From the IMG/VR virus record IMGVR_UViG_3300029448_005319, positions 1-34,600 of that record: a stretch of 34,600 nucleotides of DNA. One strand, written 5' to 3'. Of the stretch, positions 1 through 34,600 are shown piece by piece (the first letter of the stretch is position 1; every line of letters starts with the position of its first letter). Under the pieces are notes generated by a model. It did no database searches. It had not been told where the DNA came from and worked only from the letters and a program-made list of their open reading frames with translations. This DNA comes from a virus. The position numbers and the translations under genes are program-made.

Positions 1-2
1 AT

Positions 3-392
3 TCTGATGTGGAAGTAATTGACGGTCTCAAGCAGTCGATTGAATACGCAAAGGAACAAGGTAAGCAGATTGTTGTCAAAGGACATCCTGTCAATCCGAG
101 TTCAATGTCTGAACTCAAGAAAGAGACACTGAAGCACGAACACGCAACGTGGATTGAGAATGTACACCTACACGATTTGATGGAAGATTGTTCGGAAGTG
201 CATGTCATCAATTCAGGTACAGGGTACGAGGCAATTCTATTTGAGAAACCTATTCGTACATACGGTCGTTGCCTCTATGAAAATATTGTCAATAAAGAAG
301 TTGACACCGAACTCTATCGTAAGTTTATCAATGGATTCGTGGAATGGTGTTATGATACAAAAACAGGTCGGGGGTTTGACAAACTAAAATGA
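3..392 (+). CDS. Capsule-polysaccharide-type transferase (KpsC/KpsS-like), 5'-truncated
   Basis: The reading frame is open to the left window edge, so only the C-terminal part (about 129 residues) is visible; a GTG at 9 is internal, not a convincing start. The segment VHVINSGTGYEAILFEKPI followed by RTYGRCLYE matches the C-terminal donor-binding signature of capsule polysaccharide synthesis proteins (N-S-x-x-G-x-E-A-x-x-x-x-K-P, then a GR/YG motif). That family (KpsC/KpsS, PF05159) transfers Kdo onto lipid or glycan acceptors at the cytoplasmic side of the inner membrane. Its stop overlaps the next gene's ATG (ATGA), so it is probably the upstream member of a two-gene glycan unit. The function is inferred from family resemblance; the acceptor and sugar are unknown. 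Confidence 0.65.
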   Translation, partial: SDVEVIDGLKQSIEYAKEQGKQIVVKGHPVNPSSMSELKKETLKHEHATWIENVHLHDLMEDCSEVHVINSGTGYEAILFEKPIRTYGRCLYENIVNKEVDTELYRKFINGFVEWCYDTKTGRGFDKLK

Positions 393-1381
393 AAACACAA
401 CTGAAAGTGACAGGTGACGATACATTCAAAATCGGTACAGACGATGGATTGAATGATAATGGCACAGCACCCAACAGTAAGGGTGGTACAGAGAACATGT
501 ATCATGGATTGATGGATCGACTTGACCCCGAATTGCGGGATAAGTTTCACATCATCTGTTCACGAGTGCGTAAGATTGACCCAAATAAGAAAAACATTCT
601 GTGGTTACACGACACTTGGGATGACCCCGAAAGTCAACACCTCAAAGACCCTAAAAGTTTGGAACGGTTTGACCAATTGGTGTTTGTATCGCATCACCAA
701 CAGCAAACGTATAACATGGGATTAGGTGTGCCATATCAGAAGGGTGTTGTCATCACTAATGCAGTGACACCGATTGAAGAGCACGAGAAAGAATTTGATG
801 GTCCGATCAGACTCATCTATCACACCACACCACATCGAGGTTTAGAGATTCTAGTTCCTGTGATTGAGCAGATGATTGAACAGACAGACGTTGATATTCA
901 TCTAGATGTATTTTCATCATTCTCCATTTATGGGTGGAACCAAAGAGACAAACCATATGAGGCACTGTTTGAAAAAATTAAAGCGCATCCGAACATGACC
1001 TATCACGGGTTTCAACCAAACGAGGTGGTTCGGGAGGCACTCACGAGGGCACACATTTTTGCATATCCTAGCATTTGGCCAGAGACATCATGTATTGCCG
1101 CTTTAGAAGCAATGAGTGCGGGGTGTGCGGTAGTGTGCCCGAACATGGGTGCATTACCAGAGACGGTCAATAAGTTTGGTTTAATATATCCGTGGACAGA
1201 ACAGAATCGGATTCATGCGAACGTGTTTGCAAACACATTGTACGGCACAATCAAAGAAATTCAAAACATGCAAGAACGCATGAGGATTCAGAAGATATTT
1301 GTAGACAACTTCTACAATTGGGAGTTGACACTCGCCCAATGGGAAGGACTGCTGAAGGGAGTCCTCGATGGCAAAATATGA
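389..1381 (+). CDS. GT4-like (GT-B fold) glycosyltransferase
   Basis: 330 aa. The N terminus has a substrate-domain pattern (PNSKGGTENMYHGL), and the C-terminal half has GT4 features: IRLIYHTTPHRGLEIL resembles the usual F-x-G-R-x-x-x-x-KG-x-x-x-L, and AYPSIWPETSCIAALEAMSAGCAVV contains the E-x7-E motif (here ETSCIAALEA) that contacts the nucleotide-sugar donor. It probably transfers an activated hexose in the cytoplasm. ATGA overlap with the capsule-type transferase upstream suggests both act on one glycan, perhaps host surface polysaccharide or a virion or DNA decoration. Enzymes like this are common in marine T4-like phages. The specificity cannot be read from the sequence. Confidence 0.85.
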   Translation: MKTQLKVTGDDTFKIGTDDGLNDNGTAPNSKGGTENMYHGLMDRLDPELRDKFHIICSRVRKIDPNKKNILWLHDTWDDPESQHLKDPKSLERFDQLVFVSHHQQQTYNMGLGVPYQKGVVITNAVTPIEEHEKEFDGPIRLIYHTTPHRGLEILVPVIEQMIEQTDVDIHLDVFSSFSIYGWNQRDKPYEALFEKIKAHPNMTYHGFQPNEVVREALTRAHIFAYPSIWPETSCIAALEAMSAGCAVVCPNMGALPETVNKFGLIYPWTEQNRIHANVFANTLYGTIKEIQNMQERMRIQKIFVDNFYNWELTLAQWEGLLKGVLDGKI

Positions 1382-1544
1382 ACTATTTGAGTCTTTATGG
1401 TTGGTCAGTGGCAGAGAGGCATCTGAAGAGGAACAAGAGAAACTTGACATGATGGTTAATATGGGTTATAATGTAAACTCAGATTTAGATCATGACTTGT
1501 TTGAAATGGAGATGCGTAATGACAAAGAAACGCAAACTGACTGA
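1368..1544 (+). CDS. Small acidic hypothetical protein
   Basis: 58 aa, starting with ATG inside the last 14 bases of the glycosyltransferase gene and ending inside the next gene. The protein is rich in Glu and Asp (EEEQEKLDMMVN region, then DHDLFEMEME-like stretch) and has no recognisable domain. The ATG follows GGGAGTC (good Shine-Dalgarno, about 6 nt upstream). Overlap with both neighbours fits the packing seen across this window. I do not recognise the family. Confidence 0.6.
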   Translation: MAKYELFESLWLVSGREASEEEQEKLDMMVNMGYNVNSDLDHDLFEMEMRNDKETQTD

Positions 1545-1887
1545 AGAGCAACGTGACGAGTTGCGTGAACGTCTTGCAAAAGCAAGAGCAGCAAAAGGTG
1601 AACCTGAATACAAGACTATTCACTCAACTGTGTTACAACTCGATGAGGATCATCCACTGTCAATGCAGAACTGCAAACAGTACATCAAGACGCAGAAGTC
1701 ACTGATGACCAAATACAAATCAGAGATGCGTAATGATATCAAGGGTGCGAAGGCAAAATATCATCAGTGTGAGGGATATATTCGTAACATTCAGTCCTAC
1801 CTCAAGACAGGAACATGGGTTGATATGTTTTACGGTGAGTTCCAAGAACATCAAATGGGATGGAAGACTGTCAGAGTAGCAGGGTAG
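1519..1887 (+). CDS. Conserved hypothetical, basic N terminus
   Basis: 122 aa from the ATG at 1519 (MTKKRKLTEEQRDELRERL); a longer frame begins upstream but the ATG gives the more natural phage start. Residues 1-35 are a highly charged predicted helix; the middle is Lys-rich (TQKSLMTKYKSEMRNDIKGAKAK) and the C terminus is aromatic (TGTWVDMFYGEFQEHQMGWKTV). I know similar small proteins from T4-like marine phages but not their role. It ends two bases before the RNase H start, so it is very likely co-transcribed with it. A role tied to replication is possible from context only. Confidence 0.7.
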   Translation: MTKKRKLTEEQRDELRERLAKARAAKGEPEYKTIHSTVLQLDEDHPLSMQNCKQYIKTQKSLMTKYKSEMRNDIKGAKAKYHQCEGYIRNIQSYLKTGTWVDMFYGEFQEHQMGWKTVRVAG

Positions 1888-1889
1888 TT

Positions 1890-2756
1890 ATGATATTAGT
1901 TGATTTAAGTCAGGTGATTATTTCATCCCTGATGCAACAAGTGGGTTCCAAGAAGTACGGTATGGACGTTACTGAAGATTTGATGCGTCATATCGTACTC
2001 AACACGATACGTTCTTATCGGAATCGTTTCAATGGCAAGTATGGCGAGGTAGTGATTTGCTGTGACGCATCACACTACTGGCGTAAGGATGTGTTTCCAT
2101 ACTACAAAGCATCTCGCAAGAAGTTGCGTGAGCAGAGTGGTATTGATTGGACAATTATATTTGACACACTTCATGCAGTTCGTGATGAACTGGAAGAGAA
2201 CTTCCCATACAAAGTGATTCGTGTTGATGGTGCAGAAGCAGATGACATCATCGCATCGTTGTGTCATGTAAACGGTACGTTTCTAGCACGAGACGGTGAC
2301 GAAAAGATTTTGATTTTATCGTCGGACAAAGACTTTATGCAGTTGCAGAAGTATGTCAATGTCGATCAGTGGTCACCATCACAAGATAAGTTTCTCCGCA
2401 CAGACAACCCCGAAAAGTTCAAACGTGAGCATATTCTAATGGGCGATAGGAGTGATGGCATTCCGAACTTTATGTCGGACGATGACTGCTTTGTTTCAGA
2501 TAAGAGACAGAAACCAATACGAGCAACAAAGATTGAAGAGTGGCAAGCACTTGATCCCGAATCATTTTGTGATGAAAAGATGTTAAGAGGATATCGACGC
2601 AATGAGCAATTGGTTGACTTGGATATGGTTCCGAATCAAATATCGGAGCAAGTGCTAAATCAATATAAAACAAAAGGAAATGGTCGTGAAAAACTCATGA
2701 ACTATTTTATTAAACATCGACTACAAAATCTTATGGAACACATCGGAGAATTTTGA
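1890..2756 (+). CDS. rnh: RNase H / 5'-3' exonuclease, T4 Rnh-like (FEN superfamily)
   Basis: 288 aa. T4 RNase H is a flap-endonuclease-family 5'-3' nuclease that removes RNA primers during lagging-strand synthesis. Matching features in order: N-terminal ILVDLSQV (metal Asp), VVICCDASHYWRKDVFPYYKASRKK (FEN signature with the K/R arch region), VDGAEADDIIASL (Glu/Asp metal cluster), ILSSDKDFMQL (second acidic cluster) and LMGDRSDGIPNF (the final Asp). Length is close to T4 Rnh (305 aa). Start chosen at ATG 1890 because it begins directly with the conserved first strand. One-base overlap (TGATG) with the downstream DUF6433-like gene. In T4 the gene lies upstream of 59, 33 and 32; here 33 and 32 are about 26 kb away, so the cluster has been split. 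Confidence 0.92.
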   Translation: MILVDLSQVIISSLMQQVGSKKYGMDVTEDLMRHIVLNTIRSYRNRFNGKYGEVVICCDASHYWRKDVFPYYKASRKKLREQSGIDWTIIFDTLHAVRDELEENFPYKVIRVDGAEADDIIASLCHVNGTFLARDGDEKILILSSDKDFMQLQKYVNVDQWSPSQDKFLRTDNPEKFKREHILMGDRSDGIPNFMSDDDCFVSDKRQKPIRATKIEEWQALDPESFCDEKMLRGYRRNEQLVDLDMVPNQISEQVLNQYKTKGNGREKLMNYFIKHRLQNLMEHIGEF

Positions 2757-3199
2757 TGGCAAATATAATAGGTCTTGCTGAAATTTTAGATAAGGCAGGG
2801 AAAAAGAGAACCAAACCAGAAAAGGTACAAGTTCTAAAAGATAATTCAAGTCCTGCACTCAAAGACTTGCTGACATTTATATGTGATCCTCGCATCACTT
2901 GGTTGATTCCTAGCACACGCCCACCATTTAAAAAGATGGAAAAGAGTTCTGAATTACAGCATGTGTTGATACAAGACATCAACAAAAAGAAGATGTTGTA
3001 CTTCTGTGCAGGTAACAATGTGCCGTTTAACGAGGGAATTAAGCAAGTCAAGAGAGAGCAACTGTTTTTGCAGATGTTAGAGTCAGTTGACCCAGATGAT
3101 TCAGAGTTGCTGTTACTAGCAGTCAACAAGCAATTACCAAAAGGCATCTCAATGCCTGTCATTAAAGAGTATATTCCACAAAGAGCAAACGATTGGTGA
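2756..3199 (+). CDS. DUF6433-like conserved T4-like phage protein
   Basis: 147 aa from ATG 2756, overlapping the RNase H stop by one base. The architecture matches a family found in T4-like marine phages: an early helix (LAEILDKAGKKRTKPEKVQVLKDNSSPALKDLL), then a CDPRITWLIPSTRPPFK segment (Asp-Pro then W-x-(L/I)-P), a central segment (KKMLYFCAGNNV) and a C-terminal helix pair (REQLFLQMLESVDPDDSELLLLAVNKQLPKGIS). No catalytic motif is visible. The position right after RNase H is compatible with a DNA-replication or repair role, but no function is established that I know of. Confidence 0.75.
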   Translation: MANIIGLAEILDKAGKKRTKPEKVQVLKDNSSPALKDLLTFICDPRITWLIPSTRPPFKKMEKSSELQHVLIQDINKKKMLYFCAGNNVPFNEGIKQVKREQLFLQMLESVDPDDSELLLLAVNKQLPKGISMPVIKEYIPQRANDW

Positions 3200-3789
3200 A
3201 AGCATACATTATTGGCAACGGTACATCACGCAAAGGTTTCGATCTTGAGTCATTGCGGAATAAAGGAACCATATTCGGATGCAATGCGTTATACAGAGAT
3301 TTCACGCCCGATTACTTGGTTGCTATAGATGATAAGATTATCGGAGAAATCAACTACGCAATAGACAAAGGGGAATGTAAAGTCCCAAGATTGAGGTTCA
3401 TCGTGCCAGGGTGGAATGAATGTTTTGAGGAAACAACAGGTCGTCGATCTAATGCGGGCATGAATGCTATGAAGGAAGCAATCAAAATGGGACACAAGGA
3501 ATTGTACTGTCTTGGTTTTGATTTTCTAATAGATAATGATGTGAGTGTGGCAAATGTATATGATGGGACTGATTGTTACGGACCCGAAACCCGTGCTAAT
3601 CGTGCAGATAATATGAATAGAGTTGCCTATATGGAGTACATTGCACTAAATAATCGTGAAGTGACGTTTACTTTTTTATTTCCTCGCACAGATGATCCTT
3701 TGCAATTATTGACTTTATCGTGCGACAATGTACAAGGTATGTTTTATGATGCATTTGAGGAGAGAATTATAAATGGTAGTCCCACCTGA
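3196..3789 (+). CDS. DUF115 / GT-like Rossmann-type protein
   Basis: 197 aa from GTG 3196, whose GTGA overlaps the previous stop. KAYIIGNGTSRKGFDLESL and GTIFGCNALYRDFTPDYLVAID form a nucleotide-binding-like beginning (G-N-G-x-S, then G-C-N and a D at a strand end). RRSNAGMNAMKEAIKMGHKELYCLGFDF matches the S-G/A-x3-A-x3-A-x3-G-x4-I/L-Y-x-x-G-x-D-F motif of DUF115 (MptE-like) proteins and of GT42-like sialyltransferases. It may therefore bind an activated sugar or pterin nucleotide. Phage homologues occur in T4-like marine viruses without an assigned role. The glycosyltransferase genes 2 kb upstream make a sugar-related role slightly more likely. Confidence 0.6.
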   Translation: MKAYIIGNGTSRKGFDLESLRNKGTIFGCNALYRDFTPDYLVAIDDKIIGEINYAIDKGECKVPRLRFIVPGWNECFEETTGRRSNAGMNAMKEAIKMGHKELYCLGFDFLIDNDVSVANVYDGTDCYGPETRANRADNMNRVAYMEYIALNNREVTFTFLFPRTDDPLQLLTLSCDNVQGMFYDAFEERIINGSPT

Positions 3790-3979
3790 GTTTTTATTCT
3801 TTGGAGCAATAGCACTGTGCACTTACTTTTCCTTTCGATCTGGTCAAAATACTGGCAGAGAACAAGCAGTTGATTCAGTATTTACGATCATTGAATCTAT
3901 GAATGATTATGTAAGAGTTGAACGCACAAACAATGGGGATATTAAACTAGTTAAATTGAGCGAAGACGCAAGTGTTTAG
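3773..3979 (+). CDS. Small single-TM membrane protein
   Basis: 68 aa. Residues 6-20 (EFLFFGAIALCTYFSF) form one hydrophobic segment, followed by a polar tail (TGREQAVDSVFTIIESMNDYVRVERTNNGDIKLV) predicted to face the cytoplasm. The ATG follows a strong GAGGAGAG ribosome site and overlaps the previous gene by 17 bases. Similar small membrane proteins occur in marine T4-like phages. Function unknown. Confidence 0.65.
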   Translation: MVVPPEFLFFGAIALCTYFSFRSGQNTGREQAVDSVFTIIESMNDYVRVERTNNGDIKLVKLSEDASV

Positions 3980-4018
3980 GGCAACCGCCCATTCTCAAAA
4001 AACAACAGAGGAGTTCTT

Positions 4019-4114
4019 ATGTCCGAACGGGATTTCTATAATCTCAGAGAAATGATTCGCAAGTTGAGTCGTAAGGTCGAAAAACTAGAGAAACAACTTG
4101 AGGGAAAGGCATAG
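4019..4114 (+). CDS. 31-aa charged coiled-coil microprotein
   Basis: MSERDFYNLREMIRKLSRKV, then a Lys/Glu heptad-like tail ending EGKA. The start has an excellent AGAGGAG ribosome site 7 nt upstream. The hydrophobic spacing (Leu, Met/Ile, Leu, Val, Leu, Leu) fits an amphipathic helix able to dimerise. It is the last gene before a strong terminator. Function unknown. Confidence 0.55.
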   Translation: MSERDFYNLREMIRKLSRKVEKLEKQLEGKA

Positions 4115-4120
4115 GAGGGA

Positions 4121-4146
4121 TGGGGTCGAAAGACCCCATTTTTTTT
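4121..4146 (+). terminator. Rho-independent terminator
   Basis: Perfect 7-bp stem TGGGGTC/GACCCCA (4121-4127 with 4132-4138) around a GAAA tetraloop, followed by eight T. It ends the 1-4114 transcription unit just before the promoter at 4168. Confidence 0.95.
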
Positions 4147-4167
4147 CAAATATTTTTCAAAAAAGTG

Positions 4168-4196
4168 TTGACATGGGTTTCTGATTATGAGATACT
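4168..4196 (+). promoter_or_regulatory. Sigma70-like promoter P1 (repeated module)
   Basis: TTGACA (4168-4173), 17-nt spacer, GATACT (4191-4196). It directly follows a terminator and heads the small-gene cluster at 4226. The same GTTGACAT ... GAGATACT pattern recurs at 15098 and 23490 with nearly identical distance to the start codon, marking one promoter class, probably early. Confidence 0.85.
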
Positions 4197-4225
4197 ACAC
4201 CTGTAGTTGAGAGAGGAGTTACATT

Positions 4226-4444
4226 ATGTACGTTGAAACTTGGGTTGATTCTTGCGACATTACTAAGGTCAAGTACCCTTCTGTTGTGAAGGGTGCTGCC
4301 GCTGTAGCACAAGGTGCTACTGGTCGCTATTGTGAGGTAATCTGGATTGGACCAGAATACATCGCAGAGCGTGGACTTACAGTCCACACTCGTGAGGAGG
4401 CATATGCCATTGTCAAGAAGGAGGGTGGTTATGCCGACTTCTAA
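4226..4444 (+). CDS. Hypothetical protein, first gene behind promoter P1
   Basis: 72 aa. MYVETWVDSCDITKVKYPSV begins a compact mixed alpha/beta protein; ALT-like region TVHTREEAYAIVKKEGG ends it with a helix. No known motif. A GAGAGGAG ribosome site lies about 8 nt upstream. As the promoter-proximal gene it is likely strongly and early expressed, which in phages often marks host-takeover factors; this is inference only. Confidence 0.7.
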   Translation: MYVETWVDSCDITKVKYPSVVKGAAAVAQGATGRYCEVIWIGPEYIAERGLTVHTREEAYAIVKKEGGYADF

Positions 4445-4625
4445 TTTGCTTGCCGTGTTGAAAGACACGGTTGAGTTCTTGCAAGCATCTGAGGTCGCAC
4501 AGACCTCAGTTGGTATCCAAGCGTATATCCAAGGCAATTTACTTCAAAAGCAGATTGATGCCTTGGGGGAGGACGCATACATAGATGAATTGTCTTGGGT
4601 TGAATGGGAGCGAAGTAATGCCTAA
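4431..4625 (+). CDS. Small hypothetical protein
   Basis: 64 aa from ATG 4431 (MPTSNLLAVLKDTVEFLQAS), preceded by GGAGGGTGGTT and overlapping the previous gene by 14 bases. Mostly helical, acidic C terminus (ALGEDAYIDELSWVEWERSN). No recognised family. Confidence 0.6.
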   Translation: MPTSNLLAVLKDTVEFLQASEVAQTSVGIQAYIQGNLLQKQIDALGEDAYIDELSWVEWERSNA

Positions 4626-5109
4626 GTATGTAATGGTTGATACCGTATCTCAGTACAGAATGCGGTATGTCGTAGAAGTACCAGATGATGTTGAAAAACC
4701 AATTTGGGTATGCTCCAAAGGAATGCCTTGTGCGGGCAAGTATCCGTGTACACCCGAAGCATACGCATCTGATACTGTCGTATGTGAAGAAACTCGTGAG
4801 TTTTCACAAGAGCATCTTGGAGAGACAATCGTCTCAACCCGTGAAGTATCCCTAGAAGAAGCAATCGCACAGTATCGTAAAGACGAACCTACTCTTGGCG
4901 AAGCATGGGATGATGAGACAATCATCAAGAATAACATCACTGAGATTGGGTTTGGGTACAATCGCAAAGAATACGAAGAACAAGAAGAAGATCAATGGAA
5001 GAACCAAGAATGGTATAAAGAGAACAACGAACGTATAGACATCATCGGGCAAAATGGCAATGATGGACTGCATTATGACTCAGACGGTGGGTTGGATAGT
5101 TTTAAATGA
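4618..5109 (+). CDS. Acidic hypothetical protein
   Basis: 163 aa from ATG 4618, overlapping the previous stop region. The N-terminal part (MPKYVMVDTVSQYRMRYVVE) looks like beta strands with a short Cys pair (CSKGMPCAGKYPCT). The C-terminal third is very acidic and Glu/Asn/Gln-rich (EYEEQEEDQWKNQEW). The N-terminal pattern resembles small phage proteins that begin with a Y-x-V-D-T-V-S-x-F/Y-R-x-R-Y segment in marine phages, with no assigned function. Confidence 0.65.
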   Translation: MPKYVMVDTVSQYRMRYVVEVPDDVEKPIWVCSKGMPCAGKYPCTPEAYASDTVVCEETREFSQEHLGETIVSTREVSLEEAIAQYRKDEPTLGEAWDDETIIKNNITEIGFGYNRKEYEEQEEDQWKNQEWYKENNERIDIIGQNGNDGLHYDSDGGLDSFK

Positions 5110-5243
5110 GTTATATAAAAAACAAACTTGCTCAACTTTGGTTGAAATTGTTGAAAGCATCCGTCAAGGGTAAGACCAAGAAAGCATCAAAGTTAGAGAA
5201 GAAAATTATTGAATTAGAATTGGAAATAAGGAAATCACAATGA
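5106..5243 (+). CDS. 45-aa basic microprotein
   Basis: MSYIKNKLAQLWLKLLKASV then a Lys-rich stretch and a heptad-like end (KKIIELELEIRKSQ). ATGA overlaps on both sides couple it to its neighbours. It is amphipathic and basic; it could bind nucleic acid or a membrane surface. Function unknown. Confidence 0.55.
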   Translation: MSYIKNKLAQLWLKLLKASVKGKTKKASKLEKKIIELELEIRKSQ

Positions 5244-5539
5244 TGGGTTGGATAAACTTAGGTAAGTTTGCCTATGGTCTATTAGACAGCACAAAGAATG
5301 CCTTGAAGCATTCGCCTGTAGAGTATCGTTTCTTGCTAACGAGTTTATTGGCAAGTATGTGGTGTATTGCATTTGGCATTTACACCGCAGAACTACTCTT
5401 TATTGGTTACAGTATTATTGGGCATCAGATTTTGATTGCATGTGTGTTTATCACATGGGGAGTGTTTCATAATGTAAAAAAGCCAACACCCCCATCGCCA
5501 CCGAACAAGGTGCGTTGGGATTTAAGTCGAGAAGGGTAA
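5240..5539 (+). CDS. Two-TM membrane protein
   Basis: 99 aa. Two hydrophobic segments are visible: about residues 31-52 (FLLTSLLASMWCIAFGIYTAEL) and 56-77 (YSIIGHQILIACVFITWGVF), then a proline-rich tail (KKPTPPSPPNKVRWDLS). The ATG overlaps the stop of the preceding gene (ATGATGG; the second ATG at 5243 is equally possible). It heads a block of membrane-associated genes that ends with cytochrome c. Confidence 0.65.
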   Translation: MMGWINLGKFAYGLLDSTKNALKHSPVEYRFLLTSLLASMWCIAFGIYTAELLFIGYSIIGHQILIACVFITWGVFHNVKKPTPPSPPNKVRWDLSREG

Positions 5540-5563
5540 GTCACTGGGATCTAGATTATTGAT

Positions 5564-5971
5564 ATGATAAACATTCCTAAAGTTCCTGCACCGATTGCTC
5601 AGTTTTTGTTGCGGATACCAATCAGTATATTGTTTCTGCAACAAGGCATCAGCAAACTACCTGTGACTGAAGCAACCGCAGAAGCATTCGGACTACCATA
5701 TATTGTGTGGTGGTTTGTAACATATGGAGAGATCGGAGCAGGTATTGGACTGATTGTGGGTGGCATACTTGGATTCAAAGACTACCTTGGTCTTGGTGAT
5801 TTGTTGACACGATTTTCTGGTATTACAATGACCTGTATTGTGACAGGTGTTATTTGGATTAGCGCACCCGCAAATTTAATGACTGTACTGTTATATGATT
5901 ATCTGCATGTAAGTTTATATTTTGTTGGGTTGTATTTTGCATTGCGTGGAAACGCAAAGTGGAGGTCTTGA
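5564..5971 (+). CDS. DoxX-like integral membrane protein
   Basis: 135 aa with four predicted TM segments. LLRIPISILFLQQGISKLP followed by AFGLPYIVWWFVTYGEIGAGIGLIVGG matches the DoxX pattern (R-x3-x-x-F-x-x-G-x-x-K-L, then G-x-P, then E-x-x-x-G-x-x-L-x-x-G). DoxX-type proteins are linked to quinol or thiosulfate oxidation and redox stress in bacteria, though many members are uncharacterised. The neighbours are a tiny TM peptide and a cytochrome c, all coupled by overlaps, so a role in membrane electron flow during infection is a reasonable hypothesis. There is no clear Shine-Dalgarno before ATG 5564. Confidence 0.75.
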   Translation: MINIPKVPAPIAQFLLRIPISILFLQQGISKLPVTEATAEAFGLPYIVWWFVTYGEIGAGIGLIVGGILGFKDYLGLGDLLTRFSGITMTCIVTGVIWISAPANLMTVLLYDYLHVSLYFVGLYFALRGNAKWRS

Positions 5972-6066
5972 TGAAGATCAATGAATGGTGGTTTAGTATT
6001 GCGTTGTGGATGCCTGTGCTTGCTATAGGCAGTCTATTTCTCGTTACAAGTATTGGGGGATACTAA
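5971..6066 (+). CDS. 31-aa single-TM peptide
   Basis: MKINEWWFSIALWMPVLAIG followed by SLFLVTSIGGY: a Trp-rich start and one TM helix. TGATG overlap with the DoxX-like gene (strong GGAGG ribosome site inside that gene) and TAATG overlap with cytochrome c. The size and position are reminiscent of the tiny accessory subunits of bacterial oxidases (CydX or CcoQ-like), but there is no sequence proof. Confidence 0.55.
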   Translation: MKINEWWFSIALWMPVLAIGSLFLVTSIGGY

Positions 6067-6467
6067 TGAAAGAAGTAGTGATAGGTTTTATTTTAATGTT
6101 TGGTGCTACAGGTGCTTCAATAGCATACTTGGGCGCAGGAGAAAATCGCAGTTTGGGATTCTCAAACATCTGCGGAGATAGAGGCACATTTTGTTTCCGC
6201 AAGGTAGTTGAGAAGAAAGAAGTTGCACCAGAAGTTGCTATGGGTGCTAAACACTATACACAGTGTGCCGCTTGTCATGGTGTTGATGGTAGTGGTGGTA
6301 TGGGTCCTCAGTTATCAGGTCAAACATCAGATATGATTGTTGATAAGTTGACAAAGTATAAAAATGGTGATACCATTGGATCAATGAGTAATATCATGTG
6401 GGGACAGGCATCTTGGATGACCGAAAAAGATATGCGTGATATTGGCAACTATGTAGAGACCCTGTGA
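6066..6467 (+). CDS. Membrane-anchored class I cytochrome c
   Basis: 133 aa. Residues 4-24 are a signal-anchor TM helix. The heme-binding motif is C67-A-A-C70-H71 (context HYTQCAACHGVDGSGGMGPQLSGQ). A Met at 111 (MWGQASWMTEKDMRDIGNYV) sits where the sixth heme ligand lies in small cytochromes c of the c4/c553 type, and the final helix ends in the usual D-I-x-x-Y. The domain would be in the periplasm and needs host Ccm maturation. It would carry electrons between a quinol-linked complex and an oxidase. A second Cys pair (C36, C43) near the anchor is unusual and may be a disulfide. ATG chosen because it overlaps the previous stop (TAATG). Confidence 0.88.
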   Translation: MKEVVIGFILMFGATGASIAYLGAGENRSLGFSNICGDRGTFCFRKVVEKKEVAPEVAMGAKHYTQCAACHGVDGSGGMGPQLSGQTSDMIVDKLTKYKNGDTIGSMSNIMWGQASWMTEKDMRDIGNYVETL

Positions 6468-6553
6468 TGGAAACTGAAGGTCTATTCATTTTTGGTATGT
6501 TTACTGTATTACTTCTCGCATTGATGATTGCAGATACTGGTGTGCAGAAGTAA
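6467..6553 (+). CDS. 28-aa single-TM peptide
   Basis: METEGLFIFGMFTVLLLALM then IADTGVQK. One TM helix. TGATG overlap with the cytochrome c stop ties it to that gene. It ends six bases before a tRNA gene. Function unknown. Confidence 0.5.
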   Translation: METEGLFIFGMFTVLLLALMIADTGVQK

Positions 6554-6558
6554 GATAA

Positions 6559-6635
6559 CTCCCTGTAGTTCAATTGGATAGAACAACCGCCTTCTAAGCG
6601 GTAGGTTTCAGGTTCAAGTCCTGACAGGGGGACCA
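6559..6635 (+). tRNA. tRNA-Arg (UCU)
   Basis: 77 nt with encoded CCA. Acceptor stem CTCCCTG/CAGGGGG (one G-U), anticodon stem ACCGC/GCGGT with loop CTTCTAA (anticodon TCT at 6593-6595), T arm TCAGG-TTCAAGT-CCTGA. It reads AGA, a codon type that phages of moderate A+T often supply for themselves. Confidence 0.95.
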
Positions 6636-6648
6636 TTTAGAGGCAACA

Positions 6649-6822
6649 ATGAAACAAGATATTGCTACTATCAAAGAGCGTGATAACGGAGAACTCTATC
6701 TTGAGTTTCCTGACGAACTGACGAAAGAAATGGGGTGGCACGAGGGTGATACCTTAGAGTGGAAAGATAATGGCGATGGTTCTTGGACAATACAAAAGGT
6801 GAGTAAACTTGCGCAGGATTAA
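6649..6822 (+). CDS. AbrB/MazE-like swapped-hairpin protein
   Basis: 57 aa. The segment YLEFPDELTKEMGWHEGDTLEW fits the AbrB/MazE/SpoVT DNA-binding half-barrel: strand, (L/F)-P-x-E/D-L, helix, G-W-x-x-G-D-x-L/I-x-W. Such proteins dimerise and bind DNA, as antitoxins or transcription regulators. It is a common small gene in T4-like marine phages. No toxin partner is adjacent. Start at ATG 6649, 13 nt after the tRNA CCA end, with AGAGGC as the ribosome site. Confidence 0.65.
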   Translation: MKQDIATIKERDNGELYLEFPDELTKEMGWHEGDTLEWKDNGDGSWTIQKVSKLAQD

Positions 6823-6827
6823 TACGC

Positions 6828-7235
6828 ATGATTGATTATAAATTCCGTGAAGATGAGTTGTTGCGTGACATAATGGAGTATGTTGACGCAACCTACGGTC
6901 AGCACTACGCAAAGAACCGTATACAAGCAACCGAAGTGATTATTGATGCAGGGCATGGCGAAGGTTTCACCATTGGCAACATCATCAAATACGCACAGCG
7001 ATATGGCAAGAAGGATGGATACAACCGAAAGGACTTGATGAAAGTCGTTCACTATGCTATAATTGCACTATATTTACATGATGAGGAACACTGTAATGAC
7101 GTTCAGAGTGACAGTAACAGCAAAGACCAGAACAGGCGAGACCGTGTGCGAGAGTTACACGGACTTGACAATAGATTCATGCATCCGACGAATGAAAAGG
7201 AAGTACAAAGGATGCTCTATCCTGACCACGACTAG
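6828..7235 (+). CDS. DUF3310-like protein
   Basis: 135 aa. The core IQATEVIIDAGHGEGFTIGNIIKYAQRYGKK followed by DGYNRKDLMKVVHYAIIAL matches DUF3310 (E-x-I/V-x-x-x-x-x-x-x-F-x-x-G-N-x-I-K-Y-x-x-R-x-x-x-K-D-G-x-x-D-L-x-K-x-x-x-Y), a family in phages sometimes called nucleotide-kinase-like, with no firm activity. The family normally ends soon after this helix; here about 45 more polar residues overlap the next gene in another frame, so the natural C terminus is uncertain. Confidence 0.75.
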   Translation: MIDYKFREDELLRDIMEYVDATYGQHYAKNRIQATEVIIDAGHGEGFTIGNIIKYAQRYGKKDGYNRKDLMKVVHYAIIALYLHDEEHCNDVQSDSNSKDQNRRDRVRELHGLDNRFMHPTNEKEVQRMLYPDHD

Positions 7236-7422
7236 TAGAGAATTGACACGAAAAGACAAAAACATTCCCGATCCCCCAGAGGGGTGGAGATATGCGATGT
7301 TTGCGTGTAAGACCAAAAAGAATCGGTGGGGACGAGAGGTCGCAGTACCCGAAGAATTGAACTACGAACCACTCAATGGTGATGCACGAGATGCGGAAAA
7401 GGTTTCAATACAAAAATCATAA
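7096..7422 (+). CDS. Hypothetical basic protein
   Basis: 108 aa from ATG 7096 (MTFRVTVTAKTRTGETVCES), with ATGAGGAAC as ribosome site about 9 nt upstream. It overlaps the DUF3310-like gene by 140 bases in a different frame. It starts with strands (FRVTVTAKTRTGETVC), then a Cys/Arg/Lys-rich helix (IDSCIRRMKRKYKGC), then a PPEGWRYAMFACKTKKNRWG segment. No known family. Both overlapping frames look protein-like, so the true relationship needs checking. Confidence 0.55.
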   Translation: MTFRVTVTAKTRTGETVCESYTDLTIDSCIRRMKRKYKGCSILTTTSRELTRKDKNIPDPPEGWRYAMFACKTKKNRWGREVAVPEELNYEPLNGDARDAEKVSIQKS

Positions 7423-7430
7423 ATATGGAC

Positions 7431-9011
7431 ATGAAAACATATCAAGACATCAAAGAACTCATTATTGAACAAAAGGTTACGAAGAAAAACATTCGTGACC
7501 GTTTGGTTGATGCATCTCCAGACTTAAAATCAATGTCAGATGTTGGTCGTGTTGAGTCTACATCTAATTCTATGGATATTAAAGCATTTGAACGACTGAT
7601 TCAAAGTGTATTCAAACCAGAAGAGACAGAAATTATAGCACCACAACTAGTAGGTAATTTAGGTAAAAAGAATAACAGTAGTAAATATGAAGCAGTTGTT
7701 TTCAAGAACCCAGAAAATAATATGGTGTATATTGTTAATCTAAAAACAGCAAAAGAGGCATTATCACCTAGAGGTGAAGATTGGGAAAGTATTATCACAG
7801 ACAAATACAACCAAATAAACAAACTGACACCAGACAACTCAGCGACAAATCATGCAGAGCAATTTTATCCTACTTATGAAGGTATTGGTTTAGAGATTGC
7901 AAAAACACTGACCGATACAATCGGCAAGTCTGCAATGGTTCAGTATGGTGCAGATTCATCAGGTTTAAGTTCATTTTGGACTTCATATGGTGGCAGTAAC
8001 AAGACACCAAAAACTGACATGTATACTAAGACACACAACATCTCACTGAAGAAAAAAGGTGGAAGTCAGTTGATGTCTGCAGCAAAGGGTGAGGCAATTG
8101 CAACTTTTTATGCCGCATTGGAATATATGGGGTCTGATAGAAGTAATAAAAAAGAAATTGATTCAATTATGGGTCAAATCGAAGAAGGATTTGACAAGGT
8201 AGCAACCACGATGTCCAAAGAGGCATTAGACAAGTTATCAAAAGATAAAGAATCACAAAGAAACATTTCACCAGAAGACAAAGCTGCACTTGAAAAGTAT
8301 TTGTCTGTTGAAAATTTTCATAAAGAATTGAATAAAGAAATTAAAGATCATTTGAATTTTGAGAGTAACGCACGGTTCATGGAATATTTTACATTTGAGG
8401 CAATGAGTGGACGCAAGAAGTTTGCATCAACACAACCTGTCGCATCAACTTGCATTGAGTTCGATGTAGATAAGGGTAATATTAGTAAGTATATTCCATT
8501 GACAAAAGACGGTAAAAACACGGGTCTTACAGATACACCGACTGTTTCAACTCAAGTCAAGTCAATTGCCAAACAAGTCAAACTTTATGTTGCATGGAAA
8601 TCATCGAAAGGCAATCCATACTCATCTTTCCGTGCGGGAGTTGAAGGTAAAGTGCAGTTAGCAGAATCAGCAGAACCATCTTATACCTTTGCTGATGTTG
8701 TTCGGGACACAATTCGCAATGATAAGTTTGTTAAGCAGTATGTGGGTAATTTATTAGAAGAAACCATTCAGTTAGACGAATTTGAAATTTTACGCAGAGC
8801 TGCACAAAAGATAAAAAAAGTAGCAGGACAAGCAGTTAGTTTTATCAAACGTATCTTTGGTAAGATATTCAATAAAGCAAAAACAGTCATCAAGCAAATT
8901 GCAAAACTTGGTAAGAAAGCATTCTCCACACTTCTCAAATTTTTTGGTGTTGAGGTGAGCACTGCACGAACAACTATTCCAAAAGATATTGAACAATTCG
9001 TTATTCTTTGA
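7431..9011 (+). CDS. Candidate head-packaged protein with PD-(D/E)XK-like motif and cationic C-terminal helix
   Basis: 526 aa from ATG 7431; an ATG two codons earlier (7425) is also possible. The N terminus MKTYQDIKELIIEQ closely resembles the capsid-targeting start of T4 internal proteins II and III (MKTYQEFIAE) and contains (I/L)-x-E sites like those cut by the T4 prohead protease gp21. In the middle, TPKTDMYTKTHNISLKKKGG (D, then S-x-K about ten residues on, with an upstream conserved-looking Glu) resembles a PD-(D/E)XK nuclease core, though the second acidic residue is a Ser. Near the end (about residues 455-505) is a Lys-rich amphipathic stretch (IKRIFGKIFNKAKTVIKQIA) like membrane-active peptides. 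It may be injected with the DNA. This is inference from motifs; the overall family is not recognised. Confidence 0.6.
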   Translation: MKTYQDIKELIIEQKVTKKNIRDRLVDASPDLKSMSDVGRVESTSNSMDIKAFERLIQSVFKPEETEIIAPQLVGNLGKKNNSSKYEAVVFKNPENNMVYIVNLKTAKEALSPRGEDWESIITDKYNQINKLTPDNSATNHAEQFYPTYEGIGLEIAKTLTDTIGKSAMVQYGADSSGLSSFWTSYGGSNKTPKTDMYTKTHNISLKKKGGSQLMSAAKGEAIATFYAALEYMGSDRSNKKEIDSIMGQIEEGFDKVATTMSKEALDKLSKDKESQRNISPEDKAALEKYLSVENFHKELNKEIKDHLNFESNARFMEYFTFEAMSGRKKFASTQPVASTCIEFDVDKGNISKYIPLTKDGKNTGLTDTPTVSTQVKSIAKQVKLYVAWKSSKGNPYSSFRAGVEGKVQLAESAEPSYTFADVVRDTIRNDKFVKQYVGNLLEETIQLDEFEILRRAAQKIKKVAGQAVSFIKRIFGKIFNKAKTVIKQIAKLGKKAFSTLLKFFGVEVSTARTTIPKDIEQFVIL

Positions 9012-9017
9012 TATAAT
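8989..9017 (+). promoter_or_regulatory. Sigma70-like promoter before dam
   Basis: TTGAAC (8989-8994), 17-nt spacer, TATAAT (9012-9017). The expected transcription start is almost at the dam ATG (9026), and no Shine-Dalgarno is present, so the mRNA may be leaderless. Confidence 0.65.
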
Positions 9018-9025
9018 AATAGACT

Positions 9026-9883
9026 ATGGCACAGATATATTCTCAAAAGACACCATTACGGTATCCTGGTGGTAAATCACGGGCAATGAAGGTCTTAGGT
9101 GATCACTTTCCTAGTGATATGCCTGTCTATCACGAACCATTCCTTGGTGGTGGTTCTGTTGCGATATGGGTGACGCAAGCATATCCTAATACTGATGTGT
9201 GGGTCAATGATCTCTATGGTAGTTTGTATACGTTTTGGACTCAACTTAGAGACAACTGCTCTGAACTCCAAAAAGCAGTCCGTGAAATAAAAGACACGGT
9301 GAAAGACGATAAGGGCATTGGAAAATCAGAGTTCAATCGCATGAAGGATCAGATCATCGAGACCGATGATCCACTGGTGATTGCATCGTACTTCTACGCA
9401 CTCAATAAGATGTCATTTAGTGGACTAACAGAATCACGCAGTTCGTATTCCAACCCATCACAGATATCTAACTTTACATACTTGGGTATTAATAAGATGC
9501 AAGGATACTCACATCTGATTCAACGTTGGAGGATCACCAACCTCGACTATCGTGAGTTACTAAAACGAGACGATGCTCTCGTGTTTCTTGATCCACCTTA
9601 TGAGATCAAATCTAATCTGTATGGTCGAGACGGTGAGACGCACGAATCATTTAATCATGATGACTTTGCGGATGCGTGTAATAACGCATCATGTAAGCAG
9701 TTTATTACATATAATGCAGATCAAAAAGTGCAAGACCGATTTCCTGATTGGAAACAAATCGTGTGGGACTTGAAGTATTCTATGTGCACTAATTCTAAAA
9801 ACTATGTCGAGCAAGAGAAAGATCGTAAGGAACTGATTCTACTCAACTATGAAGAAGACAACACCCTTGTACAATTCTTCTGA
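9026..9883 (+). CDS. dam: DNA adenine N6-methyltransferase (Dam family)
   Basis: 285 aa, close to E. coli Dam (278) and T4 Dam (259). Motif order fits the alpha class: motif X (TPLRYPGGKSRAMKVL), motif I for AdoMet binding (EPFLGGGSVAIW), a central target-recognition region, and catalytic motif IV DPPY (context ALVFLDPPYEIKSN). It transfers a methyl group from AdoMet to adenine N6 in phage DNA, most often GATC in this family, usually to resist host restriction or control packaging. No cognate endonuclease gene is adjacent. The next gene, with its own promoter, is a ParB-like protein. Confidence 0.93.
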   Translation: MAQIYSQKTPLRYPGGKSRAMKVLGDHFPSDMPVYHEPFLGGGSVAIWVTQAYPNTDVWVNDLYGSLYTFWTQLRDNCSELQKAVREIKDTVKDDKGIGKSEFNRMKDQIIETDDPLVIASYFYALNKMSFSGLTESRSSYSNPSQISNFTYLGINKMQGYSHLIQRWRITNLDYRELLKRDDALVFLDPPYEIKSNLYGRDGETHESFNHDDFADACNNASCKQFITYNADQKVQDRFPDWKQIVWDLKYSMCTNSKNYVEQEKDRKELILLNYEEDNTLVQFF

Positions 9884-9890
9884 TTTTGAC

Positions 9891-9920
9891 TTGACAAACT
9901 TGGATGAATAGTGTTATAGT
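9891..9920 (+). promoter_or_regulatory. Sigma70-like promoter before the ParB-like gene
   Basis: TTGACA (9891-9896), 18-nt spacer, TATAGT (9915-9920), in the 70-nt gap after dam. It gives a leader of about 28 nt containing AAGAGAA as ribosome site. Confidence 0.75.
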
Positions 9921-9953
9921 TACACTATCAAATTGAAATAAGAGAACTATATT

Positions 9954-10961
9954 ATGTTTTTAAAAACAAACTGTTTCACAAACTACAACAACTCAGGCAA
10001 ACTGAGTATCAGCGACTTAAATCCAAAGATTATGGATGGGCATCCAAATCTCATCTTTGCAGAAATCAAAATTCTTGATCCTAATTTTAAATTGATCAAC
10101 GATGGCAACTTTGGTATCCGCGAAGAAATGGATCAAGGTACAATTTCTGATCTACGGACCGCATTTATGATTGATGGGTGGGATGTAGACGAAAAGTTAA
10201 TCTGTGTTTCTACATGTGGACGAATCCTCGATGGGCGACATCGGTACGAAGCACTAAAAGCATTATTTCCAGATGGCATTCCTGTCGCGGTGTATGAGGT
10301 TGATAGTTATGATCCCGATGACACGCGGGATACCGCACACTATTTAAATGGTAAAAACAAACCAACTGTACGCGCTAAAAATGAAAACTATGTTGGTGAC
10401 TTGTTGCTTTGTGTGAAGAACGGTAAGGTTGGTGAAAATCCATCTGAAGATGATATTCGCACATATGCACAATCTCGCGCATGGGCACAGCAAACGGTTC
10501 AAGGTAATATCACAAAGATTGCCAAAGAAGTTTATCGTAAGTACACAGTCGGTGAAGACCTTATTCGTGGTGCACCAGGTGGTAACGAGAAAGAAAATTG
10601 GGAAGAGTGGTTAGGAGATATTATGCCTATCGACAAATGGAAAGGTCTTGATCCTAAACTGATGCACTATACCATAGTCTCGCAAGCAGATCAAGTGCAT
10701 CGTCCAGGTACAGCAATGCTTGGACCCATCCGTGAAGCATTTGTGAAGAACAAAACATTAAAGATTATTCTTTACACAAAGCACAAGTTTCCTAAAGAGG
10801 CAGTCAAAGCATACAAGGCATTCTCAAAAGCATTGAATAACTTTGTTCGCGACACACACATGAATCGTAAACCATACGAACTTTATGTTGTGCCCCAAAT
10901 AAATGGACGGTTTGATGAAGAATATGAAAACAAACAAATCATTCCACTGGATGAAGTATGA
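9954..10961 (+). CDS. ParB/Srx-fold domain protein
   Basis: 335 aa. Around residues 70-120, DEKLICVSTCGRILDGRHRYEALKALFPDG then IPVAVYEVD matches the ParB N-terminal (ParB/sulfiredoxin) fold: strand, then (I/L)-x-D-G-x-H-R-x-x-A. In such proteins this fold binds CTP or acts as a nuclease or ATPase. Residues 120-150 (DTRDTAHYLNGKNKPTVRA) follow as in other ParB-like proteins. The C-terminal half is mostly helical and basic (KHKFPKEAVKAYKAFSKALN), probably DNA- or protein-binding. It could act in DNA processing or modification together with the Dam enzyme upstream; that is a guess from adjacency. Its own promoter suggests separate, strong expression. Confidence 0.7.
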   Translation: MFLKTNCFTNYNNSGKLSISDLNPKIMDGHPNLIFAEIKILDPNFKLINDGNFGIREEMDQGTISDLRTAFMIDGWDVDEKLICVSTCGRILDGRHRYEALKALFPDGIPVAVYEVDSYDPDDTRDTAHYLNGKNKPTVRAKNENYVGDLLLCVKNGKVGENPSEDDIRTYAQSRAWAQQTVQGNITKIAKEVYRKYTVGEDLIRGAPGGNEKENWEEWLGDIMPIDKWKGLDPKLMHYTIVSQADQVHRPGTAMLGPIREAFVKNKTLKIILYTKHKFPKEAVKAYKAFSKALNNFVRDTHMNRKPYELYVVPQINGRFDEEYENKQIIPLDEV

Positions 10962-11158
10962 CACTACCCATCGAACGAAAGCACAGCGTCAATCGGACAC
11001 GGGAGTTTCTGATCGACTTGCTTGATCCAAAGAAAACCCCCCGTGTGCCCAAAGCAATACGAGACCATGCGTATCGTTGCGTCAAGCACTATCCCCTACC
11101 CTTTGAGATGGACGAGGCGGGACTACAAGCACCCAGAATATTTGGTGATGAGTTGTGA
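10958..11158 (+). CDS. BPSL0761-like small protein
   Basis: 66 aa. MTLPIERKHSVNRTREFLID then LLDPKKTPRVPKAIRDHAYRC matches a small family in proteobacteria and phages beginning M-T-x-P-x-E-R-x-x-x-V-x-x-T-R-E-F-L, ending in R-x-L/V-K-H-Y-P. No biochemical role known. ATGA overlap with the ParB-like gene and GTGA overlap downstream. Confidence 0.7.
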   Translation: MTLPIERKHSVNRTREFLIDLLDPKKTPRVPKAIRDHAYRCVKHYPLPFEMDEAGLQAPRIFGDEL

Positions 11159-11445
11159 TTACTTACAGCACCAACTGGATGGGTCCAATCAATGAGGATT
11201 GGATTGCTAAACACGGCACATGTTGGAGCGCAGGTCGTATTGACATTCGTGACGATAGCAAACATGGATACGATGGTTGGCATGAGTATTCGTTGCCACC
11301 TATGCACAACGAAGATTGGAATGATTTCAGTGGTTGGTTAGAAAGTTTTCAAACGCACGAACTTTGGGAGTTTGATGATATCGTAAAGTTGTATGAAAGT
11401 GCAAGTGGTAGAAAGATTCGATGGTGGAAAGACGATGAAACTTGA
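11155..11445 (+). CDS. Conserved hypothetical phage protein
   Basis: 96 aa from GTG 11155. MITYSTNWMGPINEDWIAKH, then CWSAGRIDIRD, then EDWNDFSGWLESFQTHELWE and a final KIRWWKDDE: this pattern of short tryptophan-rich blocks is typical of a hypothetical family in marine T4-like phages. No catalytic motif. Coupled to the preceding gene by GTGA overlap. Confidence 0.75.
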   Translation: MITYSTNWMGPINEDWIAKHGTCWSAGRIDIRDDSKHGYDGWHEYSLPPMHNEDWNDFSGWLESFQTHELWEFDDIVKLYESASGRKIRWWKDDET

Positions 11446-11749
11446 ACCAGAACAAGGTATCAATCCTGACTCATGGGTCATTGTCGAAGTCAACTACGAG
11501 GGTGAACAGTTTCAGAAGATTCTCAGTGGATGGAGTGGGGGATACCTTGATGGTGACGCATGGCGACTGTCATCCCGCATCAAAGAAATCAACATCAAAG
11601 TCAATCAAGATTACATTACGGTTGACACAGAGTCGGGTTCACGGTATACTCTATTCAAGAGTCGGCAAGGTCTGAGAATGTCCAATGCGGGCATCTATAA
11701 CCAATTGAAAGAACAGCACGGTGATAAGGTGGAGATTGTAGAACTATGA
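11435..11749 (+). CDS. Hypothetical beta-rich protein
   Basis: 104 aa from ATG 11435, overlapping the previous gene by 11 bases. MKLEPEQGINPDSWVIVEVN, then FQKILSGWSGGYLDGDAWRLSSRIKEI and a strand-rich part (YITVDTESGSRYTLFKSRQG): looks like an all-beta fold followed by a helix (NAGIYNQLKEQHGDKV). Such proteins accompany the preceding family in phage genomes. Function unknown. Confidence 0.7.
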   Translation: MKLEPEQGINPDSWVIVEVNYEGEQFQKILSGWSGGYLDGDAWRLSSRIKEINIKVNQDYITVDTESGSRYTLFKSRQGLRMSNAGIYNQLKEQHGDKVEIVEL

Positions 11750-11838
11750 AAAGAAAGTTATTAGTTTCTGTATGGAGATGCGGTGGCAAACTCTATCGAT
11801 CATACACTGATGGAAGTGTGGACATTGTAGAGTTATGA
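11746..11838 (+). CDS. 30-aa microprotein
   Basis: MKRKLLVSVWRCGGKLYRSY then TDGSVDIVEL. ATGA overlap with the previous gene. It ends in the same VDIVEL/VEIVEL-type strand as the preceding protein (KVEIVEL), which could reflect a partial duplication. No hydrophobic helix; probably a small beta-hairpin protein. Function unknown. Confidence 0.45.
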   Translation: MKRKLLVSVWRCGGKLYRSYTDGSVDIVEL

Positions 11839-11863
11839 ATGGAAACGATAAAGAGGGTATGGT

Positions 11864-11986
11864 ATGGAAATTGATGCAGATTTAATCGAAGTAGTGAATG
11901 AAACGTCATGGGTAGATGGGATAGGGACTATTGTTGTCTTGCTACTTGCCTATGCTGCTTATCGGTGGATCAAGAAGAATATCTAA
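11864..11986 (+). CDS. 40-aa single-TM microprotein
   Basis: An acidic N terminus (MEIDADLIEVVNE) is followed by one TM helix (GIGTIVVLLLAYAAY) and a basic end (RWIKKNI), giving a predicted N-out/C-in topology. An AAAGAGGG ribosome site lies upstream. Function unknown; one of many tiny membrane proteins in this region. Confidence 0.5.
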   Translation: MEIDADLIEVVNETSWVDGIGTIVVLLLAYAAYRWIKKNI

Positions 11987-12037
11987 AGTGCGCAGGGGTT
12001 GTGTGGTAGAGTGTGGGAAATAGTGGGTATAAAATAA

Positions 12038-12286
12038 ATGCCATTATTTAATAAAAGAGTGAGTGACCTCTCGCACCCAAACGACCGATCAGACACCCCC
12101 GCAGACACACGGAGAAGGTCTCTAAGCAAAGCAATTAGTTGGAGGGTAGTGGGGACACTCGACACATTCATCATCGGATCAGTGGTTACACAGCAGGTCT
12201 CAGTGGGTGCGACAATTGCATCGATAGAATTAGTGACGAAAGTTGCACTGTACTATGTTCACGAGCGTGTGTGGAATAAAGTGTAA
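12038..12286 (+). CDS. DUF2061 membrane protein
   Basis: 82 aa. RRSLSKAISWRVVGTLDTFI, then IGSVVTQQVSVGATIASIELVTKV and ALYYVHERVWNKV match DUF2061 (R-S-x-x-K-x-x-x-[WY]-R-x-x-G-x-x-D-T ... E-x-x-x-K-x-x-x-Y-Y-x-H-E-R-x-W). Two TM helices, with an N-terminal 30-residue polar stretch. The family is widespread in bacteria and marine phages, with no known activity. A second member lies at 14620. Confidence 0.85.
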   Translation: MPLFNKRVSDLSHPNDRSDTPADTRRRSLSKAISWRVVGTLDTFIIGSVVTQQVSVGATIASIELVTKVALYYVHERVWNKV

Positions 12287-12329
12287 ATCAAGTTGCAATG
12301 TACGATAGAAATATACAATGAATAAATGC

Positions 12330-12357
12330 TTGACTTTGTTTGAAATATCAGTATAAT
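12330..12357 (+). promoter_or_regulatory. Sigma70-like promoter
   Basis: TTGACT (12330-12335), 16-nt spacer, TATAAT (12352-12357), within the 98-nt gap after the DUF2061 gene. It leads to ATG 12385 with an AGAGGGCAGAG ribosome site. Confidence 0.75.
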
Positions 12358-12384
12358 AGGTACTGTGAAGAGGGCAGAGTTATT

Positions 12385-12477
12385 ATGCTGACAATACTGA
12401 AATGGATACTGATACTTGGTACACTGTACTTTGTCGGTGGGATACTCTTAGTTGCATTTATTATGGGAGCAGTGTGA
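12385..12477 (+). CDS. 30-aa single-TM microprotein
   Basis: MLTILKWILILGTLYFVGGI then LLVAFIMGAV: almost entirely one hydrophobic helix. It has its own promoter and ribosome site, and a TGATG overlap with the next gene. It may serve mainly to couple translation, or be a small membrane effector. Function unknown. Confidence 0.5.
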   Translation: MLTILKWILILGTLYFVGGILLVAFIMGAV

Positions 12478-12686
12478 TGTTGATGACGACTGAACTATAT
12501 GAAAGAATGAACAAACTGTGTGATGCACGGGTGATGTTCGATGATGAGCAGAGAGAGTTGGAACAAGCAGTGTATGATGCGATTGTTGCTGTTAATAAAG
12601 CAGAAGAATTGCTTAACGTTAATGAAGCAAGGCGACACTATGCCTTGAAAGAATATCGTAAAAGGGTGTTGACAGAGGTCGCCTAA
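12477..12686 (+). CDS. Small helical hypothetical protein
   Basis: 69 aa from ATG 12477 (overlap with previous stop); ATG 12483 is an alternative. MLMTTELYERMNKLCDARVM then FDDEQRELEQAVYDAIVAVNKAEELLNVNEARRHY is nearly all helix with heptad-like spacing and probably forms a coiled coil. The last 18 bases carry the -35 box of the next promoter. Function unknown. Confidence 0.6.
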   Translation: MLMTTELYERMNKLCDARVMFDDEQRELEQAVYDAIVAVNKAEELLNVNEARRHYALKEYRKRVLTEVA

Positions 12687-12697
12687 TGTGCGATAAT
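12669..12697 (+). promoter_or_regulatory. Sigma70-like promoter inside the end of the preceding gene
   Basis: TTGACA (12669-12674), 17-nt spacer, GATAAT (12692-12697). The leader after it (TGAATGAGAGAGAAGATT then ATG) resembles the leaders of the promoters at 15098 and 23490. Confidence 0.8.
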
Positions 12698-12723
12698 ACC
12701 TGTATTGAATGAGAGAGAAGATT

Positions 12724-12987
12724 ATGTACTTAGCAAAACCACAGTTTAACGGTCTCAAGCAGAAGACCTTTAAATTAAAGTATGATGCGATCAAGTATCT
12801 TGAAGAAGTTACTGGTTATGAGATGGACAAGGTGACAAAGTTCAAAGGAACTGATGTGACTTTTTATGCCAGAACCACTGTTTGGAACTATTGGCATGAT
12901 GTGGTGTTTACTCCGGGTGATATGATCCGTGCAGAGTTCGCAACGTATGATTGGGAACTCGTTGGTAAGTTGGAAGAGGTAGCATAA
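12724..12987 (+). CDS. Hypothetical protein behind a strong promoter
   Basis: 87 aa from ATG 12724, chosen because GAGAGAAG sits 4-11 nt upstream and matches the leader of the promoter family; an in-frame ATG at 12709 lies too near the expected transcript start. KPQFNGLKQKTFKLKYDAIK then YLEEVTGYEMDKVTKFKGTDVTFYARTTVW suggests a small alpha/beta protein with basic N terminus. No known motif. Confidence 0.65.
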   Translation: MYLAKPQFNGLKQKTFKLKYDAIKYLEEVTGYEMDKVTKFKGTDVTFYARTTVWNYWHDVVFTPGDMIRAEFATYDWELVGKLEEVA

Positions 12988-13085
12988 TGTCATACACACA
13001 GAACGAATTCGCATTGTTGTTTATTGGTGCGATAGTGTTGACAACAGTTGTTTATCTGTGGTATACTGACAATCTAAAGTTTTGA
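12987..13085 (+). CDS. 32-aa single-TM microprotein
   Basis: MSYTQNEFALLFIGAIVLTT then VVYLWYTDNLKF: one TM helix with short polar ends. TAATG overlap with the previous gene. Its coding sequence contains the TTGACA and TATACT boxes of the next promoter, so it may double as a regulatory region. Confidence 0.5.
   Translation: MSYTQNEFALLFIGAIVLTTVVYLWYTDNLKF
13038..13067 (+). promoter_or_regulatory. Sigma70-like promoter for the 13075-13427 RNA
   Basis: TTGACA (13038-13043), 18-nt spacer, TATACT (13062-13067), located inside the 32-aa gene. The start would be near 13074-13076, just at the beginning of the G+C-rich non-coding stretch. Confidence 0.7.
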
Positions 13086-13427
13086 AGTTGAGAGACTTCT
13101 CCAAGGTTCACTCTCTGCAGGAGTGATAGGAACGTGACCGAATGCCTCTCGCAGATGGGGGGTAAGGTAGACCGAAGGGGTAGCGCCCATGTCCTTCGCG
13201 GGAATGCAGGTCGTTGGGGGTCAATGTAGAAAGGTACATCTGATCGTACTCCCTTGGTGGTTACCCGAATCCACCCGTTCCGCATTTTATTTTACGACTC
13301 TCTCCACCCTGGGCATGGTGTATAACTGCCCCTTTGTGCTACCCCTATTTCCAAGAGAACATACAGTGTTTTGGGGGTTGTGTGTTGTGGAGTCCCAAGG
13401 TCTGCGAAATATGCCGCATATTTTTTT
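13075..13427 (+). ncRNA. Candidate structured non-coding RNA, G+C-rich
   Basis: About 350 nt between a promoter and a terminator with no convincing protein in any frame. By hand count it is about 50% G+C (about 62% in 13141-13200), clearly above its neighbours. Several local complementary pairs are visible: GAAGT/ACTTC near 13084-13099, CACTC/GAGTG near 13109-13125, CGAAGG/CCTTCG near 13173-13199, TGTA/TACA near 13225-13238, GGTGG/CCACC near 13256-13275, and a possible closing stem GGAACG (13129-13134) with CGTTCC (13276-13281). I do not recognise a known RNA family (it lacks RNase P, group I intron and 6S signatures). It may be a phage regulatory or decoy RNA. An 82-codon frame at 13189 looks non-coding. 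Confidence 0.5.
13407..13427 (+). terminator. Terminator hairpin, A+T-rich stem
   Basis: AAATATG (13407-13413), CCG loop, CATATTT (13417-13423), then further T. A perfect 7-bp stem with a short loop and a T run. It would end the candidate ncRNA. Confidence 0.65.
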
Positions 13428-13445
13428 CCATTTTTAGGTCGATTT

Positions 13446-13538
13446 ATGATTGATTACATTATCATGGGTACAATCGTCACAAGTCCCATTTGGATTATGG
13501 TACTCCTCTGTGTTTGGGAGAAATACTTTGTGGATTGA
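13446..13538 (+). CDS. 30-aa single-TM microprotein
   Basis: MIDYIIMGTIVTSPIWIMVL then LCVWEKYFVD: one TM helix. It starts 19 nt after the terminator hairpin; the ribosome site (TTTTAGGTCG) is weak. It overlaps the next small frame. Function unknown. Confidence 0.4.
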   Translation: MIDYIIMGTIVTSPIWIMVLLCVWEKYFVD

Positions 13539-13611
13539 ATACGGTTTCGCACTTGCTATGGGGTTAACCTTTGGTCTTCTATTGTGGACCATCATGTCAT
13601 GGGACGAGTAA
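13528..13611 (+). CDS. Possible 27-aa single-TM microprotein (TTG start)
   Basis: Reads (M)WIEYGFALAMGLTFGLLLW then TIMSWDE from a TTG at 13528 that overlaps the previous stop; GGGAG lies upstream inside the preceding gene (about 9 nt). One TM helix. The unusual start makes it uncertain, but without it the 13539-13615 gap would be empty in a tightly packed region. Confidence 0.3.
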   Translation: MWIEYGFALAMGLTFGLLLWTIMSWDE

Positions 13612-13615
13612 ATAT

Positions 13616-13774
13616 ATGTGGATACTCATATTAGTCATATACACAACGAGTGGAGAGTTTGTTCCCTACGAACAAGGAATCTATGACTCATGGTCTGAGT
13701 GTCACGGAACCAAAGATGCGTTACTATCTGAATTGAACGGTGCGTATCGTGCGACTTGTTTGGAGTGGAAGTAA
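13616..13774 (+). CDS. Small exported or membrane-anchored protein
   Basis: 52 aa. An N-terminal hydrophobic stretch (MWILILVIYTTSG) could be a signal peptide or anchor, then YEQGIYDSWSECHGTKDALL and a final Cys (YRATCLEWK). The two Cys residues (in SECHG and ATCLE) suit a disulfide in the periplasm. The layout (leader, S-x-x-E-C, helix, C) resembles the 76-aa protein at 27901, so the two may be distant paralogues. Confidence 0.55.
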   Translation: MWILILVIYTTSGEFVPYEQGIYDSWSECHGTKDALLSELNGAYRATCLEWK

Positions 13775-13860
13775 TGGAATTTGTGGCAGGACTGATTACT
13801 TGTTTATTCATTCTTTGGATGATGGTCAAAGCACAAGAGGATGATGACGATGAAAGTTAG
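13774..13860 (+). CDS. 28-aa single-TM microprotein with acidic tail
   Basis: MEFVAGLITCLFILWMMVKA then QEDDDDES. TAATG overlap with the previous gene; its end overlaps the next gene's start and supplies that gene's AGAGG ribosome site. Function unknown. Confidence 0.5.
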   Translation: MEFVAGLITCLFILWMMVKAQEDDDDES

Positions 13861-14431
13861 AATTGGAAGATATCCGAATCGTTGGATGTCTCACATTCAT
13901 ACCAATTACATGGATAAGAAGTATGGGTATCGGGTGTGGAACGATAACACAAATCGTTTTGAGGGACTCCTAGAGAAACTTGAGGACTGTATACAGTGGG
14001 TGTATAACCATACTGTCAATCTGTATTATGATAATGCTGAACAGCAGGTGAGTGTGCGGATTGACCCTTGGGACACATGGAGTATGGATTGCACCTTGTC
14101 ACACATCATTGTTCCGATGCTGAAACAGTTGAAAGAAACTAAGCACGGTGCACCCAATGTTGATGTTTCAGATGTCCCCAAAGAATTGCATCCTCCTAAA
14201 CAAGATGTACTCCGATACAAAGAGATTGGAGAGACCGATGAGAAGTTCTTTGAACGGTGGGATTGGGTTCTTGATGAAATGATATGGGCATTCACCGCAA
14301 AGATTGATGATGACCTACACCAATTCGTTACCGAAGACAGTTTCGACGATAAGGCATATGATGCATTCCAAGAACGCATGTCGAATGGATTTCGTTTGTT
14401 TGGTAAATACTATGATGCCTTGTGGGACTGA
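13850..14431 (+). CDS. Conserved phage protein (MKVRIGxYPxRW family)
   Basis: 193 aa from ATG 13850 (MKVRIGRYPNRWMSHIHTNY); in-frame ATGs at 13841 and 13844 lie too near AGAGG. The protein shows the highly conserved blocks of a family I know from many unrelated phages: MDKKYGYRVWNDNTNRFE, then CIQWVYNHTVN, VSVRIDPWDTWSMDCTL, PMLKQLKETKHGAPNVD, FERWDWVLDEMIWAF, and the end ERMSNGFRLFGKYYDALWD. Strong conservation suggests an important role, but no activity has been assigned that I know of. Some members sit near nucleotide metabolism or host takeover genes. Confidence 0.85.
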   Translation: MKVRIGRYPNRWMSHIHTNYMDKKYGYRVWNDNTNRFEGLLEKLEDCIQWVYNHTVNLYYDNAEQQVSVRIDPWDTWSMDCTLSHIIVPMLKQLKETKHGAPNVDVSDVPKELHPPKQDVLRYKEIGETDEKFFERWDWVLDEMIWAFTAKIDDDLHQFVTEDSFDDKAYDAFQERMSNGFRLFGKYYDALWD

Positions 14432-14442
14432 AGGAGAGAGAC

Positions 14443-14610
14443 ATGACGATGAAAATGGTTGACCCCACACCGCTTGGGTGGATGTATGGTTTTCCCAAAG
14501 AACTACCCGACGATGTGACTGATGTGTATGAATGGTTGATTGAAAATGGATATCCATCTGAACTGACCATGTATTGTAAATATAAGATATGGTATGTCGA
14601 TGAAAATTAG
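14443..14610 (+). CDS. Small hypothetical protein (GWMYGFPKELP)
   Basis: 55 aa from ATG 14443, with GGAGAGAG as ribosome site. PTPLGWMYGFPKELPDDVTD then VYEWLIENGYPSEL resembles small proteins of T4-like marine phages with a P-L-G-W-x-Y-G-F-P-K block. Function unknown. Confidence 0.65.
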   Translation: MTMKMVDPTPLGWMYGFPKELPDDVTDVYEWLIENGYPSELTMYCKYKIWYVDEN

Positions 14611-14619
14611 TATATCAAT

Positions 14620-14823
14620 ATGATGAAGTTACTATCCATTCGTGTATTTAAAACTTGTACTTGGCAAATAACAGGATTGATTTGGTTTATGAGTTATGCA
14701 TTAGTAACAGGAGGAGACCTGTTATATACATTAGGATTATCACTTGCAAGTATTCCTGCTGGCACAGTAATGTATTTTTGTCATGAGTGGATTTGGGAAA
14801 AAATAATAGGAGAACGTCAATGA
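14620..14823 (+). CDS. DUF2061-like membrane protein (second copy)
   Basis: 67 aa. SIRVFKTCTWQITGLIWFMS then YALVTGGDLLYTLGLSLASI and VMYFCHEWIWEKIIGE follow the DUF2061 pattern (K-T-x-T-W-x-x-x-G, two TM helices, final H-E-x-I/V-W-x-K). Compared with the copy at 12038 it is diverged (Cys and Trp in the helices, no polar N-terminal extension). Role unknown. TGA/ATG overlap with the next gene. Confidence 0.75.
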   Translation: MMKLLSIRVFKTCTWQITGLIWFMSYALVTGGDLLYTLGLSLASIPAGTVMYFCHEWIWEKIIGERQ

Positions 14824-15062
14824 GTCACCGCCCATTCCGAATGTGGTTTAATCCTCAAACCCAACAGTACGAACCACAAAGAAACGTTACAGCAGAACAG
14901 TTTTGGAATGATTTCTACGATCTCAAATTTAACAATCCTGATCCGCTTGCGGCATATGATTACGTTATTGAGTCTTTGTTAGATGATATGTTCGACGAGA
15001 AAGGATGCTATTCAGATGCAGATCGGATCATGAACCGAATTGTAAGAAGTTGCGATAAGTGA
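14820..15062 (+). CDS. Small hypothetical protein
   Basis: 80 aa from ATG 14820, ATGA overlap and AGGAG upstream. MSHRPFRMWFNPQTQQYEPQ then NVTAEQFWNDFYDLKFNN and two helices with acidic ends (YVIESLLDDMFDEKGCYSDADRIMN). No known family. Last gene before promoter P2; no obvious terminator follows. Confidence 0.65.
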   Translation: MSHRPFRMWFNPQTQQYEPQRNVTAEQFWNDFYDLKFNNPDPLAAYDYVIESLLDDMFDEKGCYSDADRIMNRIVRSCDK

Positions 15063-15097
15063 TTGAAAATCCTCTAAAAAAAACTTCAAAAAAATCG

Positions 15098-15126
15098 TTG
15101 ACATGAGAATCCAATAGTGAGATACT
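15098..15126 (+). promoter_or_regulatory. Sigma70-like promoter P2 (repeated module)
   Basis: TTGACA (15098-15103), 17-nt spacer, GATACT (15121-15126). The leader contains TGTTGATTGAGAAGAGAGA (15132-15150), identical to the leader of promoter P3 at 23524-23542. Confidence 0.85.
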
Positions 15127-15156
15127 GTCTGTGTTGATTGAGAAGAGAGAGTGATT

Positions 15157-15447
15157 ATGTGTGGTGGAATTTACGAGGAAGATTTTGCGATGGATTGTGG
15201 TTTGAATATTGGTGATAAATTGGTCGGCATCTACGGTGCGACGATTCCACATTGGGTGGGTGAGATTGTCGGTTTGGAAATGATGCCTAACGGTGTTGCT
15301 GTCGATGTCAAGTGGGCAAACGGTAGTGTGAGTGAAATGATGGAATACGACATCAAAAACGAAAAGGCACTAGAACGTGCATTGATGGGGACTCAAGTTG
15401 GGAGTCCGATTGGTGTCTATCTTGCGAATGAAACGGAGATTGTATAA
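15157..15447 (+). CDS. Hypothetical protein, first gene behind promoter P2
   Basis: 96 aa from ATG 15157 (MCGGIYEEDFAMDCGLNIGD); the ribosome site GAGAGAG lies in the shared leader. LVGIYGATIPHWVGEIVGLE then GVAVDVKWANGSVSEMMEYD suggests a small beta-barrel (SH3-like) domain, as G-D-x-L-V-x-x-x-x ... W-x-G-x-I-V is followed by a V-x-W-x-x-G turn. Early, strong expression is expected. No specific function. Confidence 0.65.
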   Translation: MCGGIYEEDFAMDCGLNIGDKLVGIYGATIPHWVGEIVGLEMMPNGVAVDVKWANGSVSEMMEYDIKNEKALERALMGTQVGSPIGVYLANETEIV

Positions 15448-15710
15448 TGACAGTTGTGGAAATGTATGATTACGGTACTGTAATGCGTGATAAGTTTGAC
15501 GAGTTACAAACTGGTTATGGTGTTGGTGAGTTCCAAACCGATTGGAAAGCACCCATTGATGTTATGATCGCTCGTTGTGATTTCAAAGAGTATCGTGAGT
15601 GTGTTGAGTTCATGACGGGAACAACACTCAAAGTCATCGAGACAGTCGAACCATATTTCGTTCGTTGTACTGCCGATGGGTATCGCATGGGTCCTTGCGG
15701 GGATCAGTAA
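15447..15710 (+). CDS. Hypothetical protein
   Basis: 87 aa, TAATG overlap with the previous gene. MTVVEMYDYGTVMRDKFDEL then WKAPIDVMIARCDFKEYREC and strands near the end (TLKVIETVEPYFVRCTADGYRMG). No known family. It ends nine bases before a tRNA gene. Confidence 0.65.
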   Translation: MTVVEMYDYGTVMRDKFDELQTGYGVGEFQTDWKAPIDVMIARCDFKEYRECVEFMTGTTLKVIETVEPYFVRCTADGYRMGPCGDQ

Positions 15711-15719
15711 ATAGTTTAG

Positions 15720-15793
15720 TTCTCAGTGGTGTAATGGTAGCATAACGGTCTCCAAAACCGTTGGTGGGGGTTCAAATCCCTCCTGAGATGCCA
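15720..15793 (+). tRNA. tRNA-Trp (CCA)
   Basis: 74 nt with encoded CCA and discriminator G, as expected for bacterial tRNA-Trp. Anticodon stem ACGGT/ACCGT with loop CTCCAAA (anticodon CCA at 15752-15754); T arm GGGGG-TTCAAAT-CCCTC. Acceptor pairs 2-7 are TCTCAG with CTGAGA; position 1 to 72 would be U with U, a mismatch where E. coli tRNA-Trp has A-U. Confidence 0.88.
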
Positions 15794-15797
15794 GTTT

Positions 15798-15825
15798 GAG
15801 AGGGTACTAATATCCTCTCGTTTTT
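15798..15825 (+). terminator. Rho-independent terminator
   Basis: GAGAGG (15798-15803) pairs with CCTCTC (15814-15819), then G and five T. It follows the tRNA-Trp and separates it from the sugar operon. Confidence 0.85.
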
Positions 15826-15840
15826 GTATATGGAGATAAT

Positions 15841-17013
15841 ATGAAAACATATCCTCTCGCATCCTCGACATGGGGAGACGAAGAAATACAAGCAATCCAA
15901 AAAGTCATCGACAGTGATCGATTTACGATGGGGCATCATGTCAAACAATTTGAGTTTGAATTTTCGGAGTATTTTGGTTCACGCAATGCTGTGATGGTCA
16001 ATAGTGGATCAACTGCAAACTTGCTAATGCTCTCACTTTTACGTTGGAAAAAAAGACTCCCATCCACTGCCAATATTATTGTTCCTGCGGTTGGTTGGAG
16101 CACCACATATTTTCCGATTGTTCAAAATAATTTTGGTATGAACTTTGTAGATGTCGATCCGTATACGTTTAACATTAATGTTGAGCAAGTCAGAGAAGCA
16201 ATTGACGAAAATACAGTAGCAATTATGCCAGTAAATCTGTGTGGTAATCCTTGTGACTATAACGAGTTGTTGATGATTTGCGATGAGCATAATTTATTTC
16301 TTTTGGAAGATAACTGTGAATCAATGGGTGGTCGTTGGGCAGAACATTATCTAGGAACTATCGGTGACATGGGTTCCCATTCTTTCTTCTTCTCACATCA
16401 TATGTGTACGATGGAAGGTGGTATGATACTGACAGACGATGATGAGGATGCAGACTTTCTACGAAGTTTACGAGCACACGGATGGTGTCGTGATCTGTCC
16501 GAAAATTCAACTCTGTATCAACGAACAGGTGATTTCTTTACTGACAGTTTTACATTCATTGCTCCGGGTTACAGTGTTCGCCCACTTGAAATGAGTGGTG
16601 CTATTGGTAGTGAACAGTTAAAGAAGTGGGACTCCATCATAGAAGGTCGATTAGAAAATACTGCATTCTTTCAATCGTTGTTTTCTGATGTACCTTGGTT
16701 AAACATTCAGCAAGAGCATCATGGTGAGTCTAGTTGGTTCTCGTTTGGTTGTGTTTTGGATGGCACATTGAAAGGCAGACGCAATGAGGTGGTCAAAGCA
16801 TTCGATCAAAACGGTATTGAGGCAAGACCACTTGCAAGTGGAAACTTTTTGAAACAACCTGTAATGGAGTATTTTGATAATACCTTGGTTAAGTTCCCAC
16901 TTTCGGTAGCAGAGAACATTGACACCAATGGATTTTGGGTTGGTAATCACATGGTTGAATGCAAGAAAGGAATTCAAAAGATGTATGATGTATTAAAAGG
17001 TCTTGCAGAATGA
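15841..17013 (+). CDS. DegT/DnrJ-family PLP enzyme, probably a sugar 3-dehydratase (ColD/RfbH-like)
   Basis: 390 aa, full length for the family. Hallmarks: NSGSTANLLMLSLL (phosphate-binding loop for PLP), IIVPAVGWSTTYFPI, NFVDVDPYTFNI, LEDNCESMGG (Asp contacting the PLP ring), and SFFFSHHMCTMEGGMI. In sugar aminotransferases the position after S-F-x-x-x is the PLP lysine; here it is His 186, as in ColD and RfbH/E1, which use PLP to remove the 3-hydroxyl of 4-keto-6-deoxy sugars. So it probably makes a 3-deoxy or 3,6-dideoxy sugar nucleotide in the cytoplasm. ATGA overlap with the SDR gene downstream. GGAG lies before ATG 15841. Confidence 0.85.
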   Translation: MKTYPLASSTWGDEEIQAIQKVIDSDRFTMGHHVKQFEFEFSEYFGSRNAVMVNSGSTANLLMLSLLRWKKRLPSTANIIVPAVGWSTTYFPIVQNNFGMNFVDVDPYTFNINVEQVREAIDENTVAIMPVNLCGNPCDYNELLMICDEHNLFLLEDNCESMGGRWAEHYLGTIGDMGSHSFFFSHHMCTMEGGMILTDDDEDADFLRSLRAHGWCRDLSENSTLYQRTGDFFTDSFTFIAPGYSVRPLEMSGAIGSEQLKKWDSIIEGRLENTAFFQSLFSDVPWLNIQQEHHGESSWFSFGCVLDGTLKGRRNEVVKAFDQNGIEARPLASGNFLKQPVMEYFDNTLVKFPLSVAENIDTNGFWVGNHMVECKKGIQKMYDVLKGLAE

Positions 17014-17879
17014 AACGTGTTCTTATCACAGGATCAAGTGGATTCATTGGTTCACATTTAGTTGAAGCAATGACAGATTTTGAAATTTATCAATGGGATC
17101 GTAATCAAGGTGATCTAAAGTTACCTCAAGACTTTCCTGAAGTGGATATTGTTATTCATTTAGCGGCATTCAACTCAACAAAAGATTTCTATCTCAAGGG
17201 ATTTGATGTTATTCGGGATAATATTCTGACGACATTAAATCTGTTAGAGCACTATCGTAACCAAGAAACTAAACCACTGTTCATATATACAGGGACTCCT
17301 GAAGCAATTACAGGTGCGACAGACTATTTTGGTTATAAGATTCCAACTGATGAAGAATGCCCCGCAGTAATTGATGATGTCAAGAATATTCGTTGGAGTT
17401 ATGCGGGATCAAAACTTTTGGGTGAGCAAAGTGTGGTTGCATCTGGTTTGGATTATGTGATCATTAGACCAAACAACATTTACGGTCCTCGTCAAAAGAA
17501 TCATTTTGTTGATGAGTTTATTGATCGATTGCGAAATGGAGATCGTGAATTATACGGATGGCAAAATACTCGTTCGTGGTTGTATATTGATGACTTTGTT
17601 GATGCATTCACACAGTTGATATTCAAAGAAGAGGCAAAGAACGACATTTTCAATATTGGATCAAATGACGAAACCGAAGTTATTGTGCTTGCTGAAAAGA
17701 TTGCTGAACTATTGGATATCAATCCATCAGAGATCGTTCGCAAAGACGCACCTGAAGGTTCGGCAAAACGTAGAATGCCAGATATTACAAAACTAAAAAA
17801 TATCACTGGATGGGAACCCAAAATCAATCTTGAGGATGGATTAGCAAAAACTGTTCGATGGCACTTGGAGTTAAAATGA
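17010..17879 (+). CDS. Extended SDR: NAD-dependent sugar epimerase/dehydratase
   Basis: 289 aa. The Rossmann motif is MKRVLITGSSGFIGSHLVEA (G-x-x-G-x-x-G), with HLAAFNST in the cofactor pocket and the catalytic Y-x-x-x-K in RWSYAGSKLLGEQ. IIRPNNIYGPRQ and FNIGSNDETEV are typical of nucleotide-sugar epimerases, 4,6-dehydratases and reductases. It would supply or reduce a 4-keto or 4-epimer intermediate for the neighbouring PLP enzyme or dehydrogenase. Overlaps on both sides place it in one operon. The exact substrate cannot be read from sequence. Confidence 0.87.
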   Translation: MKRVLITGSSGFIGSHLVEAMTDFEIYQWDRNQGDLKLPQDFPEVDIVIHLAAFNSTKDFYLKGFDVIRDNILTTLNLLEHYRNQETKPLFIYTGTPEAITGATDYFGYKIPTDEECPAVIDDVKNIRWSYAGSKLLGEQSVVASGLDYVIIRPNNIYGPRQKNHFVDEFIDRLRNGDRELYGWQNTRSWLYIDDFVDAFTQLIFKEEAKNDIFNIGSNDETEVIVLAEKIAELLDINPSEIVRKDAPEGSAKRRMPDITKLKNITGWEPKINLEDGLAKTVRWHLELK

Positions 17880-18673
17880 AATTAGGTATTATTGGTCTTG
17901 GGGTTGTAGGTCACGCAAATAAAAAAGGGTTTGAGAAGTTAGGGCATCAGGTCATTGTTCACGATATTAAATTGAACACAAAAATCCAATCTGTATTTGA
18001 TTGTGATATTGTGTTTGTGTGTGTTCCAACACCATCTAAAAGTAATGGGTCATGTGATACAAGCATTGTCGAAAGTGTGATATCTTCTCTTGCAGATGAA
18101 AACTTTGGGGGCATCATTGCAATTCGTAGTAGTGTAGTTCCGGGCACAACTCAAAAAATGATTGACAAATATTCTAATTCCCGAATCTGTTTTGTGCCAG
18201 AGTTTTTGCGTGAGAGATGTGCAGAATATGATTTTATTCACGATCATCAGTTACTTGCAGTTGGCACAAACAATTTTGAGATATACTCAAATATGGTTAG
18301 GGCACATGGACCTTACCCAAAGAATACAGTAATTCTAAAACCAACCGAAGCAGAAGTATTGAAATACTATTTGAATTTATATGCGTCCACACGAGTAACC
18401 TTTGCGAATGTTTTTTATGAAATATGTCAGAAACTTGGGTGTGACTATACGGATGTAAAGAATGCGTATGTAATGACAGGTCGTCATGGTGATATGTACT
18501 TAGATGTCAATGATGATCTGCGTGGTTATGGTGGAGTGTGTTTACCAAAAGATACTAAAGCAATTGTTAAATTGGTAGAAGACCTCAATTTAGATTTGAA
18601 GTTTTTTGAAACTGTTGATAGAGATAATACAAAGTTTAAATCTACAGTATTTTCTGGAATGCGAGATGGGTAA
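17876..18673 (+). CDS. UDP-glucose/GDP-mannose dehydrogenase, short form
   Basis: 265 aa from ATG 17876. The N-terminal NAD domain begins MKLGIIGLGVVGHANKKGF (G-x-G-x-x-G); CDIVFVCVPTPSKSNGSCDT, SSVVPGTTQKM and FVPEFLRE are family blocks; the helix PTEAEVLKYYLNLYASTRVTFANVFYE is the central dimer helix. The catalytic Cys is in GGVCLPKDTKA (usually G-G-x-C-F/L-P-K-D). The usual enzyme is about 390-430 aa: the C-terminal nucleotide-binding domain is almost wholly missing here. It may be a minimal enzyme, need a partner, or be a decayed gene. ATGA overlap before it. Confidence 0.82.
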   Translation: MKLGIIGLGVVGHANKKGFEKLGHQVIVHDIKLNTKIQSVFDCDIVFVCVPTPSKSNGSCDTSIVESVISSLADENFGGIIAIRSSVVPGTTQKMIDKYSNSRICFVPEFLRERCAEYDFIHDHQLLAVGTNNFEIYSNMVRAHGPYPKNTVILKPTEAEVLKYYLNLYASTRVTFANVFYEICQKLGCDYTDVKNAYVMTGRHGDMYLDVNDDLRGYGGVCLPKDTKAIVKLVEDLNLDLKFFETVDRDNTKFKSTVFSGMRDG

Positions 18674-19373
18674 AAATTCTAAAGTATTAGACATTCGTGG
18701 TGGGTTAGGAGTCCAAGTATTTGAGTATTTGGTTGGACTTGCCAGAGTACCAGATGGACAAACTCCCGAACAATATTATGAAAAGATTGTGTGTAATATT
18801 GGTGGTGGGGAAAATATCATGGATCATTCTCGCACTAGTTGGTTAGACAAAGTATTTGATTTAGATTTACCATACGAAACATCAAAAGGTTTGAGTAAAC
18901 AACACGCATGTTCACCATTCAACTTTCAGCAGATTGTGAATAAAGATATTGTCAGTCAAGTTCAGTTAAAACAAAATGCCACTTCAAACGGTTATAAGAT
19001 TCTTCATATACGAGGACGAGACCGTTCGTTAGTTGCACCTGCTGACTATCTCAACTTGGCAGAAGAGATCGGTTCTGATTTCAAAATTCTGACAAACGAA
19101 CCAAAAGTAGCACAAGGAATCATTGATACATTAGGATATGGTGAGAACATCTCATCAGACCCCGTGACAGATTGGTTTACGCTAGTGGGCGCAAAAGAAA
19201 TCCACGGTGGATTGAGTGGATTCTCAACTAGTGCGATGCTGTTTGATCATGAAAAAGTTTATCGTGTGTACTCAAAAGAAAACAGTCAAGGAATCCATCA
19301 AGTTCCAAAGGATTTGTATGATAGTTTGGAAGTCTTCCGACAAAGTTATTTCAAAAATATGGAGTGGATATAA
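18666..19373 (+). CDS. GT11-like glycosyltransferase (fucosyltransferase-like)
   Basis: 235 aa from ATG 18666, overlapping the dehydrogenase end. LDIRGGLGVQVFEYLVGLA resembles the N-terminal G-G-L-G-N-Q-x-F-x-Y block of alpha-1,2-fucosyltransferases (GT11); ILHIRGRDRS resembles their donor-binding H-x-R-x-G-D motif; and EIHGGLSGFSTSAMLFD resembles the late S-x-S-T/S-F block. All three occur in the right order. It would add a deoxysugar in the cytoplasm to a lipid-linked or other acceptor. The match is partial, so family assignment is tentative. TAATG overlap with the oxygenase gene. Confidence 0.55.
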   Translation: MGKNSKVLDIRGGLGVQVFEYLVGLARVPDGQTPEQYYEKIVCNIGGGENIMDHSRTSWLDKVFDLDLPYETSKGLSKQHACSPFNFQQIVNKDIVSQVQLKQNATSNGYKILHIRGRDRSLVAPADYLNLAEEIGSDFKILTNEPKVAQGIIDTLGYGENISSDPVTDWFTLVGAKEIHGGLSGFSTSAMLFDHEKVYRVYSKENSQGIHQVPKDLYDSLEVFRQSYFKNMEWI

Positions 19374-20329
19374 TGTTGTTGAGTGATTACCTCAACATAT
19401 CAGAACTCAAACCACATGAAGAGGCATGTATTGAGTCACCCAAAAACTTTACAGAGAATGCGGTGAATGCATATCGTGTAATGATGGGAGTAGAACCCCA
19501 TCCGATTGTATTTTCACACGAAAAGTATTTCGCTCGTCATCCAGTATTGAATGATGTTGAACTCAATAAGAAAGGACAACATTTGTTTCGGTGGGCATTC
19601 GGAACCTATGCCGCTCGTCATCGTTGCGAAACACCTGAATTTTTGGATAGGGGTTTAATCATTATTGAAGATTTCCTAGACAAAGATTGGCAAGAGGAAC
19701 TACAGAGAGAGTTTGAGACAATTCCTTGTGCAGTGAATAAACAACCATTCAATCTTGCATCTAATCTGATGAAGATGAGCAATACATATTCCGCAGTCAA
19801 CTATACTGTCAACAGTTCAGGATTGCGTGAGTTGGTACAAGGATGTGTGGGTAGGCACAAACAGAATGCAACGACTGAATATCGGGAGAAGAGTTACGCA
19901 CAGCGGGTTGAGAACTCACCAGACGACAACGATATTCAGAAGGTGATACACTCTGACATCTTTTTCCCTGCTATCAAGTGGTGGTACTTCCCCGATGAAG
20001 TCAAAAGAGACCACGGTGCGTTTCGTTATATGACAAGACCTTTAGGAATGGAATCCAACTTTTTGGGTTGGTTGTATTTGCAAAGTGTTAGGATTGCCGA
20101 AGGTACATACGAAGAGTGGAGGGGCAAAGACCATGCCGAAGGGAGTTTGCGTATGTCCGAAGAAGAGATAAGTACGCACGGATATGCAATGGATCAGGTG
20201 ACTTGTAAGGCAAACACTTTGGTGATTGGTAATGTTCAGAACTTTCACTGTCGGGGTGATACAGTCAAACCGATTACTCGTAACGCAATCCACGGTTCTA
20301 TTCGCATAGAAAAACCATTTGTGATTTGA
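19373..20329 (+). CDS. 2OG-Fe(II) oxygenase (phytanoyl-CoA dioxygenase-like)
   Basis: 318 aa from ATG 19373. The iron-binding facial triad is visible as H193-x-D195 (KVIHSDIFFPAIKWWYFPDEV) and a distal His around 292 (VQNFHCRGDTVKPITRNAIHGSIR), with an Arg about ten residues later for 2-oxoglutarate. These enzymes hydroxylate small molecules, sugars or proteins. Residues 1-90 have no known domain. As the last gene of the sugar operon it may modify the same glycan or its nucleotide precursor; in phages such oxygenases are also tied to base modification, so both remain open. Confidence 0.75.
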   Translation: MLLSDYLNISELKPHEEACIESPKNFTENAVNAYRVMMGVEPHPIVFSHEKYFARHPVLNDVELNKKGQHLFRWAFGTYAARHRCETPEFLDRGLIIIEDFLDKDWQEELQREFETIPCAVNKQPFNLASNLMKMSNTYSAVNYTVNSSGLRELVQGCVGRHKQNATTEYREKSYAQRVENSPDDNDIQKVIHSDIFFPAIKWWYFPDEVKRDHGAFRYMTRPLGMESNFLGWLYLQSVRIAEGTYEEWRGKDHAEGSLRMSEEEISTHGYAMDQVTCKANTLVIGNVQNFHCRGDTVKPITRNAIHGSIRIEKPFVI

Positions 20330-20354
20330 CATAGTGTGCCAGATAGGTTATACT
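20326..20354 (+). promoter_or_regulatory. Sigma70-like promoter
   Basis: TTGACA (20326-20331), 17-nt spacer, TATACT (20349-20354). The expected start is 2-4 nt before ATG 20364, with no room for a ribosome site, so the transcript may be leaderless. Confidence 0.8.
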
Positions 20355-20363
20355 AACTCTGTT

Positions 20364-20510
20364 ATGACGAAATTGAAGACAATTCATACCTTTGTATTTT
20401 TTGATGATTCTTATCCACAGATTTATCACACTACTAAAGAATTCTTTTGTTTTTTACCAGAGTGGGAAAATCGTATAAAAGAAATCAAAGAATTTGAAAG
20501 TGACTTCTAA
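20364..20510 (+). CDS. 48-aa hypothetical protein
   Basis: MTKLKTIHTFVFFDDSYPQI then YHTTKEFFCFLPEWENRIKE and an acidic end. The short aromatic strands suggest a compact soluble protein. Directly behind a consensus promoter; possibly translated from a leaderless mRNA. No known family. Confidence 0.55.
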   Translation: MTKLKTIHTFVFFDDSYPQIYHTTKEFFCFLPEWENRIKEIKEFESDF

Positions 20511-20527
20511 AGATTTGGAGCAGTATT

Positions 20528-20767
20528 ATGCGTAAACTGTACATCGTTGAACACTGGATTCCTTTTCCGATGTCAGAGTATGGGGGTGTTTGGATTCTGA
20601 TCGCAGATAGTGATGAACAGGCAGTTGATTTTCTGTGTGATTTTCACCCTTCTTTGAACTATCGTAATGAGTGGCAACCCACAATTGAAAAACAGGTCGA
20701 AGAGGCAAAGAAGATTGTCGTTGCCGAAGATGAACCTATTGGATTGAGGCATGAGTTTATAACATGA
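20528..20767 (+). CDS. Hypothetical protein
   Basis: 79 aa. MRKLYIVEHWIPFPMSEYGG, VWILIADSDEQAVDFLCDFH then a helix (EKQVEEAKKIVVAEDEP). Strand-strand-helix layout with GGVW-x-L-I-A-x-S-D-E-Q-A is like small alpha/beta proteins found next to each other in T4-like phages. GGAGCAG ribosome site. ATGA overlap with the next gene. Confidence 0.65.
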   Translation: MRKLYIVEHWIPFPMSEYGGVWILIADSDEQAVDFLCDFHPSLNYRNEWQPTIEKQVEEAKKIVVAEDEPIGLRHEFIT

Positions 20768-20913
20768 GTGTAGTAATTGTATATAAAACACCACAAGGCA
20801 ACACGCAGTCTTGGGTGTGCGATGAAAGTAAGTTAGACCACATACTCAAAATATGTGAAGCAAAAGAACTTGAAGTTTTAGAACTCGATTATTTGGTTGG
20901 AGAACAGGTATGA
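20764..20913 (+). CDS. 49-aa hypothetical protein
   Basis: MSVVIVYKTPQGNTQSWVCD then ESKLDHILKICEAKELEVLE. ATG 20764 and stop 20911 both overlap neighbours, giving translational coupling. A beta-hairpin followed by a helix; no known family. Confidence 0.6.
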   Translation: MSVVIVYKTPQGNTQSWVCDESKLDHILKICEAKELEVLELDYLVGEQV

Positions 20914-21176
20914 AGAAAGGTGATATCGTAACAGTGGTGACATTGGCAGGAGAAATGATTGGTAAATTCAACAACAGTGGTGCGGGTACAATTACTTTAG
21001 ATGACCCTCGTATGTTGATTCAGAACGAACAAGGAATGGGGTTTGCCCACGGAATATGTGTCACTGGTAAGAATAACCCAACAGAGATTACATTCCAAAG
21101 TTATGTGTTCGTCACACCAACCAATGAAGACATCGAGAAGGCATATCGCCAAGCAGTCAGTGGATTGGTGTTGTGA
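20910..21176 (+). CDS. Small beta-barrel (possibly Sm-like) phage protein
   Basis: 88 aa. MKKGDIVTVVTLAGEMIGKF then GAGTITLDDPRMLIQNEQGM and SYVFVTPTNEDIEKAYRQAV: a run of strands with G-D-I-V-T, a G-E-x-I-G-K turn, then I-T-L-D-D-P, like Sm/LSm-type or SH3-like folds. A family with this layout is common in marine T4-like phages with unknown function. Overlaps both neighbours. Confidence 0.6.
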   Translation: MKKGDIVTVVTLAGEMIGKFNNSGAGTITLDDPRMLIQNEQGMGFAHGICVTGKNNPTEITFQSYVFVTPTNEDIEKAYRQAVSGLVL

Positions 21177-21442
21177 TTACAAATGACTTGACAGACAAGA
21201 ACGAATTGCTGTTGGTGCTGATGGAAGAGTGTGCTGAAGTTCAGCAAGAGGCATCTAAACTGATGCGGTTTCCCTCCAACTCTGCTTCTGATTTGGAAAA
21301 AGAGATTGGAGACTTGTTGTGTATGATTGATTTGTTACACGGATGGGATTTGATTCGGTGGGACGAAATAGAAAAGCAAGCACATCGCAAACGAGAAAAA
21401 CTAATGAAGTTTTCACACTTTATGGGAGAAGATTATGAGTGA
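21173..21442 (+). CDS. MazG-like nucleotide pyrophosphohydrolase
   Basis: 89 aa from GTG 21173 (GTGA overlap). LLVLMEECAEVQQEASKLMR (E-E-x-x-E) and DLEKEIGDLLCMIDLL (E-x-x-D) are the two metal-binding helices of the all-alpha NTP-pyrophosphatase superfamily (MazG, dUTPase, HisE). It would hydrolyse a nucleoside triphosphate or (p)ppGpp-like compound to monophosphate and pyrophosphate. Phage MazG proteins are thought to tune nucleotide pools during infection. The substrate is unknown. Confidence 0.82.
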   Translation: MITNDLTDKNELLLVLMEECAEVQQEASKLMRFPSNSASDLEKEIGDLLCMIDLLHGWDLIRWDEIEKQAHRKREKLMKFSHFMGEDYE

Positions 21443-21746
21443 GCAAGTGATTGAATTTGAGTTTGACCGTCAAACCAATGATACTTGGACGATGATGAAG
21501 TTACTAGAGCAAAGAATTGGTGATCAATTATATGACCCCGAACCTATCTTTGATGGTGTTCTGAATTCTGCGGATCGTCAGAAGTTGGTTGTGTTACAGT
21601 ATGAGTTGAATCAAGTGTTGGATGGGTATACCCGAAGTTTAGTGAAGCAAGACGAAACGATGGGTGATTTGAAATTTACCACAGCGGGTGACTTTATGGA
21701 TGAGCAAAAAGAATATGTTTATCCGGGTAGTGATCCTCAAGTATGA
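21435..21746 (+). CDS. Hypothetical protein
   Basis: 103 aa, overlapping the MazG-like gene by 8 bases and the next gene by ATGA. MSEQVIEFEFDRQTNDTWTM then a helix pair (LNSADRQKLVVLQYELNQVLDGYTRSLVK) and an acidic end. No recognised motif. Confidence 0.65.
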   Translation: MSEQVIEFEFDRQTNDTWTMMKLLEQRIGDQLYDPEPIFDGVLNSADRQKLVVLQYELNQVLDGYTRSLVKQDETMGDLKFTTAGDFMDEQKEYVYPGSDPQV

Positions 21747-22525
21747 AGGTAGTAATCGCAACTGGTGGATTTGACCCCTTGCACTCTGGACATGTTTCAT
21801 ATCTGAAACAATGTAAACAATTAGGAACATATTTGATTGTGGGTGTAAACTCTGATGAGTGGTTGACTCGTAAGAAAGGTCGTTCATTCATGAGTGTTGA
21901 GGAGCGAAAGAGTATACTAGAAGCACTAGAGTGCGTGGATGAAGTTCGTCTATTTGATGATTCCGATGGAACTTCAACCAAATTGATTGAGAGTGTTCTT
22001 GCAGAAGAACCAGAATCAAAAGTGTTCTTTGCTAATGGTGGTGATCGGAAAGAAGGTAATGTCCCCGAAATCAAAGTTGCGAATTCACGATTGTACTTTT
22101 GCTATGGCATTGGTGGTGAGGATAAGAAGAATTCTTCATCTTGGATTCTTGAGGAATGGAAAGCACCAAAGACCGAACGCCTTTGGGGATACTATCGTGT
22201 ACTACACGAAGATGAGGGTGTGAAAGTCAAGGAACTGACAATCAATCCAGGATGTTCCATCAGTATGCAGAAACATCACATGAGAAGTGAGCATTGGCAC
22301 ATCGTTAGTGGGATTGCGACTGTTGAGTATCAACTTAGTCCAAGTTGGAAAACTGTACTCCCGAAGGTTTTACAAAAGCATGATACTATAGATATAGAGA
22401 GGGGGACATGGCATCGTGTTCATAACTACAACACTCAACCACTCAAACTTGTGGAAATACAGTATGGAGACGAGTGCGTTGAGTCCGACATTGAGAGAGA
22501 CAATGGGAGAGTCTGCAGGGATTAG
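21743..22525 (+). CDS. Fusion: cytidylyltransferase-like domain plus sugar-isomerase-type cupin
   Basis: 260 aa. Residues 1-140 form a nucleotidyltransferase domain: GGFDPLHSGHVSYLKQCKQL (H-x-G-H), GVNSDEWLTRKKGRSFMSVE and RKSILEALECVDEV, as in RfaE/HldE, TagD and CoaD. Residues 155-260 form a cupin like the C terminus of mannose-1-phosphate guanylyltransferase/phosphomannose isomerase: LTINPGCSISMQKHHMRSEH, WHIVSGIATVEY, IERGTWHRVHNYN, LVEIQYGDECVESDIERDNG. One chain could thus isomerise a sugar phosphate and activate it with a nucleotide, feeding the operon at 15841. The catalytic state of the cupin is unknown. It ends overlapping the next gene. Confidence 0.82.
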   Translation: MKVVIATGGFDPLHSGHVSYLKQCKQLGTYLIVGVNSDEWLTRKKGRSFMSVEERKSILEALECVDEVRLFDDSDGTSTKLIESVLAEEPESKVFFANGGDRKEGNVPEIKVANSRLYFCYGIGGEDKKNSSSWILEEWKAPKTERLWGYYRVLHEDEGVKVKELTINPGCSISMQKHHMRSEHWHIVSGIATVEYQLSPSWKTVLPKVLQKHDTIDIERGTWHRVHNYNTQPLKLVEIQYGDECVESDIERDNGRVCRD

Positions 22526-22730
22526 TCCGGTACATCCACCGATCCATACGAAATACTATCGGATGACAGTACCAGATGTTACCTATCCAAAACAAGAATC
22601 TATTACCACATCAGCGGGAAGGCATAGTGAACCTGTTGATCAAGAAGTTACAGTTTATGAGTATGATGGGAGAACTGTAGAAGTCAAGGTAACGAAAAAT
22701 TCAAGTCAAATTTTAGATACTTTGGTATAA
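22503..22730 (+). CDS. Hypothetical protein
   Basis: 75 aa from ATG 22503, with GAGAGA 3-10 nt upstream; an in-frame ATG at 22464 lacks a ribosome site. GISPVHPPIHTKYYRMTVPD then GRHSEPVDQEVTVYEYDGRT and VEVKVTKNSS indicate a mostly beta protein with a proline-rich start. Function unknown. Confidence 0.55.
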   Translation: MGESAGISPVHPPIHTKYYRMTVPDVTYPKQESITTSAGRHSEPVDQEVTVYEYDGRTVEVKVTKNSSQILDTLV

Positions 22731-22738
22731 TATAAATG
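22731..22738 (+). promoter_or_regulatory. Near-consensus T4-type late promoter box
   Basis: TATAAATG, one base from the TATAAATA late consensus recognised by the gp55/gp33 system, immediately after the previous stop. It would read into the gene at 22809. Short A+T-rich boxes occur by chance, so this is only moderate evidence. Confidence 0.4.
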
Positions 22739-22755
22739 TTGCAGTTGCTAAATAT

Positions 22756-22784
22756 GGATGCTACCAAAAGTAGCATCCCTCTTT
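22756..22784 (+). terminator. Hairpin, probable terminator or attenuator
   Basis: A perfect 9-bp stem GGATGCTAC/GTAGCATCC (22756-22764 with 22770-22778), loop CAAAA, then CTCTTT. The T run is short. If the TATAAATG box at 22731 is active, this hairpin sits in the leader of its own transcript. Confidence 0.7.
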
Positions 22785-22808
22785 AGTTTCTCACAAGGAA
22801 AAAACTGC

Positions 22809-22991
22809 ATGAAGTTTATCAAAAAAATATATGATGCCATTGTTCGGGCAAGACAATTACAAGCGGCATTCGCAACCGCAAAGTATCTCAAGGATACAAA
22901 CAAAGACTTTCGTGATATAGCATTAGGTGATATTGTCAATCGTATTATGGACACCGATCATCCTACTCACATTGATGGGAGTAGAGCATAG
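22809..22991 (+). CDS. 60-aa helical hypothetical protein
   Basis: ATG 22809 after CAAGGAAAAAACTGC (AAGGA ribosome site). MKFIKKIYDAIVRARQLQAA then FATAKYLKDTNKDFRDIALG: a basic amphipathic helix followed by an acidic helix. The M-K-F-I-K-K-I-Y start may associate with a membrane. No known family. Confidence 0.6.
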   Translation: MKFIKKIYDAIVRARQLQAAFATAKYLKDTNKDFRDIALGDIVNRIMDTDHPTHIDGSRA

Positions 22992-23135
22992 TTGATATCA
23001 CTATTGATTGTGCTATTGATGGCAGTAGAGACCACTTTCTTTGACGCTCAAGCAAAGTATCGTTCAAATCTAAATGCAGAAACTCACCGAAGGTTTGGTG
23101 AACATATTTCTGTTTACAGAAGACGAGTTGAATAA
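22992..23135 (+). CDS. 47-aa protein with signal-like start (TTG start)
   Basis: A TTG right after the previous TAG begins (M)ISLLIVLLMAVETTFFDAQA, then YRSNLNAETHRRFGEHISVY and a basic end. GGGAG lies about 10 nt upstream. The N terminus looks like a signal peptide or anchor. An ATG at 23019 would drop most of that segment. The rare start makes this tentative. Confidence 0.35.
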   Translation: MISLLIVLLMAVETTFFDAQAKYRSNLNAETHRRFGEHISVYRRRVE

Positions 23136-23147
23136 TTTTTTGGGAGG

Positions 23148-23176
23148 TTGACAACAATCCTTTTTTTTGTTATTAT
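23148..23176 (+). promoter_or_regulatory. Sigma70-like promoter, possibly leaderless
   Basis: TTGACA (23148-23153), 17-nt spacer, TATTAT (23171-23176). ATG 23183 lies at the expected transcription start and has no ribosome site. Confidence 0.7.
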
Positions 23177-23182
23177 TAAAGT

Positions 23183-23449
23183 ATGAAGAAATTGAATGAA
23201 GATATTACTCTAATTAAAACTAAAGGGTACACTTATTATCTGAAGTGGATATCCACAATTTTTATTCTTGTTGCTGTCGCTTGTCGTTCAGTTGAAGAGA
23301 TTGATAAAATTTATGATGTGGTATTTTCATGGATAGGTGCGGGTGGTTGGTTGATTGTGTCACTGGCATGGAAAGATCGTGCACTGATCCTATTAAACTC
23401 TGTTATTGCTTTCATGTTATTTGTATCAATTTTAAGATATGTATTCTAA
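23183..23449 (+). CDS. Membrane protein, DUF6552-like
   Basis: 88 aa with three hydrophobic stretches: YLKWISTIFILVAVACRSVE, VVFSWIGAGGWLIVSLAW, and ALILLNSVIAFMLFVSILR. The layout (Y-x-L-K-W-I-x-T, then W-x-x-x-x-x-D-R-A-L-I-x-x-N) matches a small family in marine phages and bacteria with unknown function. It is probably expressed from the promoter directly before it. Confidence 0.6.
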   Translation: MKKLNEDITLIKTKGYTYYLKWISTIFILVAVACRSVEEIDKIYDVVFSWIGAGGWLIVSLAWKDRALILLNSVIAFMLFVSILRYVF

Positions 23450-23489
23450 CTTATTGATATTGTTATAAATCTTTTTTTGACAAATAGTG

Positions 23490-23518
23490 TTGACATTATG
23501 CTCCGAATGCGAGATACT
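23490..23518 (+). promoter_or_regulatory. Sigma70-like promoter P3 (repeated module)
   Basis: TTGACA (23490-23495), 17-nt spacer, GATACT (23513-23518). A second TTGACA-like box lies 13 nt upstream. The leader shares TGTTGATTGAGAAGAGAGA with promoter P2. Confidence 0.85.
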
Positions 23519-23549
23519 AACTATGTTGATTGAGAAGAGAGAAATGATT

Positions 23550-23888
23550 ATGAACGAAGCAATTCAAAACCTGATGAACCGCATTGTTGCTGACTACAAC
23601 GATTGGACTAACCGTCTGGCAGACGGTGAGTTGAGTGAACACAACCTTGCCATGATGCAAGAGTTTGAAGAGAAGGTTGACTACAAAGTCGGTAACAAAT
23701 ACATTCGTCTTTTCCAAGGTAGTAGTGTCTGGGGTTTTGTTGTTAATACTGAGAACGACAAGCAGTTTAACTACGGTGACATTTTGATGGCGGCAGGTTA
23801 CAACAAACCTGCACGAAACAAGGCACGGGGTAACGTGTTTGACCTTGAGAACACTCGTGTTCAGTGGACAGGAGCAAACTACTTATGA
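23550..23888 (+). CDS. Conserved phage protein, first gene behind promoter P3
   Basis: 112 aa from ATG 23550, start fixed by the leader shared with P2. MNEAIQNLMNRIVADYNDWT then a strand region (KYIRLFQGSSVWGFVVN) and the block GDILMAAGYNKPARNKARGN followed by VFDLENTRVQWTGANYL. The G-D-I-L-x-A-A-x-x-x-x-P-A-x-N-x-A-R-G-N-I/V-F pattern marks a family found in many phages, never assigned a function to my knowledge. Strong early expression is likely. Confidence 0.8.
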   Translation: MNEAIQNLMNRIVADYNDWTNRLADGELSEHNLAMMQEFEEKVDYKVGNKYIRLFQGSSVWGFVVNTENDKQFNYGDILMAAGYNKPARNKARGNVFDLENTRVQWTGANYL

Positions 23889-23901
23889 TAGAGGAAGCGA
23901 A

Positions 23902-24084
23902 ATGAGCGCAATGGGAAATTTCAACATGGCAGTAGAAGAGGCAATCATTGATGCCCTCGCTGTCAAAAAGGAAGAACCGATTGATGCGGTTCTTGCTTAT
24001 GCTCTTGAGATGGTACAGAAAGAATATCCTTTTGCTACCGAACAAGTGATACTCAAAACATACAACGAGGTGATGTATGACTAA
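23902..24084 (+). CDS. Small helical hypothetical protein
   Basis: 60 aa from ATG 23902 (MSAMGNFNMAVEEAIIDALA); ATG 23911 is an alternative. GAGGAAGCGAA upstream is the ribosome site. Two helices, acidic then mixed (EMVQKEYPFATEQVILKTYN). ATGA-type overlap with the lipoprotein gene. Function unknown. Confidence 0.6.
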   Translation: MSAMGNFNMAVEEAIIDALAVKKEEPIDAVLAYALEMVQKEYPFATEQVILKTYNEVMYD

Positions 24085-24247
24085 ACTTTTTATTGCTTTG
24101 GTTGGCATGTTTCTTTTGTCGGGGTGTGGTTTATCAACTAGTCCTACACACAATATATACTTTGGTAACTGGTATGGTGAACCAAGAATGGATATATCGG
24201 TTGCCAATGGAGTAACTAATATTGGAATTCATGGTGGTATTAAGTAG
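24077..24247 (+). CDS. Small lipoprotein
   Basis: 56 aa. MTKLFIALVGMFLLSGCGLS has a lipoprotein signal peptide with lipobox L-S-G-C, so the mature form would be about 40 residues anchored to a membrane through Cys 17. The rest (THNIYFGNWYGEPRMDISVA) is short strands. An outer-membrane spanin (Rz1-like) is possible by size, but no inner-membrane partner is adjacent and the mature part is not proline-rich, so that is weak. Confidence 0.65.
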   Translation: MTKLFIALVGMFLLSGCGLSTSPTHNIYFGNWYGEPRMDISVANGVTNIGIHGGIK

Positions 24248-24558
24248 TGCCCACTTATAGAATAAGACACAAAGAAACAGGTGAAATGTTTGAAGGTTTC
24301 ATGAGCATTTCTGAGAAAGAAGAGTTCATGAAAGAAAATTTGGAATTTGAACAGGTGTTTGATTCAGTCAACATTGTTGGTGGTGTTGATGGTCAGCGTA
24401 AGATTGATGATGGATTCAAAGAAGTGTTGCAAAAAGTAGCACAAGAAAACCCAAACTCACCTCTTGCAGAAAAACTTGGTGGACGTAACGTCAAGGAAAT
24501 AAAAACCCAACAAGTGAAACACAAACACGGATTGGGTAAGACGGAGTGGGACAAGTGA
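24247..24558 (+). CDS. Conserved hypothetical phage protein
   Basis: 103 aa from GTG 24247, overlapping the previous TAG. MPTYRIRHKETGEMFEGFMS, then EFMKENLEFEQVFDSVNIVG, GGVDGQRKIDDGFKEVLQKV and a basic tail. This M-P-T-Y-x-F/I-R-x-K-x-T-G-E-x-F beginning with a D-D-G-F-K-E-V-L block is common in T4-like phages; function not assigned. Coupled by GTGA to the nuclease gene. Confidence 0.75.
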   Translation: MPTYRIRHKETGEMFEGFMSISEKEEFMKENLEFEQVFDSVNIVGGVDGQRKIDDGFKEVLQKVAQENPNSPLAEKLGGRNVKEIKTQQVKHKHGLGKTEWDK

Positions 24559-25232
24559 TCTTTGAACATTATGATTTAAATCTACCAGAATGTAAACGAA
24601 AGAACATTGATGGTAGTCGAATGTATCTCACCGAAACTGGTGAAGCATATCCATCTATTACTACTGTATTGAGTCGAATGTCTCGTGATGGCATCAAGGC
24701 ATGGCGTGAGCGTGTTGGTGCTGAAACTGCGAACAAGATATCTACTCAAGCATCTCGTCGAGGCACGGCAGTCCACAAACTTGCCGAAGAATATATGAGT
24801 AACAATCCTAATTGGTCAAAGGGTGCGATGCCAAACAACATCGAAACCTTCAATTCAATTCGTCCAATCTTAGAAGAAAACATCAATCTTGTTTATGGAC
24901 TTGAGGTCAATCTGTGGTCAGACTACTTGGGTGTAGCAGGGCAGTGTGACTGTGTATGTCAGTGGGATGGGCAGAATACAATCGTTGACTTTAAGACTGC
25001 ACGGAAAGCAAAGAAAGAAAACCACATCCAAAACTATTTCATGCAAGGATGTGCCTATGCGATTATGTTTGAAGAACGTACAGGTATCGCAGTTCCAAAC
25101 ATCGGTATTGTTATTGCTGTAGATAATGATGACCCTCAAGTGTTTCATGTGAAACGAGATGATTATGTTGAGGGGTTGACAGAGCAAATAAAATTGTATA
25201 AAATGGAACTTTCTATGGACAAGGTTGTCTAA
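24555..25232 (+). CDS. PD-(D/E)XK superfamily nuclease (RecB/Cas4-like)
   Basis: 225 aa from GTG 24555 (GTGA overlap); an upstream in-frame GTG at 24546 is possible. SRRGTAVHKLAEEYM is the helix with the first conserved His/Glu; LGVAGQCDCVCQWDGQNTIVDF then KTARKAKKEN carries the catalytic D ... D-x-K (VDFKT); QNYFMQGCAYAIMFEE is the Q-x3-Y motif of the RecB family. T4-like phages carry such exonucleases that act on DNA ends in replication or recombination. YPSITTVLSRM near the start is also typical of this phage group. Confidence 0.85.
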   Translation: MIFEHYDLNLPECKRKNIDGSRMYLTETGEAYPSITTVLSRMSRDGIKAWRERVGAETANKISTQASRRGTAVHKLAEEYMSNNPNWSKGAMPNNIETFNSIRPILEENINLVYGLEVNLWSDYLGVAGQCDCVCQWDGQNTIVDFKTARKAKKENHIQNYFMQGCAYAIMFEERTGIAVPNIGIVIAVDNDDPQVFHVKRDDYVEGLTEQIKLYKMELSMDKVV

Positions 25233-25262
25233 TAGAGTGCTCTCTTTGGAGACTATTATATT

Positions 25263-25805
25263 ATGAATGTATTTTACTTGGATCGGAATCCAAAGAAGTG
25301 TGCTGAGATGCATTGTGATAAGCATACTTGTAAGATGATTATCGAATACGCACAACTTCTCTCCACCGCACACCGTGTTCTTGACGGTGATCCCTACTTA
25401 GATAAAACTAAGAACGGTCGTTCTATCAAACGATGGCGACTTGACAAGTACGAAGATGTGTTGTATATAGCACACTCACCCAATCATCCCTCTGCAATTT
25501 GGGTACGACAAACAAGCAATAACTATTCGTGGTTGTACCAGTTATGGTTCGCACTCTGTAAAGAATACGAATATCGTTATGGTCGAGAGCATTTAACATT
25601 CACCAAACTAAAGTATGTGATTGGGTTCCCACCAAAGAACATTGCGAAAGGCAACATGACTGAGATGCCACAAGCAATGCCAGACCATTGTAAAATGGAT
25701 AACCCGATTAATGCTTATCGCAATTATTATAAGATTGAGAAGAAGAACTTTGCAAAATGGACAAAACGTCAAATTCCAAATTGGTTCTTGACATCAGTTG
25801 CATAG
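25263..25805 (+). CDS. Conserved phage protein (CDKHTCKM family)
   Basis: 180 aa. MNVFYLDRNPKKCAEMHCDK then HTCKMIIEYAQLLSTAHRVL, YIAHSPNHPSAIWVRQTSNN, YSWLYQLWFALCKEYEYRYG and MPQAMPDHCKM: a highly conserved family in phages and some bacteria, rich in Cys, His and Trp, so possibly metal-binding or DNA-processing. I have no reliable function for it. TTGGAG before ATG 25263. It precedes the late promoter of the tmRNA. Confidence 0.8.
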   Translation: MNVFYLDRNPKKCAEMHCDKHTCKMIIEYAQLLSTAHRVLDGDPYLDKTKNGRSIKRWRLDKYEDVLYIAHSPNHPSAIWVRQTSNNYSWLYQLWFALCKEYEYRYGREHLTFTKLKYVIGFPPKNIAKGNMTEMPQAMPDHCKMDNPINAYRNYYKIEKKNFAKWTKRQIPNWFLTSVA

Positions 25806-25810
25806 TGTGG

Positions 25811-25818
25811 TATAAATA
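25811..25818 (+). promoter_or_regulatory. T4-type late promoter
   Basis: TATAAATA, the exact T4 late-promoter box used by the gp55 sigma factor with gp33 and the sliding clamp. The start would be near 25824, right at the tmRNA acceptor piece. Confidence 0.7.
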
Positions 25819-25823
25819 TTAAG

Positions 25824-26053
25824 TAACTTGTTGACGATAACAAGAAGGTGTTTGGACAGGGGTTCGACTCCCCTCATCTCCACCTAAGACCATTCAAGGA
25901 TGAGTGGTTTTAGGGGGGATGCTCTGGGTTCGACAGGCAGATGGGCGGTTAGAAGAGAGTTACGAAAAGATAAACGCAAACGATGAAACGTTCGCACTTG
26001 CTGCTTAATTATAAGTAGCGGAGTCGTGGGGGAACTTGGCAACAGAATCCCCC
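25824..26053 (+). ncRNA. ssrA: tmRNA (ssrA), circularly permuted two-piece form
   Basis: tmRNA rescues stalled ribosomes: it enters like tRNA-Ala and then codes a degradation tag. Here the 3' (acceptor) part comes first: a T arm AGGGG-TTCGACT-CCCCT (25858-25874), then CATCTCC (25875-25881) and ACC. About 30 nt later the 5' part starts, GGGGATG (25915-25921), which pairs with CATCTCC (one G-U), followed by CTCTGGGTTCGACAGG, the D-loop-like region typical of tmRNA. The intervening segment folds as TAAGACCA/TGGTTTTA (25885-25892 with 25905-25912). The tag frame is GCA at 25976 to TAA at 26006: ANDETFALAA. The tag end lies in a P5-like hairpin (CTGCTTA/TAAGTAG). CCA is not fully encoded. Piece boundaries are approximate. 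Confidence 0.93.
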
Positions 26054-26061
26054 TTTCTTTT
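26028..26061 (+). terminator. Terminator at the end of the tmRNA
   Basis: GGGGGA (26028-26033) pairs with TCCCCC (26048-26053), then TTTCTTTT. It may also form the last helix of the coding piece of the tmRNA. Confidence 0.75.
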
Positions 26062-26075
26062 ATGAGGCACACGCT

Positions 26076-26405
26076 ATGCGAATATTTGTAATACTCATGT
26101 TGTTATGGGCAACAGCATCATTTGCTGAACATAATGGCATCTCACCAAATACTAAAGAACTTCCTATGCAATGTGGGGATACTGAACATCTTCTTGATGG
26201 GTTAAAAGAAAGATATAGTGAAGAAATCGTTATGATGGCGGCAAGTGCTAACGCACAAGGTCACGAACTCTATCACTCGCTGTGGATCAATCAAGGAACT
26301 TCAACTTGGTCATTCATCGTAGTGAATAAACAAGTTGGTGTTACTTGTGTTATTTCATCAGGAGAGAACTTCACCATGTTTTTTCCAAGCAATAGTGGTA
26401 TCTAA
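26076..26405 (+). CDS. Small exported protein
   Basis: 109 aa. MRIFVILMLLWATASFAEHN has a clear signal peptide (cleavage after A-S-F-A). The mature part has a Cys early (PMQCGDTEHLLDGLKERYSE) and one late (VGVTCVISSGENF), probably a disulfide, with the pattern C-G ... L-x-x-x-Y-x-E ... T-W-S ... C-x-x-x-x-G. I know such periplasmic proteins from marine phages and bacteria, without function. GAGG before ATG 26076. It starts 15 nt after the tmRNA terminator. Confidence 0.7.
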   Translation: MRIFVILMLLWATASFAEHNGISPNTKELPMQCGDTEHLLDGLKERYSEEIVMMAASANAQGHELYHSLWINQGTSTWSFIVVNKQVGVTCVISSGENFTMFFPSNSGI

Positions 26406-26481
26406 ACTAAATACACATAAAACTACCCCTTGATTGATTTAAATATTATGCTTTCAATATGTGCTATGAGAGAGGCACAAC

Positions 26482-26937
26482 ATGTTAGCAGAAATGGCAC
26501 TTGCAAGTGCAGCATTCAGCACGATCAAACAATTTGTAGCAGACGGTAAAGAAATATACGAGATGGGTGATACCATCGCACAGTATTTTTCTGCTAAAAA
26601 AGAAATTCAAGAAAAGGCAAACAAGAACGGATACAAGTCTGATTTACAAGCGTTCATGGCGGCAGAACAACTTGCCGCACAAGAAGAAGAACTGAAGCAG
26701 ATGATGATATACCAAGGTCGTGCAAATATGTGGGCAGATTGGTTGAAATTTCAGGCAGACGCAAAAGCAGAACGTGTAGAGCAAGAGCGTTTACAGACGA
26801 TAGAAAAAGTTCGCAAACAAAAGAAGACGCAACAAATGATTGAATACACCGTGGCAGGAATCATATCTGCTATTATTATCGGTGCTTCAATATGGGTAAT
26901 GTTCTACCTTATTATGGAATATGGTGGTGCAAAGTAA
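26482..26937 (+). CDS. Conserved T4-like marine phage protein with C-terminal TM helix
   Basis: 151 aa. MLAEMALASAAFSTIKQFVA then GKEIYEMGDTIAQYFSAKKE, a long charged helix (AAEQLAAQEEELKQMMIYQG), WADWLKFQADAKAERVEQER, and a C-terminal TM segment (VAGIISAIIIGASIWVMFYL). The pattern of early helix, coiled-coil middle, and M-x-Y-x-G-R-x-x-x-W-x-D-W-L block is typical of a family in T4-like marine phages. Possibly a membrane-bound structural or lysis-timing factor; unproven. TAATG overlap with the next gene. Confidence 0.75.
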   Translation: MLAEMALASAAFSTIKQFVADGKEIYEMGDTIAQYFSAKKEIQEKANKNGYKSDLQAFMAAEQLAAQEEELKQMMIYQGRANMWADWLKFQADAKAERVEQERLQTIEKVRKQKKTQQMIEYTVAGIISAIIIGASIWVMFYLIMEYGGAK

Positions 26938-27104
26938 TGGAAGAAACCCCAAAACCAAGAACATATTTTAGTCCAGTGGTAATGTGGGCAAGTAGAATAA
27001 TAAAAGGAAAAGTGATAGGCAAAGTAAATCGTAATAGTCGAATCGCTAAAAATTGGGAAAGAGTGCAAAACTTGAAAATTTTAGATGAAAGAAAATTAAA
27101 ATGA
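26937..27104 (+). CDS. 55-aa basic hypothetical protein
   Basis: From ATG 26937 (MEETPKPRTYFSPVVMWASR then IIKGKVIGKVNRNSRIAKNW). Strongly basic. Overlap TAATG before and ATGA after. No known family; could bind nucleic acid or the membrane-protein tail it is coupled to. Confidence 0.55.
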   Translation: MEETPKPRTYFSPVVMWASRIIKGKVIGKVNRNSRIAKNWERVQNLKILDERKLK

Positions 27105-27301
27105 AATGTTTTAAACAATTTTTAGAAGATGTTAGAAAAATGCCTGATGGTGGATATGGTGTTTATGCAGACAAATTTAAAAACAAAAGAAGGGTGATGA
27201 CACCTGGTGGTAAACACGCAAAAGAATTAAAAAAAGTATATAAAAATAAAAAAGATGCTAACGATTATATGGCAGCGATCATGATATCGAAAGGAGGGTG
27301 A
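27101..27301 (+). CDS. 66-aa basic protein with capsid-targeting-like start
   Basis: MKCFKQFLEDVRKMPDGGYG then VYADKFKNKRRVMTPGGKHA. The start M-K-x-F-x-x-F-L-E/D resembles the N-terminal packaging signal of T4 internal head proteins (MKTYQEFIAE), and F-L-E gives a possible gp21-type (L-x-E/L-E) cleavage context. The rest is Lys-rich, as expected for a small DNA-associated head protein. This is a hypothesis from the first ten residues. AGGAGG lies at its 3' end and serves the lipoprotein gene. Confidence 0.5.
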   Translation: MKCFKQFLEDVRKMPDGGYGVYADKFKNKRRVMTPGGKHAKELKKVYKNKKDANDYMAAIMISKGG

Positions 27302-27302
27302 T

Positions 27303-27659
27303 ATGAAAAGTTTAGTTCTTAGTATCGCACTTCTGATAGGTGGTTGCTCTATGATCCCAAGTTTTTGGGATGACAATGAATCTTGGTCAGTGGCAAAGAT
27401 TCGACACTCAGTTGATACTTTGAATTGCAGTGGTAACTATGAGTCACAGGTCAATATTCTCGTTAGTGATATTCGTTTCCTTCAACTTTATTCTGAAAGC
27501 AAAGGTTCCGACGACTTGAGTGAAATGATTTCACCGATGATGGATACTGCAATGGGTCTACAAAAGATGACCGTCAATGAAACCTTTTGTAAACTCAAAA
27601 AGAAACAACTTGTAAAACAATCAGCAATAATCGCTGATGCGGCAATGGAGAGATTCTAA
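27303..27659 (+). CDS. Lipoprotein
   Basis: 118 aa. MKSLVLSIALLIGGCSMIPS has a signal peptide with lipobox I-G-G-C (Cys 15). The mature part has SFWDDNESWSVAKIRHSVDT, then LNC ... Y-x-S-Q, FLQLYSESKGSDDLSEMISP and a final helix with one Cys (NETFCKLKKKQLVKQSAIIA). I know this family from T4-like marine phages as a conserved lipoprotein of unknown role; a spanin-like role in lysis is possible. Strong AGGAGG ribosome site. Confidence 0.75.
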   Translation: MKSLVLSIALLIGGCSMIPSFWDDNESWSVAKIRHSVDTLNCSGNYESQVNILVSDIRFLQLYSESKGSDDLSEMISPMMDTAMGLQKMTVNETFCKLKKKQLVKQSAIIADAAMERF

Positions 27660-27892
27660 TGATCGAAGAAATTCAACAATTAGTAGAGTGCGAAAACAAA
27701 GAAATTGCGGCAAAAGCAGATGAAATTTGTATGCTTCATACTGCATATGAAGAGGGGACTGTAACTAAAGAAATGTATGTTGAACTTTTGCAAGATGTTA
27801 AAAACACATATGAAATACAAGCACATGGTGATGATATGAAATTCAATTCAATGTTAGTGGCAGGTGTGTGTGGAATCCTTCAAGTTATATAG
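27659..27892 (+). CDS. Small hypothetical protein
   Basis: 77 aa, TAATG overlap with the lipoprotein gene. MIEEIQQLVECENKEIAAKA then CMLHTAYEEGTVTKEMYVEL: three helices. The E-G-T-V/I-T-K/D-E-x-Y-x-E-L-L block is typical of helical phage proteins adjacent to lipoprotein genes; no function known. Confidence 0.65.
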   Translation: MIEEIQQLVECENKEIAAKADEICMLHTAYEEGTVTKEMYVELLQDVKNTYEIQAHGDDMKFNSMLVAGVCGILQVI

Positions 27893-27900
27893 AGGTAATT

Positions 27901-28131
27901 ATGTTAGAAATATTATTGGTATTTTCAGTTAATAGTGCACCACTGGAAATATCAGATAGAATCTTCAATTCGTATGAAGAGTGTGTTGGATTTGTAAATA
28001 CTGTTGCTGATATGGATGTAGTCAAATCTGATTATAAGTTTAGATTTGTATCATTGGATGGATTACTATTTGATGGGCAATGTATTGAGATGAAGGAATG
28101 GTTTCTAACACAAGGTAGAATAAACACTTGA
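27901..28131 (+). CDS. Small protein with signal-like start
   Basis: 76 aa from ATG 27901. MLEILLVFSVNSAPLEISDR then IFNSYEECVGFVNTVADMDV and FDGQCIEMKEW. N-terminal hydrophobic strand or short signal, then Y-E-E-C ... G-Q-C-I-E: two Cys likely in a disulfide. Similar in layout to the 52-aa protein at 13616. GAGGTAATT upstream. Function unknown. Confidence 0.6.
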   Translation: MLEILLVFSVNSAPLEISDRIFNSYEECVGFVNTVADMDVVKSDYKFRFVSLDGLLFDGQCIEMKEWFLTQGRINT

Positions 28132-28156
28132 CAATCCACTCACAAACTAGTATAAT
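28128..28156 (+). promoter_or_regulatory. Consensus sigma70-like promoter before gp33
   Basis: TTGACA (28128-28133), 17-nt spacer, TATAAT (28151-28156): both boxes match the consensus exactly. Confidence 0.9.
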
Positions 28157-28188
28157 ATTGAGCATTGAATTAGGAGATAGCATTAGTT

Positions 28189-28407
28189 ATGGTGAGTAAA
28201 ACGAAAGAAGAATTCTCTTTACTGATAGAAAAATATGCACGAGATAAACGGTGTTCATATATGGATGCCATTGTGTTGTACTGTGAAGAGAATGAAATTG
28301 AGGTAGAGACAGCAGCACAGAAGATATCTACCAATATCAAAGAGAAGATTGAAGTTGAAGCACAAGACCTAAACTTTTTACCAAGAACAGCGAGGTTGCC
28401 AATATGA
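28189..28407 (+). CDS. 33: Late-promoter transcription accessory protein gp33
   Basis: 72 aa. KEEFSLLIEKYARDKRCSYM, DAIVLYCEENEIEVETAAQK and EKIEVEAQDLNFLPRTARLP match the marine T4-like gp33: Y-M-D-A-I/V-x-x-Y-C-E-x-N-E-I-E ... K-I-E-x-E-A-Q-x-L-N-x-L-P. gp33 binds the beta flap of RNA polymerase and links gp55-dependent late transcription to the gp45 sliding clamp. Its presence fits the TATAAATA box at 25811. T4 gp33 is 112 aa; this short form is usual for marine relatives. AGGAG ribosome site; ATGA overlap downstream. Confidence 0.85.
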   Translation: MVSKTKEEFSLLIEKYARDKRCSYMDAIVLYCEENEIEVETAAQKISTNIKEKIEVEAQDLNFLPRTARLPI

Positions 28408-28577
28408 ACAATACATTGAATGCTGAGATTCAAGGACTCAAGGAAGAAAATGAAATATTACGAACCGAAGTCAATCTTCTGCGTAACGAACTGACACAAT
28501 ATAAAAAACAATTGCGTGAAATTATTGGTGATGATATTATTAGAAAAAATGGATTCTTAGCAGAGGAAAATACTTGA
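28404..28577 (+). CDS. 57-aa coiled-coil protein
   Basis: MNNTLNAEIQGLKEENEILR then TEVNLLRNELTQYKKQLREI has regular Leu/Ile/Asn heptads, a leucine-zipper-like dimer. The last bases form the -35 box of the gp32 promoter. Located between gp33 and gp32 where T4 has the late-promoter DNA-binding protein DsbA; size and context differ, so no equivalence is claimed. Confidence 0.6.
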   Translation: MNNTLNAEIQGLKEENEILRTEVNLLRNELTQYKKQLREIIGDDIIRKNGFLAEENT

Positions 28578-28602
28578 CATAAATAAAAAAGTACGTTATA
28601 CT
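28574..28602 (+). promoter_or_regulatory. Sigma70-like promoter before gp32
   Basis: TTGACA (28574-28579), 17-nt spacer, TATACT (28597-28602). It gives a leader of about 55 nt, A+T-rich and lacking clear hairpins, which is the type of leader gp32 uses for self-repression in T4. Confidence 0.85.
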
Positions 28603-28663
28603 GTACGGCATATATTATGAAATTAGTGGATACGAAAATATACAGCAATACAAGGATATACAG

Positions 28664-29605
28664 ATGACTGAATCATTCTCATCTCTCAAGCGGAGTTCCC
28701 GCAACAATCTAGAAAAACTCATGTCAGAGACCAACAAGATTGCCAAAGGCAATGTTGAAAAAGGTGGTGCTGATGACCGTTTTTGGAAACCAGAAGTAGA
28801 CAAAGCAGGTAACGGTTATGCCGTTATTCGTTTCCTCCCTGCCCCATCAGGCGAAGATATCCCTTGGGTTCGTGTGTTCGATCACGGTTTCCAAGGTGTT
28901 GGTGGTTGGTACATCGAGAACTCTCTCACCACACTCAATAAGAAAGACCCCGTGTCTGAGTACAACTCTAAGTTGTGGAACTCAGGTATTGAGGCAAACA
29001 AAGAACAAGCACGGAAGCAAAAGCGACGACTCAAGTACATTGCAAACATCTATGTCGTCAAAGACCCTGCTAATCCACAGAACGAAGGTAAAGTATTCCT
29101 TTATCAGTTCGGTAAGAAAATCTTTGACAAGATCAACGATTTGATGAATCCTCAGTTTGAAGACGAGGACCCAATCAACCCATTCGACTTTTGGGAAGGT
29201 GCGAACTTTAAGTTGAAGATTCGTAATGTCGAAGGTTATCGTAACTACGATAAGTCAGAGTTTGAAACTTCATCCACATTGGGTGAGTTTGAAGACGAAG
29301 AACTGGAAACAGTTTGGAAGCAACAGCATTCTCTTGCGGAGTTTACTGCACCAGAGAACTTCAAGTCATATGAAGAACTTGAAGCAAAACTGAACAAGGT
29401 GCTTGGTTTAGATGGTGCTAAACCTGTACCGAAGGGTCGTGCTGCTGACGAAGAAGAACTCGATGAAGTTCAGAACTTCCGTCCAAGTGCGAGTGCAAGT
29501 GTCGGTAAAACCGCATCTGTGCCTAAAGCAGATGAGATTCCTTGGGATACCGACAGTGAAGATGATAGTCTTTCGTTCTTTGAGAACCTAGCAAAAGAAG
29601 ACTAA
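28664..29605 (+). CDS. 32: Single-stranded DNA-binding protein gp32
   Basis: 313 aa (T4: 301). Residues 1-20 are the basic self-association domain (LKRSSRNNLEKLMSE, the LAST-like motif). The core has FWKPEVDKAGNGYAVIRFLP, GGWYIENSLTTLNKKDPVSE, EQARKQKRRLKYIANIYVVK and FKLKIRNVEGYRNYDKSEFE. The C terminus is acidic (EDDSLSFFENLAKED) and contacts other replication proteins. It coats ssDNA in replication, recombination and repair. The zinc-binding Cys/His of T4 gp32 are absent: the protein has no cysteine at all, as in marine relatives. Terminator follows directly. Confidence 0.95.
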   Translation: MTESFSSLKRSSRNNLEKLMSETNKIAKGNVEKGGADDRFWKPEVDKAGNGYAVIRFLPAPSGEDIPWVRVFDHGFQGVGGWYIENSLTTLNKKDPVSEYNSKLWNSGIEANKEQARKQKRRLKYIANIYVVKDPANPQNEGKVFLYQFGKKIFDKINDLMNPQFEDEDPINPFDFWEGANFKLKIRNVEGYRNYDKSEFETSSTLGEFEDEELETVWKQQHSLAEFTAPENFKSYEELEAKLNKVLGLDGAKPVPKGRAADEEELDEVQNFRPSASASVGKTASVPKADEIPWDTDSEDDSLSFFENLAKED

Positions 29606-29615
29606 TCTTGACTTT

Positions 29616-29641
29616 GGGGTGGTGCAATGCCACCCCTTTTT
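29616..29641 (+). terminator. Terminator after gp32
   Basis: GGGGTGG (29616-29622) pairs with CCACCCC (29630-29636), then TTTTT. It lies between gp32 and the converging minus-strand tape-measure gene. The T run is only on the plus side, so it serves gp32. Confidence 0.92.
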
Positions 29642-31787
29642 ATAACGATCTGTCGTAACTTTCGTATAAGTCACCAGTTGTTTTAAGAGGACCACTTTGA
29701 TAAGTGTTCTGAGATGTGTTCTGTACGTTAGTTGTTGGTGCAACTACATTGGTCGAAGGACCTCTATCTCGTCCTTGTCTGGAACCCCTTGCTATATCAG
29801 CACCAACTTGTTCTCTCCCCGTGTCTTGGATTTCTAGTCCATCAGACCCACCTCGTCCAGATCGACTCGTTGCTATTCGTGCGATATAATATAATCCATT
29901 TTCTTGCCTTCCAATTTTATACGCACCACCTTGATTCCTTTGAATCAATCCTGCAACAATGCTATCTGCTTTTTCCTTACTTTCAATATTAAAGAAGTCT
30001 GCATCTTCTTCATTGACCTGATCACTCATTTCAGCCAATCTTTCTTTTCTACGATTTGCTTCTTCTCTTCTAGAACTTATTGGTCGATCTGATAGAGATT
30101 TAACTTTTTCAACTCCCTCGACTTCAACACCCAATTCTTCTAACGATTTTGCAGTGTCTTCAAATTCTTTACGCAAAGCAGCAACGTTTCTTTCTCTATT
30201 AGTGATTCTCCTACCCGTTTTACCTTCTGCAAAAGCATCTTCTAAATCTTGTTGGGCAAGTTCTAATTCTTGACGTTGTTTTTCTAGTTCGACTTTAAGA
30301 GCGTCTGCACGAACTCCATCCGCATTTGGTTCTCCCTCAGTATCACTACCAAAACCAAAAAGTCTAGAAAAGAATCCTTCATTTTTATCATCGAGTGCAT
30401 CCGTTGCTTTTTCAAATGCTTCATCAGCTTCATAAAACTTCTTTTCGGTTTTATTGAGTGATTGCCTTAGTGTCTCTGGAACTGCAACTCCTGCTTCCTC
30501 AAGTTTTTCAACTTGAAGAGCAAGTTCATTATACTTGTCTCCGATAGAGTCACGGACATCTTTTAATTTTTGCACACCAACAAGATTCAGTTCATCTTCA
30601 GCAAGTTGTGTTAATTGATTTTGAACTTCTGCTTCTTGTAGGGCAAACTCTTCTCGTGTAATCATACCCTTGTTAAGTGAATCTCGTAGAACACTTAATT
30701 GATTATTCAATGCAGTCTGCTTACCTTCTACATCTGCTCGTATTTCTTCAAACTTTGCTTCAGTGTCTGGATTAATTAATCCACCAACAAAACTACCAAC
30801 GATGTTACCGACAGATGCACCAATACCAACACCAATTGGTCCACCGAGTAATCCAATCGCACCACCGATGATACCACCAAGAGTTCCACCAATATCTTCA
30901 CCTTGGACTTTAGTCTTGATGTCATCATCCAGACCATCCATCGCAAGATCGATACCATCTTTTGCAGTTAGAACTAAACCAGTTGCAATTGCTGCAATCG
31001 GTCCTGCTGCCGCTGCAGCAGCAGATGCCGAAGTTCCTAACCCCGCAAAGATTGATCCACCAGTTGCAGCTAAACCACCAAGTGCGCCACCCGCACCGAT
31101 ACCTAGTGCTCCAAGTGCTTTGTCTTTGAGCATACTGAATAGACCACCACTTTCTTCAGCAGACTCTTCAGTTGTATCTCCAACTTTTTCTAGTGCTTTA
31201 GTTTGTTCGTCTTGTTTTCTTGCAAGTTCTGCATCTCGTTCTGCTTGCTGTATGCTATCTAACTCTGCTCGTTGTGCATCATCTCTAACAAGTTCATTTT
31301 GTTCAGAAAGCAAGTCACGAGTCGCAATCATCACATTGAGCATGTTTAGATTTGTTTCTTCAAGATTATATTCCTGAAGTAGTTTTTCATTTTCTAATTT
31401 GAGATTTTCTTGTGCTTGTTGGTCACGTTTTTTTTGTAATTCATCTAAAATTAATTGTCTATTTGCTTCAGTATCTTGAATTCCACGTTGACGTATAATC
31501 AGATCAGCAACTTCTTGCTGTCTACGTTTTTCTTGTTGTGCCGCTGCTTTTCTTTCTCTTTCTGCCGCAGTAGATTCTCTGATCTTTTCGGTAATGAAAG
31601 CAGCACCTAAACCTAAAACTGGACTGTTGGCAAAAGTTCCAGCAATCGCACCAAACCCAAGAGGGAGTGCTTTACTGACCGTCTCTTGGATTGTCTGCAC
31701 AATAGTTGCTTGCTCAATGCGTCTTTGACGTTCAGCAAGTTCTGTATCTACTTGTTGTGCTGTAAGTCCGACTGATGGAACTGCCAT
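29640..31787 (-). CDS. Tape-measure-like / baseplate hub protein (large, coiled-coil)
   Basis: 715 aa. Residues about 1-50 are mixed; 50-215 are long charged coiled coils (AERERKAAAQQEKRRQQEVA); about 225-340 is a Gly/Ala-rich region with TM-like glycine zippers (GGTLGGIIGGAIGLLGGPIG), as in tape-measure proteins; then further coiled coils, and a Gln/Ser/Gly-rich end (TNVVAPTTNVQNTSQNTYQS). It follows the chaperone-like gp26 region, as expected of the tail-length protein (T4 gp29 equivalent, or lambda H type). In the tail it spans the tube and may enter the host membrane. Identification rests on layout and position, not on sequence identity I can verify. Confidence 0.65.
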   Translation of the reverse strand: MAVPSVGLTAQQVDTELAERQRRIEQATIVQTIQETVSKALPLGFGAIAGTFANSPVLGLGAAFITEKIRESTAAERERKAAAQQEKRRQQEVADLIIRQRGIQDTEANRQLILDELQKKRDQQAQENLKLENEKLLQEYNLEETNLNMLNVMIATRDLLSEQNELVRDDAQRAELDSIQQAERDAELARKQDEQTKALEKVGDTTEESAEESGGLFSMLKDKALGALGIGAGGALGGLAATGGSIFAGLGTSASAAAAAAGPIAAIATGLVLTAKDGIDLAMDGLDDDIKTKVQGEDIGGTLGGIIGGAIGLLGGPIGVGIGASVGNIVGSFVGGLINPDTEAKFEEIRADVEGKQTALNNQLSVLRDSLNKGMITREEFALQEAEVQNQLTQLAEDELNLVGVQKLKDVRDSIGDKYNELALQVEKLEEAGVAVPETLRQSLNKTEKKFYEADEAFEKATDALDDKNEGFFSRLFGFGSDTEGEPNADGVRADALKVELEKQRQELELAQQDLEDAFAEGKTGRRITNRERNVAALRKEFEDTAKSLEELGVEVEGVEKVKSLSDRPISSRREEANRRKERLAEMSDQVNEEDADFFNIESKEKADSIVAGLIQRNQGGAYKIGRQENGLYYIARIATSRSGRGGSDGLEIQDTGREQVGADIARGSRQGRDRGPSTNVVAPTTNVQNTSQNTYQSGPLKTTGDLYESYDRSL

Positions 31788-31790
31788 ATG

Positions 31791-32123
31791 TTACTGCTCT
31801 TTCTTTTTCTTATTGCTAATTGCATCTGCGGCAAAGAAACTGGATACCAAGACAGCAATTGAGGCAAAGTAAGTGGGCGCGATGTCAGCAATCAAGTTTG
31901 CTGCTGTGTTCAATCCAAATGCCGATGTGAGAAATATTGCCAATGGATATAATAGGAGACCAAATAATGCGAACCATGCCATGCTGCGTATAGCATCTCG
32001 TTGTTTGTCTTGATCTTCAAGTTCTCTACGTTTGAATTCAAGATACATTACACGTTCTTCTTCTGTAACAACACCGTCACCGTTTGTGTCTGCGGGATGG
32101 AATCCTTTTGTTTCTTCTGCCAT
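31791..32123 (-). CDS. EF-hand, two-TM membrane protein
   Basis: 110 aa. A complete EF-hand loop is visible at residues 12-23, DTNGDGVVTEEE: D, N, D, V, T and E occupy the calcium-liganding positions 1, 3, 5, 7, 9 and 12. A charged helix follows (MYLEFKRRELEDQDKQRDAI), then two TM segments (WFALFGLLLYPLAIFLTSAF; ASIAVLVSSFFAADA) and a Lys tail. Homologues occur in T4-like marine phages between gp26 and the tape-measure gene, so it is probably structural or lysis-related. Calcium binding is predicted from the loop only. Three bases separate it from the tape-measure start. Confidence 0.8.
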   Translation of the reverse strand: MAEETKGFHPADTNGDGVVTEEERVMYLEFKRRELEDQDKQRDAIRSMAWFALFGLLLYPLAIFLTSAFGLNTAANLIADIAPTYFASIAVLVSSFFAADAISNKKKKEQ

Positions 32124-32126
32124 TAA

Positions 32127-32279
32127 TTACCTCTGTTGTAATTGTCTACGCTCTTCTTCTTGTTGCAAGTGTTCTTGTAGCATACCAACATAAACTAATT
32201 TTTCCCAAGGCATCATGTTTTCAATTTCGGTCAACGAGTATTTGTGATACTGCATCATTGCAAAATTGACCTGAATCAT
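32127..32279 (-). CDS. gp26 frameshift extension / small baseplate chaperone (T-like domain)
   Basis: 50 aa from ATG 32279: MIQVNFAMMQYHKYSLTEIE then NMMPWEKLVYVGMLQEHLQQ and an acidic-basic tail. M-Q-Y-H-x-Y-S-L-T-E-I/L-E-N-M-M/V-P-W-E is a conserved small protein in T4-like marine phages that lies just after gp26. The same frame stays open upstream through 32311, so it can also be read as a C-terminal extension of gp26 after a -1 slip on T8 at 32318-32311. Either way it is probably a tail or baseplate assembly chaperone. No Shine-Dalgarno is evident before the internal ATG, which favours frameshifting. Confidence 0.65.
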   Translation of the reverse strand: MIQVNFAMMQYHKYSLTEIENMMPWEKLVYVGMLQEHLQQEEERRQLQQR

Positions 32280-32308
32280 TCCACGCAGTGTATCATGAGA
32301 CAGGCATA

Positions 32309-33028
32309 TTAAAAAAAATCAGACAATCCCTCTAAACGAATAGTGTCCTTTTGTCCACAGCTATTACATGTGTATTCAACTTCATGTGTAAGTTTCGGCA
32401 TAGTATAGAAAAACTCACGAATCTTACTCATTTGTTTTGCATCAAGTTTTTCTATGAACTCAATGAGTTCCTCTTTTGTTGTTGTTGTTTCATCGTATAT
32501 TTTGTTTTCATCGAACAGGCATTCAACACATTCTACAATAATTGGTATTGATGCCTCATCGTTAAAACTATCAATTTTGTTTACCAGATCAATGGTTGGA
32601 TATTTCATTTTTACACCAACCGTATCTGTCAACATAATCTTTGTCGAATGATTGTCTCTGTGTTTTACTTTGATATCATCAACATCGATGTATACTGGAG
32701 TAACAGCACTACACTCCACACCATCTCTATTTTTTCCTGTCTTGTGCTTATATCTTAGTTCGATTTGCTCGCCTAGTGATTTTGCACGAACGTTGAGAAA
32801 CAAATATTCTAAATCAAAAGTCGGAAGTTTTTTAACATCAATTTGACCCTCAGTGCAGTTGTTCAAAACTTGTTGCACAGCAAGTGTCACACTTTCAATG
32901 TCTGTTGCCTCTTTTGCCACCAGAAGAATCTTTTCTTCTTTTACTAAGAACGGACGGTATGTTATCTGCTCTCCATTTGATGGCAAATTCAATTTAAATA
33001 AAGGCACTGATATATTAGGTAAACTCAT
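32309..33028 (-). CDS. 26: Baseplate hub subunit gp26
   Basis: 239 aa. MSLPNISVPLFKLNLPSNGE then QITYRPFLVKEEKILLVAKE is the signature start of gp26 in T4-like phages (L-P-S-x-G-x-x-I-x-Y-R-P-F-L-V-K-E-E-K-x-L-L). A middle part with FDLEYLFLNVRAKSLGEQIE (contacts among hub proteins) and a C-terminal C-N-S-C pair (VEYTCNSCGQKDTIRLEG), like half of a zinc ribbon, are seen. T4 gp26 works in baseplate hub assembly with gp51. It ends at a T-rich slip site. Upstream lies the tail-tube-fold protein, 23 bases away. Confidence 0.88.
   Translation of the reverse strand: MSLPNISVPLFKLNLPSNGEQITYRPFLVKEEKILLVAKEATDIESVTLAVQQVLNNCTEGQIDVKKLPTFDLEYLFLNVRAKSLGEQIELRYKHKTGKNRDGVECSAVTPVYIDVDDIKVKHRDNHSTKIMLTDTVGVKMKYPTIDLVNKIDSFNDEASIPIIVECVECLFDENKIYDETTTTKEELIEFIEKLDAKQMSKIREFFYTMPKLTHEVEYTCNSCGQKDTIRLEGLSDFF
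32311..32318 (-). promoter_or_regulatory. Candidate -1 ribosomal frameshift site at the end of gp26
   Basis: On the minus strand gp26 ends GAT TTT TTT TAA. The eight T form a T-TTT-TTT slippery heptamer with the stop codon immediately after it. A -1 slip reads TTA ATA TGC and continues for 61 codons into the conserved 50-aa frame that ends at 32127. The pattern matches the G/GT frameshift in tail-assembly chaperone genes next to tape-measure genes. Confidence 0.6.
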
Positions 33029-33051
33029 TTATTTCTCCAAATCACTGAGTA

Positions 33052-33744
33052 TCAACTGCTAATCCCAGATACTACTCTTCTTGCTAAAAGTTCATCGTTA
33101 AATTGGTCAATATCAAAACTGCCAATTCCAAAATCGGTTTTATCGACGTTGTTTCTATCATCTACATTACGAATTTCTTCATCAACTTCAGGTTCTTTGA
33201 TGGTCTCAACGAAATAGTGATAGTCAAAAGTTACAGATACCCTAGACAAACCATCATCTCCCCAACTTGCAGCAACTTCAGTTATAGTAGATGGGAATGC
33301 GTCAATAAATCGACTCTCTTGTTTTACTTTACCCCTTTCACCAAACTTTCTAACTACAAAGTCGGCAACATAATTGTCATAATATCCAATATCAAATCCA
33401 CCCAGCTTTTGACCACCTCGCCTCACACGCCCCAGAGCAGTGTCTTGCCACGACATGAAGAAGTCCCTCTCCACCATACTTTCACTAAGAATAAAGGATA
33501 AGGTAACTGCTTGTGCATTGTAACCGTAGTATTGTTTTCTAATTGGACCGTAGTGTTTCACATCAGATGAGAATGCTGATCGTCCAGGAAAAGACGCAGA
33601 GTCACATCTGAACTTTAAACTCTCTAAAGTTTCTCGTCTACTCGAAAGACTATTTGGTGCGTTAAACTGAACCTCAAAAAGAGATGGTCTTGCCACCCCC
33701 CTTCTTGATAAGTGTGATGAAAAATCTGTTACACTAAATGCCAT
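33052..33744 (-). CDS. Tail-tube-fold baseplate protein (gp54/gp48/gp19-like)
   Basis: 230 aa. MAFSVTDFSSHLSRRGVARP then SLFEVQFNAPNS, SLKFRCDSASFPGRSAFSSD, and QAVTLSFILSESMVERDFFM follow the T4-type tail-tube fold (gp19, and the initiators gp48 and gp54): M-A-F-x-V-x-x-F-x-x-x-L ... R-P-x-L-F-x-V, then P-G-R. The late part (GYYDNYVADFVVRKFGERGK; VSVTFDYHYF) gives the closing strands. T4 gp19 is 163 aa; gp54 320; gp48 364. At 230 aa this is likely a baseplate-tube junction protein. ATGG overlap with the upstream gene. Confidence 0.75.
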   Translation of the reverse strand: MAFSVTDFSSHLSRRGVARPSLFEVQFNAPNSLSSRRETLESLKFRCDSASFPGRSAFSSDVKHYGPIRKQYYGYNAQAVTLSFILSESMVERDFFMSWQDTALGRVRRGGQKLGGFDIGYYDNYVADFVVRKFGERGKVKQESRFIDAFPSTITEVAASWGDDGLSRVSVTFDYHYFVETIKEPEVDEEIRNVDDRNNVDKTDFGIGSFDIDQFNDELLARRVVSGISS

Positions 33745-34331
33745 TAGATTTGTCTCTGACTGTCGTTGAATACTTGTCTCTTGTTTGCCTTCTCAAATCT
33801 CTCAACAGGTAAGAACAATGCGATGTCCCACTCGTTTGAAAATACTTCAAGAAACCTACCTTGCACTTTATTTACTAGATAATGCTTAACGCACGGTTTG
33901 AAAAACCTAAACTTTGTTGCTCCCTTCAGAATATTATATGATATTCTTAGTCGTGTAGTTTCATCATAATTCTGATTTGTAATCGTATCGTACAAAGCAT
34001 CCATCAATCTTGCTCTGAGTGTTGGTGCAAGATAATGTAAATTGATTCCATAGAACCCACCCTCTGCGGGACCTATCATGAATATCAATGGAAACCTATC
34101 ATAATACGGAAGTTCTCTTTTTAATTTTGGATCATAGTTGAAAAAATACATCCTACCTATCGTTGGGCGACTTGTTAGTTTAGACCTGTCGTCTGGTCGC
34201 ATTACCCTACTTGGAGTCGTATTAACTCTCTTTCCTTCTTTTCTGAAAAACTGCCTTGCTCTTTGCGTCCCAACTTTTACATCTTTTTGGGTTGCTTTTG
34301 ACAATATGTCTGTGAAGATATATGCTGGCAC
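33744..34331 (-). CDS. T4-like virion-module protein, role unassigned
   Basis: 195 aa. MPAYIFTDILSKATQKDVKV, then GRMYFFNYDPKLKRELPYYD, RFPLIFMIGPAEGGFYGINL, HYLAPTLRARLMDALYD and VERFEKANKRQVFNDSQRQI. The block Y-D-P-K-x-K-x-x-L-P-Y-Y-D-x-F-P-L ... G-G-F-x-G-x-N-x-H-Y-L is conserved in T4-like marine phages. Position after gp4 would correspond to gp53 in T4, but the sequence lacks gp53 features; DNA-end protector gp2 is another candidate. I cannot decide. Confidence 0.65.
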   Translation of the reverse strand: MPAYIFTDILSKATQKDVKVGTQRARQFFRKEGKRVNTTPSRVMRPDDRSKLTSRPTIGRMYFFNYDPKLKRELPYYDRFPLIFMIGPAEGGFYGINLHYLAPTLRARLMDALYDTITNQNYDETTRLRISYNILKGATKFRFFKPCVKHYLVNKVQGRFLEVFSNEWDIALFLPVERFEKANKRQVFNDSQRQI

Positions 34332-34600
34332 TAACTAATTCCCAATTCGTTTTCTGTAAGAATTTTAAATTCCCATTTTCGATCAGCACAATATTCTTGT
34401 GCGGCTTTCCACTTAGAAGTATTTATGCCCCAATCTTTAACTTCTTGTATATAACGTTTTGTTGTTCTTTTTCTTGGGGCGGGTGGTTTTGTCTGTTTGT
34501 GTGGTTTTACTTCAATCATCACTGTCTTTACACGATTCTGTTCATCTAGCATCTGAATTACAAAGTCTGGGTAGTATCGATGCCATCTTTTGTCGATGGG
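34331..34600 (-). CDS. 4: Head completion protein gp4, 5'-truncated by the window edge
   Basis: About 89 C-terminal residues visible; the frame is open to base 34600. RWHRYYPDFVIQML then RVKTVMIEVKPHKQTKPPAP, RTTKRYIQEVKDWGINTSKW and EYCADRKWEFKILTENELGI match gp4 (also called gp50/65): Y-x-P-D-F ... I-E-V/I-K-P-x-K-Q-T-x-P-P ... W-x-F-x-I/V-L-T-E-x-x-L-G. The D-F and E-V-K match a PD-(D/E)XK-like core. In T4, gp4 is needed after packaging so that tails can join heads. Confidence 0.85.
   Translation of the reverse strand, partial: PIDKRWHRYYPDFVIQMLDEQNRVKTVMIEVKPHKQTKPPAPRKRTTKRYIQEVKDWGINTSKWKAAQEYCADRKWEFKILTENELGIS

Follow-up and report, generated by a model that had tools for sequence, protein, structure and literature searches.

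The DNA analysed here, which we call the window, is a stretch of 34,600 nucleotides comprising positions 1-34,600 of IMG/VR record IMGVR_UViG_3300029448_005319, an incomplete record of 37.6 kb. It encodes gp32, a T4 baseplate protein, a tail tube protein, a gp2 DNA end protector and a gp33-like regulator, a gene set that places the virus with the T4-like phages and so bears out the assignment made in a preliminary description of this DNA. The gp32 proteins nearest to that of the window are from cyanophages (~60%). A DNA search found no near relative among annotated phages. A sugar-nucleotide cluster at 15841-22525 encodes a DegT aminotransferase, an NAD epimerase, a UDP-glucose dehydrogenase and a heptose kinase/adenylyltransferase-like protein whose C-terminal part is cysteine-dioxygenase-like.

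Positions 25824-26061 of the window hold a complete circularly permuted tmRNA gene, the parts of which are listed in Table 1. ARAGORN reports a tmRNA* at 25793-26099 with the tag ANDETFALAA, and two Rfam models match above their curated cut-offs: RF01850 (beta_tmRNA) at 25774-26062 with 99.3 bits (E 3e-29, cut-off 84 bits) and RF04321 (tmRNA_permuted) at 25833-26008 with 93.7 bits (E 4e-17, cut-off 47 bits). The covariance search against two-piece tmRNA models that the preliminary description had suggested as a check is therefore positive, and the order of parts that it had read from the letters is confirmed, with the T arm and CATCTCC-ACC followed by a 30-nt spacer and then by GGGGATG, the tag and a hairpin. 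The spacer does form a hairpin as described, but its stem is ~14 bp instead of 8 bp and stacks continuously on the 7-bp acceptor stem. The third pair of this acceptor stem, GGGGAUG/CAUCUCC, is a G.U that corresponds to the alanine-identity pair G3.U70. The final A of the CCA tail is not encoded, the gene carrying ACC (discriminator plus CC). The 5' end of the acceptor piece is predicted from the promoter, and in viral relatives the spacer ranges from 15 to 182 nt.

Table 1. Features of the permuted tmRNA locus, in window coordinates
Feature	Position	Strand	Remarks
Sigma-70-type promoter TTGACA-17 nt-TATAAA	25788..25816	+	11/12 consensus
TATAAATA, T4-type late-promoter octamer	25811..25818	+	Overlaps -10 box; position conserved
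Acceptor piece of mature tmRNA, ~61 nt	25824..25884	+	5' leader, T arm, acceptor 3' strand, ACC
T arm AGGGG-UUCGACU-CCCCU	25858..25874	+	Paired substitutions in relatives
Acceptor 3' strand CAUCUCC + ACC	25875..25884	+	CAUCUCC (25875-25881) pairs with 25915-25921
Intervening segment, 30-nt hairpin	25885..25914	+	Presumably removed in processing
Coding piece of mature tmRNA, ~140 nt	25915..26053	+	Acceptor 5' strand GGGGAUG, tag region, 3' hairpin
Acceptor 5' strand GGGGAUG	25915-25921	+	
Tag frame ANDETFALAA	25976..26008	+	Resume codon GCA to stop TAA; ARAGORN
3' stem-loop GGGGGA/UCCCCC, then T-rich TTTCTTTT	26028..26061	+	Likely 3' end or terminator
Small protein, signal-peptide-like start (MRIFVILMLLWATASFA)	26076..26405	+	Recurrent next gene after these tmRNAs

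Conservation of the RNA structure

None of 200 dinucleotide shuffles folds as well as the 223-nt RNA (z -4.4). When the two pieces were separated, their association in RNAcofold was not stronger than that of shuffled pieces, simple cofolding being unable to model pseudoknots. To compare the T and acceptor stems we aligned the window with relatives L003, L004 and L195 and with the Methylophilales phage Melnitz. Four of the 12 pairs show changes on both sides, every cell of the comparison is paired, and all five sequences have G.U as the third acceptor pair; sliding the partner by 1-2 columns as a control gave zero paired changes. L003 and L004 came to light by way of a neighbouring protein, and Melnitz was taken from the literature, so that none of these three was selected on its acceptor stem or G.U pair. 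As read from this alignment, the compensated changes in the T and acceptor stems mark the RNA as one under selection. Among 57 distinct T-arm/acceptor combinations, both viral and bacterial, acceptor pairs 5 and 6 also take several standard pair types, though search patterns and parsing rules bias these counts and it is therefore the five-sequence comparison, mostly of sequences not chosen on the acceptor, that carries the weight.

Overlapping promoter signals

The TTGACA -35 box at 25788-25793 lies exactly 17 nt 5' of TATAAA. A standard promoter scan requires T at the last -10 position and so missed this sigma-70 site, which was found once the rule was dropped. The preliminary description had seen a perfect late promoter here, and an exact, conserved octamer is indeed present, but the same bases form the -10 box of the TTGACA-17-TATAAA promoter. 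TATAAATA occurs once in the window against a chance expectation of 1.6 copies, a count that is unremarkable, and its informative feature is therefore its position. It is found in 6 of 60 distinct viral upstream regions (expected ~0.46; related sequences among the 60 are not independent), in all six 43-44 nt before the T-arm GGAC, and L002, L003, L004, L039, L141 and Melnitz carry it 43-46 nt before that GGAC. The sigma-70 signal is likewise positioned: scores of at least 10/12 near the window register occur in 9 of 54 viral upstream regions where 0.44 would be expected, and among the bacterial permuted tmRNA genes compared, the majority show TTGnnn-17-nATAAT in the register of the window.

One reading of these signals is that the gene is expressed late only: TATAAATA would act as a late promoter of the gp55 type, and the match to sigma-70 would be incidental. 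This alternative concerns timing alone and would be compatible with ordinary tmRNA function. The exact octamer is fixed in position in L004, L039 and L141 despite otherwise unrelated upstream DNA, L039 has it without a good -35 box, L195 and L196 retain only CTAAATA, and the -35 or -10 box is weak in L039 and L195, all of which speaks for a late promoter, whereas an incidental sigma-70 match would have to accommodate TTGACA exactly 17 nt upstream in the window, in L003 (where the promoter was read directly from the sequence) and in Melnitz, TTGACT in L004, and TATAAT without the late octamer in L110, L171 and L173. It would also have to accommodate the 12 sigma-70-like sites scoring at least 11/12 on the + strand of the window, compared with 0-3 in shuffles, both strands; the - strand of the window has none. 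We consider late-only expression unlikely and, as the sole explanation, over-read given the overlapping TTGACA-17-TATAAA. Since the octamer is conserved in close relatives with unrelated flanks and the sigma-70 site overlaps it, an overlapping early and late promoter is favoured over a late-only one in the group to which the window belongs. The late-phase supply of ribosome rescue put forward in the preliminary description is overstated, as the 11/12 sigma-70 promoter overlaps the octamer in the register of Melnitz and of the bacterial permuted tmRNA genes; judged from the promoter sequence, early transcription is at least as likely as late. The predicted sigma-70 and late start sites nearly coincide, so the position of a 5' end alone cannot separate the two. 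The structural genes of the window lie on the - strand, where they may have a late promoter in NATAAATA at 34427.

Distribution and lineage

Phage-encoded permuted tmRNA is already published and abundant in viral contigs, so the kind itself is not new. A 2022 survey of 18,146 phage genomes described 53 two-piece tmRNA structures, of which 50 are marine or aquatic, and reported the permuted tmRNA of Melnitz (PMC9004378). Across all tmRNA forms, a 2025 database lists 79 unique sequences from bacteriophages (PMC11915505). In IMG/VR an acceptor-specific pattern found 99 stretches and a looser pattern at least 120. ARAGORN identified permuted genes in 175 of 301 collected sequences, a set that includes bacterial sequences and duplicates, and the tags are very diverse. 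Viral permuted tags run from 8 to ~31 amino acids with ends such as FAV, VTA and VALA, a hint that some of the tags may not serve ClpXP. The 31-residue tag of L043, AKSSDTAANNIVALSRILTREFARTDELVTA, ends in VTA rather than an AA-type end and differs by one residue from that of L064; the best model for L043 is cyano_tmRNA, and we take the ANNIV.xSR stretch in both tags to resemble marine cyanobacterial tags. In a Sideroxyarcus MAG contig (L086, 2236-3137) a permuted tmRNA and a standard-form tmRNA match are adjacent on the same strand. The tmRNAs of mycobacteriophages (Bxz1, Wildcat and others) and of Bacillus phage G are phage-borne like that of the window, but are one-piece with the standard gene order. 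Bxz1, Wildcat and phage G are included in a published list of tmRNA-bearing phages (PMC4131195).

The closest described case is Melnitz (EXVC044M, MZ577097; PMC9004378), a marine T4-like phage whose permuted tmRNA, like that of the window, has as neighbours a PD-(D/E)XK nuclease, a gp33-like regulator/late-transcription coactivator and a gp32-type protein, and has the TTGACA-17-TATAAATA promoter in identical register. Its authors placed the tmRNA after an early promoter (PMC9004378). The two differ in their best model (alpha_tmRNA for Melnitz, beta_tmRNA for the window) and in their tags (ANDNYVPVDYALAA and ANDETFALAA respectively), and Melnitz has a glutamine riboswitch behind its tmRNA, whereas the Rfam search of the window gave no riboswitch match. 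The betaproteobacterial permuted tmRNAs (RF01850; Azoarcus, Rhodocyclaceae, Gallionellaceae) resemble the window gene in architecture, ANDE-type tag and promoter register, and in the best cases the tRNA-like domain plus spacer is ~80-82% identical. They also have GGGGAUG/CAUCUCC in common with it, although this is the search pattern itself. Their tags are ANDERFAIAA, ANDENFAMAA and similar, and they score 166-267 bits against the beta model where the window scores 99, a gap that suggests that some helices outside the tRNA-like domain may differ from those of true beta tmRNAs.

To place the RNA we built a tree of 127 rows that samples betaproteobacterial and second proteobacterial clades and leaves out cyanobacteria. 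The window RNA groups with L002, L039, L004 and L110 in a virus-only group of five (support 97/91). It is excluded both from the sampled betaproteobacterial clade (98/96) and from the second proteobacterial clade (100/98), which has alpha-type tags and contains Melnitz; we take this second clade as alphaproteobacterial from its tags and because Melnitz matches the alpha model. On this tree, whose deep branches are unsupported, the window RNA falls outside the sampled betaproteobacterial tmRNA lineage. With those branches unsupported and cyanobacteria left out, we treat a virus-only lineage as a hypothesis. The best BLAST match in 399 genomes of one betaproteobacterial order, 82% over 92 bases, is too weak to assign a host. 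A tag-region pattern gave zero matches across 84,980 species genomes, so the tag points to no host.

L003 has an upstream gene with 83% DNA identity to that of the window, and has promoter layout, downstream gene and tag in common with it, but identity drops to 62% in the acceptor piece, and the RNA of L003 lies in another viral group (98/98). With flanks and tag alike, this divergence agrees with the tmRNA having been replaced while its locus stayed fixed. Ten records that share only the upstream neighbour (35-61% identity; one of 211 kb, most of them fragments) gave no permuted tmRNA match, so the gene is accessory in these phages. A small protein whose signal-peptide-like start reads M[RK]...MLLWTTASFA lies directly 3' of the permuted tmRNA in 12 of the 175 parsed loci, several of them copies from the same phage. 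Loci with this protein include the window, L003, L039, L141, L153, L195 and L196, with upstream flanks that are sometimes unrelated, and the tmRNA and small protein may form a travelling cassette.

Proposed function

Ordinary trans-translation uses SmpB, AlaRS and proteases, and the gene anatomy supports such a role here. We consider it highly probable that the locus is a working phage-borne circularly permuted ssrA whose RNA is transcribed, processed and charged and rescues ribosomes through host SmpB. This reading is supported by the ARAGORN and two Rfam matches, the compensated stems, the intact ALAA tag, the promoter register and the Melnitz-like neighbours. The gene anatomy, the compensated T and acceptor stems and the conserved promoter sequence are observed, whereas transcription, processing, charging, SmpB use, timing and benefit to the phage are inferred. 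A single precursor would be made, from a promoter that host sigma-70 can use and that a T4-type late factor probably uses as well. The tRNA-processing enzymes of the host would excise the 30-nt hairpin to leave the acceptor and coding pieces joined by base pairing, after which CCA would be completed and AlaRS would charge the RNA through G3.U70. No SmpB gene was found within the 37.6-kb record, itself a fragment, so host SmpB would have to be borrowed; together with it the charged RNA would enter ribosomes stalled on broken mRNA, add ANDETFALAA to the nascent protein and release the ribosome. The ALAA end would direct the product to host proteases such as ClpXP. For the phage, the gain would be a steady flow of free ribosomes at a time when mRNAs of both host and phage are cut, and a means to dispose of unfinished proteins.

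The RNA could instead be a decoy that binds host SmpB or occupies ribosomes and so blocks host trans-translation, for which there is precedent in a phage tmRNA-like RNA that inhibits tmRNA; a decoy role has been suggested in mycobacteriophage DS6A, whose tmRNA is TLD-only (PMC4131195; PMC11915505). The DS6A RNA is tag-less, whereas the window gene retains its whole tag frame, resume codon, stop, ALAA end and G.U pair, and close relatives conserve ANDETFALAA or ANDESFALAA, with the canonical ALAA end, while their flanks change. A tag would be superfluous for a decoy, and we regard this role as improbable. That the gene is a functionless host fragment captured passively, or an attachment-site relic, is scarcely credible even though ssrA often serves integrating elements as an attachment site (PMC11915505), since a T4-like genome carries it whole, promoter and 3' hairpin included, its RNA groups only with viruses outside the sampled host clades, and its stem changes are compensated.

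Ribosome rescue with host SmpB is thus the most likely function of the window gene, which provides a clean, complete case of a phage-supplied ribosome-rescue RNA whose sequence is testable for timing and function. The overlap of sigma-70 site and late octamer is common to the cultured phage Melnitz, which opens the purpose of phage tmRNA to experiment in a cultured phage. We tentatively suggest, as a possibility short of an expectation, that phages have long maintained their own permuted tmRNA lineages, exchanged at a fixed locus with the promoter kept and under hybrid early/late control. If so, trans-translation would be under viral control throughout infection, by lineages distinct from the alpha- and betaproteobacterial ones.
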